Positions 1 to 64,000 of a DNA stretch of 64,000 bases are shown here, piece after piece. Every line of letters starts with the position of its first letter. Position 1 is the stretch's first letter. The notes under the pieces are model-generated. The model made no database searches. It had not been told where the DNA came from and worked only from the letters and a program-made list of their open reading frames with translations. The stretch spans positions 1,612,001-1,676,000 of the forward strand of contig BPGE01000001.1 in the NCBI GenBank assembly GCA_026002875.1, in the 5' to 3' direction. The stretch is from Bryobacteraceae bacterium. Lineage in GTDB: Bacteria > Acidobacteriota > Terriglobia > Bryobacterales > Bryobacteraceae. Both the position numbers and the translations under genes were made by a program.

Positions 1-2104
1 TTTCCGGAATCGGATTCAATGCGTAATTCGCCTTCACCGCCGCCTCGGTCGGATTGACCGCATTGATGTCGAAATCATGGATGCGGCGGTCGTAACGTTC
101 CGTCGTTCCCAGGTCCACCTCGTATCTCAGTCCCAGATTCACCGTCAGCCTCCGGCTGACGCGCCAGTCGTCCTGAATGAATGCCCCATGATACTTCGCC
201 GTCGCGGCCCGGTCCGCCAGCAGCGGGAAGTTGCCGCCCGTGGGCAGCCCGAGCAGGAACGACGCCATCGCCTGCGCCTGGATCTGTTCGATCGGCAGCG
301 ACGGATTCAGGTCGTTCTGCCTGGTGAAATCGTTGCCGAAATTGTACTGGCCCGCCTGATACGTCTGGTCGCGCCGGTTTTCCTGATACACGCGGAAATC
401 ATAGCCGGCGCGGATCGAATGCGAACCAGCGATCTTCGTCACCGTCGGCTGAAGCGACCACAGGGGCGTCGTGATCTTGTAGCCCGTGGGTTCCACCGGC
501 GAGGAATAGTTGCTGATGTTGATCTGCGGAAGCGTGTTGGCGGTGAACAGGCGCAGAGCGGCCTCCGAAAAGCCCATCTTCCTGACGTCGTAGTCGAACG
601 AGGCCAGAGAAAACCGGTCCTGTTTGAAGCGCGTGAATCCGGCCCGCAGATTGACGATGGTCGTCGCCGAAGGCGTATAGACATAATCGAACACCCCGCC
701 GCGGTTGCCGCGATGACCCAGACGGCCGTTGATTCTGACGCCATTGTTCACGCCTGCTGTCTGCTCGTCGATCTCCGTGCGCCAGCTCTGGGAAAAACGG
801 CCGAAAAACCGGTTCTTTTCGTTCACGGTGTGGTCGATCCGCACGAGCAGCACGTCGTAGGTGTTGTCGTTGACGCCCCGGCCGACGAAATTGTTGGTGG
901 TTGCCGCAGTGGCCACATTCGGCAGCGGCAGGAAGGAAAGATAGTTTTTCGCGATCTGGCTGATGCGGTCGGGACAGATCACGTTCAGCCGCCCGTTGCA
1001 TTGCACCGGCTGGCGCACGACGCGCGGTCCCTCCACGCGCGCGGTGAAGGGATCGTAGACATAGAGGGGCGCCGGGCGGTTCAGCAGCGCGCTGAAATCT
1101 CCCCGCCGGAACGCTTCGTCCGGAACGGTCAAGGTCTCCAATTCCGGCGTCAGCGGCCGGATGCGCTCAATGCTGGTGAAGAAAAACGTCCGGTCCCGGC
1201 CGTTGTAGATCCCGGGCAGCAACACGGGCCCGCCCACGGTTCCGCCGAACCGGTTGTACCGCCGCGTCTGCCGCGGGATGCCCTGGCGGTTGTTGAAAAA
1301 CGAATTGGCGGCCAGTTTGTCATTGCGCACGAACTCATACAGCGTGCCCTGCACGCGGTTCGTGCCGGACTTCACGGCCACATCGATGCTGCCGCCGGCG
1401 GTGCGCCCCTGCTGCGCATCGAAGCTGGCCGTGACTACCTTGAACTCCTCCACTGCGTCCGTCGGCGGTTGCAGGCCCACGCGCGCCGCCCCCTGCGTCT
1501 GCCGGTCTGCTGTATTCGGCGTCCCGTCCAGGGTGAACTCGTTGCCGCCCGGCGAGCCGTTCACCTCGAAATTCGACGGCCCGCTGTTGCTCAGCGCCGA
1601 GTTCGACGTGTAGCCCCCGGTGACGACGATGCCCGGCGCAAGCTGGATCAGCGTCATCGGATTCCCTTCGCCCAGCGGCAGCTCCGTGATCCGCCTCCGG
1701 TCCACGATTTGTCCGCTCGTGGCCGTGCCCAGCTCCAGCAGGGGCGGCTCGGCGGTGACGTTCACCGTCTCCTGCATCGCCCCCAGTTCGAGCTGGATAT
1801 CCAGCGTGATTCTTTCCGAAATGCGCAGCTCGACGTTCTGCCGCGACGCGCGCTTGAATCCCTGCATTTCCACCGTGACGGTATAGACGCCCTGCGGCAG
1901 CAGCGGAATCGTATACACTCCTTCTCCCGTCGTCGTGCCCTGGTAGGCCACGTTGGTCAATGTGTTCACGGCGGTCACCCGGGCCGCCGCAACCGGCGCG
2001 CCGGTCGGATCCGTGATTGTTCCGCTGATCGTTCCCCGCGGGTCCTGCGCCGACGCCGCAAGGCTGAGAACTGCTATCCCCAAAACGCTGGCAAAACGAG
2101 ACAT
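1..2104 (-). CDS. TonB-dependent receptor, Oar-like, 3' end cut by window
   Basis: Outer-membrane receptor that would import a large ligand, probably an oligosaccharide, using TonB energy. The reading frame is open from the ATG at 2104 to the window edge (about 701 residues); family members are often 1000-1200 residues, so the C-terminal barrel is missing here. Residues 1-19 form a signal peptide ending ASA. Residues about 20-105 are a carboxypeptidase-regulatory (CarboxypepD_reg) domain, recognisable by GTISGTITDPTGAPV and by YTVTVEMQGF. A plug domain follows (LELGTATSGQIVDRRRITEL), then beta-barrel strands with many Asn/Tyr/Arg. AGAGG lies 6 nt before the start. It follows the response-regulator gene by 84 bp on the same strand, so the sensor system upstream may control it. 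The ligand cannot be told from sequence; the nearby rhamnosidase suggests a rhamnose-containing glycan (inference). Confidence 0.9.
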   Translation of the reverse strand, partial: MSRFASVLGIAVLSLAASAQDPRGTISGTITDPTGAPVAAARVTAVNTLTNVAYQGTTTGEGVYTIPLLPQGVYTVTVEMQGFKRASRQNVELRISERITLDIQLELGAMQETVNVTAEPPLLELGTATSGQIVDRRRITELPLGEGNPMTLIQLAPGIVVTGGYTSNSALSNSGPSNFEVNGSPGGNEFTLDGTPNTADRQTQGAARVGLQPPTDAVEEFKVVTASFDAQQGRTAGGSIDVAVKSGTNRVQGTLYEFVRNDKLAANSFFNNRQGIPRQTRRYNRFGGTVGGPVLLPGIYNGRDRTFFFTSIERIRPLTPELETLTVPDEAFRRGDFSALLNRPAPLYVYDPFTARVEGPRVVRQPVQCNGRLNVICPDRISQIAKNYLSFLPLPNVATAATTNNFVGRGVNDNTYDVLLVRIDHTVNEKNRFFGRFSQSWRTEIDEQTAGVNNGVRINGRLGHRGNRGGVFDYVYTPSATTIVNLRAGFTRFKQDRFSLASFDYDVRKMGFSEAALRLFTANTLPQINISNYSSPVEPTGYKITTPLWSLQPTVTKIAGSHSIRAGYDFRVYQENRRDQTYQAGQYNFGNDFTRQNDLNPSLPIEQIQAQAMASFLLGLPTGGNFPLLADRAATAKYHGAFIQDDWRVSRRLTVNLGLRYEVDLGTTERYDRRIHDFDINAVNPTEAAVKANYALNPIPE

Positions 2105-2188
2105 GATGCACCTCTTCTCGATCGCTTTACAGCTATCAGAGAAGCCCCGGCCCGCCAATATGAGGATTGTTATATGCCGGCGTGGCTG

Positions 2189-2818
2189 CTATTCGATTGC
2201 CACGATGCCGCGCTCGATGGCGATCACAGCCGCTTCCGTGCGGTCCGTCGCCCCCAGCTTGTCGAGGATGTGGCTGACGTGGATCCGCACCGTGCCCTCG
2301 CTGGCGCCCAGCACTTCGGCGATCTCCCGGTTCCGTAAGCCCTTCACGATCAGCCCCAAAATCTCTCTTTCGCGCGCCGTCAGATCCTTGTAAGCCCGCC
2401 GCTCCCGCAGCTTCTGCTGCACTGCGCGCGGAAGATAACGCTGCCCGCCCAGCACGGTCCGGATCGCTGCAATCAGCTCTGTCCGCAGCATGTCCTTGAG
2501 CAGATACGCCCGCGCGCCGGCGCGCAGGCAGCGGGCGATGTCCTCGTCTCCGGAATAAGAGCTGAAAATCAGCACCCGCGCTTCGGGAAATTCCCCGAGG
2601 ATTTTCTCGGTCGCCTCCGCGCCGGTCATGCCCGGCAGCCGCAGGTCCATCAGCACGACATCCGGCCTCAATTTGCGGAACTCCTCCACCCCCTCCTCCC
2701 CGCTGCCCGCCTCGCCAGCCACGATCATGTCGTCTTCTTCTCTCAGAATCGAGGTCAGACCCTCGCGCAGCACTGGGTGATCATCCACGATCAGGATGCG
2801 GTACGGGCCTGCCTGCAT
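2189..2818 (-). CDS. NarL/FixJ-type response regulator
   Basis: Two-component response regulator of 209 residues. An N-terminal receiver domain (about 5-122) has the acidic pair D12-D13, the phospho-acceptor D58 in VLMDLRLPG, and a conserved Lys in YLLKDM. A LuxR-type helix-turn-helix occupies about 143-205 (LTAREREILGLIVKGLRNRE and GTVRIHVSHILDKLG). It begins 9 bp after the stop of the sensor kinase, so the two form a cognate pair. The likely target is the TonB receptor gene just downstream or the glycan genes upstream (inference). All key receiver residues are present and the length is normal. Confidence 0.95.
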   Translation of the reverse strand: MQAGPYRILIVDDHPVLREGLTSILREEDDMIVAGEAGSGEEGVEEFRKLRPDVVLMDLRLPGMTGAEATEKILGEFPEARVLIFSSYSGDEDIARCLRAGARAYLLKDMLRTELIAAIRTVLGGQRYLPRAVQQKLRERRAYKDLTAREREILGLIVKGLRNREIAEVLGASEGTVRIHVSHILDKLGATDRTEAAVIAIERGIVAIE

Positions 2819-2827
2819 GGCCGTCCT

Positions 2828-5797
2828 CTAGCCCCTCCAGCCCACCGGGACGACCACCTCGACATCCGTCCCTGAGCCCGGCCGCGAGTGGATCGACATT
2901 CTTCCGCCCAACGCTCTGGCCCGCTCCTGCATCCCCGTCAGTCCGAAATGCGCCCCGGAAGGCTGCGCCGGATCAAATCCCCGTCCGTCGTCCGAGGTCA
3001 GCAGACGCACTGCCCGCGGTTCGTACCGCAGCACCAGCTCCACGCGCGAAGCGCCCGAGTGCCGGATCGCATTCGCTGCCGCCTCCCGTGCGATCTTCGC
3101 CAGCTGCGTGCAGACCTGGGGCGCCAGCGCCCTCTTCTGGCCTTCGATCCGCAGCTCCACCCGCACCCCGTGCTCCTGCGACATTCGAGCCGCCATTTCC
3201 CGGATCGCTTCCGCCGGATCGTCCTCCTCGAAACTCGCCGTCCGCAGTTCGAGAATCGTTCTCCTGGCCTCTGCCACCACCTCATCGAGCCTTGTCAGCG
3301 CGCGCTCCAGGCGGCTCTTCGCCTCCAGGGGTTCCGCCGGCAACCTCCGTGTCGCCGCCTCCAGTTGCAGCCCGACCCCCGTCACCCCCTGCATCAGCGT
3401 GTCGTGGATCTCCCGGGCGATGCGCGCCCGCTCTTCCAGCACGGCCTGATACCGCCGGTGCACGCTCACCATGCGCGCGCGGTAGGCGCCCCATCCCAGC
3501 AGCAACAGGGCGACGCCGCACGCCAGCGAAAACCACACGGTCTGATAGAACCGCGGCGCCAGCCGCACTTCCACGGACGCCTCCTCCCGCGGCCAGGAGC
3601 CGTCGTTTGCGTAGGCAATCGCACGGAAACGGTACCGCCCCGGGGGCAGGTTCGTGTAGTAGGCCGACCGTCTTCCCGCCGACTCCACCCACTCCTGGTC
3701 GTATCCGTCCAGACGATATCGGAACCTCACCTTCTCCGGCGCCCCCAGGCTGATCGCCGTGAACTGGATCTCCAGATCGCCCGCTCCAGCCCCGACCTCC
3801 ACCTGGCCCGGCGCCGCAGGCCACGCCTTGCCCTGGGACAACACCCTTTCAATGACAACCCGCGGCGGCGGGGGCGTGTCGCGCAGACTCCTCGGATCGA
3901 ACACCACTGCGCCCGCCACCGTCGGAAACCACATCCGTCCATCAGGCGTCATCGTTGCCGCCGGCTGCTCGCCGCCATTGCACTCGGCCGACCGCATCCC
4001 GTCGGACGTATCAAACGTCACCGCCCGCAGCGGTCCGCTCCGCTTCTCGGCGAATTCGTCCAGATCCTTCTTGGGGATGCGCATCACGCCGCGCCGGCTG
4101 GTCAGCCACAGATGCCCCAATTGGTCCTCGGCCACGTAAAGGATGTTGTCGCTCAACAGCCCGTCCCGCCTGTAGAACGCCGAGAATTTCCCGTTTCTGA
4201 GCCGCGTCAGTCCGCCGCGCGTCCCGATCCACAGAGTGCCGCTGCCATCCAAATACAGCGATGTCACGCGGTCGTGCGAAAGACCGTCGCGCGATGTGAA
4301 CCGCTTCGCAGCCGCGCCCTTGAGGGAGTACAGCCCTTCCTCGGTCCCGATCCACAACGTTCCGCTGCCGTCCTCCGCCATGGCATTGATGCCGCTTGGC
4401 GCCTGGCCGAAGACTGGTGTCTGGTCGGCCGCCCTGCCGCGCTCATAAAGAAAGAGCCTGTCCCAGAGCCCGATCCAGAGCCGCCCCGCGTGGTCTGCGA
4501 ACAGAACCCTCACGGCCGCAGGCTCGCCCGGCAGTCCCAGCGCGGCCCGCTCGACTGCGCCCTCCCGCCACCGGAACAGCCCCGTGTCGGCTCCGATCCA
4601 CACCACGCCGTCCGGAGTCCGAGCCAGCGTCCGCACGACGTCCCGCGACCATTCCCGCGACAGCCGGATCGTCCGCACGGCGCCGTTCTCCAGCAGGCTC
4701 GCGCCCGCGCGCGTCCCGAACCACACCCGCCCCGCATCGTCTGCCATCAGCACGCGCACGTCATCGTTCACCAGCCCTTCGCTCGTCGTCCACGTCTCCA
4801 CCTTCCGGTCTCTCAGACGGAACAGCCCCCCGCGCGTGCCCAGCCACAGGTTGCCTTCGCTGTCTTCGATCATCGCCCGGACGAAGCTGTGCGGAAGCCC
4901 CTCGCGCGGAGTCAGGCGCGTGATCCGCTCATCCCGGATCCTCCACAATCCCGCTCCCTCCGTTCCGGCCCACAGGCTGCCGTGCCGGTCTTCCACGATC
5001 GCCCGCACGGCCACGCCCCCGATCCCCGCCACCGGTTGGAACCGCCGTCCGTCGAACACATGCAGCCCCCCCGCGCGCGTTCCTACCCACAGCCGCCCGC
5101 GGCGGTCTTCATGAAAGGCGCGAATCTGGCTGCTCCGCAGCCCGCTGTCCTTGCCGAAGCATTCGATCGCGCGCCCGCGCATCACGCAGATGCCGTCTTC
5201 GTCGGTTCCGATCCACAGGTCTCCGCGGGAATCCTGGTACACCGTGCGCAGCGAGTCGCTCGGCAGGCCGTCGCGTCTCGTCAGCGTCTGGAAGCGTCCT
5301 CCTTCGAAGCGGGCCAGCCCTCCGTCGTGCGCCGTGATCCAGATTGCTCCGCTGCGGTCTTCGTAGATCGAGCGGATGTAATTGTTCGGCAGGCCGTTGG
5401 CGGTGGTGTACGTCGCTGTGAAGCGTCCGCCGCGGTAAACCGTGATTCCGCCGCCGCTCGTGCCGATCCACAACGCCCCGTGGCGGTCCTCGCACAGCGC
5501 GATCACGGAGTTGTGCCTCAGGGCCGGCGTGTTGCGCGTGTCGAACACCGTGAACTGCGTGCCGTCGAACCGCACCAGCCCCTCTGTGGTTCCCAGCCAC
5601 AGATAGCCGTCGCGCGCCTCCAGCAGCGCCTGCACGAAGTTGTCCGGCAGCCCGTCTTTGCTCTGCCACAGCGCCTGGCTGTACTGCGACGGCGGCTTCG
5701 CTGGATCCAGCGCGGATGCCCGCGCAGACAGGACGGCCGCCAGGATTGCGGCCGTCACGGCTGCCGAGCAGCCTCTCGTCTGCCTTGCGATCCTCAT
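2828..5797 (-). CDS. Beta-propeller sensor histidine kinase
   Basis: Membrane sensor kinase of 989 residues. After a signal sequence come about a dozen two-component-regulator-propeller repeats of the form LWIGT-GGL-R with ED-G between them (about 35-620), a Y_Y_Y domain (FRYRLDGYDQEW to YRFRAIAYANDG), one membrane helix (FSLACGVALLLLGWGAYRA), then a HisKA_3 dimerisation helix with the phosphorylated His at about 798 in REIHDTLMQG and an HATPase_c domain with N-box AAANAIRHS and G-box DDGRGFD. The propeller lies outside the cytoplasm and in related hybrid sensors binds oligosaccharides. I take the ATG at 5797: it has AGAGG upstream and starts 10 bp after the previous gene; a TTG at 5824 would overlap that gene. 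Unlike Bacteroides hybrid sensors, the regulator here is a separate protein. Confidence 0.93.
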   Translation of the reverse strand: MRIARQTRGCSAAVTAAILAAVLSARASALDPAKPPSQYSQALWQSKDGLPDNFVQALLEARDGYLWLGTTEGLVRFDGTQFTVFDTRNTPALRHNSVIALCEDRHGALWIGTSGGGITVYRGGRFTATYTTANGLPNNYIRSIYEDRSGAIWITAHDGGLARFEGGRFQTLTRRDGLPSDSLRTVYQDSRGDLWIGTDEDGICVMRGRAIECFGKDSGLRSSQIRAFHEDRRGRLWVGTRAGGLHVFDGRRFQPVAGIGGVAVRAIVEDRHGSLWAGTEGAGLWRIRDERITRLTPREGLPHSFVRAMIEDSEGNLWLGTRGGLFRLRDRKVETWTTSEGLVNDDVRVLMADDAGRVWFGTRAGASLLENGAVRTIRLSREWSRDVVRTLARTPDGVVWIGADTGLFRWREGAVERAALGLPGEPAAVRVLFADHAGRLWIGLWDRLFLYERGRAADQTPVFGQAPSGINAMAEDGSGTLWIGTEEGLYSLKGAAAKRFTSRDGLSHDRVTSLYLDGSGTLWIGTRGGLTRLRNGKFSAFYRRDGLLSDNILYVAEDQLGHLWLTSRRGVMRIPKKDLDEFAEKRSGPLRAVTFDTSDGMRSAECNGGEQPAATMTPDGRMWFPTVAGAVVFDPRSLRDTPPPPRVVIERVLSQGKAWPAAPGQVEVGAGAGDLEIQFTAISLGAPEKVRFRYRLDGYDQEWVESAGRRSAYYTNLPPGRYRFRAIAYANDGSWPREEASVEVRLAPRFYQTVWFSLACGVALLLLGWGAYRARMVSVHRRYQAVLEERARIAREIHDTLMQGVTGVGLQLEAATRRLPAEPLEAKSRLERALTRLDEVVAEARRTILELRTASFEEDDPAEAIREMAARMSQEHGVRVELRIEGQKRALAPQVCTQLAKIAREAAANAIRHSGASRVELVLRYEPRAVRLLTSDDGRGFDPAQPSGAHFGLTGMQERARALGGRMSIHSRPGSGTDVEVVVPVGWRG

Positions 5798-5807
5798 TGC
5801 GCGGCCT

Positions 5808-7046
5808 CTAGCCGCTGACTGCAACAGCGCGCTTCCACACCCCCGCTTCCACGGTCACTCCCAGGCCCGGCCCGGAAGGCACCGTCAGCATCCCATTCTC
5901 GCTCTTCAGCGTCGACGTCGGGCACTCGACAGGCAGCGTGTCCTCGTCGCCCTTGTATTCCTGGTGCGGGCCCGGATTCTCCACGCAGGAGGCGAAATGC
6001 GCCACATACAGGTAGCCCAGCCCTCCGCCGGACATGTGGGGCGTGCATGGCAGCCCCGCGGCATTGGCCATCCGCGCCACCTTCACGGCCCGCATCAGCC
6101 CTCCTCCATAAAGCAGGTCCGGCTGGATGACCTGCGCCGTTCCCGTTTCGATGATGCGCCGGAAGTTGCGCACGCTCATCTCCTGCTCGCCCAGCGCAAC
6201 CGGAATGTCAAGAACATCCGCAACCGCTTTTGTTTCGTCGTAATAGTCGAACGGCACGGGCTCTTCGAAAAACGCATACCTGTGCTCCTCCAGCATCCGT
6301 CCGATCCGCAGCGCCATCGGCACGTCGTAGGAGCCGTTGGCGTCGGCATAGAGCGCCATCTTTTCGCCGAAGGTTTTGCGTACCAGCGGGATCAGTTCGA
6401 GGTCCCGGCGCGTCGAAGCCTCGTCATACCGCATCCGCGCCCCCAGCCGGAACTTGATCGCGCCCGCGCCTGTTTCCTCCGTGATCCGGCGCAGATATTC
6501 GATCTCGGCTGCAGGTGTGTTCCCCCGGTTACCGCTCGCCCGGTACACGGCGATCTTCCTCCTCCGCACCTGCCCGAAAAGCTCTCCCATCGCCTTGCCG
6601 CTGGCCTTGCCGAGCAGATCCAGGATGGCGATTTCCGCCGCCGCCATGCACACCCAGAACGGCAGCCCCTGCCACTTGTAATTCGAATTCACCAGATACG
6701 CTTCATGAAAAACGCGCTCCAGCTCCCGCGCATCTTTTCCGATAAAATGAGGCGCGACTTTCTGTAAAAAGATGGGCCACGCCGCCCGCATCACCGTGCT
6801 GTGCGCCTCGCAGAAGCCTTCCAGCCCTCCGCTCCGCGCGCGCACCAGAAAGAAACGCCCCGAGCGCAGCAGCTCCAGCGACTCAATCTTCAACGGCTCG
6901 CGCAGCAGGTCCGCGCGCAACACAGGCGCCTGCATGATCTTCGCCAGCTTCTCCGCCAGCTCGGAACGGGAAGCCGGGGCCGTTGCGGCCGGCGCCGCAG
7001 TGCTGAGTGCTGCTGTTTGCAGCCATTGACGGCGGTTGACTCTCAT
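5808..7046 (-). CDS. Tat-exported enolase-superfamily protein (mandelate racemase/sugar-acid dehydratase type)
   Basis: A 412-residue member of the mandelate racemase/muconate lactonising group of the enolase superfamily, which abstract a proton next to a carboxylate; many are sugar-acid dehydratases. The active-site pattern is intact: K198-x-R200 on the second strand, metal ligands D235 (ALYADANG), E261 (FFEEPVP) and E287 (VALGEQE), D310 (QPDLLYGGG) and H337 (CTPHMSGGG). The N-terminus reads MRVNRRQWLQTAAL, a twin-arginine signal, so the enzyme is probably exported folded. That is unusual for a sugar-acid dehydratase, which would normally act in the cytoplasm. It sits between an alpha-L-rhamnosidase and a sensor kinase, so a rhamnonate-like substrate is possible, but this is inference. 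Confidence 0.88.
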   Translation of the reverse strand: MRVNRRQWLQTAALSTAAPAATAPASRSELAEKLAKIMQAPVLRADLLREPLKIESLELLRSGRFFLVRARSGGLEGFCEAHSTVMRAAWPIFLQKVAPHFIGKDARELERVFHEAYLVNSNYKWQGLPFWVCMAAAEIAILDLLGKASGKAMGELFGQVRRRKIAVYRASGNRGNTPAAEIEYLRRITEETGAGAIKFRLGARMRYDEASTRRDLELIPLVRKTFGEKMALYADANGSYDVPMALRIGRMLEEHRYAFFEEPVPFDYYDETKAVADVLDIPVALGEQEMSVRNFRRIIETGTAQVIQPDLLYGGGLMRAVKVARMANAAGLPCTPHMSGGGLGYLYVAHFASCVENPGPHQEYKGDEDTLPVECPTSTLKSENGMLTVPSGPGLGVTVEAGVWKRAVAVSG

Positions 7047-7054
7047 CGCCCGCC

Positions 7055-7081
7055 ATTATGGCATGCGTCCGCCTCTGACAA
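7055..7081 (-). promoter_or_regulatory. Candidate promoter ahead of the enolase-superfamily gene
   Basis: On the minus strand TTGTCA (7076-7081) and CATAAT (7055-7060) each match the sigma70 consensus at five of six positions, with a short 15-bp spacer. The -10 box ends 8 nt before the ATG at 7046, so a transcript would have almost no leader. It would uncouple the enolase/kinase/regulator genes from the rhamnosidase upstream. Confidence 0.33.
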
Positions 7082-7104
7082 AGCTCATATTGCGGCTGCA
7101 ACGT

Positions 7105-10100
7105 TCACTGCCGCGCCCGGAATTCATAGTCGCCGGAGCCGAGCAGATAGACGGCTTTTCCGTTCTCATACCGCAGCAGCGTCACGCCGTCCGACTTCCG
7201 CGCGTCCCGTCCGCCCTCGGTCACCGTTTCCACGGAAGCGGCGGGGAGAATCAACGTGGCCACGGTGTTCGCGGGTACCGTCGCGCGGTATGTGAGCCAG
7301 CCGTCTTCCGACCGCCAGGAACTGCGGATCAGACCGTAGGGCGACTCGTAGTGGCCCTGCGCCCAGGTCATCCGCCCGGCGGGGTCGGGCTCGGGCTGCA
7401 GGATGAAGCGGCGGAATCCCGGATCGCCGCGCTCGATGCCCAGCACGTGCGCCATCATCCACTGTCCGACAGCGCCGAACGAGTAGTGGTTGAACGAATT
7501 CATGCTGTTGTTTCCCCCGAAGCCGCTCTCGACCGTGTACCCGTTCAGCCGCTCCCAGATCGTCGTCGCTCCCTGCTCCACCGGATACAGCCACGACGGA
7601 AAATGCGCCGCCTGCAGCAGCCGGTAGGCGTGCTCCGTGTAGCCGTGCAGAGACAGCGCCTTGCTGATCCACGCCGTGCCGATGAAGCCGGTCATCAGCG
7701 AATAGGGCGGCCGCAGCACGCCGTCGTCGTCCTGATTGGCACGTTCCACCGTATGCGCCAGCTGCTTCGCCATGTGGGGGATGTTGTCCTCGCTGAAGGC
7801 GCCCAGGGCGAGCCCCACCGCGTACGACGTCTGCGTGTCGGCGATCCGGAATTCCGGCTTTCTCTGGCCGCTGCCTCCCCCCATGCCGCCCCTCGAGGGA
7901 ATTCCCAGCGTCCGCTTGTCGGCGCTCACAAACGTTTCATTGAAGAATTGTTTGCGCGTTTCGTAGTCCGCCCGGTACTGCTTCGCCTCCTCCGCCCTGC
8001 CGAGCAGCTCCGCCACGCGCGCCATGATGTCGAGACACCGCACGTAGTACGCCTCCGCCAGAAACTCGGGACCGAGCATGCGGTTCTGAAAACCGAGCCA
8101 GTCTCCCAGCCGCACGTCGCCCAGCAGGCGCGTCTCGGGGTGGATCGACCTCTTCAGATGGGCCATGTAAGCGGCCATCGCCGGATAATGCTCCTCGAGC
8201 AGAGCCCGGTCTCCGTATTGCCAGTACGCTTCCCACGGAACCACGATCCCCGCAGCGCCCCACAGAATCCCGCCGAATCCCCCGCCCAACGGCGCGATGT
8301 CGGGGAACCGCCCCTCTTCGCCCTGCGTGTCGCGCATCGCCCGCATGTGCCTCCGCAGGAACGCCGCGGCATCGGTGATGTACGACGCCGTCCGCGAGAA
8401 CACATTCAGGTCTCCCGACCAGCCCATCCGCTCGTTCCGCTGCGGGCAATCGGTCGGAATCCAGAGAAAATTATCGACTGTCGACCAGATGATGTTTTGC
8501 CATAACCGGTTGACTTTTTCGTTCGAGGACTGGAACTCCGCCGTCAGCCGCCGCACGGAACTCACCGCGAGTCCCTCCACGTCCTCCAGCGGCAGCGGCT
8601 TCTCAATGCCGGTGATCTCGATGTACTGAAAGCCATGCCACGTGAACCGCGGCTGGATCACCTGCCCGCCGGCGCGCGTGATGTAAATGTCCTGGCTCAG
8701 CGCTGCGCGGTAATTCTCGGTCATGATCATGCCGGCATTCGCGCCGGACTCTGGCAGATTCGGGTAGAGCATTTCCGAAAAACGCAGCGTGATCTGTCTT
8801 CCCGGCTGCGCGCTCCGGACCGTGATGCGCGGCACCCCTGTGATGTTCTGACCGAGATCGTAAACAAACACGCCGGGGCGGACTTCCTTCACGCTCTTCG
8901 CCTTGAGAACACGGAAAACTCCGGCAGGCTCGTCCATCTGCCCGATCATCTGCATCCGGCCGTATTCCAGCGGCGCATTGCGCGCCGGAAAGGCCATCGG
9001 AGTCTCCTGTCCGCCGCCCGGCGCATCCAGATAGGCCGTTCCCAGCAGCGGTACGGCGCGGGCGGCTTTCCAGTCCGAGTCGTCGAACCCCGGCGCGCTC
9101 CAGCCGCGCATTTTGTCTTCCCGCGTCGCGTCGTACACTTCGCCCATGTACTGGCTGCTGTAGACAACCGGCCCGCCTCCGAAGTATTTCCAGCTGCCGG
9201 GCTGCGTGACGAAGACATCCTCGCTCCCGTCTGCATATTTCACCGCCAGCTTCGCGCGCAGCGACTGCCGGTCGCCGAAATGATTCCAGACGGTGCCGAA
9301 GCTCAGCAGCCCGCTCCACCAGCCTTCTCCGAGCATGGCTCCGAGCGCGTTTTCTCCGGCGCGCACCATTCCGGTCACGTCGTAGGTCTGGTACAGGTGC
9401 GTGCGGTTGTACTGCGTGAATCCGGGCGTGAACCAGTCCTCGCCCACGCGCTTTCCATTGAGATAGAGCTCGTAGATGCCTCGGGCGGTCGCATAGAGGC
9501 GCGCCGACCGCACCGGGGCATTCTTCAGACGGAACCGCGTGCGCAGCATCGGCATCGAATTCCGGCTCGGATCGCGGACAAGAAACAGCCCGGTCGATCC
9601 GCCCCGGACTTGATAGGCGCCTTGAGCCACGGAGAATTTCTCCCGCTCCGCGGCGCCGGCGAAAATCCCCGTGTACGGTTGCGCCGTCAGATCCTCGTGG
9701 AAAAGAACATTCCGCGGGAGCCGCAGGTGCCGCACCGTCACATCTCGGAACGACGCGCTCTGCCCGGCTTCCATGGCGAACCCGATCTCGCACAGCATTC
9801 CATATGTGATGTAGTCCCAGCCCAGCCCCGCGGGATTCAGGTTGACGGCATTCGGCGGGAGGCGGCGGCCAGCACCTGCCTGCGGCGCCTTGTCCGCTCC
9901 GGTGGCGGGCGACAGGGCCTCGCTGCCGTTGACGCGGACGAAAATCGCGCCGAACACGCTCTGCACTTCCACCTGGTGTTCTGCGTGCCGGTTGGCTGCG
10001 CCAATCACCTCGGGAGCGATCTCAAATGTATGGAACGGGATTTTCGAATGATCCGAGCTCTGGTAGCCCGCCCGGTACACATGGAGCTTCGCTTTGCCTG

Positions 10101-10749
10101 GAGAAGGGCCCTCCAGACCCGAAATGTCCAGCTCCAGCCGGATATGGCTTTCATCTTTCCGGTTCTCCAGCTGATAAATGTTTTTGAATTTGTCCATGAG
10201 CCGCGGATCATTCGCTCCATACACGAAGCTCGCCCGCGTGCTGCCCGGCGCGATCGCCACCCGGTAGCTCAGCTCGAACACCGACAGATAGGGCGCGTAC
10301 AGAACCAGATCCTCGTCCCCGCCGCCGATCCACTCCGCTCCGCTCCACCGCGGACTGTCCGGCGCCGGATCCATCAGCCCCGTCTCGAACCAGGAGGCGG
10401 CCTTGGCCTTCCTGTTGCGTTGATCCCAGGCCGTCACCGTCCACTCGTAGCGCGTCGCAGGCTGCAGGGGACGGCCCTTATACTGGATGTTCTGCGACTC
10501 AGGGCTGCGTACCGCGCCCGAATCCCAGACGACGGCTCCGCGAGGATCCCGCACGGTAAGCCGGTACGCAATCTGAACCACGCCCCGCTCCGCTCCAGCC
10601 GTTTTCATGCGCCAGCCGAAGCGCGGCTGCGCGGCGTCGAGGCCCAGCGGCGTCTGCCGGTTTTCCACCGTGAGATGTTCCAGCGCCGGCTGCGATGAAG
10701 CGTTGACGGCAGCGATGGCGGACAAAAACAGGCTGAGAACGATTCGCAT
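7105..10749 (-). CDS. Secreted alpha-L-rhamnosidase, GH78
   Basis: A 1214-residue glycoside hydrolase that would release terminal alpha-L-rhamnose from plant or microbial glycans by an inverting mechanism. A signal peptide (MRIVLSLFLSAIAAVNASSQ) is followed by the family's N-terminal Ig-like and beta-sandwich domains, starting with LTVENRQTPLGLDAAQPRFGWRM, a hallmark of GH78. The (alpha/alpha)6 catalytic domain covers roughly 730-1110 and contains TDCPQRNERMGWSGD (near residue 770), which holds conserved acidic residues of the active site. A C-terminal beta-sandwich ends the protein. It is longer than a typical 900-1000-residue GH78, with the extra length in the N-terminal half (about 130-340, a possible additional carbohydrate-binding module). 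It lies 72 bp downstream of a CRTAC-like gene and 58 bp before the enolase-superfamily gene. Confidence 0.93.
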   Translation of the reverse strand: MRIVLSLFLSAIAAVNASSQPALEHLTVENRQTPLGLDAAQPRFGWRMKTAGAERGVVQIAYRLTVRDPRGAVVWDSGAVRSPESQNIQYKGRPLQPATRYEWTVTAWDQRNRKAKAASWFETGLMDPAPDSPRWSGAEWIGGGDEDLVLYAPYLSVFELSYRVAIAPGSTRASFVYGANDPRLMDKFKNIYQLENRKDESHIRLELDISGLEGPSPGKAKLHVYRAGYQSSDHSKIPFHTFEIAPEVIGAANRHAEHQVEVQSVFGAIFVRVNGSEALSPATGADKAPQAGAGRRLPPNAVNLNPAGLGWDYITYGMLCEIGFAMEAGQSASFRDVTVRHLRLPRNVLFHEDLTAQPYTGIFAGAAEREKFSVAQGAYQVRGGSTGLFLVRDPSRNSMPMLRTRFRLKNAPVRSARLYATARGIYELYLNGKRVGEDWFTPGFTQYNRTHLYQTYDVTGMVRAGENALGAMLGEGWWSGLLSFGTVWNHFGDRQSLRAKLAVKYADGSEDVFVTQPGSWKYFGGGPVVYSSQYMGEVYDATREDKMRGWSAPGFDDSDWKAARAVPLLGTAYLDAPGGGQETPMAFPARNAPLEYGRMQMIGQMDEPAGVFRVLKAKSVKEVRPGVFVYDLGQNITGVPRITVRSAQPGRQITLRFSEMLYPNLPESGANAGMIMTENYRAALSQDIYITRAGGQVIQPRFTWHGFQYIEITGIEKPLPLEDVEGLAVSSVRRLTAEFQSSNEKVNRLWQNIIWSTVDNFLWIPTDCPQRNERMGWSGDLNVFSRTASYITDAAAFLRRHMRAMRDTQGEEGRFPDIAPLGGGFGGILWGAAGIVVPWEAYWQYGDRALLEEHYPAMAAYMAHLKRSIHPETRLLGDVRLGDWLGFQNRMLGPEFLAEAYYVRCLDIMARVAELLGRAEEAKQYRADYETRKQFFNETFVSADKRTLGIPSRGGMGGGSGQRKPEFRIADTQTSYAVGLALGAFSEDNIPHMAKQLAHTVERANQDDDGVLRPPYSLMTGFIGTAWISKALSLHGYTEHAYRLLQAAHFPSWLYPVEQGATTIWERLNGYTVESGFGGNNSMNSFNHYSFGAVGQWMMAHVLGIERGDPGFRRFILQPEPDPAGRMTWAQGHYESPYGLIRSSWRSEDGWLTYRATVPANTVATLILPAASVETVTEGGRDARKSDGVTLLRYENGKAVYLLGSGDYEFRARQ

Positions 10750-10821
10750 GACCTTGGGGACCTCTGGAAATCTTTCAGGGCTCTCGCCCCAGGCACACGA
10801 GGCGCGGGGCTGGTGAAAAGG

Positions 10822-12489
10822 TTACTCGGACGGCTCCCGGACCTTGAGGATCTGGTTCACGGCAACGTCGCGCAGAACCTGACGGATGCCGCTCGGCCAG
10901 CGGATCTCGATTTCTTTCACCCGTTTGGCCTCGCCAAACCCGAAGTGCACCCGGTGGTCGCTTGTGGCGGCGTAGCCCGTGCTCACCGTGGCGTGGTTAT
11001 GCTGCACCAGTCCGCGGTCGTCGGTCACCCGGATTTTCGCCCCGATGCCCATACGGTTGCTCTTCGTTCCCGTGAGTTCGATCAGAAGCCAGCCATGGTT
11101 GTTGGGCGAGACATTGCGCAACACGCGGGCCGGCCCGTTCAGCACCAGAAGCACGGTGTCGATCTTGCCGTCGTTGTCGATGTCCCCCATCGCCATGCCT
11201 TTGTAGTTGGCGGCGATCTGCGTGTCGCTGCCCGGCGCGCGCGTCAGGTTCTGAAACCGTCCGTTGGCCAGGTTGCGCAGAACCGTCACGGGCTCTTCCG
11301 GCCGCCGCGGCGCGTAGGTGTGAATCATGTCCTGCACGTTCGAGCGGCACACGATCAGGTCCTTCCACCCGTCGTTGTCGAGATCATAGATCGCGTTCGA
11401 CCAGCCCGACATTTCCAGCGTTTCCAGCGCCAGCCCGCTGGCCGCCGTGCGGTCCTCGAACATGCCGCCGCCGACATTGACGAACAGCGGGAAGGTCTCT
11501 TTCTCGAGCGCCGTCACCCAGATGTCCGGCCGCCCCGTGTTGAACAGGTCGCGGAAATCGGCCCCCATGCCCGAGATCACGTTTCCGTTTTCGGAATAGG
11601 CGATGCCAAGTTCATGTCCGATTTCGCGGAATTTCTTCCCCCCGAGATTGTGGAAGAACTGCATGGGCGCGTCGTCGTTTCCGATGAAGACGTCCATCCA
11701 GCCGTCGTCGTCGTAGTCCGCGATGACGATGGCCATGCCGCGTCCGAGCGCGTTGGAGAGGCCCGCTTCCGCCGAGACATCCGTGAAGGTGCCGTCCCCG
11801 TTGTTCCTGTAAAGCGTATGCGGCAGCGCCCCGTAGTGCCGCGGACCGCAGTAGATGCGCACGTTGTTGATCAGGCAGTCGGGCTCGTTGTTCGGGTCCC
11901 ACTCGCAGTAGTTCGACACGAACAGGTCCAGATCCCCGTCGTTGTCGTAGTCGAACCACGCCGCCGCCACCGACCACATCTTTTTGCCTTTGTACCTGCC
12001 GCCCGGCACTCCCGCCTTCTTTGTGACGTCCGTGAACGTGCCATCGCCGTTGTTGCGGAACAGCTGGTTGTCGTTCACGTTCAGCACATACAGATCAGGC
12101 CAGCCGTCGTTGTCGTAATCAGCCGCCGCCACGCCCATCCCGTAGCCTTCGCCGCCGACCCCGGCCTTGTCTGTCACATCCGTGAACGTCAGGTCCCCGT
12201 TGTTGCGGAAGAGGCGGTTCTTGTGCTTCTCGCCCTGCTTGACGAGCGAGGGCATGTGCGCGCCGTTCACCAGATAGATGTCCAGGTCCCCGTCGCGGTC
12301 GTAGTCGAACAGCGCCACGCCGGCGATCAATCCCTCCGGCTGGTGTTTGCGCGGCGTCGCCCCGTTGTCGCAGATGAACCTTACCCCGGATTGTTCCGTG
12401 ATGTCGCGGAAGGCGATCGGCGGCAGCGTGGACTGCGCCGCCAGCGCAGCCAGCGCACAAGCTCCCAACCAGTAGCGTAGACGCGTCAT
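10822..12489 (-). CDS. CRTAC-like FG-GAP/ASPIC-UnbV exported protein
   Basis: A 555-residue exported protein. A signal peptide (MTRLRYWLGACALAALAAQS) leads into repeated FG-GAP/VCBS calcium-binding blades of the type DYDNDGWPDLYV and NNGDGTFTDV, which fold as a seven-bladed propeller. The C-terminal about 75 residues are an ASPIC/UnbV domain (HNHATVSTGYAATSDHRVHF, then IEIRWPSGIRQVLRDVAVNQ). Similar proteins occur in large numbers in Acidobacteria, Planctomycetes and Verrucomicrobia; no enzymatic function is established and surface or extracellular binding is presumed. It is divergent from the VWFA gene across 64 bp and may head the rhamnosidase unit. A second CRTAC-like gene and a related TPR/ASPIC gene lie at 33.9-41.1 kb. 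Confidence 0.9.
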   Translation of the reverse strand: MTRLRYWLGACALAALAAQSTLPPIAFRDITEQSGVRFICDNGATPRKHQPEGLIAGVALFDYDRDGDLDIYLVNGAHMPSLVKQGEKHKNRLFRNNGDLTFTDVTDKAGVGGEGYGMGVAAADYDNDGWPDLYVLNVNDNQLFRNNGDGTFTDVTKKAGVPGGRYKGKKMWSVAAAWFDYDNDGDLDLFVSNYCEWDPNNEPDCLINNVRIYCGPRHYGALPHTLYRNNGDGTFTDVSAEAGLSNALGRGMAIVIADYDDDGWMDVFIGNDDAPMQFFHNLGGKKFREIGHELGIAYSENGNVISGMGADFRDLFNTGRPDIWVTALEKETFPLFVNVGGGMFEDRTAASGLALETLEMSGWSNAIYDLDNDGWKDLIVCRSNVQDMIHTYAPRRPEEPVTVLRNLANGRFQNLTRAPGSDTQIAANYKGMAMGDIDNDGKIDTVLLVLNGPARVLRNVSPNNHGWLLIELTGTKSNRMGIGAKIRVTDDRGLVQHNHATVSTGYAATSDHRVHFGFGEAKRVKEIEIRWPSGIRQVLRDVAVNQILKVREPSE

Positions 12490-12541
12490 GCGAACGTGTC
12501 TTCCAGTGTATCCGACCCTGTGGTTTCCGGCATTCTGCGCC

Positions 12542-12547
12542 TACAAT
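12542..12547 (+). promoter_or_regulatory. Candidate -10 box just before the VWFA gene
   Basis: TACAAT (five of six consensus bases) ends 6 nt before the ATG at 12554; no good -35 box is seen 16-18 bp upstream. If used, the transcript would begin at or next to the start codon. There is no Shine-Dalgarno sequence before this ATG, which agrees with a leaderless message. Confidence 0.3.
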
Positions 12548-12553
12548 GAAAGC

Positions 12554-14755
12554 ATGAGACACACAGCGTGGCCGTGCCTGGCCAGCCTGTTTCTTGCGGC
12601 GTGGCTGCCTCTTCCGGCCGCCTCCCAGCCGCCGCAAGATTCGCAGGCTGTCATCCGCACCGGAGTGGCCGAGGTGCTGTTGGAAGTCGTCGTCCGCGAC
12701 CGCCGCGGGCGCCTTGTGCGGAATCTCAAGCCGGAAGATCTCGAAATTTACGAAAACGGAGTCAAACAGGACATCCGCGCCTTCCGCCTCGCCGGCACGG
12801 ACCGCCGCAGAACGGAGCGCACCGCTCAGACCGCCGCTCCCGCCGCTCCCTCCGCCGAAGCTTCGCGGCCGATGCCGCTTCGCGCAGTCAGCCTTCTCTG
12901 CATCGTCTTCCACAACCTCGATCCCGTCAACCGCACCCGCGCGCTCCGCATGGCCGAGACCATCCTCAAAGAAGAATTCCCTCCCAATACGCTGGCCGCT
13001 GTCTTCGCGCTCGACGATTATCTGACTCCTGTCTCCCCGTTCACCGACCAGAAGCAGGATCTGCTCGCCGCTGTCCAGCAGGCCTTCTCGGGCCGGTCTC
13101 TGGACTTCTTCGACGCCTCCGTCTCCGTGTTGACCGCCAATCCGACCCTGCATACCATTGACGTTCTCATCGACGTGGCCGGCCGGTCGGCCACTGTCAC
13201 GGACCGCGTGGCCGGCGGCGAGGTGAGCAAGACCATCGTGCCCCGCGCCGACGTTTCCATGAGCGCCTCGGCCAACGCGACGCGCGGTTTCCGCGCGCGC
13301 GAACGCGTCGACATGGCTCACGTGACCGGCAGCCGCGCCTTCGACCAGATCGACACGATGGTCTCCCAGCTCTCGCAGTTGCCCGGCCGCAAGAGCGTGA
13401 TCCTCATCTCGGGCGGTCTGCTCACGACGGGCGATCCGGACGCGTTTGGAAAGCTGATGGCGAAAGCGAACGCAGCCAACATGACGGTCTACAGCTTTGA
13501 TCCCACCGAGCTGGACGAAGTGGCCGACACCCAGGCGGCCAAAACTGCACTCGCTCAAGTCGCCGAGGTGAGCCGCTCGCAGACCCAGCTCAATCCGAAC
13601 ATCTCCCTCTCGGAACGCCGCCAGCAGAGCCGCCAGGGCGATGCCCTGGAGGTCGCCGTCCGGTCGTCCGATTTGCGGGCTGCGCTGCGCGAACTGGCGG
13701 AGGGCACGGGCGGATTTCTTGTCGCCAACACGTCCGAGTTCAACAAGCCGTTCCGCCGCGTTCTTGAGGAGATGGAGGCGCGCTACGAAGTCGCTTACCG
13801 CCCGGCCGACCTGAAGCTTGACGGCCGCCTCCGCACCATTGAAGTCAAAACCACGAGGAAGGACCTCGTTGTCGAGAGCCGGACCGCCTACTTCGCCCTG
13901 CCGGCCAAACCGGGCGGCGACGCCCTGGCCGCTCATGAAGTCATCGGACTGGCCCTGCTGGGCAAAGAGCCGCGTCCGGCCGATTTCGACTTCCAGTACG
14001 GCCTCTACACTTTCGGGGCGCCCAAGGGGCAGCGCGACGTGGCGCTCGCGTTCGAGCTGCCCGGCAAGGATCTTACCGCGGCCCAGGATGCGGCGCGCGG
14101 CGTCGCCCGAGCGCATGTCTCCATCGTGGGCCTCGTCAAAGACGCCTCCGGGGAAGTGGTGGAACGCTTCAGCATCGATTCTCCGTACGAATTCTCCCTC
14201 GTCAATCTGCCCGCCATGCAGGCAAGCAGGATCACGCACGCCCAGACGTTGCGTCTCGCCCCGGGCCACTACACCGTCGAGGCGGTTTTGCTCGACCGCA
14301 CCGGCGGCCGCTCCAGCGCCAAGACTCTCGAAATCGAAGTCCCCCCTGCCGCCTCCAGCCTCGCCATCAGCACGCCGATGCTTGTCCAGCGCGTTGAAGA
14401 ATCGGCCGCCGCGGACGGCGATCCGCTCGTTTATCAGGGCCGCCGCGTCGTTCCCATGGTCGCCGCGGCGCTCGACGCCGTCTCGCAGCCGCATGTCTAT
14501 TTCGTCGTTTACCCGGATAAAAACCGGCCGGAAAAACCGCAATTGCTGGTCGAATTCTTCGTCAACGGTCAGAAACTGGCGGCCCAGACCGCCGAACTGC
14601 CGCCGCCCGACGCCGCCGGCGCCGTGCCCATGATGGTCTCCGCCGCCATGCGGCCCGGCCTTTGCGAGTTGCGATTCACCGCAACCCAGGGTGAAGCGAA
14701 AGCGGCCGGAAGCGTCCGCTACGTCGTGCCGCAACTGAAAGCGCAAACGCCGTGA
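12554..14755 (+). CDS. VWFA-related acidobacterial-type exported protein
   Basis: An exported protein of 733 residues from the ATG at 12554, which gives a clean signal peptide (MRHTAWPCLASLFLAAWLPLPAAS); an upstream in-frame start at 12488 would put 22 non-signal residues in front and overlap the divergent gene. The N-terminal section VVVRDRRGRLVRNLKPEDLEIYENG followed by an A-domain-like fold (about 115-330, including LPGRKSVILISGG) is the pattern of the VWFA-related domain found widely in Acidobacteria. The metal-site motif is degenerate (IVFHNLDPVN in place of DxSxS). A C-terminal beta-rich half follows. Function is unknown; such proteins are thought to be adhesion or cell-surface components. 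The TPR gene follows directly. Confidence 0.85.
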   Translation: MRHTAWPCLASLFLAAWLPLPAASQPPQDSQAVIRTGVAEVLLEVVVRDRRGRLVRNLKPEDLEIYENGVKQDIRAFRLAGTDRRRTERTAQTAAPAAPSAEASRPMPLRAVSLLCIVFHNLDPVNRTRALRMAETILKEEFPPNTLAAVFALDDYLTPVSPFTDQKQDLLAAVQQAFSGRSLDFFDASVSVLTANPTLHTIDVLIDVAGRSATVTDRVAGGEVSKTIVPRADVSMSASANATRGFRARERVDMAHVTGSRAFDQIDTMVSQLSQLPGRKSVILISGGLLTTGDPDAFGKLMAKANAANMTVYSFDPTELDEVADTQAAKTALAQVAEVSRSQTQLNPNISLSERRQQSRQGDALEVAVRSSDLRAALRELAEGTGGFLVANTSEFNKPFRRVLEEMEARYEVAYRPADLKLDGRLRTIEVKTTRKDLVVESRTAYFALPAKPGGDALAAHEVIGLALLGKEPRPADFDFQYGLYTFGAPKGQRDVALAFELPGKDLTAAQDAARGVARAHVSIVGLVKDASGEVVERFSIDSPYEFSLVNLPAMQASRITHAQTLRLAPGHYTVEAVLLDRTGGRSSAKTLEIEVPPAASSLAISTPMLVQRVEESAAADGDPLVYQGRRVVPMVAAALDAVSQPHVYFVVYPDKNRPEKPQLLVEFFVNGQKLAAQTAELPPPDAAGAVPMMVSAAMRPGLCELRFTATQGEAKAAGSVRYVVPQLKAQTP

Positions 14756-14787
14756 ATCCGCATCGCCGGAGCCCAACTGTTTTCGCC

Positions 14788-15975
14788 ATGAAATGCCTGC
14801 TGCCGGCGCTGTTTCTGGCTGGTTTGCGCGCCGCCGCCCAGCCCGCCACGGACCCCGCCGAGCTGTTGCGCGCGGCTGCCGCCGCATTCGATGCCGGCGA
14901 CATGCCCGCCGCCATCCAGCACTACCGCGCGTTCCTCAAAGAGTACACGGAAGCCGCGGAAATCCGCTCCAATCTGGGCGCGGCACTCGTGGCCAACGGA
15001 CAGATCGAAGAGGGCATCCAGGAATACCGCCTCGCCCTGAAGCATCTGCCGAACAATCCCCGCGTCCGCATGAACCTGGCGCTCGCCTATTACAAGACCG
15101 GCAGGCCGGAAGAAGCCGCCAGGGAACTCGCGCCGCTCATCGAGCAGCAGCCGCTGGATCCCAAGCCCGCTCTTCTGATGGCCGACTGCCTGATTCTCGC
15201 CGGCCGCCCCGAAGCCGCCGCCCAACTCCTCGCGCCGCTCGCCGAAGAGTATCCCAATGACCGCGCCATCTCATACGCTCTCGGCATCGCCTACCTCCGC
15301 GCCAACGATCCCGACCGCGCCCAGCTGATGCTCGACCGGATCCTCCGCGACGGCGCCTCCGCCGAGAGCGAATTCCTGTTCGGTCAGCTCGAATACCGCA
15401 GGCAGAATCTGTTGAAAGCTGCCGAACACCTTGCCCGCGCCGTCGAGCTCAATCCGAAATTGCCCGGCGTGCATTCCCTCTACGGGCAGGTGCTGCGCAG
15501 CAACGCGAGGCTGGAGGAAGCGGCCGAACAGTTCCGGCTCGAGCTTGAGAACAATCCGTTTGAACCGGTCGCCAACATCGAGCTCGCCATGCTCCGCAAA
15601 CAGGAAGGCCAGCTGGAAGAGGCGCTCAAACACCTGGCCCGCGCCCTTCAGGTGCGGCCCACCGATCCCGGCGTTCTGCTGCAGCGCGCTTCCATTTACT
15701 CCACCCAGGGACGCCTCGAACTCGCCCGCCAGGAGCTTGAGTCGCTCGTCAAAGCGTATCCTCACTTCGCCGAGGCCCACGCCGCGCTCGCCACCGTCTA
15801 CTACCGCCTGAAACGCACCGCCGACGGCGACCGCGCCCGGGAAGCCGCCCGGCGCGCCCGGCTCGCCGGCCAGGCCCAGCCCTCCGTTCCGAAAACCGAA
15901 TCCGATTCCCCGCCGCCGAAACCCGCGCCGTCGAGGAAGCCCGCCCCGCCGAAGCCCGCTTCCGGGAAGCAATGA
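14788..15975 (+). CDS. Exported TPR-repeat protein
   Basis: A 395-residue protein with a signal peptide (MKCLLPALFLAGLRAAAQ), about nine tetratricopeptide repeats (residues about 25-345, with repeated A-x-Y-x3-G and L-x7-P spacing such as AIQHYRAFLKEY, EGIQEYRLALKHLPNNPRV and AAEHLARAVELNPKLPG), and a Pro/Lys/Ser-rich tail (PPPKPAPSRKPAPPKP) that may lie along the wall or serve as a linker. The ATG at 14788 is preferred because it starts the signal peptide; a GTG at 14752 overlaps the VWFA stop as GTGA and is the alternative. It probably forms an operon with the VWFA gene and acts as a scaffold in the periplasm (inference). Confidence 0.88.
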   Translation: MKCLLPALFLAGLRAAAQPATDPAELLRAAAAAFDAGDMPAAIQHYRAFLKEYTEAAEIRSNLGAALVANGQIEEGIQEYRLALKHLPNNPRVRMNLALAYYKTGRPEEAARELAPLIEQQPLDPKPALLMADCLILAGRPEAAAQLLAPLAEEYPNDRAISYALGIAYLRANDPDRAQLMLDRILRDGASAESEFLFGQLEYRRQNLLKAAEHLARAVELNPKLPGVHSLYGQVLRSNARLEEAAEQFRLELENNPFEPVANIELAMLRKQEGQLEEALKHLARALQVRPTDPGVLLQRASIYSTQGRLELARQELESLVKAYPHFAEAHAALATVYYRLKRTADGDRAREAARRARLAGQAQPSVPKTESDSPPPKPAPSRKPAPPKPASGKQ

Positions 15976-15999
15976 AAGGGCCGGACCGCGCTCAGCGGC

Positions 16000-18603
16000 T
16001 CACTTGCCTCCCAGCTCTTCTTTCAGTTCCGCCAGCAGCTTCAGCGCTTCCACAGGCCGCAGATTGTCGACATCCAGCTGCCGGATCCGCTCCGCAATCT
16101 GCCATCCGACAGGCTCGAACAGCCGGATCTGCAGCGCCGGCCCTGGCGCATGGCGGCGCTTCGGCGCTTCCAGCTCGTCGCTGACGGAGACCTCTTTTTT
16201 CTCGTGCAGCGCCAGAATTTCCCGCGCCCGTTCGATCACTTCCAGCGGCAGCGCGGCCAGCCGCGCCACTTCGATGCCGTAGCTGCGGTCCGCGCTGCCC
16301 GGCTCCACTTTGCGCAGGAAGATCAGTTGATCCCCGGACTCTTTCACCGAGACATGCAGATTCACCACTCCGTCCAGCCTCCCGGCGAGCTCCGTCAACT
16401 CGTGGTAGTGCGTGGCGAACAGCGTGCGCGCGCCGATGCGGTCGTGAATGTACTCGAGGACCGCCCACGCCAGCGCCAGCCCGTCGTAAGTGGCCGTGCC
16501 GCGGCCGATCTCGTCCAGAACAATCAGGCTGTCTCTTGTCGCCGTGTTCAGGATCACCGCCGTTTCGGTCATCTCCACCATGAACGTCGAACGGCCGCGG
16601 GCCAGATTGTCGCTCGCGCCGATGCGCGTGAACACGCGGTCGATCACGGGCAGCACGGCTTCCGAGGCGGGCACGAAAGATCCCATTTGCGCCAGCACCG
16701 CAATCAGCGCCGCCTGCCGCAGGTAGGTCGACTTGCCGCCCATGTTCGGCCCCGTGATCACGGCGATCCGGTGCGCGCCCTGATCGAGGTACAGATCGTT
16801 CGGAATGAAGTGGCCCGCCTCGGCCTCCGCCAGTTTCTCGATGACGGGATGCCGCCCCGCAACAATTTTCATTTCTCCTGTTTCGGCAAACCGCGGCCGC
16901 GCGTACCGCCGCTCCACCGCTGTTTCGGCCAGAGCCGTGTAGACATCGATCTCGGCGGCGGCCGCCGCCGTGGCCCGCAATCTCGCCGCCTGCGCCGCCG
17001 CTTCCGCGCGCAGCGAAGCCAGGATCGTCCGCTCCAGCTCGAGAGCCCGTTCCTCGGCGTCCAGCACCTTCGCTTCCAGCTCTTTGAGCTCCGGCGTGGT
17101 GAACCGCTCGGCGTTCACGAGCGTCTGTTTCCGCTCGTAATCGGCGGGCACGAGATGCAGGTTCGGCTTCGACACTTCAATGTAGAAGCCGAACACGTTG
17201 TTGAACCGCACCTTCAGAGAGCCGATCCCCGTCCTCTGCCGCTCGCGCGCTTCAATCGCCGCGATGATCTGCCGCGAATGCGTGGCCAGATGCCGCAGCT
17301 CGTCCAGCTCCGCGTGATATCCGGCCCGGATCACGCCCCCATCGGCGGCATTGGCCGGCGCGTTGTCATCGATCGCCGCCAGCAGCTTGTCGCGCAGCTC
17401 CGCCACGTCATCGAGTGATGCAGCCGCGTCGCGCAGCTTCTCCGCAGACGTCTCCGCGAGCAGAGGCCGCAATTCCGGAACACAGGCGAGCGTGCGGCCC
17501 AGCCCCAGCAGATCGCGCGGACTCGCCGTGCCCACGGTGATGCGCGCCAGCAGCCGCTCGAGATCCAGCATCCGCCCCAGCACGTCGCGCAGCTTCGCCC
17601 GCGCAATCGTCGCGCGCGCCAGCCACTCGACGGCATCCAGCCGCGCTTCGATCTCCCTGCGGTCCAGCGACGGCTGCAGCAGGCGCTTCCGCAGCAGCCG
17701 CGCGCCCATGCCCGTGCGCGTCCGGTCGATGACGGAGATCAGCGTCGCATCCCGCCCCCCGCCCGCGTCGGCCGTGAACAGCGGCTCCACCAGCTCCAGA
17801 TTGCGCACCGTCACCGCATCGAGCATCATCGCGCCCATGCGGTCGTGGAACACCGGCCGGTCCAGATGGTCGAGCGCCGATTTCTGCGTTTCGCGCAGGT
17901 AGGACAGGATCGCGCCCGCCGCGCCCGTGGCCAGCCGCCGGCCGGCCAGTCCGCAGCCATCCAGCGCCAGCAGACGGAAATGCTCGCGCAGCAGCTGCTC
18001 GGCGTGCGCCCCGTCGAAGGTCCACGCCTCCGCCTGCGTCACCGCCCACCGGCCACGGGGCGCGCTTTCGGGTTCCGGCGTCAGCAGCTCCCGCGCGTTG
18101 AGCTGTTCGAGAGCCGCCGCCGCCTCCGCTGCGGGAAGCTCCGTTGCGCGGAACTCGCCCGTTGAAACGTCCACCCACGCCAGCCCCGCTTCATTCCGCC
18201 GCACGCACAGCGCAGCCAGGTAATTGTTCTGAGCCGCGTCGAGCAGCGCCGATTCGGTGACCGTGCCGGGCGTGACGATGCGCGTGATCTCGCGCCGCAC
18301 CAGCTTCTTCGCCTGCCGCGGGTCTTCCATCTGCTCGCAGATGGCCACGCGGTAGCCTTTCTGGATCAGCCGCGCGATGTAGCCTTCGGCCGAGTGATAG
18401 GGGACGCCGCACATCGGCACCGGCTCGCCCCGCTCCTTGTTGCGCGACGTGAGCGTGATCTCAAGCTCGCGCGCCGCGGTGACGGCGTCCTCGTAGAACA
18501 GTTCGTAGAAATCGCCCAGGCGGAAAAACAGCAGGCACCCGGGCGCCTGCTGTTTCGCCGCGTGATACTGCCGCATCAGCGGCGTCGTCGGTTCTTGCGC
18601 CAC
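16000..18603 (-). CDS. mutS: DNA mismatch repair protein MutS
   Basis: Mismatch-recognition ATPase of 867 residues. The N-terminal mismatch-binding domain has RLGDFYELFYEDA, including the Phe-x-Glu wedge that stacks on the mispair. Connector, core lever and clamp domains follow. The ATPase domain near 615-800 has Walker A GPNMGGKST, a Walker B/D-loop region VLDEIGRGTATYDGLA and the ATHYHEL motif. Length matches the family (853 in E. coli). I use a GTG at 18603: AAGGAG lies just upstream and overlaps the end of the preceding gene, and the reading MAQEPTTPLMRQYHAAKQQ resembles known MutS N-termini; the internal ATG at 18576 is the alternative. It follows the glutamate dehydrogenase gene by 5 bp and ends 24 bp from the convergent TPR gene. 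Confidence 0.97.
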   Translation of the reverse strand: MAQEPTTPLMRQYHAAKQQAPGCLLFFRLGDFYELFYEDAVTAARELEITLTSRNKERGEPVPMCGVPYHSAEGYIARLIQKGYRVAICEQMEDPRQAKKLVRREITRIVTPGTVTESALLDAAQNNYLAALCVRRNEAGLAWVDVSTGEFRATELPAAEAAAALEQLNARELLTPEPESAPRGRWAVTQAEAWTFDGAHAEQLLREHFRLLALDGCGLAGRRLATGAAGAILSYLRETQKSALDHLDRPVFHDRMGAMMLDAVTVRNLELVEPLFTADAGGGRDATLISVIDRTRTGMGARLLRKRLLQPSLDRREIEARLDAVEWLARATIARAKLRDVLGRMLDLERLLARITVGTASPRDLLGLGRTLACVPELRPLLAETSAEKLRDAAASLDDVAELRDKLLAAIDDNAPANAADGGVIRAGYHAELDELRHLATHSRQIIAAIEARERQRTGIGSLKVRFNNVFGFYIEVSKPNLHLVPADYERKQTLVNAERFTTPELKELEAKVLDAEERALELERTILASLRAEAAAQAARLRATAAAAAEIDVYTALAETAVERRYARPRFAETGEMKIVAGRHPVIEKLAEAEAGHFIPNDLYLDQGAHRIAVITGPNMGGKSTYLRQAALIAVLAQMGSFVPASEAVLPVIDRVFTRIGASDNLARGRSTFMVEMTETAVILNTATRDSLIVLDEIGRGTATYDGLALAWAVLEYIHDRIGARTLFATHYHELTELAGRLDGVVNLHVSVKESGDQLIFLRKVEPGSADRSYGIEVARLAALPLEVIERAREILALHEKKEVSVSDELEAPKRRHAPGPALQIRLFEPVGWQIAERIRQLDVDNLRPVEALKLLAELKEELGGK

Positions 18604-18608
18604 TCTCC

Positions 18609-19898
18609 TTAAGCGTAGATGCCGCGCAGCTTGATCGCAAAAGCCACGCGGTCCAGCGCCAGCATGTAGGCAGCGCACCGGTTGTGCACTTTGTGGCGCT
18701 CGGCGTAGGAGACCACGTCGCGGAAAGCGTTCACCATGATCTCCTCGAGCCGCCCGTTGACGAGCTGCTCGTTCCAGAAGAAGCCCTGCCGGTCCTGCAC
18801 CCACTCGAAGTAGCTCACCGTCACCCCGCCGGCGTTGGCGAGGATGTCAGGGATCACGAACACGCCCTTCTCCTGCAGGATGCGGTCCGCTTCCGCCGTG
18901 GTCGGACCGTTGGCGCCCTCGCAGATGATCCGCGCGTTGATCTTGTGCGCGTTGCGCGAGTGAATCACGTTCTCTTTGGCTGCGGGCACCAGCACGTCGC
19001 ACGGCAGGTACAGCGCCTCTTCGCGGTCGATGTCCTCTGCGCCCGGGAAGCCCGTGATCGAGCCCGTCGCCTTGCGGTGTGCGTCCAGAGCCGCGGGATC
19101 GATGCCGTTGGCGTTGTAAACGGCGCCGTCGTATTCGATCACGGCGATGATTTTCATCCCTGCCTTGTGCATCAGGCGCGCCGCATTGCCGCCCACGTTG
19201 CCGAAGCCCTGGATCACCACCGTCGTCTGCGAAGGCTCCATATGGAACTTGCGCAGCGCCTGCAGCGTGACGAACAGGCATCCGCGCCCCGTGGCCGCCG
19301 AGCGTCCGCGCGAGCCGCCCAGATCGAGCGGCTTGCCCGTCACCACGGCCGTCACCGTCGTGCGCTTGTGCATGGAATACGTGTCCATGATCCATGCCAT
19401 CGTCTGTTCGTTCGTGTTCATGTCCGGCGCCGGCACGTCGCGTTCCGGACCGAGGATTTCGATGATGTCGGCCGTGTAGCGGCGCGTGATCCGCTCCAGC
19501 TCTCCCTGGCTCAGCACCGATGGATCGCAGATGACTCCGCCCTTGCCGCCGCCGAACGGGATGTTCACCACGGCGCATTTCCAGGTCATCCAGCTCGCCA
19601 GCGCGCGCACCTCATCCAGCGTCACGTCCGGAGCGAACCGGATGCCGCCCTTGGCAGGGCCGCGCGCCAGCGAGTGCTGCACGCGGTAGCCGGTGAACAC
19701 CTCCAGGCGTCCGTCGTCCATCTGCACGGGGATGTAAACCGTCACCTCCATCGTGGGAGTGCGAAGGACCTTCTGGAGTCCTTCATCCAGGCCGAGCAAC
19801 ATGGCGGCCTCATTGAAGCGGGCCTCGGCGGCCAGCCATGGATTGAACTCGCGTTCCAGGGCCGGATCCTGACCGGGCTTCGTGGCTTCGAGGATCAT
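18609..19898 (-). CDS. gdhA: Glu/Leu/Phe/Val dehydrogenase, probably glutamate dehydrogenase
   Basis: NAD(P)-dependent amino-acid dehydrogenase of 429 residues that would interconvert glutamate and 2-oxoglutarate plus ammonia. The catalytic domain has [20 protein letters not shown] with the substrate-binding Lys and [19 protein letters not shown] with the catalytic Lys; [20 protein letters not shown] follows. The Rossmann domain has [13 protein letters not shown]. Length and sequence fit hexameric short-form glutamate dehydrogenases. The ATG at 19898 is chosen since GGAGG lies 9 nt before it; a GTG at 19916 would add MRRYFC. The gene heads a pair with mutS, and is divergent from the M14-like gene over only 36 bp. 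Confidence 0.93.
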
Positions 19899-19934
19899 GC
19901 AAAAATACCTCCGCACCCATTATCCTCGGAGGAA

Positions 19935-20693
19935 ATGGCCCCGGCAAGCCGTCAAAAAACTGAAATATCACGGCGCTCCTTCCTGTTTTCTGCTGCACCG
20001 TGGATGCTGCAGGCGCGCGCCGGCATCGCACGGCAGCGGCTGGAACTTGCCGGGCTTCCCTGGATTCACATCCGCAACGGCAGCGCGCCCCTGCGCCTGC
20101 TGCGCATCCACGGCAACGAAGAAACTGCGCGCGAAGCCGTCGAGCTGCTCATCGAAAAGACGCCCGGCGAAGCCTGGATCGTCGAGTCGCAGACGCGGCA
20201 CGTCACCCTTGCCGGTCTCCGCCTCGATCCCAACCGCATGTTTTCACGGGCTGGCGCGGAAAAGAATCTGCGTCTGCTGAATCCCGAAGCCCTGCCGGAA
20301 CAGATCGCCGCTCTCCTCGATCAGCTCGACCGCGGCCGGGACGCGCTGATGAAAACGCTCGCGCCTCCGCCCGGCGGCCTCTGGATCGCCGCCCACAACA
20401 ACGGACCCGGCTATTCCATCGAGACCGAGGCGCCCATCTCGCGGTGCATTCACAAGCCTCAGCCCGAGTCGCCCCGCGATTTCTTCCTGTTCACCAGCGC
20501 TGCCGATTTCGAAATCGCTCTGAAAGGGCCCTATAACGCCGTCCTGCAGGATCGTCCCGGCGGCGAAGACGACGGCTCTCTCTCCCGCTGGTGCGCCGCC
20601 CGCGGCGTCCGCTACGTCAACGCCGAAGCCGCCCACGGCAAGCTGGACAAGCAGCTCGAAATGCTCCGCTGGCTCATCGCCGCCCTGCCGTAG
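19935..20693 (+). CDS. Exported M14/AstE-like zinc hydrolase
   Basis: A 252-residue protein with a twin-arginine-like leader (ISRRSFLFSAAPWMLQA). I recognise the skeleton of the M14 carboxypeptidase/succinylglutamate desuccinylase fold: H59-G-N-E62 (two zinc ligands), D98-P-N100-R101 (substrate carboxylate binding), H154 in WIAAHNNG (third zinc ligand) and E231 in RYVNAEAAHGKLDKQLEML (general base position). All residues needed for catalysis are therefore present. It could cleave C-terminal amino acids from peptides or deacylate an amino acid in the periplasm; the substrate is unknown. The ATG at 19935 is close to a GGAGG (2-3 nt spacing), which is tight. It is followed 13 bp later by the glycerol facilitator gene. 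Confidence 0.68.
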   Translation: MAPASRQKTEISRRSFLFSAAPWMLQARAGIARQRLELAGLPWIHIRNGSAPLRLLRIHGNEETAREAVELLIEKTPGEAWIVESQTRHVTLAGLRLDPNRMFSRAGAEKNLRLLNPEALPEQIAALLDQLDRGRDALMKTLAPPPGGLWIAAHNNGPGYSIETEAPISRCIHKPQPESPRDFFLFTSAADFEIALKGPYNAVLQDRPGGEDDGSLSRWCAARGVRYVNAEAAHGKLDKQLEMLRWLIAALP

Positions 20694-20706
20694 TAGGCTT
20701 TCATCC

Positions 20707-21480
20707 ATGCGTTCCCAGTTGGCCGGCGAACTCGTGGCGGAATTCATCGGAACCATGCTCATCCTGCTGTTCGGCGCAGGCGTCTGCGCCATGGTGGTCG
20801 CTTTCGGCACCGGCGCGCCCGGGGAAATCGTGCACGGAGGCTACACCAACATCACCATCGGCTGGGCTCTTGGCGTCATGTTCGGAGTCCTGGCCGCGGC
20901 GCGCATCAGCGGCGCTCACCTGAACCCCGCCGTCACTCTCGCCCTTGCCGTCTTCCGCGGATTCCCCTGGGCCAAAGTGGTTCCTTACGCCTTCAGCCAG
21001 ACGCTCGGCGCCATGGCGGGCGCCGTCGTCGTCTGGTTCAATTACCGCGAGGCCATCCTCCGCTTCGATCCGATGCTTGAAAAAAGCGCCGGCATTTTCA
21101 CTACATTTCCTGCTTTTCCGGATATTCCTGCGGCGGGATTTTTCGATCAGGTTCTGGGCACCGCGCTGCTTCTGTTTCTCGTCTTTGCGCTCACCGACAC
21201 GGACAATGTCTCGATCCCTTCCTATCTGATCCCCGCCGTGGTCGGTCTCGTCGTCCTCGCCATCGGCGTCAGCTTCGGCAAGCTCCACGGCTACGCCATC
21301 AACCCGGCGCGCGATTTCGGCCCCCGCCTCTGGACCGTCATCGCCGGCTACCGCGTCAACGGACTCACAGACGGCACCCATGTCTGGTGGATTCCCGTCG
21401 CCGCTCCTCTCGTCGGAGGTCTCATCGGCGCAGGGATGTACGAGCTGACGATCCGCAGGTTCCTGCCCCGGGGCGATTGA
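20707..21480 (+). CDS. glpF: MIP-family channel, aquaglyceroporin type
   Basis: Inner-membrane channel of 257 residues with six predicted helices and the two half-helix motifs of the family, N73-P-A in ISGAHLNPAVTLAL and N199-P-A in GYAINPARDFGPRL. The Asp after the second NPA-Arg marks glycerol facilitators rather than strict water channels. It likely lets glycerol or similar small solutes diffuse in. There is no glycerol kinase next to it, so its in vivo solute is open. It follows the M14-like gene closely and converges on riboflavin synthase with only 8 bp between the two stops. Confidence 0.93.
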   Translation: MRSQLAGELVAEFIGTMLILLFGAGVCAMVVAFGTGAPGEIVHGGYTNITIGWALGVMFGVLAAARISGAHLNPAVTLALAVFRGFPWAKVVPYAFSQTLGAMAGAVVVWFNYREAILRFDPMLEKSAGIFTTFPAFPDIPAAGFFDQVLGTALLLFLVFALTDTDNVSIPSYLIPAVVGLVVLAIGVSFGKLHGYAINPARDFGPRLWTVIAGYRVNGLTDGTHVWWIPVAAPLVGGLIGAGMYELTIRRFLPRGD

Positions 21481-21486
21481 GCCCCG
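21469..21486. terminator. Hairpin between convergent glpF and ribE
   Basis: A perfect 6-bp GC stem (CGGGGC, loop GATTGA, GCCCCG) overlaps the glpF stop codon and the 8-bp gap before the ribE stop. It lacks a run of T on either side, so it may slow both transcripts or merely protect 3' ends. Confidence 0.4.
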
Positions 21487-21488
21487 TG

Positions 21489-22133
21489 TCAGTAGCCCAT
21501 CTCCCGCAGCCGCTCCACGGTCAGCGTTTCACGCCTCAGTTCCATCTGCGCCAGCAGCCGCTCGACGTACTTCGCCAGGACGTCAGTCTCGAGATTCACC
21601 CGCTGTCCCGCCCGCGCCTGCCGCAGCGTCGTGTTCTCCCACGTGTGCGGAATCACGGCCACCGCGAACACCGGCCCATCCACCCGCGCCACCGTCAGGC
21701 TGATCCCATCCACCGCGATCGAACCCTTGTACACCAGATACCGCGCCAGTTCCGCCGGCGCCTCCACCTCCAGCCACCAGTCGCCGCCTCCGCGCTCTTC
21801 CAGCGTCCGGATCAAGCCCGTGCCGTCCACATGCCCCTGCACGATGTGCCCGCCCAGCCGTCCTGACGCCGCCAGCGCCCGCTCCAGGTTCACCGGCGTT
21901 CCGGCGCGCGCCTCCCCCAGCGTCGACCGCTCCAGCGTCTCACGAGACACGTCCGCGGAAAAGCCCGAAGAGCCAATCTCCACCGCCGTCAGGCACACCC
22001 CCTGCACCGCCACGCTGTCGCCTTCGCGCAGCCCCTCCACCACTCTGCCCGCTTCAATCCGGAGCCGGCTGCCCGAGCCCCGCGGCGCCACGGCAACCAC
22101 CCGTCCCACTTCTTCAACGATCCCCGTAAACAT
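21489..22133 (-). CDS. ribE: Riboflavin synthase, alpha chain
   Basis: Enzyme of 214 residues that dismutates two 6,7-dimethyl-8-ribityllumazine molecules into riboflavin and a pyrimidinedione. It begins MFTGIVEEVGRV, the near-invariant N-terminus of the family, and contains two lumazine-binding repeats: one with VAVQGVCLTAV and FSADVSRETL (about 1-95), one with GHIVQGHVDGTG, IAVDGISLTV and IPHTWENTTL (about 96-195). The ATG at 22133 fixes the start. It stands alone, with no other rib gene nearby, and converges with glpF. Confidence 0.97.
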   Translation of the reverse strand: MFTGIVEEVGRVVAVAPRGSGSRLRIEAGRVVEGLREGDSVAVQGVCLTAVEIGSSGFSADVSRETLERSTLGEARAGTPVNLERALAASGRLGGHIVQGHVDGTGLIRTLEERGGGDWWLEVEAPAELARYLVYKGSIAVDGISLTVARVDGPVFAVAVIPHTWENTTLRQARAGQRVNLETDVLAKYVERLLAQMELRRETLTVERLREMGY

Positions 22134-22183
22134 CTCTCTCACCCTACAACGCCGCAGCCGGTTCCTGCCCGCCAGCAATGGAA

Positions 22184-22205
22184 AGGCCCGCCTTGCGGCG
22201 GGCCT
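22184..22205 (-). terminator. Rho-independent terminator of tRNA-Arg
   Basis: On the minus strand a 9-bp perfect stem AGGCCCGCC / GGCGGGCCT with loop GCAA is followed by TTTCC. It starts 16 nt after the encoded CCA of the tRNA and precedes ribE by about 50 bp, so it should end the tRNA transcript. Confidence 0.75.
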
Positions 22206-22220
22206 GGGAGGGATAATGGC

Positions 22221-22297
22221 TGGTACGCCCGGCACGATTCGAACGTGCGACCTTTTGCTCCGGAGGCAAACGCTCTATCCAGCTGAGCTACGGGCGC
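22221..22297 (-). tRNA. tRNA-Arg (anticodon CCG)
   Basis: The minus strand folds as a complete tRNA: acceptor GCGCCCG with CGGGCGT (first pair G-U), D arm GCTC/GAGC, anticodon stem TTTGC/GCAAA with loop CTCCGGA giving anticodon CCG for CGG codons, and T arm GCACG/CGTGC with the TTCGAAT loop. The 3' CCA is encoded (22221-22223). Confidence 0.97.
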
Positions 22298-22308
22298 TCC
22301 TGACTCTT

Positions 22309-22314
22309 ATGATA
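22309..22314 (-). promoter_or_regulatory. Candidate -10 box of tRNA-Arg
   Basis: TATCAT on the minus strand (five of six consensus bases) lies 11 nt before the tRNA 5' end. No convincing -35 box is visible at normal spacing. Confidence 0.35.
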
Positions 22315-22355
22315 CGCACTTCCGCCGGGGAAGGGAAGACCCCGCCGCGCCCTCC

Positions 22356-22745
22356 CTATCTTTCCTCGCCTTCCGGGGAAGCCCGCGGCAACGGCGGCTC
22401 GACCATCGCCTCCGCGCACGCTGCCTCGAACCGCACCATCACCGCCGGATAGGTGATCACCTGCGGCACCATCGCATCCGGAGGCGGCTCCAGCACGCGG
22501 TAATGCACCACGCACCGCGTCCCCTCGCGCTCCACCTTCCGCACCTCCACCCGGTAGCCCCCCGTCGGCCTGCGTCCCGCATGGATCGTCACGATCCATG
22601 CCCCGCCGCGCTTCTCCGCCTCGTACTGCGCCTCGGCCGCCTGACGCCGCGGCCGCTCGCGTAACACCTCGAACGGCACTTCTTCCATCCCGGATGCACC
22701 CCACAGCGAAATTCCCAGCACCGCCGCCGCCAGCCTAGCGCGCAT
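22356..22745 (-). CDS. Small exported PrcB_C-domain protein
   Basis: A 129-residue protein with a likely signal peptide (MRARLAAAVLGISLWGAS) and one domain that matches the PrcB C-terminal family: RRPTGGYRVEVRKVE, then VVHYRVLEPPPDAMVPQVITYP, then VMVRFE. In spirochaetes PrcB is a subunit of a surface protease complex, but single-domain forms are common in other bacteria and their role is unknown. The ATG at 22745 overlaps the end of the GH5-like gene by 11 bp, so the two are translationally coupled. It ends 58 bp before the tRNA gene. Confidence 0.75.
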   Translation of the reverse strand: MRARLAAAVLGISLWGASGMEEVPFEVLRERPRRQAAEAQYEAEKRGGAWIVTIHAGRRPTGGYRVEVRKVEREGTRCVVHYRVLEPPPDAMVPQVITYPAVMVRFEAACAEAMVEPPLPRASPEGEER

Positions 22746-23736
22746 GGTAACGCCCGCCTCTGGCCAGAAACTCGAACACCCTGCGGTGATACGCACTGAA
22801 CTCCGGATCCGGAATCCCCGATGGCGGCACCGCCGCCGAATCCCGCCCCGTCTGGAACATATCGTGGTGGTAGATCACATACCCGCCCGCCTGCCGCACC
22901 CGCAGGATCTGCACGATATGGTCCTCGGGGAACGTCTCTCCTCTCGGACCTCCGAACTGCGCCGTCCCGTTCCGCGCCGGCTCATCGTCCACCACCGGCT
23001 TTCCGTAGCGCGCGATCAGATACCGGATCTCCGCCGGCGCGATCTCCCATGGCCGACCCGCGCCCTGCCGCGACGTGTGCGGCGTCAGGAAGTCCATCAG
23101 CGCCGTCTCCTCCGCGCTTCCTGTCAGCACCCCAGCCACTCCCGGCGAACTTGTCACGAGCCGTTCCGGATCCGCCGCCTTGATCGCCTTCACAATCGGC
23201 GCCGTGTGATGCGAAAACTCGTTCCACACCTGGAACGCCGCGTTCCGCCACGGCTTCAGCTCCCGCGCCAGCTCCGCCGCTGCCCGCTCCATGGCAGCGT
23301 CCGGAAGCCGGATGTTGTCCAGCCAGCTCTCGCGAGTGAACAGCGTCAGCTCGATCACCATCCCTTCTGCCGCCGCTGAAGCGAGAATCTGCCTCAGCAC
23401 GCCCAGCGGCCTGTCCCGGAGCGAGCCGTCCTTCGCGAACAGCGAACACTCCCCGCACGTGTCCACAAACCCCCGCCGGTTGTCCCACTGCGCCCAGATG
23501 CGCAGCACATTGACGCCATAGCGGCGGAATTTCCGCAGCCATTCCCGGCGGATTTCTTCTGAACGGTTGAATTCCGCGTTATAAATGGCGTTGAAAAAAC
23601 TGACCCCAGTGAACTCGAACGGCTTCCCATCCAGCGTAAATTCCGTCCCCCGCACCCCCAGCACGGGCCCGGGCTCCTGCGCGAAAACGGGCAGAACTGC
23701 GAAGGCCAGAAGAACGGCGGCGCCGGCGGTCCGCAT
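22735..23736 (-). CDS. Secreted GH5-like (cellulase superfamily) protein
   Basis: A 333-residue exported TIM-barrel protein with a signal peptide (MRTAGAAVLLAFAVLPVFA). The start of the mature protein (RGTEFTLDGKPFEFTGVSFFNA) and the strand FRRYGVNVLRIWAQW are typical of the GH5/cellulase superfamily. The likely acid/base is E173 in FQVWNEFSHH and the likely nucleophile E252 in KPVVDDEPARNG. Whether it is an active endoglycosidase is uncertain, because loops around the second Glu differ from well-known GH5 enzymes. It is preceded by a 333-bp stretch without genes and followed by the overlapping PrcB-like gene. Confidence 0.72.
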   Translation of the reverse strand: MRTAGAAVLLAFAVLPVFAQEPGPVLGVRGTEFTLDGKPFEFTGVSFFNAIYNAEFNRSEEIRREWLRKFRRYGVNVLRIWAQWDNRRGFVDTCGECSLFAKDGSLRDRPLGVLRQILASAAAEGMVIELTLFTRESWLDNIRLPDAAMERAAAELARELKPWRNAAFQVWNEFSHHTAPIVKAIKAADPERLVTSSPGVAGVLTGSAEETALMDFLTPHTSRQGAGRPWEIAPAEIRYLIARYGKPVVDDEPARNGTAQFGGPRGETFPEDHIVQILRVRQAGGYVIYHHDMFQTGRDSAAVPPSGIPDPEFSAYHRRVFEFLARGGRYHAR

Positions 23737-24069
23737 CGGCCGCCATTCTACTCCCTCTCGTGCGCCGCACCAACCAGCCCGTTCCGCGAGCCGCAGCCTC
23801 ATGGCTCGGGAAACCGCACTTCCCACTGACCCTGTTCCACCCAATCCTACTCTTTGCCGTCGCGGCTCGTCACCTGCGTGAACAGCTTTTTTCTGCCCGA
23901 ATGCGGCGGCAGAAGCGCCAGACCGAACAGGACCCGCCACTCGTTGGCGCGAGGTCCATGCACTCAATCCCGCCCAGCCAGCGGAAAGGACCGGCGGGCT
24001 TCCCGCGATCAATTCCTCAAAAGACCAAAACTCCGGTCCGGGGCGTTTTCGGTTCCTGCCCCCCACGGC
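23737..24069. other. 333-bp stretch without a gene
   Basis: Lies between the start of the GH5-like gene and the stop of the DJ-1/PfpI gene. Frames through it are open on the minus strand but show no coding character, no repeat and no tRNA. I found no strong promoter, although the GH5-like gene must be transcribed from here or from the DJ-1 gene. Confidence 0.6.
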
Positions 24070-24651
24070 TCACGCCGCGCTCTTGCTCACTCCCAGCAGC
24101 CGGATGAATTTCCTCAGCCACGCTGGATGCGCCGGCCACGCCGGAGCTGTCACCAGATTGCCGTCCTCCACTGCCTCCGTCACCGGCACTTCCACATACG
24201 TGCCGCCGCACGACGTTACCTCCGGCCCCACCGCCGGATAGCAGGTCAGCTTTCTTCCCTTCAGGACGCCCGCGGCTGTCAGCACCTGAATCCCGTGGCA
24301 GATGGCCGCCACCGGTTTGTCCGCATCAAAAAAATGCCGGGTGATGTCCAGCACGCGCGGATTCAGCCGCAGATACTCGGGCGCGCGCCCGCCCGGAATG
24401 ACCAGCGCATCGTAGTCCGACGGCAGCACCACATCGAATCCATGGTTCAGCACAAAATCGTGTCCGCGTTTTTCGCTGTACGTCTGGTCGCCCTCGAAAT
24501 CATGCACCGCCGTGCGGACCTTATCCCCCTGCTTCTTGCCCGGACACACCGCATGCACCGTGAAGCCCAGCATCTGCAGGGCCTGGAAAGGAACCATCGC
24601 TTCGTAGTCTTCCACGTAATCGCCCACCAGCATCAGGATCTTTTTCGCCAT
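24070..24651 (-). CDS. DJ-1/PfpI-family protein
   Basis: A cytoplasmic 193-residue member of the DJ-1/PfpI superfamily, which includes glyoxalases, deglycase-like proteins and stress chaperones. The triad-type residues are visible: E14 in GDYVEDYE and C118-H119 in [11 protein letters not shown], with the nucleophile-elbow strand [14 protein letters not shown] before it. Length and order match the intracellular protease/amidase subgroup. A specific activity cannot be named from sequence. It is transcribed divergently from the oxidoreductase gene over 93 bp. Confidence 0.9.
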
Positions 24652-24744
24652 GGCGCGCTCCTTTCGCCCTCACTCTACCCGAACCCGCGCTCCGGAGGAA
24701 GCCCGCGTCAGCGTGCGATAGAATGCGCCCGCGGAGGACTCATC

Positions 24745-26037
24745 ATGAACCAGAACACGGGCGATGGCGCCAGCCGCCGCTCCTTCCTCGCCTCCTCGGC
24801 TGCCTGGCTACCGGCAGGCCTCAGCGTGCACGTCGCCGCTTCGTCCGTATTCCGCGTCGGCGTCATCGGCTGCGGCGGGCGCGGCGAAGCCGCCGCCATC
24901 AATGCCATACGCGCCGGCAAAGACGTCCGCATCACGGCCCTCGCTGACATCCTGCGCGACCGCTGCGAAGAGAAGCGCACCTCCCTGAAACTCAAATTCC
25001 CCGATCAGGTCGACGTCCCCGACGACCGCATCTTCACGGGCTTCCAGGCCTACCGGCACGTCATCGAATCGAGCGACGTCGTCATCATCGCCAACGCCGC
25101 CAAGTTCCACCCGCTCCACCTGAAGGCCGCCGTCGAAGCCGGCCGCCACGTCTTCGTCGAAAAGCCCCACGCCATCGACCCCGCCGGCATCCGCATGGTG
25201 GAAGAGGCCTGCCAGCTCGCCCGTCAGAAACGGCTCTGCGTCGTCAGCGGCCTCCAGTCCCGCTACCACCCCGGCTACATCGAAACGATGGAGAAGGTCC
25301 ATGCGGGCCTCATCGGCGACATCGTCGCCATCCAGGAAACGTGGCTCCGCCCGCCCTATGTCGTCCGGCAACGCCGCCCCAGACAGAAAGAACTCGAATT
25401 CCAGGCCGCCAACCAGTACCACTTCCACTGGCTCTCCGGCGACGACGTCCCGCAGACCCTCATCCACAACCTCGACCGCTCTTCCTGGGCTCTCGGCAAC
25501 GCCGCTCCGCTCCGCTGTTGGGGCATGGGCGGCCGCTCCACTCTCAAGGGCGAAGAGTTCGGCTCCGTCTTCGATCACCACGCCGTCGTCTACGAGTTCC
25601 CCCGCGGCGTCCGCGTCTACGCCTTCTGCCGCACCATCGACAACTGCTACAACGAAAACTCCTCCCTCATCCTCGGCGCCAAAGGCCGCTGCGATCTGCT
25701 CAACCTCCGCATCACCGGCGAAACCAGCTGGTCCAGCTCCCAGCCGCCGTCGAAGAACAACGCCTACGATCTCGAACACGTCGCCCTGTTCGAGGCCATC
25801 CGTTCCGGCAAGCCCCTCAACAACGGCGACTACATGGTCCGCTCCACCCGCATCGCTGTCATGGGCCAGCTCGCCTGCTACACGGGGCAGGAACTCACCT
25901 GGGAGCGCGTCGAAAAGTCGAACTTCTATTACCCGCCGCGCCCCGAAGAAGTCCACGAAGACACCGAGCCGCCCATCTGGCCCCAGGCCGACGGAACCTA
26001 TCCTGTCTTCACCCCGGGAATCACGCGCCTCCTGTAA
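24745..26037 (+). CDS. Tat-exported Gfo/Idh/MocA-family oxidoreductase
   Basis: A 430-residue NAD(P)-binding oxidoreductase of the kind that acts on sugars and their derivatives. A twin-arginine leader (SRRSFLASSAAWLPAG) precedes the Rossmann fold (FRVGVIGCGGRGEAAAINA) and the catalytic-domain entry motif VFVEKPHAIDP, where the Lys is the usual catalytic residue. The C-terminal alpha/beta domain includes HFHWLSGDDVPQTLIHNLDR. Exported members of this family are common in Acidobacteria and Planctomycetes and are believed to fold with bound cofactor before Tat export. GGAGG lies 8 nt before the ATG at 24745, and a TAGAAT box lies at 24719-24724. Substrate unknown. Confidence 0.92.
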   Translation: MNQNTGDGASRRSFLASSAAWLPAGLSVHVAASSVFRVGVIGCGGRGEAAAINAIRAGKDVRITALADILRDRCEEKRTSLKLKFPDQVDVPDDRIFTGFQAYRHVIESSDVVIIANAAKFHPLHLKAAVEAGRHVFVEKPHAIDPAGIRMVEEACQLARQKRLCVVSGLQSRYHPGYIETMEKVHAGLIGDIVAIQETWLRPPYVVRQRRPRQKELEFQAANQYHFHWLSGDDVPQTLIHNLDRSSWALGNAAPLRCWGMGGRSTLKGEEFGSVFDHHAVVYEFPRGVRVYAFCRTIDNCYNENSSLILGAKGRCDLLNLRITGETSWSSSQPPSKNNAYDLEHVALFEAIRSGKPLNNGDYMVRSTRIAVMGQLACYTGQELTWERVEKSNFYYPPRPEEVHEDTEPPIWPQADGTYPVFTPGITRLL

Positions 26038-26150
26038 AATTCCGCCGCATGACTGCACCGCGCTGATTCCCCCCGGCCCTGGCCGGGCGCTGCATCCAGG
26101 CGCCGACGCCGGCCTCCCCCATCCCGCCCCGCTCCGCACACAATAGAGAA

Positions 26151-27872
26151 ATGGCGCGCAGACTCCTCCTCGCCCTGCTTCTCCTCGCCGCGGCCCTCCC
26201 CGCCCAGCGGCTCGCCATCACCGGCGCCCAGGTCATCGACGGCACCGGCGCGCCGCCCCGCCGCCTCACCGTCCTCATCGAACAGGACCGCATCGCCGCC
26301 GTTGGCGAAAACCTTCCGATCCCTCCCGGCACGCCCGCCATCAATGCCGAAGGCCACACGCTCCTGCCCGGACTGTTCGATCTCCACACCCACCTGCTCG
26401 CCTCCGGCGGCGCGAAAGACGTCGATTGGGCCAAGGCTCTCAAGCTCTACCTCGCCCACGGCGTCACCACCGTCGTCGATCTCAGCACCTATCCTGAACA
26501 GTTCGAGCCCATGCGCCGCCTGTTCGCCGCTGGCCTCGAAGCCCCGCGCGTCCACATGGCGGCCCGTTTCACCACGCCTCTCGGCCACGGCATGGAAGGC
26601 GGCCGCGGCGACTTCCACACCCAGCTCGTCCTCACCCCCCGCGAAGCCCGCAACGCCGTCCGCCGCTTCGCTCCCTACAAGCCCGACCTGCTCAAAGTCT
26701 TCACCGACGGCTGGCGCTACGGCGCCGAGCCTGACATGACCTCGATGGAAGAGGAAACCCTCCGCGCTCTCGTTGAAGAAGCCCATCAGCTCGGCCTCAA
26801 GGTCGTCACTCACACCGTCACCGTCCGCCGCGCCCGCGAAGCCGCGCGCGCTGGCGTCGACATCATCAATCACGGCATCGGCGACGGAGTCCTCGATGCC
26901 GACACCCTCCGCCAGATCCTCGAATCCGGCACCGGGTACGTCCAGACGCTCGCCGTCTACGAACCCCGCGGCGCCAAAGTCATCCCCGCGCGCCAGCGCC
27001 GCTGGGCGCACCTGATGGCCAACTGCTCGCTGGCCCGCTCCTCCGGACTTCTGAACGGCGCCGGCACCGACGCCGGCATGCCCGGCACGCCTCACGGCGA
27101 GTCCACTCTGCACGAGCTTGAACTCATGGTCAACTGCGGCTTCACTCCGCTCGAAGCGATCACCGCCGCCACTGCCACCAGCGCGCGCCTTCTCGGCACG
27201 CCGGACCGCGGCCGCATCCAGCCTGGTCTGTTCGCCGATCTGGTCCTCGTCGAGGGCAACCCCGCCGAGCGCATCTCCGATCTCCGCCGCGTCCGCCGCA
27301 TCTGGCTCGGGGGCAGGGAACTGAACCGCGAGCAGCTCCTTGCCGCCATCTCCAGACCCGGCCCTTCGCCGCTCCCTCTCACGGGCGGTCCGGCGCCGGA
27401 GCTGCTAGATGACTTCGAATCCGAAAACGGCCGCTCCCGCCTCGATACGCTCTGGATCAACCGCACCGACGCAGGGCTCGATTTCTCGCGGATGACCTAC
27501 CACCGCACGCAGCGCGCGCCCGGCAATCACTGCCTCACGGTGCTCGCCGAAATGAGCGACAAGGACCGCCCGCTGGCCGCAATGGTTCTGCCGCTGTCGA
27601 AAGGCGCCGTCCTGCCCGTCGATCTCGGCTCGTGGCAGGGCGTCGAATTCGAGGCCCGCGGCGACGGCCCCTTCCAGCTTCTGCTGCGCTGGCGCGGCGG
27701 CGAAGCCAGCGCTCCCTTTGAAGCCTCCGCCGCCTGGCAGCGCGTCCGCATCCCTTTCGCCGCTTTCGCAAAGCCGGATCTCAAGGAAACAATTTCGCTT
27801 GAATTTGTCATTGCGCGACCGGCCGGCCGCAAGGCCCTCCTCGAACTCGACAACGTGAGGCTTTACCGGTGA
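26151..27872 (+). CDS. Exported amidohydrolase with C-terminal carbohydrate-binding-like domain
   Basis: A 573-residue metal-dependent hydrolase of the imidazolonepropionase/prolidase-like amidohydrolase group. Signal peptide MARRLLLALLLLAAALPAQ; then the small beta domain, then the barrel with H79-x-H81 (LPGLFDLHTHLL), a later His in KVVTHTVTVRRA, DIINHGIGDG and the metal/base Asp in GAGTDAGMPG. Residues about 415-573 form an extra beta-sandwich (LLDDFESENGRS to LELDNVRLYR) that resembles CIA30/discoidin-like binding domains; most relatives lack this. The substrate is unknown. It overlaps the NUDIX gene as GTGA. Confidence 0.88.
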   Translation: MARRLLLALLLLAAALPAQRLAITGAQVIDGTGAPPRRLTVLIEQDRIAAVGENLPIPPGTPAINAEGHTLLPGLFDLHTHLLASGGAKDVDWAKALKLYLAHGVTTVVDLSTYPEQFEPMRRLFAAGLEAPRVHMAARFTTPLGHGMEGGRGDFHTQLVLTPREARNAVRRFAPYKPDLLKVFTDGWRYGAEPDMTSMEEETLRALVEEAHQLGLKVVTHTVTVRRAREAARAGVDIINHGIGDGVLDADTLRQILESGTGYVQTLAVYEPRGAKVIPARQRRWAHLMANCSLARSSGLLNGAGTDAGMPGTPHGESTLHELELMVNCGFTPLEAITAATATSARLLGTPDRGRIQPGLFADLVLVEGNPAERISDLRRVRRIWLGGRELNREQLLAAISRPGPSPLPLTGGPAPELLDDFESENGRSRLDTLWINRTDAGLDFSRMTYHRTQRAPGNHCLTVLAEMSDKDRPLAAMVLPLSKGAVLPVDLGSWQGVEFEARGDGPFQLLLRWRGGEASAPFEASAAWQRVRIPFAAFAKPDLKETISLEFVIARPAGRKALLELDNVRLYR

Positions 27873-28426
27873 CCGGACGCACGGACCTCCTCGCTCTGCT
27901 TCGCGCCCACACGCCCTGGGACGCCCGCGAAGCCGCCATGCTCGCCCGCATCATCGCCTTTGTCGAAGCCCACGAAGACTGCTTTGAGCGGTCCCTGCTG
28001 ATCGGCCACGTCACCGGCTCGGCCTGGGTCGTCAATCCCGAGCGCACCCACGCCCTGCTCGTCCACCACCGCCGCCTCGACCGCTGGCTTCAGCCCGGCG
28101 GCCATTGCGACGGCAGCCCGGATGTGCTCGCCACCGCCCTGCGCGAAGTTCTCGAAGAAACCGGCATCGAAGCCCGCCCGGTCGCAAGAGCCGTGTTCGA
28201 CGTCGATGCTCACGACATCCCCGCGCGCGGCGCGGAGCCCGCCCACGTCCACTACGACATCCGCTTCCTCGCCGAAGCGCCGCTGTCGCAGCAGCCTGTC
28301 GTCAGCCCGGAGTCGCGCGATGTCCGTTGGGTCGCACTCGGCGACATCCCTTCGCTTGGAACCGACTCTTCCGTCCTCCGCCTGGTCGAAAAAACACGTC
28401 CGTCCTCATCTGTTCGGGACCGTTGA
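27869..28426 (+). CDS. NUDIX hydrolase
   Basis: A 185-residue cytoplasmic NUDIX protein that would hydrolyse a nucleoside diphosphate linked to another group. The NUDIX box reads GHCDGSPDVLATALREVLEETGI: the REVLEETG core that binds metal is intact, but the first Glu of the Gx5E part is replaced by Pro, as in some other subfamilies. GTG start at 27869 overlaps the amidohydrolase stop. Its own stop codon lies inside the -35 box of the next promoter. Confidence 0.9.
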   Translation: MTGRTDLLALLRAHTPWDAREAAMLARIIAFVEAHEDCFERSLLIGHVTGSAWVVNPERTHALLVHHRRLDRWLQPGGHCDGSPDVLATALREVLEETGIEARPVARAVFDVDAHDIPARGAEPAHVHYDIRFLAEAPLSQQPVVSPESRDVRWVALGDIPSLGTDSSVLRLVEKTRPSSSVRDR

Positions 28427-28451
28427 CACCGCCGCGCGCGCGCCGTAGGAT
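28423..28451 (+). promoter_or_regulatory. Sigma70-type promoter of the fluoride-riboswitch operon
   Basis: A perfect -35 box TTGACA (28423-28428) is spaced 17 bp from TAGGAT (28446-28451, four of six). Transcription would start near 28458, a few bases before the riboswitch aptamer. The -35 box contains the stop codon of the NUDIX gene. Confidence 0.75.
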
Positions 28452-28463
28452 CGAGACGTACAG

Positions 28464-28520
28464 TTGAAAGCGGTGGAGTCCGCTTCCCGCCGTTGCCAAC
28501 AACGGCCAATGACTCCTGCA
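28464..28520 (+). promoter_or_regulatory. Fluoride riboswitch (crcB motif)
   Basis: All elements of the fluoride aptamer are present in order. Stem P1 is AAGCG (28468-28472) with CGCTT (28481-28485); its loop GTGGAGTC holds GGAGTC (28475-28480), which can form the defining pseudoknot with GACTCC (28511-28516). The second stem is GCCGTTG (28489-28495) with CAACGGC (28500-28506), loop CCAA. The segment after it, CAATGACTCCTGC, matches the conserved TGATGACTCCTAC end of the family with small changes. The aptamer starts a few bases after the predicted transcription start and ends 70 nt before the antiporter ATG. No clear terminator hairpin with a T-run follows, so control may act on translation (inference). 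Confidence 0.85.
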
Positions 28521-28590
28521 GCAGGTGGACTGCGGGGTCGTTGGCCGGCCCGGCAGCCACCCAGGACAATCTGACGCAAGGAACCGCCCG

Positions 28591-29799
28591 ATGGAACAGG
28601 TATGGTTCGTCGCAGCGCTGTGGCTGCTGCTGGCTCTCATCGCCGTGCTTGCCGCGCATTGGACCGGCATCTCCACCGCGCTTTCCGAGATCGTCGTCGG
28701 CACCGTGGCGCAGCTCGTCATTGGCATGCTGCTCGGGCGCGAAGCGCTGGGCGCAAAGGCAGGCTGGGTAACGTTTCTCGCCGGCACCGGCGCCGTCGTG
28801 CTCACCTTTCTCGCCGGAGCCGAACTCGACCCGGAAGTCTTCCGCATGAAGTGGCGCGAAGCCCTCGGCGTCGGCCTCGCCGGCTTCCTCGCGCCTTTCT
28901 TTGGCGCCGCGCTCATCGCGCACTATCTGCTGGGCTGGGGCTGGATGCCCTCCTGGCTCGCCGGCGTCGCGCTCTCCACCACCTCCGTCGCGGTTGTTTA
29001 CGCCGTCATGCTCGAGCTCGGCTTCAACCGCACCGAATACGGCAAGGCCATCCTCGCCGCCTGCTTCGTCAACGATCTCGGCACTGTCCTCGCGCTCGGC
29101 TTCATCTTCGCCCCGTTCACCTGGAAGACGCTCGTCTTCGCCGCCCTCTGCGCCGTGGTTCTGTTCGCGCTGCCATTCCTCACACGCTGGTTCTTCGACC
29201 GCTATGGCGGCCGCGTCTCGGAGATGGAAACCAAATACCTTCTCTTCCTCCTGTTCGGCATGGGCGGTGTCGCCGCCTGGGCCGGCAGCGAGGCCGTGCT
29301 CCCCGCCTACCTGATCGGCATGATGCTGGCCGGCACTGTCGGACGCGACCATTTCCTCGTCCGCCGCCTCTGCACCCTCACCTTCGGCCTGCTCACGCCC
29401 TTCTACTTCATCCGCGCCGGCAGCTTCGTCTCCATTCCCGCCCTGCTCGGCGCGCCGCTCGTCTTCTTCGCCCTGTTCGGCGCGAAAATGGCGTCCAAGC
29501 TCGCCGGACTCCTCCCTGTCGTCCGCGCCTTCGGCTACGAACGCAAGGAAGGAACATATTATTCCCTCATGATGTCCACCGGACTCACCTTCGGCACCAT
29601 CTCCGCGCTGTTCGGCCTCAACCACGGCGTCATCGACCAGAACCAGTACTCGCATCTTGTAGCCGCTGTCATCGGCAGCGCCGTCATCCCAACGGCCATT
29701 GCCAACGCGCGCTACCTCCCCGTTCATCTGCTGCCGGAAGAAGAACGCCGCCTCCGCGAGTCCGCTTACGGAGAGCCGGAAGGAGAATTGGATGTCTAG
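28591..29799 (+). CDS. CPA-family cation/proton antiporter under fluoride riboswitch control
   Basis: Inner-membrane antiporter of 402 residues with about eleven or twelve hydrophobic helices. The ion-binding pair is N161-D162 in ACFVNDLGTVLALG, preceded by the STTSVAVVYAVM helix with the unwound polar stretch and the FLAGAELD motif at the end of an earlier helix. It lacks the C-terminal TrkA-N/TrkA-C regulatory domains found in KefB/KefC-type proteins. AAGGA lies 8 nt before the ATG at 28591. Related antiporters have been listed among genes preceded by fluoride riboswitches, so export of fluoride or pH/ion homeostasis under fluoride stress is likely. The DUF190 proteins behind it may take the place of the missing regulatory domains (inference). 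Confidence 0.9.
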   Translation: MEQVWFVAALWLLLALIAVLAAHWTGISTALSEIVVGTVAQLVIGMLLGREALGAKAGWVTFLAGTGAVVLTFLAGAELDPEVFRMKWREALGVGLAGFLAPFFGAALIAHYLLGWGWMPSWLAGVALSTTSVAVVYAVMLELGFNRTEYGKAILAACFVNDLGTVLALGFIFAPFTWKTLVFAALCAVVLFALPFLTRWFFDRYGGRVSEMETKYLLFLLFGMGGVAAWAGSEAVLPAYLIGMMLAGTVGRDHFLVRRLCTLTFGLLTPFYFIRAGSFVSIPALLGAPLVFFALFGAKMASKLAGLLPVVRAFGYERKEGTYYSLMMSTGLTFGTISALFGLNHGVIDQNQYSHLVAAVIGSAVIPTAIANARYLPVHLLPEEERRLRESAYGEPEGELDV

Positions 29800-29829
29800 T
29801 CAAGGATTGCCATCCCCCCAGGAGGCCCC

Positions 29830-30564
29830 ATGCTGAAACGCGGCCCTGCCAAGAAAGTCATCATCTACATCAACGAAGACACGCAGCACCACGCCACCGC
29901 CCTGCACGACGCCATCATGACCTACCTGCTCAACCATGGCGTCTCCGGCGCCACTTCCACCCGCGCCTACGCAGGCTTTGGCGCCAGCCAGACGTTGCAC
30001 ACGCCGAAGATCGAGGTGCTCTCCCAGCACCTCCCTCTCCGCATTGAATTTGTCGAGACTCCTGAAAAGGTGGAGGAACTGCTCCCCACCCTCTACGACA
30101 TGGTCACCGACGGCCTCATCGAAGTCCACGACACGTTCGTCGTCAAGGCCGCCCGCAGGACCCCCAAGCCCGAGCCGAAACTCCCGCACCTGAAAAAACA
30201 GGCTCCCGCCCGGCTCCTCCGCGTCTTCCTTGGCGAGGCCGACCGCTGGCACGGCGAGCCCCTCTACGACGCCATCGTCAAGAAGCTCCGCATGCTTGAA
30301 ATCGCTGGCGCCACCGTCTACCGCGGCATTCTCGGCTACGGCGCCAAGGGCCACGAACACAAGGGCAGCTTCTTCCACCCGACGCGCGACCTGCCCGTCA
30401 TGATCTCCGTCATTGACGAGCCCGACAAAATCGCCCAGGCAGTCGAAGCCATCGAACAGATGCTCGACGACGGCCTCATCGTCATCTCCGACGTCGATAT
30501 GGTCCGCCTCCTCCGCGGAGGCGTCAGCACGGAGCAGTCCCATGCAGGCGGCCCAACCAGCTAA
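29830..30564 (+). CDS. Tandem DUF190 (PII-like) protein
   Basis: A cytoplasmic 244-residue protein made of two DUF190 domains. The first (about 5-110) contains KKVIIYINEDTQHHATALHD and YLLNHGVSGATSTRAYAGFG; the second (about 125-232) contains RLLRVFLGEADRWHGEPLYD and EIAGATVYRGILGYGAKG. Both end in the DGLI region that closes the ferredoxin-like fold. DUF190 proteins are structurally related to PII signalling proteins and often sit next to CrcB or to antiporters. GGAGG 5 nt before the ATG suggests strong translation. It lies 30 bp after the antiporter gene and overlaps the next DUF190 gene by 23 bp. Confidence 0.92.
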   Translation: MLKRGPAKKVIIYINEDTQHHATALHDAIMTYLLNHGVSGATSTRAYAGFGASQTLHTPKIEVLSQHLPLRIEFVETPEKVEELLPTLYDMVTDGLIEVHDTFVVKAARRTPKPEPKLPHLKKQAPARLLRVFLGEADRWHGEPLYDAIVKKLRMLEIAGATVYRGILGYGAKGHEHKGSFFHPTRDLPVMISVIDEPDKIAQAVEAIEQMLDDGLIVISDVDMVRLLRGGVSTEQSHAGGPTS

Positions 30565-30895
30565 GCTCCTCCGCATCCACATCTCCGCCGGCGACCGCTG
30601 GCAGGGCAAGCCCCTGTACGAAGCCATCGTCGCCCGCTGCCGCGAGCTCAAAATCGCCGGCGCCACCGTCTTCCGCGGACTCGAGGGCTACGGCGAGACC
30701 GCCATGCTGCACCGGCACCACCTCGCCCGCGCCGACGAGCCCATTCTCATCGCCGTGGTCGATTCCGCTGAAGCCATCGAACGCCTCATTTCCGGGATTG
30801 AACCGATGATCGACACCGGCCTCATCGCCGTTTCCCCGGTCGAAGTGATCCGTGTCCAGAAAAAGTCCCAATCCGGCGAGCCTTCCGGCCGGTAG
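30542..30895 (+). CDS. Single-domain DUF190 (PII-like) protein
   Basis: A 117-residue protein with one DUF190 domain (LLRIHISAGDRWQGKPLYEA, then KIAGATVFRGLEGYGE, then the DTGLIAVSPVEVIRV end). It closely resembles the second domain of the preceding protein, so the three domains in this operon come from duplication. The ATG at 30542 lies inside the preceding gene, implying translational coupling; the C-terminus overlaps the ATPase gene by 44 bp. PII-like proteins form trimers; a mixed trimer or a fused pseudo-hexamer with the tandem protein is possible (inference). Confidence 0.9.
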   Translation: MQAAQPAKLLRIHISAGDRWQGKPLYEAIVARCRELKIAGATVFRGLEGYGETAMLHRHHLARADEPILIAVVDSAEAIERLISGIEPMIDTGLIAVSPVEVIRVQKKSQSGEPSGR

Positions 30896-31616
30896 CCACG
30901 GCTGCGGCGCCTCTCCGCTGCTTCCGCTCGTCGGAAGGCAGCGCGAACTCCGCCGTCTTCAGGCTCTGTTCGCATCCGGCAACCGCGTCCTGGTTCTCGG
31001 ACCCCGCGGCATCGGCAAGTCCCGCCTCATCGCCGAAGCCGCCGCCGCTTCCGGCGTCGAGCCAGTCCGGGTCTCCACGCACGGCCCCCCGCAGGAACTC
31101 TTCCGGCAACTGCTGCCATTGCTTTGCCCGGAAACATCTTCGCCCGTTTCTGTTCGCCGCCTCGCCAGCCAGGTCCTCCAGGCCAGAGTCCTCGCCGCCC
31201 TCCAGTCCCGCCCCCGCTGGATCTGGCTCGACGATCCTCCGCCCGCCAGCGCCCTCCTCTACCGGTTCTTCCAGCGCGTCTTGTGGATCCCCCGCTGCGG
31301 CCTCGTCGCCGCCGTGGAAAACCGCGCCCGGCTCGGCGCCCTCGCCCGTCTTCTTTACGATCCGCGTGAAGAGCTCCTTCTTGCCCCGCTCAGCCACGCC
31401 GAATCCGCGGCGCTTCTCGAGCACGCCATCCACGCCTTCGGCCTCGCCCTCCACGATTCGCCCGCCGAATTCCGCCTGCGCACCCTCGAGGCCGCCGGCG
31501 GCAACCCCGGCCGCATCGTCACCCTCTGCCGCCTCGCCGCCCAGCCGCAATATTGGCATGGCGGCCGGCTCATGTTCGCGCCTCTCTGGATCGATACTCT
31601 CACCCGACTGGCGTAG
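30852..31616 (+). CDS. P-loop ATPase of AAA/STAND type, operon partner of DUF190 genes
   Basis: A 254-residue protein with a single nucleotide-binding domain: the entry VGRQRELRRLQALF, Walker A G50-P-R-G-I-G-K56-S57, and Walker B with D127-D128 in RWIWLDDPPP. The last third carries a helical lid (LSHAESAALLEHAIHAF). It resembles the NTPase cores of AAA_16/ORC-like proteins but has no effector or DNA-binding domain. The GTG at 30852 is the only reasonable start, because no other start codon precedes the conserved VGRQREL; it overlaps the DUF190 gene by 44 bp. The stop overlaps the convergent dynamin gene by 17 bp. Function unknown; co-transcription points to the fluoride/antiporter unit. Confidence 0.75.
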   Translation: MSRKSPNPASLPAGSHGCGASPLLPLVGRQRELRRLQALFASGNRVLVLGPRGIGKSRLIAEAAAASGVEPVRVSTHGPPQELFRQLLPLLCPETSSPVSVRRLASQVLQARVLAALQSRPRWIWLDDPPPASALLYRFFQRVLWIPRCGLVAAVENRARLGALARLLYDPREELLLAPLSHAESAALLEHAIHAFGLALHDSPAEFRLRTLEAAGGNPGRIVTLCRLAAQPQYWHGGRLMFAPLWIDTLTRLA

Positions 31617-33675
31617 CGGCTACTCCGCCGGGCGGCGTCCTCAGGGCCTCTTCCGCACGCTCCAGCTCTTCCAGCCATTGCTCCAGCCGCGCCTGATGCT
31701 CCGCCTCCACCTCGCCCGCGGAAAGCAGCCGCGCGATCTCCGCGCGGAACACGCCGGCCTCGGCGTCGAACCGCTCCTGCAGCGCCTCCAGCTGCCGCAG
31801 CATCCACGCTTCGAGGCTCCGCGAGTACGCTTCCAGCGTCTTCCACACCGCGCCTCCCGCCCGCCGCTCCAGCCCCGCTGCCGCAATCCGGCTCCCTGCG
31901 CCCGGCAGTCCCGCCAGCTTCGGCAGCCGCACTTCCTCCGGCAGCATGTCCAGCCCCGGAACCGGCAACGCCCCCACTTCCGTGCACTCGAGACCCTGTC
32001 CTTCCGCTTCCGCGCCGGGCCGCATCACGTGACGCGCCATGTCCACCGCCGCCGCCAAAACGGCGCACAATTGTTTCAGGTGATGGTGGATCTCCTCTCC
32101 CGCCGCGCTGCAGACTTCCAGCGCCGCCGTGCGCAACTCTCCCCCGCAGGCGGCCCTGTCGCCCCACAGGCGCTTCTTCGCGATCCGCTCCGCGGCCAGC
32201 TCCAGCACTCTCCGGCCCTGTGCGCGCAGCGCGTCCACCATCTCCATCCCCTCGCGTCTCGATGATTCGAGACTCGCCGCCGCCCGCCGCAGCGCTCCTT
32301 CGATTCGCTCCAGTTCCGCCCGCGGAATCCGCCCCCGCCCTCCGTCCAGACGCCCGCGCAGCGCCGCCGCCACCGATGCCCGCAACGCGCGCGCCTTCCT
32401 CTCGAGCGACTCCGCCGCCAGCTCCCGGTGCCGCTCCAGCACCGGCCGCAGCATCGTCCTCTGCCACTCTTCCAGCAGCCCCGCATGCGCCTCTTCCACG
32501 CTCACCGCCGCCACCGGCACTTCGCGTCCCAGTTCCCGCGCCAGCACCCCGGCCGTATACACGCGCGCCCGTTCCAGGTCCCTCTCGTTCAGCAGATCCG
32601 CCTTGCTCAGCAGCACCATCGACGGCGTGCTCGCCCGCTCCAGCAGATCCAGCGTCGCCAGGTCTTCTTCGTTCATCGGCGTCACCGCCGTCACCAGCAG
32701 CAGTCCCAGGTCGCACCGCGGCAGATACGCCAGCGTCTCCGCCGCTCCCGATGTTGCCAGCGAGCCCAGCCCAGGCGTATCCACGAACACCAGGCCGTCG
32801 GACAGAATCGGGCTCGGCACCCTCACCACCAGCCGCAGCACTTCCCGCTGGTTCGCCGGATTCAGCTCCTCTGTGGCGAACAGCGGCAACTGTTCCACGC
32901 CCAGCCGCTCCACCCGCCCGCCGGCGAAGTAGACCGTCATCCCGGCTTCTTCCCCATATTGAATCCGCACCGGCACCGCCGTCACGGGCGTCACTCCCAC
33001 AGGCAGCACGTCCATCCCCAGCAGCCGGTTCAGCAGCGACGACTTGCCGCTGCTCACCCGTCCGAACACCGCCAGCTCGAACGTTGGCGCCTCCAGCTTT
33101 TCCACCAGCCGTTGCAGCGCCGGACGGAACTCCGTCAGATCCTCCTCCCGGATCACCTTCTCGAGCGTCCGCAACAGCCCCGCCGTGTCGCTGCCCGCCC
33201 CGAACCGCGCCAGCCGTTCCTCGAGATCCGCGCCGGTTCCGCTCCGCAATTCCGATTCCAGCGTCGCCACCAGCGACTCAAGCTGGTTCGTTACTCCCCG
33301 CAGCGCCTCTTCCGCCTCCGGCGCCAGCCCGCCATAGCCCCGCAGATGCTCTGGCGCCATCTCCTGCACCGCGATCCGCACAAACGCCAGCGTCACCAGA
33401 ATCGAGTGCAGCGCCCCGAACCGCGGACGCCCCCCGGCGCCGTCCACCTGCGCCGCCTCCAGGAACCGCCCCAGCTGCCGCCGGAACTGCGCGATCGACG
33501 ACCGCACCAGCCGCGCCTGTTGCGGCGTCACATCCGGGTGATGGCGGCGGAACAGACGTCCCGCCTCCGCGCCCATCAGAATGTTCTCGATATCCGCCAG
33601 CAGCTTGTCCGCGTATTCGGCGTTGGCCAGGATCCGCCTCTGCTGGCTTTCGTTGAATGGCGCCGTGCCGCCCAT
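31600..33675 (-). CDS. Dynamin-family GTPase
   Basis: A large bacterial dynamin-like GTPase of 691 residues. The G domain spans about 195-420: G1 GRVSSGKSS (205-213), G2 Thr within VTPVTAVPV, G3 DTPGLGS (299-305) and G4 SKAD (357-360). The N-terminal 190 residues and the C-terminal 270 residues are largely helical and charged, as expected for the stalk and bundle-signalling elements; a stretch after the G domain (ERIEGALRRAAASLESSRRE) looks coiled-coil. A hydrophobic paddle is not obvious. Such proteins act in membrane remodelling or repair. A good GGAAGGAG ribosome site precedes the ATG. It converges on and overlaps the ATPase gene. Confidence 0.9.
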   Translation of the reverse strand: MGGTAPFNESQQRRILANAEYADKLLADIENILMGAEAGRLFRRHHPDVTPQQARLVRSSIAQFRRQLGRFLEAAQVDGAGGRPRFGALHSILVTLAFVRIAVQEMAPEHLRGYGGLAPEAEEALRGVTNQLESLVATLESELRSGTGADLEERLARFGAGSDTAGLLRTLEKVIREEDLTEFRPALQRLVEKLEAPTFELAVFGRVSSGKSSLLNRLLGMDVLPVGVTPVTAVPVRIQYGEEAGMTVYFAGGRVERLGVEQLPLFATEELNPANQREVLRLVVRVPSPILSDGLVFVDTPGLGSLATSGAAETLAYLPRCDLGLLLVTAVTPMNEEDLATLDLLERASTPSMVLLSKADLLNERDLERARVYTAGVLARELGREVPVAAVSVEEAHAGLLEEWQRTMLRPVLERHRELAAESLERKARALRASVAAALRGRLDGGRGRIPRAELERIEGALRRAAASLESSRREGMEMVDALRAQGRRVLELAAERIAKKRLWGDRAACGGELRTAALEVCSAAGEEIHHHLKQLCAVLAAAVDMARHVMRPGAEAEGQGLECTEVGALPVPGLDMLPEEVRLPKLAGLPGAGSRIAAAGLERRAGGAVWKTLEAYSRSLEAWMLRQLEALQERFDAEAGVFRAEIARLLSAGEVEAEHQARLEQWLEELERAEEALRTPPGGVAATPVG

Positions 33676-33883
33676 CTCTCCTTCCTTTCAGGCTGGCCTC
33701 CCGCGCCGGCTTCATCCGGCTGCCCGGTTCCAGGTAGGAGTCATCTGCCCGGCCAGCGGGCGGTTCACGGCGAACTCCAACGCCTGCATCAAATATGACG
33801 CATCCGCGCCCGCTCTGGATACAGCCTTCTTCGCCCCCGTAATAGGTTTGTGTTATTGACGCATCGGCCGGCCCTGTGACGAA

Positions 33884-36800
33884 ATGGTCAAGATGACAAA
33901 CAGGGGTCTTGCCGCCGCCGCGGCTCTCTCCGCCTTTCTTGCCGCTGTCATCCTGAGTTTCGCCCAGGCGGGCTCCGAACAGCGCGAAGAGCGCCTTCAG
34001 CGCCTCCGCACCCTCGGCAAAGCCTATTACGAAAACCCCACCACCCAGAATGAAGCGGTCGAACAGTTCCGGTTGGTCGTGGAGATGAACCCCGGCTCTC
34101 TCATCGACCAGCTCAACTACGGCCTGGCCCTCCTCCGCGCCGGCAAAGTCGCCGATGGCGTGCACATCCTGGAAGAAGTCCAGAAAAAAGACCCCTCCAT
34201 TCCCCACACGTGGTTCAACCTCGGCATCGAATACAAGCGCATGGGCGAGCCTCTGAAGGCCATCGCCCAGCTCGAACAGATGGCCCGCCTCGTTCCCGAT
34301 GAACCCATCACCCACTACAACCTCGGCGTCCTCTACAAGGCCGAAGGCCGCATCGACGATGCCAACGCCAAATTCGAGCTCGCCGCGCAGCTCGATCCCA
34401 ACTTCGCCGCGCCTCATTTCCAGCTTTTCAACTACTACCGCCAGCGCGGAGACCAGGAAAAGGCCAGGGAAAAACTGGCGAAATTCCAGGATCTGAAGCG
34501 CCGCCACGAGGAAGCGGGCACAGGAAATGAGGACGTTGAATGGAGCCTCTATTCCGAGATCTATGAAATCGTCCAGCCCGCTCCGCCCGACGCGCCTCCG
34601 GCCGAAATCCGTTTCGCCTCCCAGCCGTTGCCCGGCAAAGCCGGCGCCAATCCGCGTTTCATCGTGCTCGATTACGACGGCTCAGGCCAGGCAGACCTGC
34701 TTGCCGTTTCCTCCGCCGGTCTTCAGCTTTTCCGCCGCGGGGCGCAGCCTCTGGCGCAACCCGTCTTCGCGCAGCTGAAGGATGTCCACGGCGCGTTCGA
34801 AGGCGATTTCGACAACGACGGCCGCCCGGACCTCTGCGTCCTCTCCGCTCAGGGTCCCGTCATCCTGCACAACACGCCCAAAGGCTACGAAATCGCGAAA
34901 TTCCAGCTCCCCCAGGGCCGCTTTGAATTCGCCGTCTGGGTTGATTACGACCATGATTACGACCAGGATCTGATCCTGTTCGGCGAAAAAACCGTCCTCC
35001 TGCGCAACCAGCTGCCGCAGGGATTTGCCGACCGCACCGACGACATTCCTTTCATCTCCGGCAAGGCCATAGAAGCCGTCGTCACGCGGATGATCCCGGA
35101 CACCAAGTCCCACGACCTGATCGTCAGCTACGAAGGCCGGCCCGCCATGCTCTACCGCGACCGCCTCGGCGGCTTCTTCGATGCCGTCGAGCTGTCCGCC
35201 GTGACCGCCGGCGCCCGCGGTCTCACGGTCGCCGATCTCGACAACGACTCCTCCTTCGATCTCGTCTGGCGCGGCGGCGCCGCCCTCAACCGCAACGGCC
35301 GCCTCGAGGCCGCCTCGTGGCCCGCCGAAGGCCCCGCCGCATTGATCGACGCCGAGAACCGCGGCGTTCTGGACGTGGTATCGGACGGCAGCGTCCGCCG
35401 CAACGCTGGCAAAGGCGTCTTCGAGCAGCCCCGTACGGCCGGCGGACTGCCCGCAAAAGCACTGGCATGGGCCGCCGCCGATTTCGACGGCGATGGCCTC
35501 GCCGACCTCGCCGCCGTCGACGCCGAAGGCCGCATCCACCTTCTCCGCAATGAAACAAAAACGCCGCACCGCTGGTCCCGCGTCCACATCACCGGCGTCA
35601 AGAACCTCAAGCTCGCCTACAACTCCGAAGTCGAAATCAAGGCCGGTCCGTTCTACCAGAAGCAGCTCTACCGCGGCGTGCCCCTGCTGTTCGGCCTCCG
35701 CGACATATCGAGCATCGACACCGTCCGCATCACCTGGCCCAACGGCCTCATCCAGAACGAGGTCAAACAGTCGGCCGGCGCCACGCTCAAATTCCAGGAA
35801 GCCCAGCGCCTCTCCGGCTCCTGCCCCATGATCTGGACCTGGAACGGCCGCGGCTTCGAGTACATCACCGACGTCCTCGGCGTCGCCCCGCTCGGCGCCT
35901 CCGCCGGCGACGGCCAGTATTTCCCCGTCGACCACGATGAATACGTCTGGATCGATGGCCGCCGCCTCCAGCCTCTCGATGGCCGCCTCCAGGTCCGCAT
36001 CACCGAGGAACTGGCTGAAGTCAGCTACCTCGACCAGATCGAGCTCATCGCTGTCGATCACCCCGCCGAAGTCGAGATCTTCACCAATGACAAGTGGAAG
36101 TCGCCCCCGTATCCCGAGTTCCGCCTCTTCGGCGCCACCCGCCGCGTCTACCCGCAGCGCGCCCTGCTGAACGGCCGCGCCGACGTCACCGAACGCCTCC
36201 TCCGGCGCGACCGCCGCTACATCGACAGCTTCGAGCGCGACTTCCGCGGCGTCGCCCGCAAGCACTCCATCGAACTCGATTTCGGCCAGGCTGCCCCCTC
36301 CAACCGCGCCGTCCTTGTCCTCAACGGCTGGGTCGACTGGGCTGACGGCTCCACCTTCCTCCAGCAGGCCCAGTCCACGCCGGAAGGCCTCCTCCCGCCC
36401 AGCCTTCAGGCCAGGACCGACAGCGGCGAGTGGGTCACCATCCTCGAAGACATGGGCATGCCCGCCGGCAAGCCCAAGACCATCGCCGTCGATCTCACGG
36501 GCAAGTTCCCCGGACGCAGCCGCCAGCTCCGCATCGTGACCAATCTCGCTCTCTACTGGGACGAAGCGTTTCTCATCGAGGACTCCGCCGCGCCTCCCGC
36601 CCGTCTCGCCGCCGCCCGCCCGCTCGCGGCGGATCTCGGCTTCCGCGGCTTCTCGAAGCACATCGTCCACCCGCTGCGCCGCCAGCCGGAGCAGTTCTTC
36701 TACGAACCCGTCTCCCTGCGCGCTCCTTGGAATCCCACGCCCGGCCGGTATACGCGCTTCGGCGACGTGCTGGAGCTGATCACCGCCATTGACGACCGCA

Positions 36801-37090
36801 TGGTCATCATGGGCTCGGGCGACGAGCTGAAACTCGAATTCGACGCGCGCTCGCTGCCCCCGCTGCCGCGGGGCTGGCAGCGCGACTGGCTCCTCAAGGT
36901 CGACGGCTGGGCCAAAGACCGGGACGCCAATACCGCTTTCTCTCAATCCGTCGAGCCGCTCCCGTTCCACGGCATGAGCGGTTATCCGTACGGCGGCAAC
37001 GAGTCGTTCCCGTCCACTCCCGCTCACCGCGAGTGGATGGAAAAGTACAACACGCGGCCGGCCATGCGCGTCCTCCGCGCGCTGCGCTGA
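33884..37090 (+). CDS. Exported TPR / FG-GAP / ASPIC-UnbV protein
   Basis: A 1068-residue exported protein. A signal peptide or anchor (LAAAAALSAFLAAVILSFAQA) is followed by four or five TPR repeats (about 40-205: LIDQLNYGLALLRAGKVADG, TWFNLGIEYKRMGEPLKAIA, HYNLGVLYKAEGRIDDANAK), degenerate FG-GAP blades (DYDGSGQADLLAV, FDNDGRPDLCVL, ADFDGDGLADLAAV), an ASPIC/UnbV-like section (VRITWPNGLIQNEV) and about 440 further residues (SGSCPMIWTWNGRGFEYITD to the end) that form a separate conserved-looking domain of unknown role. An ATG at 33893 is an alternative start. It leads an operon with a pentaheme cytochrome and a CRTAC-like protein. Confidence 0.87.
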   Translation: MVKMTNRGLAAAAALSAFLAAVILSFAQAGSEQREERLQRLRTLGKAYYENPTTQNEAVEQFRLVVEMNPGSLIDQLNYGLALLRAGKVADGVHILEEVQKKDPSIPHTWFNLGIEYKRMGEPLKAIAQLEQMARLVPDEPITHYNLGVLYKAEGRIDDANAKFELAAQLDPNFAAPHFQLFNYYRQRGDQEKAREKLAKFQDLKRRHEEAGTGNEDVEWSLYSEIYEIVQPAPPDAPPAEIRFASQPLPGKAGANPRFIVLDYDGSGQADLLAVSSAGLQLFRRGAQPLAQPVFAQLKDVHGAFEGDFDNDGRPDLCVLSAQGPVILHNTPKGYEIAKFQLPQGRFEFAVWVDYDHDYDQDLILFGEKTVLLRNQLPQGFADRTDDIPFISGKAIEAVVTRMIPDTKSHDLIVSYEGRPAMLYRDRLGGFFDAVELSAVTAGARGLTVADLDNDSSFDLVWRGGAALNRNGRLEAASWPAEGPAALIDAENRGVLDVVSDGSVRRNAGKGVFEQPRTAGGLPAKALAWAAADFDGDGLADLAAVDAEGRIHLLRNETKTPHRWSRVHITGVKNLKLAYNSEVEIKAGPFYQKQLYRGVPLLFGLRDISSIDTVRITWPNGLIQNEVKQSAGATLKFQEAQRLSGSCPMIWTWNGRGFEYITDVLGVAPLGASAGDGQYFPVDHDEYVWIDGRRLQPLDGRLQVRITEELAEVSYLDQIELIAVDHPAEVEIFTNDKWKSPPYPEFRLFGATRRVYPQRALLNGRADVTERLLRRDRRYIDSFERDFRGVARKHSIELDFGQAAPSNRAVLVLNGWVDWADGSTFLQQAQSTPEGLLPPSLQARTDSGEWVTILEDMGMPAGKPKTIAVDLTGKFPGRSRQLRIVTNLALYWDEAFLIEDSAAPPARLAAARPLAADLGFRGFSKHIVHPLRRQPEQFFYEPVSLRAPWNPTPGRYTRFGDVLELITAIDDRMVIMGSGDELKLEFDARSLPPLPRGWQRDWLLKVDGWAKDRDANTAFSQSVEPLPFHGMSGYPYGGNESFPSTPAHREWMEKYNTRPAMRVLRALR

Positions 37091-37135
37091 CCGTCACCGG
37101 GGCTGATTTCTGGGCAATTCGGACCGCTGGGCAAC

Positions 37136-39535
37136 ATGAGAAAACAACTGTCGAAAGGCTGGATCCGCTGGACCGCGGCCGTGGTCGCCGCCGTCGTGCT
37201 GTTCCCCCTCTCCATCCGCCTCGCCTGGCCGCGCGGCGAAAAACAGATCCGCAACCCGCTCACTGTCCCTCTCTCCATGGAGGAAGAAGGCGCAGGCCCC
37301 ACGGGACCCTTCTGGCCTTCCGCCGCCAGAACCACCACCGGCGGCCTCATGCCCTCTTCCTACTTCATGGACTCGAAGCGCTGCGGCGACTGCCACGAGG
37401 AGATTTACCGCCAGTGGCAGTCCTCCATGCACCGCTGGTCGAGCTTCAACAACCGCTTCTACGCCCGCTCCATCGAACACATGCAGGAGATCAGCGGCAC
37501 CCGCGGTTCCAAGTGGTGCGCCGGCTGCCACGACCACGCCATGCTCTTCTCCGGCATGTTCGAGCGGCCCATCGCCGAACAGCTCGACACCCCCGAGGCC
37601 CACGCCGGCCTCGGCTGCGTCTCCTGCCACTCCATCGTCCACGTCGACTCCACCGCAGGCAACGGCGGTTTCACTCTCGAGTACCCCAAACTGCACACCA
37701 TCGCCGCCAGCTCCAACCCGTTCCTGCGCAACGCCCACGACCTCTTCGTCAAAGTCGAGCCTTCCCCGCACTCGCGCACGTTCATGAAGCCCTTCATGCG
37801 CACTTCCGAGTTCTGCTCCGCCTGCCACAAGGTCCACCTTGACGTCCCCGTCAACAACTACCGCTGGCTCCGCGGCTTCAACGAGTACGACAACTGGCAG
37901 GCCTCCGGCGTCAGCGGCCAGGGCGCGCGCAGCTTCTACTACCCCGAAAAATCCATGAACTGCGCCGATTGCCATATGCCGCTGGTCCCCTCCAGAGACC
38001 CGGCTGCCCGCAACGGCAAGGTGCACGATCACCGCTTCGCCGCCGCCAACACCGCCGTGCCCGCCGCCAACGGCGACGAAACGCAGATGGCTGCCGTCCG
38101 CGGCTTTCTCCAGTCTGGCTTCGTCACGGTCGACATCTTCGCTGCAAGCCCCGCGGATTCGAGCCACGGTCCCGCCATGGTCCGCCGCGCCGCCGCAGAG
38201 CCGCAGCTGATGACCACTTTCGCCGTCGGCGAAGAAGCGGAACGCGCCTCCTCCTCGGTCCTGCTGCGAGAAGTCTCGAAAATCGCCGCCCCGCTCGACG
38301 AAATCCAGCCGCAGCTCGAACCCGGCTCGTCCATCCGCCTCGATGTCGTCGTCCGCACCCGGAAAATCGGCCACTTTTTCCCCGGCGGCACGGTCGACGC
38401 CTTCGATGTCTGGCTCGAGCTCGAAGGGCTCGACGCGGATGGAAAACCGTTCTTTCATTCCGGCAGGGTCGAGCAGGACGGCAGCATCGACCCCGGCGCC
38501 CACTTCTACCGCTCTTACATGCTCGACGGCGATGGCAACCCCATCAACAAGCGCAACGCCTGGCAGGCTCGCAGCGTCCTCTACGTCCGCCTCATCCCTC
38601 CCGGCGCCGCCGACACCGTCCATTACCGCGTCCAGATCCCCAAAAATGTCCGCGGCCCGGTCACCTTCAACGCCCGTCTCAATTACCGGAAATTTTCCAA
38701 ATACTACACCGAGTTTTCCTACGCTCTGAAGCCCAAACCCGGCCAGAAAGCCGGGCTCGTCAGCCTCCATTACGACTCCCGCGAGTACGAGCCCGCCCAG
38801 GGCGTCAGAATCCCCGAAGTTCCGATCGTCACCCTCGCCCGCTCCAGCGTCACCCTGCCTGTCGCCCCGCCCGGAACCAGAACCGATTGGCGCCACTCCA
38901 CGGACCGCCGCCACTGGGAGCGCTGGAACGACTGGGGCATCGGCCACCTCCTCCAGGGCGATCTCAAGGCAGCCGAGTTCGGCTTCCTCCGTGTCACCGA
39001 AGCGCGCCCTGATTACGCTGACGGTTGGCTCAACGTCGCCCGCGCCCTCATCCAGGAGGGTGAAATCGACCGGGCAAAACTGTACATCGAGAAAGCTCTC
39101 AAACTCGACTCCTCCCTCGGCCGCGTCTGGTTCTTCAAAGCCATGGCTGAGAAAGCCGACGGCGACTACGATGCTGCACTCGCCTCGCTTCGCGAAGTCG
39201 AAAAGCGCTATCCCCGCGACCGCGTCGTTCAGAATCAGATCGGCCGCATTCTGTTTCTGAAGCGCGACTTCCAGGGCGCCGTTGCAGCTCTCCGCCGCGT
39301 CCTCGAGGTCGACACCGAGGACGTCCAGGCGCACTACAACCTGATGCTCGCTTACCGCGGCCTCGGCGACGCGGAAAACGCCCGCCGCCACGAGCTCCTT
39401 TTCCGCCGCTTCAAGGCTGACGAATCCGCCCAGGCTCTCACCGCCAAAGTCCGCATGCTCAGCCCCGAGGACAACAACGAGCGGCAGATGATCCACGAGC
39501 ACGAATCCGCCCTTCTGCCGGGAGGCCGCCGGTGA
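37136..39535 (+). CDS. Pentaheme cytochrome c with C-terminal TPR repeats
   Basis: A 799-residue periplasmic protein anchored by an N-terminal helix (about 12-30). Five CxxCH heme-attachment motifs are seen at 83-87 (CGDCH), 128-132 (CAGCH), 161-165 (CVSCH), 227-231 (CSACH) and 276-280 (CADCH), with further His residues to serve as distal ligands, in the style of cytochrome c554/c-prime. A beta-rich middle section (about 300-600) follows, and the last 200 residues are TPR repeats (DGWLNVARALIQEGEIDRAK, VWFFKAMAEKADGDYDAALA, NQIGRILFLKRDFQGAVAAL). Electron transfer in the periplasm is certain in principle; the donor and acceptor are unknown. The stop overlaps the next gene as GTGA. Confidence 0.92.
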   Translation: MRKQLSKGWIRWTAAVVAAVVLFPLSIRLAWPRGEKQIRNPLTVPLSMEEEGAGPTGPFWPSAARTTTGGLMPSSYFMDSKRCGDCHEEIYRQWQSSMHRWSSFNNRFYARSIEHMQEISGTRGSKWCAGCHDHAMLFSGMFERPIAEQLDTPEAHAGLGCVSCHSIVHVDSTAGNGGFTLEYPKLHTIAASSNPFLRNAHDLFVKVEPSPHSRTFMKPFMRTSEFCSACHKVHLDVPVNNYRWLRGFNEYDNWQASGVSGQGARSFYYPEKSMNCADCHMPLVPSRDPAARNGKVHDHRFAAANTAVPAANGDETQMAAVRGFLQSGFVTVDIFAASPADSSHGPAMVRRAAAEPQLMTTFAVGEEAERASSSVLLREVSKIAAPLDEIQPQLEPGSSIRLDVVVRTRKIGHFFPGGTVDAFDVWLELEGLDADGKPFFHSGRVEQDGSIDPGAHFYRSYMLDGDGNPINKRNAWQARSVLYVRLIPPGAADTVHYRVQIPKNVRGPVTFNARLNYRKFSKYYTEFSYALKPKPGQKAGLVSLHYDSREYEPAQGVRIPEVPIVTLARSSVTLPVAPPGTRTDWRHSTDRRHWERWNDWGIGHLLQGDLKAAEFGFLRVTEARPDYADGWLNVARALIQEGEIDRAKLYIEKALKLDSSLGRVWFFKAMAEKADGDYDAALASLREVEKRYPRDRVVQNQIGRILFLKRDFQGAVAALRRVLEVDTEDVQAHYNLMLAYRGLGDAENARRHELLFRRFKADESAQALTAKVRMLSPEDNNERQMIHEHESALLPGGRR

Positions 39536-41142
39536 TCCGCCTCGCCGCCGCCCTCGCGGCCCTCGCGCTCGCCGCGCCCGCTCCTCCGGCGCCGCGCTTC
39601 ACTGATGTGACAAAACAGGCCGGAATTGTTTTCCGCCACGACGCCCAGAAATCGGGCAAAAAGTTCCTGCCGGAAACCATGGGCGCCGGCTGCGCCTTTG
39701 CCGACCTCGACGGCGACGGCTGGCCGGACATCCTGCTCATGAACCCGCAGCCGGTGCTCTACCGCAACAACCGCGACGGCACATTCACCGATGTCACCGC
39801 CTCGAGCGGCATCCCGCGCCTGCCCCGCTGGCCCATGGGCGCCGCCGTCGGCGATTACGACAACGACGGGCGCCCCGACCTCTACCTCACCGCCCTCAGC
39901 GGCGACAGGCTTCTCCGCAACGAAGGCAATCTCCGCTTCCGCGACGTCACCGCCGCCGCCAGCATCGCCAACACGTCCTTCGGCACGTCCGCCGCCTTCT
40001 TCGATTACGACCTCGACGGACGCCTCGATCTCTTCGTCGCCAATTACGTCCAGTGGACGCCGCAGACCGATCTGTTCTGCTCCCTCGACGGCGTCAACAA
40101 GAGCTACTGCACGCCCGAGTCTTACCGCGGCGTCAGCTCCCGCCTCTTCCGCAATCTTGGCAACGGCCGATTCGCCGACGTCACGAAAGAGGCCGGCCTC
40201 TACGACCCCGCGTCGAAGTCTCTCGGCGTCGCCCTGCTCGACGTCAACAACGACGGCTGGCCCGATCTTCTGGTCGCCAACGACACGCAGCCCAACAAGC
40301 TCTACCGCAACCTGAAAAACGGCCGCTTCGTTGAAGAGGGCGTTGCCGCCGGCGTCGCCTTCGGCGAAGACGGCGTGGCCCGCGGCGCCATGGGCGTCGA
40401 CTCCGGCGACTACGACCGCTCCGGCCGAGCCCATCTCCTCATCGGAAACTTCTCCAACCAGATGCTCGGCCTCTACCGCAACGAGGGCAACGGTCTCTTT
40501 GTCGATGAAGCCCCGCGCTCCACCGTCGGCCGCGCCTCGCTCCTCCGCCTCGCCTTCGGCGTCTTCTTCTTCGATTACGACCTTGACGGCTGGCTCGATC
40601 TGTTCGCCGCCAACGGCCATATCGAAGAGGAAATCGAGCGCGTCCAGCCCAAGGTCACGTACGCCCAGCCCCCGCTGCTGTTCCGCAACCTCGGCAAAGG
40701 CCGCTTCGAAGACGTCACCACGAAGCTTGGCCCCGATCTCCAGAAGCCTCTCGTCGCCCGCGGCGCCGCCTGGGCCGACTTCGACAACGACGGCGACCTC
40801 GACATCCTCCTCACCTCCAATCACGGTCCCGCCGTGCTCTACCGCAATGACGCCCCGCCGCGCGATCACCACTGGGTCGGCTTCCGTCTCTCCGGGCGCC
40901 GCTCGAACCGCAGCGCCATCGGCGCCGTCGTCCGCATCGAAACGCCGTCGGGAAAACAGTGGGCCATGGTCAAGTCCGGCTCCAGCTACTGCTCGGCGTC
41001 CGACCTCATCGTCCACTTCGGCCTCGGCCGCGACACGGTCATCCGCTCCGTTGAAATAGAATGGCCGGGAGGGGCCCGACAGCGCCTCACCGGCGTTGCG
41101 CCGGGCCGGTATCACGTCATCGAGGAACACCCGGCATCATGA
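39532..41142 (+). CDS. CRTAC-like FG-GAP/ASPIC-UnbV exported protein
   Basis: A 536-residue exported propeller protein, GTG start at 39532 overlapping the cytochrome stop. The short leader (AAALAALALAAPAPPAP) is followed by FTDVTKQAGIVFRHDAQKSG and a chain of FG-GAP/VCBS blades with DxDxDG calcium loops (ADLDGDGWPDILLMN, DYDNDGRPDLYLTA, DYDLDGWLDLFAAN, ADFDNDGDLDILLTSN). It ends with an ASPIC/UnbV domain (RRSNRSAIGAVVRIETPSGK, SASDLIVHFGLGRDT, VEIEWPGGARQRL). It shares architecture with the CRTAC-like gene at 10.8-12.5 kb. Being embedded between a cytochrome and an isomerase-like gene suggests it is part of a periplasmic complex (inference). Confidence 0.9.
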   Translation: MIRLAAALAALALAAPAPPAPRFTDVTKQAGIVFRHDAQKSGKKFLPETMGAGCAFADLDGDGWPDILLMNPQPVLYRNNRDGTFTDVTASSGIPRLPRWPMGAAVGDYDNDGRPDLYLTALSGDRLLRNEGNLRFRDVTAAASIANTSFGTSAAFFDYDLDGRLDLFVANYVQWTPQTDLFCSLDGVNKSYCTPESYRGVSSRLFRNLGNGRFADVTKEAGLYDPASKSLGVALLDVNNDGWPDLLVANDTQPNKLYRNLKNGRFVEEGVAAGVAFGEDGVARGAMGVDSGDYDRSGRAHLLIGNFSNQMLGLYRNEGNGLFVDEAPRSTVGRASLLRLAFGVFFFDYDLDGWLDLFAANGHIEEEIERVQPKVTYAQPPLLFRNLGKGRFEDVTTKLGPDLQKPLVARGAAWADFDNDGDLDILLTSNHGPAVLYRNDAPPRDHHWVGFRLSGRRSNRSAIGAVVRIETPSGKQWAMVKSGSSYCSASDLIVHFGLGRDTVIRSVEIEWPGGARQRLTGVAPGRYHVIEEHPAS

Positions 41143-41999
41143 TTCCCAAGCTCGAGCTCGCCGCCATCACCGACGAGTTTTCCCCTGATCTGAACCCCGC
41201 CGCCACCGCCATGGCAGCCATCGGCATGACCGCCTGCGAACTGCGCGTCGTCTGGGGCAAGAACATCATGAACCTCACTGACGACGAAGTCCGCCGCGCC
41301 ATGGAAGTGCTCCAGGCCAAAGGCATCCGCGTCCTCGGCCTCTCCTCCCCGATCCTCAAGTGCACGCTGCCCGAGGGCGGGGAAGTCGACTCCCGCTTCC
41401 AGCAGGACATCTTCGGCGCCACCTTCACCATGGACGATCAGCCCCGCCTCGTCGAACGCGCCATCCAGCTGTGCGAGCTCACCGGTGCGCGTCTCGTCCG
41501 TGTCTTCTCTTTCTGGCGCACCGTCGACCCCGACCGCTGCTTCGAGCCCGCCTGCCGCGCCATCGAGAAAATCGCCGATCAGTTCAAGGCGCATGACATC
41601 ATCTGCGGCATCGAAAACGAGCACGCCTGCAACATCGGCACCGCCGCGGAAGCGGCGAAGTTCCTCGCCGCCATGCCGCACTCGCACGTGAAGCTCGTCT
41701 GGGACCCTGCCAACGCGCTCGTCGCCGGCGAGGAGCCCTACCCGTACGGCTACAGCCTGCTCCCGAAGGACCGCATCGCCCACGTCCACGCCAAGGACTG
41801 CGCCATGGACGGCCACAAGCCCGTCTGGGGTCCGCTCGGCACCCGCCACGTCGACTGGAAAGGCCAGATCGCCGCGCTGCTGCGCGACGGCTACAAGGGC
41901 GCAGTCAGCCTCGAAACCCACTGGCAGGGACCTGCCGGCAACAAGTTCGAAGCCAGCGTCATCTGCGGCTGGAACCTCCGCGGCCTCCTCGCCGCCTGA
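41139..41999 (+). CDS. Sugar phosphate isomerase/epimerase-like TIM-barrel protein
   Basis: A cytoplasmic 286-residue protein of the xylose isomerase-like TIM-barrel (AP_endonuc_2) superfamily. Recognisable are the start LELAAITDEFSPDLNPAATA, the substrate-proximal strands IICGIENEHACNIG (metal-ligand Glu), HVKLVWDPANALVAGE (Asp), RIAHVHAKDC (His) and GAVSLETHW (Glu), which together give the usual divalent-metal site. No signal peptide. The ATG overlaps the CRTAC-like stop as ATGA, so it is the last gene of the 33.9-42.0 kb operon. The substrate is likely a ketose or inositol derivative. Confidence 0.88.
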   Translation: MIPKLELAAITDEFSPDLNPAATAMAAIGMTACELRVVWGKNIMNLTDDEVRRAMEVLQAKGIRVLGLSSPILKCTLPEGGEVDSRFQQDIFGATFTMDDQPRLVERAIQLCELTGARLVRVFSFWRTVDPDRCFEPACRAIEKIADQFKAHDIICGIENEHACNIGTAAEAAKFLAAMPHSHVKLVWDPANALVAGEEPYPYGYSLLPKDRIAHVHAKDCAMDGHKPVWGPLGTRHVDWKGQIAALLRDGYKGAVSLETHWQGPAGNKFEASVICGWNLRGLLAA

Positions 42000-42071
42000 C
42001 TGCAGCCTCGCCGCGCGCCGCTGGCGCTTCGCGAAGTCTCGATCAGAAGCGGTCCCCGGTCGCGGGAGCTG

Positions 42072-42680
42072 TCACGCCTCGCCCTGGCGGGTATAGATAC
42101 GGAAGCCGAGCGCGCGCTGGAGGCCGCGGGAGCGCTCTTTGATTCGCTTGGCGATGGCCCTGATGCCCTGAAGGTCGAATGCGTGCTCCTGCATGGCCGA
42201 CAGCACGATGAGATCCATGGCGGCGGAAAGCATCCAGGGAATCTCCCTCTTGTAACCGCAAATGGCCAAAGCCTGCGTCGTTTCCAGAAACTTCCTGCGC
42301 TCCCACGGCCGGTTGTACATCGTCTCGCAGCTCCCGAAGAAGATGACCCTGCCGTTGCAGCGCCCGGCCAGTTCATCTCTGATCTCGTCCAGCGTCACGA
42401 CAGGAGACCGCGCGCCGCTGCGCAGATGAATAGCGCCCGGTTTTCCATGAAATGCCAGGTACAGAATGGGGTGGCTGTTGAACCTTTTCTGCGTCCACCG
42501 CCGCAGCAGAAACCAGAATTCTTCCGCCGTGGAGACATCGTAGTGAAAATGATCATACCGGGGCGGGCTCAACTGGTCGATCAGCCGCAGGAGGTGCTGG
42601 ATGCCGTACTGGAGGCGCGGATAGCCTAGCCACTCGCATTCGAGGCAATAGACGCCCTTGTAGAACGGTTTGCCGGGCAT
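42072..42680 (-). CDS. Small caspase/CHAT-like protein (DUF6642-like)
   Basis: A 202-residue cytoplasmic protein. The N-terminus reads FYKGVYCLECEWLG, followed by DVSTAEEFWFLLRRWTQKRF, then H78-G79 in PILYLAFHGKPG and C118 in RVIFFGSCETM. A His-Gly after one hydrophobic strand and a Ser-Cys after the next is the dyad layout of the caspase-hemoglobinase/CHAT fold, so the protein may be a cysteine protease. From memory this order of motifs matches the DUF6642 family. The ATG at 42680 is preferred over a TTG nine bases upstream. It is 113 bp downstream of the Bat-type operon on the same strand; whether it is co-transcribed is unclear. Confidence 0.7.
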   Translation of the reverse strand: MPGKPFYKGVYCLECEWLGYPRLQYGIQHLLRLIDQLSPPRYDHFHYDVSTAEEFWFLLRRWTQKRFNSHPILYLAFHGKPGAIHLRSGARSPVVTLDEIRDELAGRCNGRVIFFGSCETMYNRPWERRKFLETTQALAICGYKREIPWMLSAAMDLIVLSAMQEHAFDLQGIRAIAKRIKERSRGLQRALGFRIYTRQGEA

Positions 42681-42793
42681 GGTTCGCAATCCCCGTCGCG
42701 TTCTGTCTCACTGTACACGAACCCCGGTGACAGACGGAACCGGCAAGAGCGGACCGTCGCGGATCTGCCGGAATGGCGCGCCCGAGCCGCGCT

Positions 42794-45700
42794 TCAGCGT
42801 CCGCGGCTGAGGCGGCGGAAATACTCCGCCACGGCTTCCGCGTATCCCGGCGGAGCCTTGGCCGATGGCGCCGCGCGCGGCGCTCCGCTTTGTTCTGAAA
42901 GTTCCTTGCGGAGGCGGAGTTCCACCTGTTCCAGCTGCGGCAGGAACTCGTTCTCGATCCGCGAGGAAAGCAGCGGGGAGCCGAAGCGCGCCGGGTCCAG
43001 CTGCTGCATCCGGCGCAGGAGCTGTTCGATCTCGGCCTGCGTTTCGTCGCTGACTGCGGCTTCTTCGCGCAGCTGGCGGAGCTGGCGCATCGCTTCATTC
43101 CATGCGCCGCGGCCTCCATCGCCGCTGCGGCTCCAGTCCGGCTGCAGCGAGCCGTCGTTCAGCGCGCTGTAGTCGCCGCGCCAGAAGGACGTGTCGCCGC
43201 CGGTCTGACGGCGGTCTCCCTGCCGGCTTTCGCCGGGCATCCGTTCGCCTGCGCGCTGCCCGCCTCGGCCGTCGCCCTCCTGCTGGCTGGAGGCGCGCTG
43301 CTGTCCCTGGCCGGGCTGGCCGTTGGGATCCTGGCCGCGGCCCGGCTGGCCGCCTTCATTGCCCTGCTGTCCCTGCTGCCGGCCGTTGTTGCGTTCCTGA
43401 CCCTGCCCCTGCGGGCGGCCTTCGCCGCCCTTCTGTCCCTGCTGCCGGCCTGCGCGGGCCTGGCGCTGGAGCTGTTCGCGGAGGTTCTCCAGCTGGCCGA
43501 GCGCGCGCTCGACCTGCTCGCGCTGCTGCCCGCCCCCTTCGCGCCCGGCGAGCTGGCGCGCCTGCTCCACCTGGTCGCGCAGCCGGTCGAGAGCCTCGGT
43601 CACCACGCGCTCGCGCGGAGCGAGGTAGGGCCCGAGGCCGCGGCGCATCCACTCGGCGCCCAGCCGCATGCGGAGTCCGAGCTCGTTCTGCTGCGCTTCG
43701 CCCAGGGCCTCGCGCAGCCTCTGCGCCGCGCCGCGCTGGCTGGAATCGAGCGCGCGGGCCGCCTCGCGCAGGTCCTGTTCCAGCCGCTGATACTCGCGCT
43801 GCATGGCCTCTTTTTCACGCCCGAGTTTTTCGGACTCGGACGCGGGCGCGGCGGGCTGGCCGGGCTGCTGCGCTCCTGCCTGCTGCGGCGGGAAGAGCCT
43901 GCGGACCTGTTCTTCGTAACGGCGCTGGCGCTCGGCGAGCTCCGACGCGCGGCGGCTGAGCGACTCCATGCGGTCGCCGGTCTGCTGGCGGCGCAGCGAG
44001 CCGAGCTCGTCCAGAGCCTGGGACATCCGCTCGGCCGCGCGGCGCGCGTTTTCCTGCGCTTCGCCGCCCTGCGCCGACTGGGCGCGGCGCATGTCCTCGA
44101 GCGCCCGCTCGATCTGCTGCTGGGCGCGGCTGAGCCGTTCGCTCTGCGGTCCGCCCGCCCGCTGCTGGCCCTGCGAGCCGGACGAACTGCCGGAGGCGCC
44201 CTGCGAGCTCTGGCCGCCCTGCTGGCTCTGCTGTTCCTGGCCGCTCTGTCCGCTCTGATTGCGCTGGTTGCGCTGGAGCTCGGCCAGTTGCCGGCGGAGT
44301 TCCTCGGCTTCGCGGCGCAGCATCTCCTGCTGCCAGCGCTGCTGGAAGCTCTGCTCGTTGCGGCGCTGCTGCTCGGCCTGCTGCTGCTGGCGGCGGGCCA
44401 GCTCTTCCAGCTTCTTCAGGGCTTCGTCGATCTGGCGCTCGCGGCTGGCGGCGCCGGAGGCGCTCTGCACGGTCTCGTACTGGTTTTTCTCGAGGTCCAG
44501 CTCGAGCTCGAAGAGGCTTTCCAGATCGCGCATCTGGCCGCCGCCCCGCCCGCCGCCGCCGCCCTGCTGGCCGAAGGCGACCTGGATCTGGCGGAAGATG
44601 CTTTCGGCGCGGAGCAGATGCTGGAGTGCGCGTTGCTCGGGGCTCAGGGCTTCGCGCCATTGCAGGTTGCGCAGCCGCGCGGCGGCGTCCTGCATGGCCT
44701 TCGATGCGCTGCTCATCTCCTGCGAGAACTTCTGGAACTCTTCGTTCGTGCCGGCAAGCTGGCGGCTGCGCATGCGCTGCGACAGCGACTGCGCCTGCTC
44801 GGCCAGCTTCTGCTGCATGCCGGACAGGAACGCAGCATCTTCGCGCGTTTCCGCGGCGCCCTTGCGCGAGCGGATCTGGTTCCAAGTGGCCGAGATGATT
44901 TCCTTCTGGCGCTGGACGATGTCGTTTGCGTCCTCGCCTTCGCCCTCCATGCCGCTCATGCCGCCGACGGTCTGCGACTGCTGGAATTCGCGCTCGAAGG
45001 GCTGGGCTTCCAGGAAGAAGATGTCGGTCTGGGCAGCCGCGCGCGCGTCGCGGGCGGTGGCGGACAAAGCGACGATGTCGCCGGGCTGCAGCCTGAACTC
45101 TTCCAGGGCGATGACAGCGCGTCCGCTGGCCTCTTTGGCGCCGCGCTGCACGGGCAGCCGGATCGTGCGCGGCTCGCCGCCGTTGACGCTGTACGTGATT
45201 TCGAGCGCCTGCAGGCCGAAGTCGTCAGCGGCTTCGGCCTCCACAGTGACTTCCTCGATGGGGCTGACTTTGGCGTCGCGCCCGGGACGCGTGAGACGCA
45301 CTTCGGGCGCGCGTTCCGGCTGCGCTTCAATGAAGTAGTCCTCGCTCAGGCGCACCGGCGCTCCTCCATCCAGAGCCGCGAAATGGAAGGCGCCGTCCCG
45401 CTTGACCTCGAGTTCCGCGCGCGCGATCCGGCCCTCGGACTGCAGTGGCAGGCGCGTGCCGTCGTCGAGGACAATCACTCCGCCAGAAAGCGGCTTGTCG
45501 GTCTCGATTTCGAGCAGGGCGCGCGTGTTTTCGATGGCGCGGACATCGCCGCCCGGGTCTTCCTCCCTGTCCGGCAGCCCCAGATACGCGGGATAGCGGT
45601 AGCGCACGCGGAATTTTTCGATTTTCGGCAGATCCACCACGCGGAGCCGGTAAACGGGCGACCGCATGCGCTGCGCGTCGACCTGGTATTCGACGTCTTC

Positions 45701-46447
45701 CGTGATGCCGGCGATCAGGAAGACGAAGCCTCCGCCCGAGGGACTCGGCTCCATCGACAGCGTCTCCCACTGCGCGGCGCCGGGGCGCCGGAGGCGAATG
45801 CGGAGCCCGGTCATGTCGAAGCCGGCGGCGACGGCCTCGATCAGTTGATCCCCGCCGCGGCGCACCTTCGCATCGCCGGGCTTCACGGTCAGTTCGAACA
45901 GCGCCTGCTGGCCGGCAGGCGGCGCGCCGGCCCACAGCAGATGCGCGCCATAGCCGAGCGAGCCGGGCGCGGCGGCGGTGAACCAGACGAGGACGGCAAT
46001 CGCCGCGGCGGCTGAGATGCCCGCGGCGGCGATGGCGCCGTTGCCGACCAATGCGCGCGGCGGAACGGCTTCGGCGTGACGCAGGGCCTCTTCAGCGACA
46101 AGTTCAGCGAGGGGAGATCCGGCCGAAGGACCCACGAGCGTGGCGGCGCGTTCTTCGAGTCCGGCCAGCTTCGCTTCCGCCAGACGCGCCGCGCGGCGCC
46201 GGTTGATCCGCAGCAGAGGCGCGGCGATGCCGAGCGCGAGCCCTGCGCCGGCGGCGAGCACGAGCGCGATGCGGCCGGCCAGCAGCACCCGCGGATCGAA
46301 GGCGTAGCGCAACGCAAGCCACGCCGCAGCGGCCGTGACCGCGAGCAACAGGACAGCGAGAATGGCCGCGCCGGAGGCGAGCGAGCGGAGACGCAGACGC
46401 TGCTCGATCAGGCGGAGATACTCGAGAAAACGTTCTTTGGCGCTCAT
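42794..46447 (-). CDS. DUF4175-type membrane protein with long Gln-rich coiled region
   Basis: A very large (1217 residues) membrane protein, last gene of a Bat/MoxR operon. Two or three N-terminal helices (about 22-44, 55-78, 140-165) precede an extracytoplasmic part with repeated beta-sandwich modules (about 190-480, for example TRPGRDAKVSPIEEVTVEAE). The rest is helical and highly charged, with Arg/Gln/Glu heptads from about 520, and turns to low-complexity Gln/Gly/Arg-rich sequence about 690-760 and 1000-1110 (GQQGNEGGQPGRGQDPNGQP). This architecture fits DUF4175 proteins seen beside MoxR/DUF58 genes. The ATG overlaps the preceding stop as ATGA. Role unknown, presumably structural in the envelope complex. 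Confidence 0.85.
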   Translation of the reverse strand: MSAKERFLEYLRLIEQRLRLRSLASGAAILAVLLLAVTAAAAWLALRYAFDPRVLLAGRIALVLAAGAGLALGIAAPLLRINRRRAARLAEAKLAGLEERAATLVGPSAGSPLAELVAEEALRHAEAVPPRALVGNGAIAAAGISAAAAIAVLVWFTAAAPGSLGYGAHLLWAGAPPAGQQALFELTVKPGDAKVRRGGDQLIEAVAAGFDMTGLRIRLRRPGAAQWETLSMEPSPSGGGFVFLIAGITEDVEYQVDAQRMRSPVYRLRVVDLPKIEKFRVRYRYPAYLGLPDREEDPGGDVRAIENTRALLEIETDKPLSGGVIVLDDGTRLPLQSEGRIARAELEVKRDGAFHFAALDGGAPVRLSEDYFIEAQPERAPEVRLTRPGRDAKVSPIEEVTVEAEAADDFGLQALEITYSVNGGEPRTIRLPVQRGAKEASGRAVIALEEFRLQPGDIVALSATARDARAAAQTDIFFLEAQPFEREFQQSQTVGGMSGMEGEGEDANDIVQRQKEIISATWNQIRSRKGAAETREDAAFLSGMQQKLAEQAQSLSQRMRSRQLAGTNEEFQKFSQEMSSASKAMQDAAARLRNLQWREALSPEQRALQHLLRAESIFRQIQVAFGQQGGGGGRGGGQMRDLESLFELELDLEKNQYETVQSASGAASRERQIDEALKKLEELARRQQQQAEQQRRNEQSFQQRWQQEMLRREAEELRRQLAELQRNQRNQSGQSGQEQQSQQGGQSSQGASGSSSGSQGQQRAGGPQSERLSRAQQQIERALEDMRRAQSAQGGEAQENARRAAERMSQALDELGSLRRQQTGDRMESLSRRASELAERQRRYEEQVRRLFPPQQAGAQQPGQPAAPASESEKLGREKEAMQREYQRLEQDLREAARALDSSQRGAAQRLREALGEAQQNELGLRMRLGAEWMRRGLGPYLAPRERVVTEALDRLRDQVEQARQLAGREGGGQQREQVERALGQLENLREQLQRQARAGRQQGQKGGEGRPQGQGQERNNGRQQGQQGNEGGQPGRGQDPNGQPGQGQQRASSQQEGDGRGGQRAGERMPGESRQGDRRQTGGDTSFWRGDYSALNDGSLQPDWSRSGDGGRGAWNEAMRQLRQLREEAAVSDETQAEIEQLLRRMQQLDPARFGSPLLSSRIENEFLPQLEQVELRLRKELSEQSGAPRAAPSAKAPPGYAEAVAEYFRRLSRGR

Positions 46448-48345
46448 GCCGCCTCCTTGCCCAGATAGTAGGACGCCAGAACTGCCTCGACCAGGGCCGC
46501 GGCCAGCGCCGCGGCGAGAATCCAGAGAGCCAGCGGACGCGCGGGCGGCGCCGCGCCGCCGGCCTGTCCCGCCGCCGATGCGGCCGCGGGCAGAAGCTGT
46601 AGCGCGTCCGGAGGAACAGGTTCGAGATCCGATTCCCTGCGGTCGACGTTGACGGCGATGACGCGGTCGCGGCCGGCGCCGCGAAGCACGCGCCAGAAGC
46701 CGGTCTGATCGAGTTCGACCGGCGCGCCGCGGGCCGCTTCCGAGAAGCTCAGAGCGCGCCGCCCGCGGGGATCCAGCACCTCGAACGCGCGCGCCCGGTC
46801 CCCTGCCGCGGGAGCGAGCAGATCCCCCGCCGGCATGGATGCCGTGGAATCCTCCCAGCCGGTCAGCAGACGCGCCGCCTGTTCAATGAACGGGACGAAG
46901 GCCGGCTGCAGCGGAAAATCGTTGGCCACGCCGTCCAGCGGGGAAGTAAGCACAAGCACGATGCCATCGCCGATGCGCTGCTCCAGCAGCAGAGGCGCGC
47001 CGTCGCTGAGGGAAGCGGGCACACGCGCTTCGCCCGGCTCGACGGCGAGCAGCTGGTAAAAGCGCACGCCCTGCCACGCGCCGGCCTTTTCGATCAGCGG
47101 CGAAGTCGCGTCCGTGCGTGAAGCGAGGAAAAACCCTTCGCCAGCGCGCGCGGCGTAGCGGGTGCCGGTGATTTTCTGTCCCGTCACCGGCACGCGGCCG
47201 CGCGCGATGTCCGCGGGAGAGAGGACGAGAAGCAGGCCCATGCCGCGCCGGACGGCGGCGGCAAGTTCGGCTTCCCCGGGAGCGGCGCCGGCGGCGATCA
47301 GGGCGCGCGCGTTCTGCCAGCCCGCGCTGCCGCCAAGCGCGAACACGCCGCCTGCAGAGGCCTCCAGCGCCGTGCGGATGTAGTTCTCGGCGCGCCGGTC
47401 GCCGAAATAGGCGAGCGTCAGCGGATCCGTGCGCTCGATGGCGAAGAGAAACTGGTCATCGGCGGGCAGGCCGTCGCCCGGCTCGATCCGCACGGAGCAT
47501 TCAACGAAGCCGTACGGCAGGTCGGGCGGGTCGAATTCGACCGTGGCGCGCCCCTCGGGCGGCACTTCGACGGACTGGCGGGCGGCGTCTCTGCCGCCGA
47601 CGCGCAGCACGGCGGTCTTCTGCGCAGCCTCGGTGCGGAAGCCCGCGATGACAGCCTGGATGCGGGCCTCGCGCGCCTGTCGGACGCGCGCCGGAGCGCG
47701 GACGCTTTCCACGGTCCAGTTCGGTTCGGCGCGCTGCGCCACGGGATGCACGTTCAGGACGGCGCCCTCCGGCAGCTGCACCTCGGAGAGTCCTCCGGCC
47801 AGTGCGGAGCGCTGGAAATCGCTGATCAGATGCACCTCGACGGGCTGCTTCTGTTCCTCCTGAAAAGCCCGCAGGGCGCGGGCCAGCTCGCCGAAGGAAT
47901 TGGCCGCGGGACCGGCTTCAAGCCGCGGCAGCTCGGCGCGGTCCAGCAGGCGGAGCCGCGCATCGAAGGCGGCCAGCCGCGCCTGCGGTGTCAGCAGGTC
48001 CGCCGCGATGCGGCGCGCCTCCTCCATGCGGCCGCGGAACCCCATGCTGGCCGACGTGTCCACCACGACCAGGCGCAGCGCGGGCGAGCCGGCGCTGACC
48101 GACGCCGAGCGGATGACCGGCTGCGCGAAGGCGAAGATGACGAAGGCCAGCAGGAGCAGGCGCGCGGCCAGCAGCGCAAGGTAGTCGAGACGGCGGCGGC
48201 GCAGCTCGGCCTGATGGCCCGGCTCGAAAAACATGAGCGAGCTGAATTGTTTCGAGTCCGGCCGGCTGCGGCGGAGCAGGTGCAGGTAGACGGGCAGCGC
48301 AAGAAGCCCGAGCCCCGCCAGAAACCACGGCGCCAGCAGTCCCAT
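46444..48345 (-). CDS. BatA-type VWA membrane protein
   Basis: A 633-residue inner-membrane protein. It begins with the BatA signature (GLLAPWFLAGLGLLALPVYLHLLRR and the FFEPGHQAELRRRRLDYLAL segment), two helices near 5-22 and 57-75, then a von Willebrand A domain with an intact metal site D-T-S-A-S in LVVVDTSASMGFRGR. A long periplasmic beta-rich segment and a C-terminal helix (LALWILAAALAAALVEAVLA) follow. Bat proteins assemble with MoxR ATPases and affect envelope stress tolerance. The gene abuts the DUF58 stop directly. Confidence 0.9.
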   Translation of the reverse strand: MGLLAPWFLAGLGLLALPVYLHLLRRSRPDSKQFSSLMFFEPGHQAELRRRRLDYLALLAARLLLLAFVIFAFAQPVIRSASVSAGSPALRLVVVDTSASMGFRGRMEEARRIAADLLTPQARLAAFDARLRLLDRAELPRLEAGPAANSFGELARALRAFQEEQKQPVEVHLISDFQRSALAGGLSEVQLPEGAVLNVHPVAQRAEPNWTVESVRAPARVRQAREARIQAVIAGFRTEAAQKTAVLRVGGRDAARQSVEVPPEGRATVEFDPPDLPYGFVECSVRIEPGDGLPADDQFLFAIERTDPLTLAYFGDRRAENYIRTALEASAGGVFALGGSAGWQNARALIAAGAAPGEAELAAAVRRGMGLLLVLSPADIARGRVPVTGQKITGTRYAARAGEGFFLASRTDATSPLIEKAGAWQGVRFYQLLAVEPGEARVPASLSDGAPLLLEQRIGDGIVLVLTSPLDGVANDFPLQPAFVPFIEQAARLLTGWEDSTASMPAGDLLAPAAGDRARAFEVLDPRGRRALSFSEAARGAPVELDQTGFWRVLRGAGRDRVIAVNVDRRESDLEPVPPDALQLLPAAASAAGQAGGAAPPARPLALWILAAALAAALVEAVLASYYLGKEAA

Positions 48346-49232
48346 TTACGGCCTCCCCTCGCGGACGGCGAGATAGCGGCGCAGCGCTTCATCGAGAGGC
48401 TCGGAGGTGAGGCTGCGGTAGTAGCTGAGGCCGGCGCCCTGCGCCAGCGACTCGAGCTCCTCGAGATGGCGCCGCATTTTCTCGCGGTAGGGCCCGGCGG
48501 CGTAAGCGGGATGGACCTCCATCTCTTCGCCGGTTTCCATGTCGATCAGGACGCGCGAACTGTCCAGCGAAGGCTCGACTTCCTCGGGATCGAGCACGTG
48601 CATCAGGATGACGTCGTTGCCCCGCTGCCGCAGCGGGGCGACCGTGGCGGCGACATCGCGCGCGGGGGCGAAGAAATCGCTGACGACAAGCACGATGCCG
48701 CGGCGGCGCAGGAACTGCTGGAAATGCCAGAAGGGCTGCGTGTAGTCCGTGCGGCGGCCAGGCTCGGCGCGGTCGATGGCATGGAGAACCTTGATCCACT
48801 GGCCGTGCCGCGAACTCGGCTCGACGTAATCGCGCACTTCGTCGTCGAAGGCGATCAGGCCGACGGCGTCGCGCTGCTGGTGGGCGAGATAGCCGAGCGA
48901 TGCGGCAAGGTAGCGGGCGTAGTCGATTTTGCGCAGGCCCCGGCTCTGGAAGCCCATGGACGCGCTGCGGTCCAGCAGGATGGTGAGGCGCGTGTTGGTT
49001 TCGCCGCGGAAGCGTTTCAGATACAGGCGGCCGGTGCGGGCGTAGACGTTCCAGTCAACGTAGCGCAGATCGTCGCCGGGCACGTAGGGACGGTACTCGG
49101 CGAACTCCTGGCTGAAGCCGTAATCGGGCGAGCGGTGCAGGCCGCTGATGAAGCCCTCGACCACAGTTTTCGCGGTCAGCTCGAGATTGGCGATGCCGGC
49201 GAGAATCTGCGGATCGAGGAAACGCTGCTGCA

Positions 49233-49233
<1 letters not shown>
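48346..49233 (-). CDS. DUF58-domain protein
   Basis: A 295-residue protein of the DUF58 family, usual partner of MoxR. The family signature is clear: EFAEYRPYVPGDDLRYVDWNVYART, then LYLKRFRGE, followed by a VWA-like fold with D-R-S-A-S in TILLDRSASMGFQSRG and IVLVVSDFFAP. There is no membrane helix, so it probably acts at the cytoplasmic face. The ATG shares a base with the MoxR stop (TGATG), indicating coupled translation. Confidence 0.93.
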
Positions 49234-50243
<1,010 letters not shown>

Positions 50244-50244
50244 G

Positions 50245-52338
50245 TCAGTCGTTCTTCCTTTCCTGAGCCCCGCGATTCAGTTCGAGCAGAAGACGCTGGG
50301 CGGGGCGGTATCCGGGCGCTTCTTCGAGCGCCGCCAGCACGGCGTCGCGCGCCTCGTCCGCGCGGTTGAGATTCCTGCACGCCAGCGCAAGCCCATACCA
50401 CGCGGATGCGGGATCCACCGTGTTGGACGCAAGGACTGCGCGCCACTCCTCGGCCGCGCCTTCCCAGAGATTCAGCTTCGAGCGCAGTTCCGCCAGGCGC
50501 CGGTGCAGCTCTTCGTCCTTCACCGGATACACCCACAGCACGCGCGCGAGCGCGGCTTCGGCGTCGCGCGCGCGGCCCGCCTCGTCCAGCAACTTCGCCA
50601 GCTTCTTCAGCGCTTCAGGATTCCGCCCGCCCTGCTTCATGTAGCGCTCGAGAGCCTCGACGGCGCAGGCATGGTTCTTCAGCTGCTCGCAGGCTTCGGC
50701 GAGAACCTCGTAAGCGTTGCCGGCTTCGACGAACTCGGGGAAAGCGGCGATCACGCTCTGCGCCATCGACTGCGCTTCCTGCCATTTCTGCGCGCGGCGG
50801 GCTTCGTGCAGCTGCTTCAGCTCTTTCGGCCAGCGCTCGAAGTTTTCAAGAGGCGTCTTGTGCTGCTCCTTCAGCCACGCGAGGAACTGCGCGTCGAACT
50901 CTTTGGCGGGCAGCCCCAGCACGCGCGCGATGACCTCGCCCGTGGGAGCGGGCTTCTCGAAGGCGCGGATCAATTCCAGGACCTTCTGCCAGCCCCACCT
51001 CTGGACGATGTAATCGCAGATGCGGCCCGCCTGGAAATAGCTCAGCGTGACCTGCCCGGGCGTGCGCGGGCGCTGGAATCCGCGGTCGAGCTCCTCCACC
51101 GGCAGCAGCTCGCCCTTGCGGATGGCGGCGATGATGTCGGGCGTGAGGCGGTCGCCCCATTCCGGGTTGGCTGCGGTCTCTTCATGGACGGAAAGGCCCT
51201 CGGTGAACCAGCGGGGCACGCGGTGGCGCGTCGCGGTAATGACGAAGACGTGGCTCAGTTCGTGCCAGAGCGTGCTCGCCCAGTGGAATGCGCCGGGCGG
51301 ACGCGCCGAGGGGCTGTCCATGGCGACGCTGAGGCCGAAGGCGACGCCGAGCGCCCCGAGGCCAGGCACGCCCAGCGTGCGCACCTCGAAATCGGCGTGA
51401 TTGTGGTACACCTCCACCTGAACCGGTCCTGGCAGGCGGAAGCCGTATTTCTTTTCGTACGTGTCGAGAGCGCGCAGGACTTCGCGCTCGAAATACGGCG
51501 CAAGGAGCTTCGCTTCGCTCGAGTGGAAGCGGAGGATATAGCGCGGATGCCGCACGGTGTCGAACTTCGCCAGCGTGTCCAGCAGCTTGAGCGAGTTCGC
51601 CGTGGGCGCGCTGCGGTAGCCCGCGTTGTAGGCCGTTTCCAGCTCCCGGCGCGCGTCGCGGTCGCGGCCCACGCGCATCAGATTGATGCCCAGTTCGCTG
51701 CGCGCGGCGTGCAGCGCGGGATCGATCTCGAGCGCCTTCTGGTACCAGGCGATGCCGTCTTCGTACCGCCGGTTCAGAATCAGATGGCGGGCGATGCGCG
51801 CATGCCCCGGAGCGTGCCGCCCCATCGCGGCCAGCGCCGGCGCGGCGTCCTGATCGCGCAGCAGCGCGATGGCGGCCAGCACCGCCTGCGCCCCCGGCCT
51901 CGCGCCGAGTTTGCGCGCCTCCTCGGCTGCGCCCGTGAAGTTGCCGTCCTCGAGAAGAACGTTGGCGAGCAGCTCCCGGGCCTCTTCGAGCGAAGGGTCC
52001 TTCTCAAGCGCCTTGCGGCACAGCTCGGCGGCGCGCGCGTCCATGCGTTCGGCGGCCACTTTGGCGAGACCCAGCAGCGCAGGCGGGTAGTCTTTCTCGA
52101 GTTCCAGCGCTTCGTTGAACAGATCGGCGGCTTCGCCGGGATTGAAACGCTCGAGCAGGAGCAGACCCCAGCGCACCCGGAGCGCGGGATTTTTCGGATC
52201 GGCTTTCACCGCCGCGCGGAAGGCGCTGTTGGCGTCTTCCCAGCGCTGCTGTTTCCAGTACCGCTCGGCCAGATCCGCGGGGGATTGCGCCGGAACGGGC
52301 ATCGCAGCAAGAAGAAGGAGCGGCAGCCAGCGCGTCAT
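50245..52338 (-). CDS. Exported TPR protein with HExxH peptidase domain (peptidase MA-like)
   Basis: A 697-residue exported protein. A signal peptide (MTRWLPLLLLAAMPVPAQ) is followed by TPR repeats (about 20-245), a metallopeptidase domain with HELSH at about residue 358-362 in LWHELSHVFVITATRH and the third zinc ligand in VPRWFTEGLSVHEE, the gluzincin pattern of peptidase MA-like proteins, and more TPRs (about 480-690). It could trim or process envelope proteins in the complex of the Bat operon. The ATG overlaps the stop of the preceding gene as ATGA. Confidence 0.9.
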   Translation of the reverse strand: MTRWLPLLLLAAMPVPAQSPADLAERYWKQQRWEDANSAFRAAVKADPKNPALRVRWGLLLLERFNPGEAADLFNEALELEKDYPPALLGLAKVAAERMDARAAELCRKALEKDPSLEEARELLANVLLEDGNFTGAAEEARKLGARPGAQAVLAAIALLRDQDAAPALAAMGRHAPGHARIARHLILNRRYEDGIAWYQKALEIDPALHAARSELGINLMRVGRDRDARRELETAYNAGYRSAPTANSLKLLDTLAKFDTVRHPRYILRFHSSEAKLLAPYFEREVLRALDTYEKKYGFRLPGPVQVEVYHNHADFEVRTLGVPGLGALGVAFGLSVAMDSPSARPPGAFHWASTLWHELSHVFVITATRHRVPRWFTEGLSVHEETAANPEWGDRLTPDIIAAIRKGELLPVEELDRGFQRPRTPGQVTLSYFQAGRICDYIVQRWGWQKVLELIRAFEKPAPTGEVIARVLGLPAKEFDAQFLAWLKEQHKTPLENFERWPKELKQLHEARRAQKWQEAQSMAQSVIAAFPEFVEAGNAYEVLAEACEQLKNHACAVEALERYMKQGGRNPEALKKLAKLLDEAGRARDAEAALARVLWVYPVKDEELHRRLAELRSKLNLWEGAAEEWRAVLASNTVDPASAWYGLALACRNLNRADEARDAVLAALEEAPGYRPAQRLLLELNRGAQERKND

Positions 52339-53186
52339 CGCTCGATCTCCTCCTGGATGCTGGCCAGCGTCACCAGCAGCGCCTGCAGACGCTTCCTGTA
52401 CTCGTCGAGCGGCATGGCGGCCTTCTCCCGCTTCAGCTTCTCGATTTCGAGTTCCGTCTTCTCCCGCTGCGCAAGCAGCGCGCGCTTCAGGGGATCGTTG
52501 AGCGCCTGCTGCGCCGCGCCGAAACGGACGAGCGTCGCGCGGCCGACGCCGGCGGGGTCTTCGAACGCGGCATGCTCGGTGGCGATGCGCTTCTGGGTTT
52601 CAAAAAACGACGCGGTCTTCTGCGTGGCGTAGCGGTAGGCTTCCAGCGCGCTGACGGCTTCATTCTTGTCGGTGTCGGCGGCGGGGTCCCGGAGGGCTTC
52701 CACAAAATAGCGCGGAAAGGTCACCGCGTTCTTTTCCATGCCGGAACGCGTGGCGGCGAACACGGCCCGTCGGGGATGCGCCAGTTCCTTGAGCGCCGCG
52801 CCGGAGGCGCTGGTCGCCAGCACCACCACCTGCCGGGCCTTCACCGCGTCGAGCCACGAGCGCAGCTCGGCCGCCGAGACATCGGGACCGTGCAGGTTGA
52901 ACTTGTAGGCCAGCCCGTCGTAGGTGCCGTGTCCGATGAGAACCAGCAGGAACGTGTCGGACTCCCCGAGCTGGCCGGCGGCGCGGGCGATGGCCTCGCG
53001 CAGCGCCTGCCTGCCCGCCTCGGGGCCGGCCAGCGCTTCGCCTCCCGTGAGTCTGGCCCCCTCTTTGGCCAGGCTCTGGAAGCGCTGCTCGTAATCGGGT
53101 TCGCCTCCGAGTCCGGCCACGAACAGAGCCCGCTCGGCAGCCGCGGCGCCGAGCGCAGCGAAGATCAGAAGCAGTGCCGTTCTCAT
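52335..53186 (-). CDS. Exported C13/caspase-like protein, catalytic Cys apparently replaced
   Basis: A 283-residue exported protein (signal peptide MRTALLLIFAALGAAAA). The core shows the caspase-hemoglobinase layout: FLLVLIGHGTYDG with H86-G87, then the strand QVVVLATSASGAALKEL. In legumain-type C13 peptidases the corresponding motif is C-x-S-G; here it reads S126-A-S-G, so the nucleophile position seems to hold Ser. The C-terminal 90 residues are helical and charged (REKTELEIEKLKREKAAMP), perhaps a coiled coil for oligomerisation. A signal-peptide start at 53186 fits and overlaps the upstream stop (ATGA). It may be a non-catalytic binding partner or a Ser-based hydrolase. Confidence 0.75.
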   Translation of the reverse strand: MRTALLLIFAALGAAAAERALFVAGLGGEPDYEQRFQSLAKEGARLTGGEALAGPEAGRQALREAIARAAGQLGESDTFLLVLIGHGTYDGLAYKFNLHGPDVSAAELRSWLDAVKARQVVVLATSASGAALKELAHPRRAVFAATRSGMEKNAVTFPRYFVEALRDPAADTDKNEAVSALEAYRYATQKTASFFETQKRIATEHAAFEDPAGVGRATLVRFGAAQQALNDPLKRALLAQREKTELEIEKLKREKAAMPLDEYRKRLQALLVTLASIQEEIER

Positions 53187-55414
53187 ATGGCCCCCCAGCG
53201 CCGCCGGACGAGCCATTCGGCGGTTTTCAGCCCCGCGAGCAGGAGAAATGCCGCGGGCGCATTCCAGACCGGGCGGGTCTCGCGCACGGTGATGCCCGCT
53301 TCGGACAGTTCGATTTCCCTGGCAAGATCCTGGGCGTCGTCCGGCCTGTAGTAACGGCCGCCGGTCTGCGCGGCGAGCCGCTCCAGCAGTTCGCGGTTCT
53401 GCTCCGTCCGGAAGAACTCGCGCGTGCCGTCTTCGCGGCGGAACGTGACGGTGTCGCGGCCGAGCTCCTCCGTGCCTTCGCGCGCCACGGCCTCGGCCAG
53501 GTACGGTCCGGGGCGGGGCGCCCGCCACTGCGCTTCATACACCCCCGGCTCGCCGCGCGCGGGCTGCAGTTCGATCGTGTCGCTGACGCCGCCGGGTCCG
53601 AGCAGGTGCACGCTGACCACCGCGCCCGGGGCGGGCAGGTAGTTCTGATCGCGGACCTCGGCCCGGATCACGGCGGGCTCCTCGCCCGAATAGGTCTGGC
53701 GCGTGGTCATCAGCGTCACGCGCTCTTCCACCCCGCCCGCCAGCCACCGCAACAATTGCTGCCAGAATGTTTCGTGGCTCTGGTCGCGCGCGTCCTGCGC
53801 CATCTGCCAGCGCCACGTGCCGCTGGTGGCGAGCAGGGCGACGCGGCCGCGGCCGTAGTTCTGCGTCACCAGAAGCGGGTGGCGGAGCCGCACGCCGGGA
53901 ATGGCTTCCGCGAGCACCGTCGCGCCAGGCTTCGGCTCGCCCGTCATCTGATAATCCGCCAGGTACGGCAGGGCCTTCCAGCGTGCGGCGTTTTTCTCGG
54001 GGTCTTCTTCAAGGCGCAGCAGAAGGCTCTCGGCGCCGGCGCGCGTCAGCTCGACAGTGGCCGGCTCGCGCCGGAACGTGCCCTTGCGGTCCGGCAGCGT
54101 CACCGGCAGAATCTCGGCGGCGGGCGAGCGCTGCCAGCCTCCGTCGCTCAGCGCGGAGCGGCCCCCGAGGAACAGCACTCCGCCGCCGCGGCGTCCGGCG
54201 AACTCGCGGATCAGGTTCTGCTGCACGGGCGTGAAGTAGCCGGCTTCGACGTTGCCGATGATCAGCGCCTGGAAGGCGAAGAGCTCTTCGACCGTGGAAG
54301 GGAAGCCGCGCTCGAGTTCCTGCGGGGAGCGGATGCCCTGGCGGTAGAAGCGGTTTTCGGTCGTCCGCACGATGCTCGCCAGGTCCAGCTGCGCATCTTC
54401 CTCCGCGGCGCGGCGGATGAATTTCATCTCCCAGCGGGGCTCGCCTTCAAAGTAGAGGATGCGCGGCTTGCGGTCGCGCACGTCCACCAGGCGCTCCACG
54501 CGGTTGTTGCGCGTGTTGGTTTCTCCATCGAGCGGCTGAACGCTGATCTCCAGAGTCTTGACGCCCGCCGCGCCGGCGTTGAGCGGCAGCGTCTCGCGCC
54601 AGGCGTCGCCGTCGGCTGGAAGGCGGATCTCCTTCTGGGCGAGCACGCGATCGCCGTCGCGCACGGTCAGCTTCGCTGCCTTTCCACGGAATCCGCTCTG
54701 GCGGAGCGTGGCCGTCAGCATCAGGCGCGACGAGGGCAGCACGCGCGCCGGCAGGTCGGCGTCGAGGATCTCGATGTCGTTGGCGATGCGCTCCGAGCCG
54801 AAGCCGACGGCATGCACGGGGATGCGCGCGCGGCGCAACGCCTGGATGGTTTCGGGGCCCAGATTGCCTCCGTTGTCGGCGCCGTCGGTCAGCAGCACCA
54901 CCGCGCCGACGGGCATCATGGCGCTCTCCGAGGCGATCTGGCGCAGCGCCGCGCCGAGGTCCGTGCGTTGCGCCGACGGTTCAGCCGGAAGCTGATCGAG
55001 GCGCGAAGGCGCTTCGCCCGCCTGGTAGATGCGGATGGGGAAGCGTTTCTGAAGGTCTTTGGCCAGGCGGTCTTCGAAGAGCGAGCGCGCCTGCCTGTAG
55101 CGCTCCTCGAGCGCCATGCTCTGCGACGTGTCGAAGACGACGGCCACCACGTTCTGCTGCGGCTTCAGCACCGTGACGGAAAGAGCGGGCTGCCACAGCA
55201 GCAGAAGGAGAAGCGCGAGGACGGACCACTCCAGCGCTCCCAGCGCGAGCCTGCGCCGGGCGGGGAGCCCGCCTCTGCGCAAGAACAGCCAGAACACCGC
55301 AGCCGCCAGCGCGGCGAGCCCGAGCAGCAGCAGCGCTGCCGGCCAGCCGCTGGAAAACACAAGCGTGCCTTTCCGGTAGACGGCGAGCGGATAATTGAAG
55401 AGAAATTCGAACAT
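53183..55414 (-). CDS. VWA membrane protein with GATase1-like domain
   Basis: A 743-residue inner-membrane protein. Two helices near 25-43 and 57-76 are followed by a VWA domain with D-T-S-Q-S in VVAVVFDTSQSMALEERY and the Thr/Asp loop VLLTDGADNGG. A beta-sandwich leads to a class-I glutamine amidotransferase-like domain (about 345-560: PRILYFEGEPRWEMKFIRRA, FQALIIGNVEAGYFT, GGGVLFLGGRSAL). No Cys nucleophile is seen in it, so it is probably a non-catalytic version. A C-terminal helix (AAFLLLAGLKTAEWLV) ends the protein. It lies 7 bp after the DUF4159 gene. Confidence 0.87.
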   Translation of the reverse strand: MFEFLFNYPLAVYRKGTLVFSSGWPAALLLLGLAALAAAVFWLFLRRGGLPARRRLALGALEWSVLALLLLLLWQPALSVTVLKPQQNVVAVVFDTSQSMALEERYRQARSLFEDRLAKDLQKRFPIRIYQAGEAPSRLDQLPAEPSAQRTDLGAALRQIASESAMMPVGAVVLLTDGADNGGNLGPETIQALRRARIPVHAVGFGSERIANDIEILDADLPARVLPSSRLMLTATLRQSGFRGKAAKLTVRDGDRVLAQKEIRLPADGDAWRETLPLNAGAAGVKTLEISVQPLDGETNTRNNRVERLVDVRDRKPRILYFEGEPRWEMKFIRRAAEEDAQLDLASIVRTTENRFYRQGIRSPQELERGFPSTVEELFAFQALIIGNVEAGYFTPVQQNLIREFAGRRGGGVLFLGGRSALSDGGWQRSPAAEILPVTLPDRKGTFRREPATVELTRAGAESLLLRLEEDPEKNAARWKALPYLADYQMTGEPKPGATVLAEAIPGVRLRHPLLVTQNYGRGRVALLATSGTWRWQMAQDARDQSHETFWQQLLRWLAGGVEERVTLMTTRQTYSGEEPAVIRAEVRDQNYLPAPGAVVSVHLLGPGGVSDTIELQPARGEPGVYEAQWRAPRPGPYLAEAVAREGTEELGRDTVTFRREDGTREFFRTEQNRELLERLAAQTGGRYYRPDDAQDLAREIELSEAGITVRETRPVWNAPAAFLLLAGLKTAEWLVRRRWGAI

Positions 55415-55421
55415 TTCCCGC

Positions 55422-56225
55422 CTAGTGGGTCATCGCATAGAGGATGTAATTAATGGCCGTGCGGTAGGCCTGCGAAGCGTATTTTTCCGGGTAGTTCGGG
55501 TTGTCCGCCCACTCCCAGGCATCCCCCTGGTCCATGTTGAAGCAGATGGCGATGGCGATGCGGCCGCGGGCGTCGCGCCACGCCCGCCATTTCGGCTCGA
55601 TCCCGTCGTACTCGTAGGTCTTGTGAAAAGGATAATTGACGATGCCGGGCACCTGCACGCGGTCCTTGAGATCGTAGAGGACGTGGAAAATGGGGTCGTC
55701 GTCCTCGATGTCGGTGATGGGGCGGTCGGCGAAGGCCTTGTTGAGGCTTGCGGTGAACAGCTCCCACTCGAAGGTGCCGTGGAAGTCATCGGTCATCAGG
55801 AAGCCGCCGCGGTCGATGAACTCGCGCAGCTTCCTCGCCTGCGCGTCGGGCAGGTCCCAGTGGCCAGGCTCGACGACGTAGACGAACGGGTAGTCGAAGA
55901 TGTCGTCGCTGATCAGGTCGACGACGCGCTCCATCGGGTTGGCGTGAATGCGCGTCAGGCGGATCAGCCCCTGCAGGAACTGCCGGTCGGCCTTCGGATA
56001 GTCGACGGTCCAGGAGCCCCGCATCGCCCAGATGCCCGTGGCGCGGACGTTGGGGTAGCGCAGCCGGGCGAAGTAGAACTCGGTCTTTTCCTGGTAGCCG
56101 GCGGGCGGCGAGTCGTCGTCGTTCTCAGGGAACAGGCGGCGAATATTGCCGTAGCCGCGCTGGAAGGCGAGGAGCGACCCGGCGAGAAGAAGAGCCGCCA
56201 GAAGAAGTGCCACCGGCCTGCGCAT
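55422..56225 (-). CDS. DUF4159-domain exported protein, first gene of the Bat-type operon
   Basis: A 267-residue protein with a signal peptide (MRRPVALLLAALLLAGSLLAFQ) and one DUF4159 domain: TEFYFARLRYPNVRATGIWA, then PFVYVVEPGHWDLPDAQARK, EFIDRGGFLMTDDFHG and NYILYAMTH. The fold is GATase/ThuA-like. Such proteins are regularly found with MoxR, DUF58 and VWA genes in Bacteroidetes and Acidobacteria, and their function is not known. The ATG at 56225 gives the signal peptide; longer in-frame starts have no leader character. A candidate promoter lies at 56253-56280. Confidence 0.9.
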   Translation of the reverse strand: MRRPVALLLAALLLAGSLLAFQRGYGNIRRLFPENDDDSPPAGYQEKTEFYFARLRYPNVRATGIWAMRGSWTVDYPKADRQFLQGLIRLTRIHANPMERVVDLISDDIFDYPFVYVVEPGHWDLPDAQARKLREFIDRGGFLMTDDFHGTFEWELFTASLNKAFADRPITDIEDDDPIFHVLYDLKDRVQVPGIVNYPFHKTYEYDGIEPKWRAWRDARGRIAIAICFNMDQGDAWEWADNPNYPEKYASQAYRTAINYILYAMTH

Positions 56226-56252
56226 AGAAGTTAGATGCCCCCAGTGGGCTTT

Positions 56253-56280
56253 AGGATAGCAGACGCCTGACAGCAGACAA
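56253..56280 (-). promoter_or_regulatory. Candidate promoter of the Bat-type operon
   Basis: On the minus strand TTGTCT (56275-56280) and TATCCT (56253-56258) are separated by 16 bp; each matches the sigma70 boxes at four of six positions. Start of transcription would be near 56246, about 20 nt before the DUF4159 ATG. Confidence 0.4.
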
Positions 56281-56299
56281 CCGTTACGCGGGAAGGAAC

Positions 56300-56319
56300 G
56301 GCCGGCCGCAGCGCCGGCC
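56300..56319 (-). terminator. Hairpin after the aminotransferase gene
   Basis: A perfect 7-bp stem (GGCCGGC with GCCGGCC, 6-nt loop) lies about 90 bp after the aminotransferase stop and before the Bat operon promoter. It is followed on the minus strand by GTTCCTTCC, not a clean T-run, so termination efficiency is doubtful. Confidence 0.4.
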
Positions 56320-56406
56320 CATCCGGTCAGGTTCGGCCCGGATCCGGCCCCCGGCTGCGCGGCGCCGTCCGGGAAGAATCGCTTCAGGAAGAAAGGCGGA
56401 GCCCGC

Positions 56407-57477
56407 TCACAGCGCCGCCCGCAACCGCTCCACGTCGCTCGCGTCGTTGTAGAAATGCGTCGAGACCCGCAGCATCCCGTGGCGGGCGGAGACAAGAATG
56501 CGCCGCTCTTTCAGCCGCGCCGCCTGAGCCGGGGCGTCATCGCAGGGCGCGGCGACGATCGGCGAATCTCCATACGGCAGCGCGTCCGGCAACAGCGCCC
56601 GCACCTGCGCCGCCAGTTCCAGCACCCGCTGTTCAATCGCCTTTGGTCCCAGCTCGAGCATCAGGTCGACGCTCGCCTCCAGCCCGTACAGCAGCGCCGA
56701 CGGCAGCATCCCGCCCTCGTACTTCTCGGCCGAGTCCTTCAGCTCCGGCGTCCCGCGCCACAGCTGGTTCACGTTCCGCCAGCCGTGGTGCGACCGCCAG
56801 CCGATCGCGAGCGGCTTCAGCTGCGCGCGCAGCCTCTCATGCACGGCGGCGAAGGCGATTCCGTTCGGCGCCAGCATCCACTTGTAGCAGTTCACCGCCA
56901 GCATGTCGGGCTGGATCCGCCCGAAGTCGAACTGCAGCGCGCCGCAATGCTGCGTGCCGTCCACAAAGAGCGGCACGGCCCGCCTCTGGCATTCAGCGCT
57001 GATCTCTTCAAGCGGCGCCCGGTAACCGGTCGTGTAGTTCACCGCGCTGATGGCCACCAGGCTCGTGCGCGGCGTCATCCGCTCCAGCAGCCTTCCCGCC
57101 GGCGCTTCCACCAGTTCGAGCCCCGCGAACAGAGGCGCATAGATCTGGTTCGGAAACTCGTGCTCGTACGTCAGCACCTCGGCGCCTTCCCGCCACCGGA
57201 TGCCGTGCATCAGCACCGCGAGCGCCGACGATGCGTTCGGGAAAAACGCGATGTCGTCCGCCGTGGCATGGATCAGCCGCGCAATCTTCTCCCGCAGCCG
57301 GTCATGATCGTCGAACCAGGCGAGGAAATCCGCGCAGGCGGTGCGGTTGCGCCGCTCAAAGTGTTCCGCCACGGCTTCCACCGTGCGCGTGGAAAGCTGG
57401 CCGAAGGTGGCCGTGTTGAGATACGTCCATTCGCGCAGGGCAGGGAAGAGGGCGCGCGCAGCCGCCCAGTCCGGCAT
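56407..57477 (-). CDS. Class V aminotransferase-like PLP enzyme
   Basis: A 356-residue cytoplasmic PLP-dependent enzyme of the class V aminotransferase/cysteine desulfurase fold. Visible are the cofactor-binding FFPNASSALAVLMHG, the PLP-ring Asp D173 in PLFVDGTQHCGAL and the Schiff-base Lys K199 in MLAVNCYKWMLAPNG. It lacks the Cys-loop motif of NifS/SufS desulfurases, so it is more like kynureninase- or isopenicillin-epimerase-type members. The substrate is unknown. ATGA overlap with proS, so the pair is coupled. Confidence 0.9.
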   Translation of the reverse strand: MPDWAAARALFPALREWTYLNTATFGQLSTRTVEAVAEHFERRNRTACADFLAWFDDHDRLREKIARLIHATADDIAFFPNASSALAVLMHGIRWREGAEVLTYEHEFPNQIYAPLFAGLELVEAPAGRLLERMTPRTSLVAISAVNYTTGYRAPLEEISAECQRRAVPLFVDGTQHCGALQFDFGRIQPDMLAVNCYKWMLAPNGIAFAAVHERLRAQLKPLAIGWRSHHGWRNVNQLWRGTPELKDSAEKYEGGMLPSALLYGLEASVDLMLELGPKAIEQRVLELAAQVRALLPDALPYGDSPIVAAPCDDAPAQAARLKERRILVSARHGMLRVSTHFYNDASDVERLRAAL

Positions 57478-59201
57478 CAGTGCCTCGCCTGCGGACGCGC
57501 CCGCTCGATCGCTTCGCGGATGGCAGCCGCCGCGCCTTCCGCGGGAATCTCGGCCACCTCGCGCGTGCGCCGGTTCACCAGCTCCAGCTTTCCCTCGGCC
57601 AGCTTCCGCCCCAGATTCACGCGGAAGGGGATGCCGATCAGATCGGCGTCCTTGAACTTCACCCCGGGGCTCAGGTCGCGGTCGTCATAGAGCACGTCCA
57701 CGCCAGCCTTCTGCAGCTCCGCATACAGCCGGTCCGCCGCTTCCCGCAGCGCGGGGTCGCTGCTCTTGACCGGGGTCAGCACCACTTCGAACGGCGCGAT
57801 CGACACGGGCAGCGCCATGCCGTCCTTGTCCGAATACAGCTCCACCGCCGCGCACAGCACGCGCTCGACGCCGATCCCGTAGCTGCCCATGATCACCGGC
57901 GTTTCCACGCCGTTCTGGTCCAGCACGCTCAGCCCCATCGCGTGCGAGTACTTGTAGCCCAGCTTGAAAATGTGGCCGATCTCGACGCACTTGATGATCT
58001 CCAGAGGCGCGCCGGTTTCGAGCTCCGTGTCTCCCGGCGCCACCTGGCGCAGATCGTGCCATTCGCCCTGAAAATCCTCGTCCGGCGTGACGTTCTTCAG
58101 GTGGTAGTCATCCCTGTTCGCGCCGCAGACCATGTTCTTGCGCCCGCGCAACGCCTCGTCGACCAGAATCCGCACGCCCTTCAGCCCAACCGGCCCCAGC
58201 GAGCCGGCGGACGCGCCGAACAGCTCCCGCATCTCTTCCGGATGCGCCGGACGGAACTCCTGGCACCCGGCTGCCGACTGGAACTTCGTCTCCGACAGCT
58301 GATGGTCGCCCCGCAGCAGCGCCACGACGGGCTGGCTGTCGGCGATCAGGCACAGCGTCTTGATCAGCGACGTCTGCGGCAGCCCGAGGAAGCCCGCCAC
58401 CTCCTCGATCGACTTCTGGTCCGGCGTGTGCACGAGTTCCGGTGCGAGGTCTCCTTCCGGATCCGGCGCCTCCGGCGGCTTCGGGCGCGACACCGCCTTC
58501 TCCAGGTTCGCCGCGTAGCCGGTCTGCCGGCACAGCACGACATAATCCTCGCCCGCTTCCGTCGCGACCATGAACTCCTGCGACTGCGAGCCGCCCATCG
58601 CGCCGGAGTGCGCTTCCACGGCCACATACTCCAGTCCGCAGCGGTCGAAGATCCGGCAGTAAGCGATGCGGTGCTTCTCGTAGGACTCGTCCAGCCCCTC
58701 GGGACCGAGGTCGAACGAGTAGGAGTCCTTCATGAGGAACTGCCGCACCCGCAGCAGGCCCGATTTCGGCCGCGGCTCGTCGCGGAATTTCGTCTGGATC
58801 TGATACCAGATCTGCGGCAACTGCTTGTAGGAACGCAGCTCGCCCCGGGCGATGAACGTCATCACTTCTTCATGCGTCATTCCAAGGCAAAGCGGCCGTC
58901 CGTAGCGGTCTTTCAGCCGGAACAGGTTGTCTCCCATCACCTCGTAACGGCCGGATTCCTGCCAGACTTCCGCGGGATTCAGCGCGGCCAGGTGAAATTC
59001 CTGCGCCCCGATGGCGTCCATTTCCTCGCGGATGATCTGCTGGATTTTCAGCATGGACCGCTGGGCGAGATACAGGTAATTGTAAATTCCGGCGCCGAGC
59101 TGGCGGATATAGCCGGCGCGCAGCAGCATCTGATGGCTGACAACTTCCGCCTCCGCGGGCGTTTCACGGAGCGTTGGAATGAAAGCGCGGGACCACAGCA
59201 T
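57477..59201 (-). CDS. proS: Prolyl-tRNA synthetase
   Basis: Class II aminoacyl-tRNA synthetase of 574 residues that charges tRNA-Pro. It is the bacterial long form, with an insertion editing domain (about 225-395, YbaK-like, including VPTLR-independent [20 protein letters not shown]). The catalytic core shows [20 protein letters not shown] and [21 protein letters not shown] (motif 2), [13 protein letters not shown], and motif 3 [14 protein letters not shown]. The C-terminal anticodon-binding domain contains [22 protein letters not shown]. Length matches E. coli ProRS. AAGGG lies upstream of the ATG. Confidence 0.98.
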
Positions 59202-59249
59202 GGTAAACCCTTGAGTGTAGCACGCAGGCCCCGGCCGCCTGTCCCGGGC

Positions 59250-59780
59250 TCAGCGCCGCGCCGCGAACAGCCTTCCCAGCCGGAGGGCGCCGCCCGCGGC
59301 GGCTGCGGCGAACAGAAACAGCGAGCTCCAGACGAGGATTTCCCCGCGCCTCCGGTCCGCCGGCTTCGGGACCGGCGGAAACGGCGCGTCCGGATCCAGC
59401 ATCCGCACGAGCAGCCTCAGCCGCGTCACGCGTCCGCTCCCGTTTCTCGCCTGCGCGACCAGCACCAGCTCGCGCGGCGTCCCGGCGCGGTACGCCAGGG
59501 CGCCCGCCCGTCCGTAGCCCGTCGCTCCGAGTTCTTCATACGCCTGCCCCCCGATCCAGGCGTCCACCGATTCCGCCGGCAGAAGCAGCAGCCGGACGTC
59601 TCCTCCCCGCAGCACCCGGAACTGGCAGGCCACTTTCACTGGTCCCTTCTGCGCCGGCACCGCGAGCGTCCGCGCCTGCCCCGGCGCCACTTCCACCAGA
59701 TCGTCGAACACCGTGACGGCAGGGGCGGCGGCGGACGCCGCCTGCAGCGCCAGCACGCAAAGCCCGGTCAACAGCCTCAT
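59250..59780 (-). CDS. Small exported membrane-anchored protein of unknown function
   Basis: A 176-residue protein with a signal peptide (MRLLTGLCVLALQAASAAAP), a beta-rich domain of about 115 residues (VTVFDDLVEVAPGQARTLAV, then FRVLRGGDVRLLLLPAESVD) and one C-terminal helix (ILVWSSLFLFAAAAAGGALRLG) followed by basic residues, so it is an inner-membrane protein facing the periplasm. The body resembles a GOLD- or emp24-like beta-sandwich in general layout, but I cannot assign a family. It overlaps the amidohydrolase stop (ATGA), and proS follows after 48 bp. Confidence 0.75.
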   Translation of the reverse strand: MRLLTGLCVLALQAASAAAPAVTVFDDLVEVAPGQARTLAVPAQKGPVKVACQFRVLRGGDVRLLLLPAESVDAWIGGQAYEELGATGYGRAGALAYRAGTPRELVLVAQARNGSGRVTRLRLLVRMLDPDAPFPPVPKPADRRRGEILVWSSLFLFAAAAAGGALRLGRLFAARR

Positions 59781-61402
59781 TGGCCCCCGGACGCCAGGCG
59801 CCCGCCAATGTAGTGCATTCTGACCCGCGCCTGCAGGATTTCCTTTGGAGGAATCGTCAGAAGATCCCGGTCCAGCACGATGAAATCCGCGTATTTGCCC
59901 GGCTCGAGCGTGCCCCGGACTTTTTCTTCAAACGCTGCATAGGCCGCGTGAATGGTCCAGGATTCCAGCGCTTCTTCCCGGCTCATTTTCTGGTCCGGCA
60001 TCCAGCCGCCCGGCGGATTTCCCTCCCTGTCCTGCCGCGTGATGGATGCATGAAATCCGAAGAAAGGATTCGGCTCTTCCACCGGAAAATCACTGCCGTT
60101 GGGAACCGGAATTCCCAGCGCAAGGAACCTCTTCCACGCGTACGCGCCCGCCACGCGGTCCGGGCCCAGCCGCGCCTCGGCCCAGCGCATGTCGCTGGTG
60201 GCGTGCGCAGCCTGGATGGCCGGGATCACCGAGTATTCCCTGAACAGCCGGAAGTCCGGCAGCGACACCACCTGCGCGTGTTCGATCCGGAACCGGCGGT
60301 CGTTGGCGCCGCCCAGAGCCGCCGCATATGCGTCCAGCACGATCCGGTTGGCCCGGTCGCCGATGGCGTGCGTGCAGACCTGGAATCCGTGCTGAACCGC
60401 CTCGCGCGCCACTTTCTCGATCTCCTCCTTCGGAGTGATCAGCAGCCCCGTGTTCTGTTTATCGTCCGAGTAGGGCTGCCACAGGGCCGCCCCGCGCGAT
60501 CCCAGCGCTCCGTCTGCATACAGCTTGATGGCGCGCACGGTCAGAAACGGCCCGATTTCCGGCCCCTTCCGGAGATACTCCCGCCACAGCGGTCCCGCGC
60601 CGCCGATCATGGCGTAAATCCGGATCGGCAGTCTGCCTTCCGCCAGCAGCTCGCGGTAGGCGCGCAGATCCTCGGCCGAAACGCCCGCGTCATGCACGCC
60701 CGCCAGCCCCAGCCGCGCGCACTCGCGCGCCGCCAGTTCGAGCTGCCGTTTGATCTGCGCATGCGACGGCGGCGGCATTTTGTCCCGGACGAGCCCCATC
60801 GCCCGGTCGATCAGGACTCCGGTGGCCCGCCCCTGCGCGTCGCGGATGATCTTGCCTCCCGGCGGATCCGGCGTCCAGTCGTCGATTCCCGCCAGCTTCA
60901 GCGCCAGCGAGTTCACCCACGCCGCATGCCCGTCCACCCGCGAAAGGAAGACCGGGTGGTCCGGCGCGGCGCTGTCGAGATCCTTCGCCGACGGAAACGC
61001 GCCGCCCCAGTTCGTCTGGTCCCAGTTCCGCGCCACGATCCACTCGCCTTTGGGCGCGGCTGCCGCCCGCTCCTTCACGTAGGCGGCGATCTCCGCCACG
61101 GATTTCACATTCCGCAGATCGCGCGATTCGAGCAGCGCTCCCAGCCCGCGCATGTGGGCGTGCGAGTCGATGAAGGAAGGAAACACCGCCGCTCCGGCCA
61201 GATCCAGCCGCTTCGTTGAAGGACCCGCGTGCCGCAGAGCCGCATCGCCCAGCGCCACGACGCGGCCGTCCTTCACTGCCATGGCGGAAACCGGCTTCGC
61301 GCGCGCCGTCGCGTAGATCCGCGCGTTGACCACCAGCAGATCCGCTTCCGCCGCCGGCTGCGCCCCGGCGGCGAGCGCCGCAAGGAATACAATGGGGAGC
61401 AT
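59777..61402 (-). CDS. Exported amidohydrolase, YtcJ-like
   Basis: A 541-residue metal-dependent hydrolase of the amidohydrolase 3 group (YtcJ/N-substituted formamide deformylase-like). A short signal peptide (MLPIVFLAALAAGAQP) comes first. H81-x-H83 in FPSFIDSHAHMRGLG is the metal motif, with VCTHAIGDRANR and FRIEHAQVV giving later His ligands and NGSDFPVEEPNPFFGF the final Asp. An N-terminal beta domain (ADLLVVNARIYAT) and a closing one (GKYADFIVLDRDLLTIP) flank the barrel. The start codon overlaps that of the divergent gene, with no upstream room for a normal leader. Confidence 0.9.
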   Translation of the reverse strand: MLPIVFLAALAAGAQPAAEADLLVVNARIYATARAKPVSAMAVKDGRVVALGDAALRHAGPSTKRLDLAGAAVFPSFIDSHAHMRGLGALLESRDLRNVKSVAEIAAYVKERAAAAPKGEWIVARNWDQTNWGGAFPSAKDLDSAAPDHPVFLSRVDGHAAWVNSLALKLAGIDDWTPDPPGGKIIRDAQGRATGVLIDRAMGLVRDKMPPPSHAQIKRQLELAARECARLGLAGVHDAGVSAEDLRAYRELLAEGRLPIRIYAMIGGAGPLWREYLRKGPEIGPFLTVRAIKLYADGALGSRGAALWQPYSDDKQNTGLLITPKEEIEKVAREAVQHGFQVCTHAIGDRANRIVLDAYAAALGGANDRRFRIEHAQVVSLPDFRLFREYSVIPAIQAAHATSDMRWAEARLGPDRVAGAYAWKRFLALGIPVPNGSDFPVEEPNPFFGFHASITRQDREGNPPGGWMPDQKMSREEALESWTIHAAYAAFEEKVRGTLEPGKYADFIVLDRDLLTIPPKEILQARVRMHYIGGRLASGGQ

Positions 61403-62321
61403 GGATGACAGTATTCCACAGGCATCCGTGCGCAGTGCGATCTCTTACGAAGGCTGGCGCGCGTGGGTGGCTGCGGGTTCGGCCATCGTGCTGGGCCTTC
61501 TGTTCCTGGTGGCGGGCATCTGGAAGCTGAGCGATCCTTTCGCCACCGAAGCCCGCATGACGCAGGCGCTGATTCCGAAGCCGCTGGCCATGCCCGTGGC
61601 GCTGCTGGCCGGCATCGGCGAAACCTGGGCGGGCATCCTCCTGCTCGTCCCCCGCTGGCGGCGCTGGGGCGCGTGGCTCGCCGGCATCGCGCTGGTTCTC
61701 TTCATGGCCTATTTCGCCGTCTTCTACAATCAGCTCCGCGGCGAAGACTGCAGCTGCTTCCCCTGGCTGAAGCGCGTCGTCGGCGTCGAGTTCTTTGTCA
61801 GCGACGCGCTGATGCTTCTGGCGGCCGTGTTCGCCGGCGTCTGGTCGGTCCGTTCCTCGAACATGAAGCAGGCGGGCATGGCGCTGGCCGCCATTGTCGT
61901 CATGGCGCTCGCCGTGTACGGCGCGACGCTCACGCAGCGCGGCAACGTGCAGGTTCCCGCCAGCATCACCGTCGACAGCAAACCCTTCCCGCTGCGCGAG
62001 GGTCGCGTGCTGCTCTACTTCTTCGACCCCGAGTGCATGCACTGCTTCCAGGGCGCCAGAGAGCTCGGCTCCTACTCGTGGAAAGACGTGCGCGTCGTCG
62101 TCGCCCCGACGGTCAACCCGCACTGGACGCTCGCGTTCCTCCGCGACACCGGCCTGCGCGCAGGCGTCACGTTCGAAGCCGCCCGGTTGCGCGAAACCTT
62201 CCGCTTCGGCGATCCCCCGTACGGCGTGGCCGTCGAAAATGGCCGCGTCCTGGCCACGTTCACCTTCGCCGAGGGCGAGAATGTCGCGGACATCCTGAAA
62301 AAAGCCGGCTGGATCGAGTAG
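61392..62321 (+). CDS. MauE/DoxX membrane domain fused to thioredoxin-like domain
   Basis: A 309-residue inner-membrane protein. Four helices (about 25-45, 60-85, 87-105, 125-145) form a MauE/DoxX-like domain, including VAGIWKLSDPFAT, IGETWAGILLL and EDCSCFPWLKRVVG. After another helix the C-terminal part (about 195-305) is thioredoxin-like, with C-x-x-C in LLYFFDPECMHCFQGARELG. Such fusions pass reducing power across the membrane for disulphide handling. AAGGA precedes the ATG at 61392; the ATG at 61401 is an alternative and overlaps the divergent gene's ATG (CATG). Confidence 0.85.
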   Translation: MGSMDDSIPQASVRSAISYEGWRAWVAAGSAIVLGLLFLVAGIWKLSDPFATEARMTQALIPKPLAMPVALLAGIGETWAGILLLVPRWRRWGAWLAGIALVLFMAYFAVFYNQLRGEDCSCFPWLKRVVGVEFFVSDALMLLAAVFAGVWSVRSSNMKQAGMALAAIVVMALAVYGATLTQRGNVQVPASITVDSKPFPLREGRVLLYFFDPECMHCFQGARELGSYSWKDVRVVVAPTVNPHWTLAFLRDTGLRAGVTFEAARLRETFRFGDPPYGVAVENGRVLATFTFAEGENVADILKKAGWIE

Positions 62322-62330
62322 CCCCCGCCT

Positions 62331-62804
62331 TCAGTCCGGAAGCTGCATCCCGCGCCGCCTCGCGTATTCGCGCCCCAGCTCCTGCAGCGTCTCCGGGCTC
62401 ATCCACTCCCGCACCAGCCCGAACAGCACCCGCTCTTCCACGGCGAAATGCTCCCGCACGAGCTCCATCAGCCGTCCGAGCATCGCCCGCGCCCGCGCCG
62501 TCTGGCGCTGTTTCCGGAGCTCTTCCAGCAGCGCCCGCATCTCCTGATGCTCGCCGTACATCGCCTCCAGCGTCCCCCGCACCGCCGCCGGCGCCTCTTC
62601 CAGCCGCCCGAACAGAAGCTGATCCTCTTCCACGGCGTGCGCCTGCAGCACGGCTTCCAGAGCCGCGGCGCACTCCTGCAGCCCGCACAGGCTCATCCTC
62701 GCCATCCGCCGCTCCTGATGCCGGATCAGCGCCAGGATGCAGCCGTGCTCGCCCAACAGCAGATCGATCAGATCCGCGCCTGTCTGCGCCGTGGTCCTGT
62801 TCAT
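62331..62804 (-). CDS. Hemerythrin HHE-domain protein
   Basis: A 157-residue cytoplasmic four-helix protein with the His/Glu pattern of a hemerythrin-like diiron site: LLLGEHGCILALIRHQERR in helix 1, LQAHAVEEDQLLF in helix 2, MYGEHQEMRALLEEL in helix 3 and LVREHFAVEERVLF in helix 4. It may bind oxygen or nitric oxide or protect iron-sulphur centres. The ATG at 62804 is chosen because it starts the domain; longer in-frame sequence upstream has no family resemblance. It is convergent with the MauE/thioredoxin gene, the two stops being 9 bp apart. Confidence 0.9.
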   Translation of the reverse strand: MNRTTAQTGADLIDLLLGEHGCILALIRHQERRMARMSLCGLQECAAALEAVLQAHAVEEDQLLFGRLEEAPAAVRGTLEAMYGEHQEMRALLEELRKQRQTARARAMLGRLMELVREHFAVEERVLFGLVREWMSPETLQELGREYARRRGMQLPD

Positions 62805-62906
62805 GCCCCGCTGACGAATTCCATTTTGCCAGATTCCGGTCTGATTCACCAGGAATCTTTCGCCCGTCCGCCCCGGCCGTTTTGATAGCATGGCGGATGC
62901 GCAGCC

Positions 62907-63971
62907 ATGACGAGCGTGTTCCGGGCGGTCGGGATGGCCGCAGCAGCCGTTCTTTTCTTCGAGGCCGCTGCCGCCGGCTTCCAGCGCAAAAAGAAGCAGG
63001 AAGAGGAAATCACGCAGACTCTCGAACTGCCCCCCGATCCTCCTGCCGCCGTCGCCGCCGACCCCTCCCGGCTCGCCTTCCTCCACGCCCCTCTCTCCGC
63101 GCAGGGCCTGCTCTCCCGCCAGACGCGCGATGCCCTCCGCCTGCTGCTCCAGAACGCCCGCGGCGCCCGCTTCGTGCGCATCCGCGCCTGGGTCGCCGGC
63201 ACCGGCGACCTGCGCCGCGTGCAGACGATCGTCGCCGAGACGTTCGCCGAAAAGAAACAGCCCCTGCCCGTCCTGACCGTGGCGCAGGTCGGCGCCCTCC
63301 CGCTCGAGGGCGCCCAGGTGCAGCTGGAAGCGGTCATCGAACAGCGCAAGCCCGCCGGCGCGGGCATCGTCTTCGCAGCTGCCGAAAGCCCGTCCCCGCA
63401 GGAAACCCTCGGCCGGATCCAGCGCGCCTTCCAGCAGGCGGAAGCCCTCCCCGGCGCGCCCGTCTCGCTGGTCTGCGGCGTGACCTCCGCGGATCTGCTC
63501 GAACCCTTGCGCGCCGCCGCCTATTCCGCCTTCCCCCGCGCCGCGTTCGTCAGTTTCCAGCAGCAGCGGATTCCCGGACCGCCGCTCGCCGCCTGCCAGG
63601 CTGCCGCATCCATTTCGAAGCCCGTGGCGGATGGCGTCCGCAGGCTCGACGCCGGAGTCGCCATCAGCGCGCCCCGGATCATTCTCTCCGGCGCCCAGCT
63701 CGCCTTCCGCTATGAAGAAAGCGACGCCCGCCTGGCCTATCAGCGCCTCGGCCGCACGCTGCAGCAGGCTGGCGCATCGCTGAAAAGCGCCCTGATCCTC
63801 AACGTCTACCCGCTCTCCGCCCAGCTGGCGGAGCTGGCGGCCAGAGTTCGCTCCGAGTTTGTCAATGCCGCGCAGCCGCCCGCGGGACTCGTCGTGCCGC
63901 TCGAAGGGCTTCCGTCCATGGACGGCGCCTTCGCCCTCGAGGCCGTCGCCCTGCCCGCGCCCGGCGCCTGA
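62907..63971 (+). CDS. Exported protein with two RidA-like domains
   Basis: A 354-residue protein with a signal peptide or anchor (FRAVGMAAAAVLFFEAAAAG). I read two YjgF/RidA-like domains. The first (about 48-145) runs from LAFLHAPLSAQGLLSRQTRD to LPVLTVAQVGALPLEGAQVQLEAVI, the second (about 255-350) from IILSGAQLAFRYEESDARLA to PPAGLVVPLEGLPSMDGAFALEAVA. In both, the position of the catalytic Arg of RidA (the R of PARTTVEV) is taken by another residue, Leu and Gly respectively. They are therefore unlikely to be imine deaminases and may instead bind a ligand. Export of RidA-fold proteins is unusual. The region between (about 150-250) may hold a third, decayed copy. It ends 29 bp before the window edge. 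Confidence 0.68.
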   Translation: MTSVFRAVGMAAAAVLFFEAAAAGFQRKKKQEEEITQTLELPPDPPAAVAADPSRLAFLHAPLSAQGLLSRQTRDALRLLLQNARGARFVRIRAWVAGTGDLRRVQTIVAETFAEKKQPLPVLTVAQVGALPLEGAQVQLEAVIEQRKPAGAGIVFAAAESPSPQETLGRIQRAFQQAEALPGAPVSLVCGVTSADLLEPLRAAAYSAFPRAAFVSFQQQRIPGPPLAACQAAASISKPVADGVRRLDAGVAISAPRIILSGAQLAFRYEESDARLAYQRLGRTLQQAGASLKSALILNVYPLSAQLAELAARVRSEFVNAAQPPAGLVVPLEGLPSMDGAFALEAVALPAPGA

Positions 63972-64000
63972 CGCGGCCGGTTCTTCATTTCAGAGAAAGC

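Follow-up and report, generated by a model that had tools for sequence, protein, structure and literature searches.

A cation/H+ antiporter gene, two DUF190 genes and an ATPase gene stand together behind what resembles a fluoride riboswitch in a Bryobacteraceae genome. Does this operon form a self-contained ion transport unit, or is it one part of a wider response to fluoride? We examined the locus within a window of 64,000 nucleotides, the whole stretch of DNA that was analysed, together with related genomes. The reading we favor, with a probability of roughly 60%, is that the operon belongs to a fluoride-inducible resistance regulon with a membrane-remodelling arm in this soil bacterium. The case for regulation by fluoride rests on comparison, and the functions proposed below are what we infer from sequence.

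Organization of the antiporter operon

Judged from its sequence, the locus is an aptamer-led antiporter/DUF190/DUF190/ATPase operon. The first gene (28591..29799, + strand), whose ATG start at 28591 is conserved, encodes a CPA2-like cation/H+ antiporter of 402 amino acids. The protein matches PF00999 with 121.2 bits (cut-off 26.2) and the CPA2 model TIGR00932 with 115.2 bits, which lies below the NCBI cut-off of 238.3; its best PDB match is the Na+/H+ antiporter 4bwz. An excerpt of PMC11139923 describes Na+/H+ antiporters as a known kind of fluoride-riboswitch gene. The next gene (29830..30564, +) encodes a tandem DUF190 (PII-like) protein of 244 amino acids with two stretches of PF02641 (203.6 bits), followed by a single DUF190 protein of 117 amino acids (30542..30895, +; 100.2 bits against a cut-off of 23.4) that overlaps it by 23 bp. 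The last gene (30852..31616, +), which overlaps its predecessor by 44 bp, encodes a STAND/AAA P-loop ATPase (nSTAND6/AAA_16) of 254 amino acids that exceeds the cut-offs of PF25201 (39.0 vs 27.7 bits) and PF13191 (38.9 vs 32.6 bits) and is aligned with its orthologues in alignment A4; the L051 orthologue falls below both cut-offs. The gene order, the two overlaps and the three DUF190 domains are as an earlier sequence-only reading had described them.

That reading had also remarked on an operon with no CrcB or CLC-F, which is true of the window operon, where we found neither a CrcB nor a CLC gene, and does not hold in general, as the gene right behind the antiporter encodes CrcB at 9 of 33 loci. 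With no CrcB directly behind the antiporter in the other 24, the idea that CrcB had been lost in this genus was dropped. The genome itself has one CrcB, located away from the operon, and no CLC match; CLC-F as an alternative exporter was rejected on that ground. A coupling of aptamer and CrcB by genome was likewise discarded: aptamers occur in 52 of 109 genomes with CrcB vs 18 of 41 without.

The fluoride aptamer and its predicted switch

Aptamer 1 (28460..28525, +), composed of P1, P3 and a GGAGU/ACUCC pseudoknot, scores 24.2 bits against RF01734 and so falls short of the gathering score, 34 (E is 1.2e-4 when 401 bases are searched and 3.5e-4 in the whole-genome search). R1, a lineage model built from 43 other Bryobacteraceae aptamers with aptamer 1 left out, gives it 46.1 bits in a search of 1.03 Mb (E 2e-11). 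Together, these searches uphold the earlier proposal of a fluoride aptamer ahead of the antiporter. Across 30 antiporter leaders, 97.1% of cells at P1, P3 and the pseudoknot are paired, compared with 33–48% when the strands are slid; five aptamer pairs show changes on both sides, and the pseudoknot itself is invariant. The aptamer core was seen in 37 of 39 antiporter leaders among those listed, and an RF01734 match is present in all 34 antiporter-bearing genomes of the 150 family genomes surveyed.

Joining adenines that are nearly invariant in alignment A1 before the 5' strand of P3 are missing from aptamer 1. This position reads CC in aptamer 1 and four genus relatives and AA in most others; because CC replaces AA here, the affinity of aptamer 1 may be poor. 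When the leader is folded alone, P3 is present and the whole aptamer is not the minimum-energy structure (z −1.9, in a model without pseudoknots). Upstream lies a sigma-70-like promoter, TTGACA-17-TAGGAT (28423..28451, +), from a consensus scan in which one such match vs a shuffled mean of 0.4 is by itself no sign of function.

The 3' side of aptamer 1, comprising P3 and the pseudoknot strand, also forms the 5' arm of a hairpin (28505..28545, +; alignment A5) that is likely the OFF state. Eight core pairs of this hairpin are kept in 97–100% of sequences. Its outer pairs occur in 28–79% and fail in 21–72%, so a hairpin beyond the core was rejected as a general feature; over the whole hairpin the excess is small, with 78.7% of cells paired vs 77.7% in shuffles. 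No U-run lies 3' of the hairpin. In the likely switch that these pairing counts support, the 3' side of aptamer 1 would pair with downstream sequence as long as fluoride is absent; fluoride would lock it into the pseudoknot and so free antiporter expression.

A dynamin-like pair behind fluoride aptamers

The most unusual part of the locus is its dynamins. Converging on the ATPase gene is the gene for DynB (31600..33675, − strand), a dynamin-like GTPase of 691 amino acids, from a class of proteins that reshape membranes. Fluoride aptamer 2 (33728..33793, −) lies 52 bases before it, keeps AA before P3 and, with 45.3 bits against RF01734 and 67.5 bits under R1, exceeds the RF01734 cut-off of 34 as the strongest fluoride aptamer in the window. 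DynB and aptamer 2 were absent from the sequence-only reading. A third fluoride aptamer, at another site in the genome, precedes the gene for a second dynamin, DynA. The PF00350 (Dynamin_N) scores are 79.7 bits for DynB and 71.9 bits for DynA (cut-off 27), and the P-loop, DTPG and (T/S)KxD motifs are invariant in the 15 DynB rows of alignment A2. Both genes, the two strong ones among four Dynamin_N matches in the genome, stand behind aptamers above the RF01734 cut-off. The profile of DynB (A2) has 5owv_A as its best PDB match (E 8e-23) and DynA has 5owv_C, with coverage mainly of the G domain; the genome thus contains two different paralogues, each best matching a different chain of the Campylobacter Cj-DLP1/2 tetramer.

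Dynamins and aptamers across genomes

The 150 Bryobacteraceae genomes surveyed contain 77 strong dynamin domains, of which 68 have a fluoride aptamer no more than 10 kb away; for 47 of those 68 the aptamer is on the same strand and no further than 1.5 kb upstream. The 77 are Dynamin_N places scoring 54 bits or more, two G057 pieces counting as a single place; weaker rows, most of them Era/Der-like in length, are excluded, and among the weak matches listed the tally leaves out four places of 35–46 bits (G067:C181, G033:C23, G067:C689 and G071:C123). The aptamers counted are RF01734 matches with E no higher than 8.6e-4, together with four taken from the whole-genome RF01734 search and the R1 search. 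For the nine strong dynamin domains that remain, R1 brings in an aptamer near five; no aptamer was found at those of G011, G057 and G012:C190, and a weak one at G036:C113. Under R1, 22 of 29 short dynamin loci have an aptamer. A further RF01734 match, G000:C1:2911397 (20.4 bits), was treated as chance given its R1 score of only 11.3 bits. Strong dynamins are missing from 31 of the 70 family genomes that carry an aptamer; therefore, the dynamin pair is not generally needed.

The association extends to the phylum. Among 297 Acidobacteriota genomes, aptamers occur in 32 of 33 with a dynamin vs 68 of 264 others (33 of 38 at a laxer dynamin cut of 1e-20); Fisher values are overstatements, since genomes that are related do not count as independent. 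At 34 phylum dynamin places an aptamer lies on the same strand less than 400 bases upstream in 20 and 0.4–5 kb upstream in 11. These 34 come from 46 rows, excluding two of our own, three DynB partners and seven weaker than 1e-30.

CrcB, enolase and DUF190 recur in dynamin/aptamer loci. Our locus map covers 100 of 112 R1 aptamer rows. The remainder are nine on contigs that were duplicates or did not belong to the 150 genomes, the two lowest-scoring rows, and L106 10855-10917, a row upstream of the antiporter at its locus. ORF prediction assigned the first gene for 80 of the 100; for the other 20, the locus map gives DynB at L127, L130 and L135, a long frame lies near 11, and the rest have none. 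For 7 of the 100 aptamers, the first gene downstream encodes enolase. Two Burkholderia plasmids carry an aptamer, a hypothetical protein and a dynamin amid ppa, eno, MutS and DUF190 genes. The idea that this hypothetical protein is the ATPase was rejected for want of similarity or a Pfam match. An RF01734 match was absent from five of eight plasmid dynamin loci opened.

A proposed fluoride regulon

Our model is as follows. Fluoride would enter the cell as HF and be bound by the leader aptamers, turning the genes on, a step for which the comparative evidence is strong. The antiporter mRNA would yield a cation/H+ antiporter that counters acid and ion imbalance; the PII-like DUF190 proteins, companions of fluoride transporters, may regulate those transporters. 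The other aptamer-led mRNAs would yield the dynamin-like pair DynA/DynB, relatives of Campylobacter Cj-DLP1/DLP2, and the ATPase goes along with them. DynA and DynB most likely assemble on the inner membrane with GTP and, under fluoride stress, tether, seal or reshape it.

The self-contained unit raised at the outset would have its antiporter gated by the DUF190 proteins together with the ATPase, and the dynamin neighbour would be incidental. In its favor, the genes overlap and share one orientation, the antiporter is immediately followed by the tandem DUF190 gene in 12 of 32 places, and ATPase and antiporter co-occur in 18 of 25 genomes. We consider such a unit unlikely, since the tandem DUF190 gene follows CrcB more often (16 of 32), the dynamin has an aptamer of its own, and a G099 antiporter cut to only 57 residues retains aptamer and ATPase. 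Seven of the 25 family genomes with the ATPase have no antiporter, whereas only one has no strong dynamins (24 of 25 have them), and the ATPase gene directly precedes DynA in 7 of 32 places. A dedication of the ATPase to the antiporter is therefore not supported. The dynamins might instead be surplus copies of GTPases inhibited by metal fluoride-GDP complexes, comparable to the excess of enolase or pyrophosphatase. The enolase genes behind aptamers fit this idea, enolase being fluoride-inhibited according to an excerpt of PMC11139923, as does crystallization of the Campylobacter pair with GDP.AlF4. It seems quite unlikely, however, because the genome holds no other strong dynamin to back up and essential GTPases (Era, Der, EF-Tu) would presumably be more obvious targets.

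It is very unlikely, in our judgment, that the pair serves generally against envelope stress or phages and was picked up by fluoride loci as cargo. Bacterial dynamins, whose role an excerpt of PMC6104087 calls poorly understood, are tied there to envelope stress in other species, and PADLOC gave weak matches to LeoA/LeoBC; yet aptamers stand directly upstream across many Acidobacteriota families and on Burkholderia plasmids, and the other four of six proteins scanned had no PADLOC match. A defence-system reading was rejected, as the LeoA/LeoBC matches are weak only. Finally, DynA and DynB could be both fluoride sensor and effector, with fluoride, Mg or Al and GDP mimicking the GTPase transition state. 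The pair would then be locked into inner-membrane oligomers only while fluoride is present, as coats that seal the membrane or keep CrcB and the antiporter in an active state. Under this scheme the riboswitch would set the amount of DynA/DynB and the fluoride-nucleotide complex their activity. We regard this as highly improbable; the Campylobacter crystal with GDP.AlF4 only shows that such a complex can bind.

In the literature excerpts consulted, bacterial fluoride resistance consists of export, pH and ion repair, and a surplus of inhibited enzymes. If our reading of a fluoride-inducible regulon is correct, a dynamin pair controlled by fluoride riboswitches, present in many Acidobacteriota and on two Burkholderia plasmid islands, would extend this picture by a membrane-remodelling arm. 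Fluoride, which can be dosed in the laboratory, would also become a likely inducer for bacterial dynamins, and both the ATPase and the DUF190 proteins would gain a testable context.

Comparison with known systems

Known fluoride (crcB) riboswitch regulons share with this one control through RF01734 and antiporter, CrcB and enolase members. Examples are the Enterobacter cloacae FRM operon ppaC-uspA-eno-gpmA-crcB-orf5249 (excerpt of PMC5533749) and a close regulon, also under RF01734, on a Citrobacter plasmid island (L244). In the excerpts of the literature on such regulons, neither dynamin-like GTPases nor a STAND/AAA ATPase is listed among the genes under fluoride riboswitches. Like the NapA- and KefC-type CPA2 antiporters, the window antiporter contains PF00999 over about 350 residues, and F(V/I)ND(L/I)GT is an aligned motif in 26 of 30 antiporters here; the long C-terminal region found in KefC (561-residue chain) is absent from this protein of 402 amino acids. 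PF02641 is common to the window proteins and to the DUF190 proteins PH1503 (2dcl) and TM0021 (1o51), in comparison with which the window has a two-domain tandem fusion and a third, separate DUF190. Campylobacter jejuni Cj-DLP1 and Cj-DLP2 (5owv, 5oxf), the best matches of DynB and DynA, respectively, likewise form a pair with a long and a short member. The Cj-DLP operon neighbour is an HcpA-like beta-lactamase, according to an excerpt of PMC6104087, whose main text mentions GDP.AlF4 and nowhere uses the word fluoride. Unlike Cj-DLP1 and Cj-DLP2, DynA and DynB are encoded in separate units, each with an aptamer of its own.

Fluoride aptamers precede both strong dynamin-family genes

A scan of the whole window at the gathering score of RF01734 (the Rfam fluoride riboswitch model) returned a sole fluoride aptamer, at 33728–33793 on the minus strand (45.3 bits). 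The sequence-only reading missed this aptamer and the gene that it precedes. That gene, designated DynB (31600–33675, minus strand), starts 52 bases after the aptamer and encodes 691 residues assigned to the dynamin family by PF00350 (79.7 bits). DynB converges on the antiporter operon, sharing 17 bases with the end of its ATPase gene. The genome's other aptamer above the cut-off (G000:C1:2557867) precedes DynA, a second dynamin-family gene (574 amino acids; L048 7112–8833). A Dynamin_N search of the genome gave four matches; DynA and DynB are strong and the remaining two are weaker. A tRNA gene occupies 22224–22297 (minus strand) of the window.

Among 150 Bryobacteraceae genomes, RF01734 matches were found in 70 (E 0.01), strong dynamins in 45, the antiporter in 34 (E 1e-30), CrcB in 109, and the ATPase in 25 (E 1e-15). 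These genomes contain 77 strong dynamin domains, 47 of which have a same-strand aptamer no more than 1.5 kb upstream and 21 further an aptamer within 10 kb. The remaining nine were analyzed with R1, a covariance model built from 43 other Bryobacteraceae aptamers with the antiporter site of the window excluded. R1 aptamers of at least 27 bits lie at five of them (G095, two at one G056 locus, G045, and G094) and a weak one (16.9 bits) at G036; the loci of G012:C190, G011, and G057 contain no R1 aptamer. According to ORF prediction, the first gene after 100 aptamers is the antiporter (32), DynB (18), DynA (14), enolase (7), CrcB (4), the ATPase (4), tandem DUF190 (1), or unassigned (20); the gene map places DynB after three of these last 20. 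Two Bryobacteraceae contigs (L126 4238–17288 and L129 5963–16050) each contain six R1 matches, spread over roughly 13 and 10 kb, respectively, and some of the matches form tightly spaced opposed pairs.

The association extends across Acidobacteriota. DynA-like genes occur in 33 of 297 genomes (profile search, E<1e-40), and RF01734 matches were obtained in 32 of these 33 compared with 68 of the 264 others (Fisher 4e-16, a value inflated by relatedness). The dynamin of the one exception, G205, sits at a contig edge. With a laxer cut (E<1e-20), the proportions are 33/38 and 67/259. At 34 dynamin places, an aptamer lies upstream on the same strand at less than 400 bases in 20 and at 0.4–5 kb in 11, figures that describe distance rather than co-transcription; no aptamer was found at three (G205 and G390, both near contig starts, and G351:C35). 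R1 aptamers are present in 18 of 20 dynamin loci read at 4–19 kb and in 22 of 29 shorter ones, and Rfam reported an aptamer in 10 of the 11 longer loci submitted. CrcB, enolase, and DUF190 recur beside these dynamins. An nhaA-I RNA motif (L191 2288–2347) also occurs at one locus where DynA, DynB, and fluoride aptamers are found together. Fluoride control of the DynA/DynB pair, as predicted from these sequence comparisons, is well supported.

Dynamins in other phyla

A tblastn search of 72,556 plasmid records with DynA matched 10, eight of which were opened; the other two, H3 and H7, are from the same species as H2 and H6. Fluoride loci accompany the dynamin in three of the eight. Two Burkholderia plasmids (L245 and L246) carry an aptamer followed by a hypothetical protein and then the dynamin, within islands that each contain five RF01734 aptamers as well as pyrophosphatase, enolase, MutS, DUF190, and hydrogenase- or NADH-quinone-oxidoreductase-like genes. 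In the Lichenicola plasmid (L239 4440–7506), the aptamer leads a fusion of CrcB with a universal stress (Usp) domain; the dynamin is divergent from them, and its own strand gave no aptamer. Over 12–15 kb, the dynamin loci of Nonomuraea, Anabaena, Rhodococcus, Pseudomonas, and Lysinibacillus all lacked an RF01734 match reaching the gathering score; therefore, dynamins as such are not linked to fluoride. When 38 G domains were placed in a tree, in which deep forks are weak, the Burkholderia proteins fall within the DynB clade (99/96) and the Lichenicola protein is unplaced.

The antiporter operon

The sequence-only reading described a fluoride aptamer that leads a CPA antiporter, a tandem DUF190 protein, a single DUF190 protein, and a P-loop ATPase. 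This observation is confirmed, including the genes and their overlaps of 23 and 44 bp; the aptamer lies at 28460–28525 (plus strand), the antiporter is CPA2-like, and the ATPase is of the STAND/AAA kind. RF01734 matched the aptamer (E 3.5e-4 in the whole genome of 4.86 Mb, one contig), but its score of 24.2 bits falls below the cut-off of 34. R1 scored the site at 46.1 bits (E 2e-11, 1.03 Mb searched), a value that tests family membership rather than independent origin since the model includes antiporter leaders from other genera. All 34 antiporter genomes contain an RF01734 match, and in 30 leaders the aptamer ends 58–84 bases before the antiporter.

The fullest gene order (L098 and L107) is aptamer, antiporter, CrcB, tandem DUF190, single DUF190, ATPase, and DynA, with DynB on the opposite strand behind its own aptamer. 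CrcB immediately follows the antiporter in nine of 33 loci and does not in 24, which include the window and its genus. Tandem DUF190 is preceded by CrcB (16), the antiporter (12), DynA (2), or none of these (2) at 32 places. The single CrcB of the genome lies away from the operon, followed by a DUF190 gene of its own; the 13-kb locus around it contains no R1 aptamer. Antiporter homologues (52–67% identity) occur on 38 plasmid records, and both that were opened (Citrobacter and Caulobacter) have an aptamer directly upstream. A record titled Arcobacter sp. (DYJN01000033.1, L039) encodes an antiporter 93% identical to that of the window in the same gene order, and because of this its label looks wrong.

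The distribution of the ATPase suggests a closer tie to the dynamins than to the antiporter: the 25 ATPase genomes include 24 with strong dynamins and 18 with the antiporter, and it directly precedes DynA in seven of 32 places. Moreover, G099, from the same genus, retains the aptamer, ATPase, DynB, and DynA with an antiporter cut to its first 57 residues; no tandem DUF190 was found there. At the deletion (L053 9708–10049), these residues run straight into the last part of the single DUF190; the aptamer still precedes them and the ATPase still follows. The proposal of a fluoride-responsive transport unit, its antiporter gated by PII-like sensors and an NTPase, is supported in part.

The antiporter leader as a candidate switch

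Across 30 antiporter leaders, 97.1% of the cells of helices P1 and P3 and the pseudoknot are paired, compared with 33–48% when slid. An alternative hairpin is possible, in which the pseudoknot strand, ACUCCU, and the bases beyond it pair with a downstream strand (core 28514–28521 with 28530–28537 in the window). The eight core pairs of this hairpin are kept in 97–100% of sequences, and one is changed on both sides in five; over all 16 pairs the excess is small (78.7% versus 77.7% in shuffles). All five antiporter leaders of the genus (the window at 28486–28487, L055, L051, L057, and L053) carry CC in place of the AA found before P3 in most others and in the window's DynB aptamer, a change that may weaken them.

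Comparison with known systems

With its hairpin and pseudoknot overlapping, the leader is arranged as an ON switch would be, in line with the proposal for crcB RNAs in which terminator and motif overlap (PMC2864571); no U-run follows the hairpin here. Genes named with fluoride riboswitches in the sources consulted include exporters, Na+/H+ antiporters, pyrophosphatase, enolase, HAD proteins, formate hydrogen lyase, MutS, and K+ or Cl- transport (PMC11139923, PMC2864571, PMC7266159, PMC5533749). The antiporter is an already-known part of the system. Our literature search returned nothing joining a fluoride riboswitch to dynamin or DUF190, although riboswitch gene lists (Baker 2012) may contain an earlier mention, and no title linking crcB with dynamin or concerning the response of bacterial dynamins to fluoride.

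The Campylobacter jejuni proteins Cj-DLP1 and Cj-DLP2 are reported to form a membrane-tethering 2:2 heterotetramer (5OWV), for which general membrane repair was speculated (PMC6104087). The best PDB match of the DynB profile is 5owv_A (E 8e-23), the longer chain, which we take to be DLP1 from the reported sizes of 84.5 and 71.2 kDa (PMC6104087); that of DynA is 5owv_C (9e-28). Judged by their family, DynA and DynB may seal or tether membranes, and like the Campylobacter pair they comprise two dynamins, each of which best matches a different chain of that assembly.
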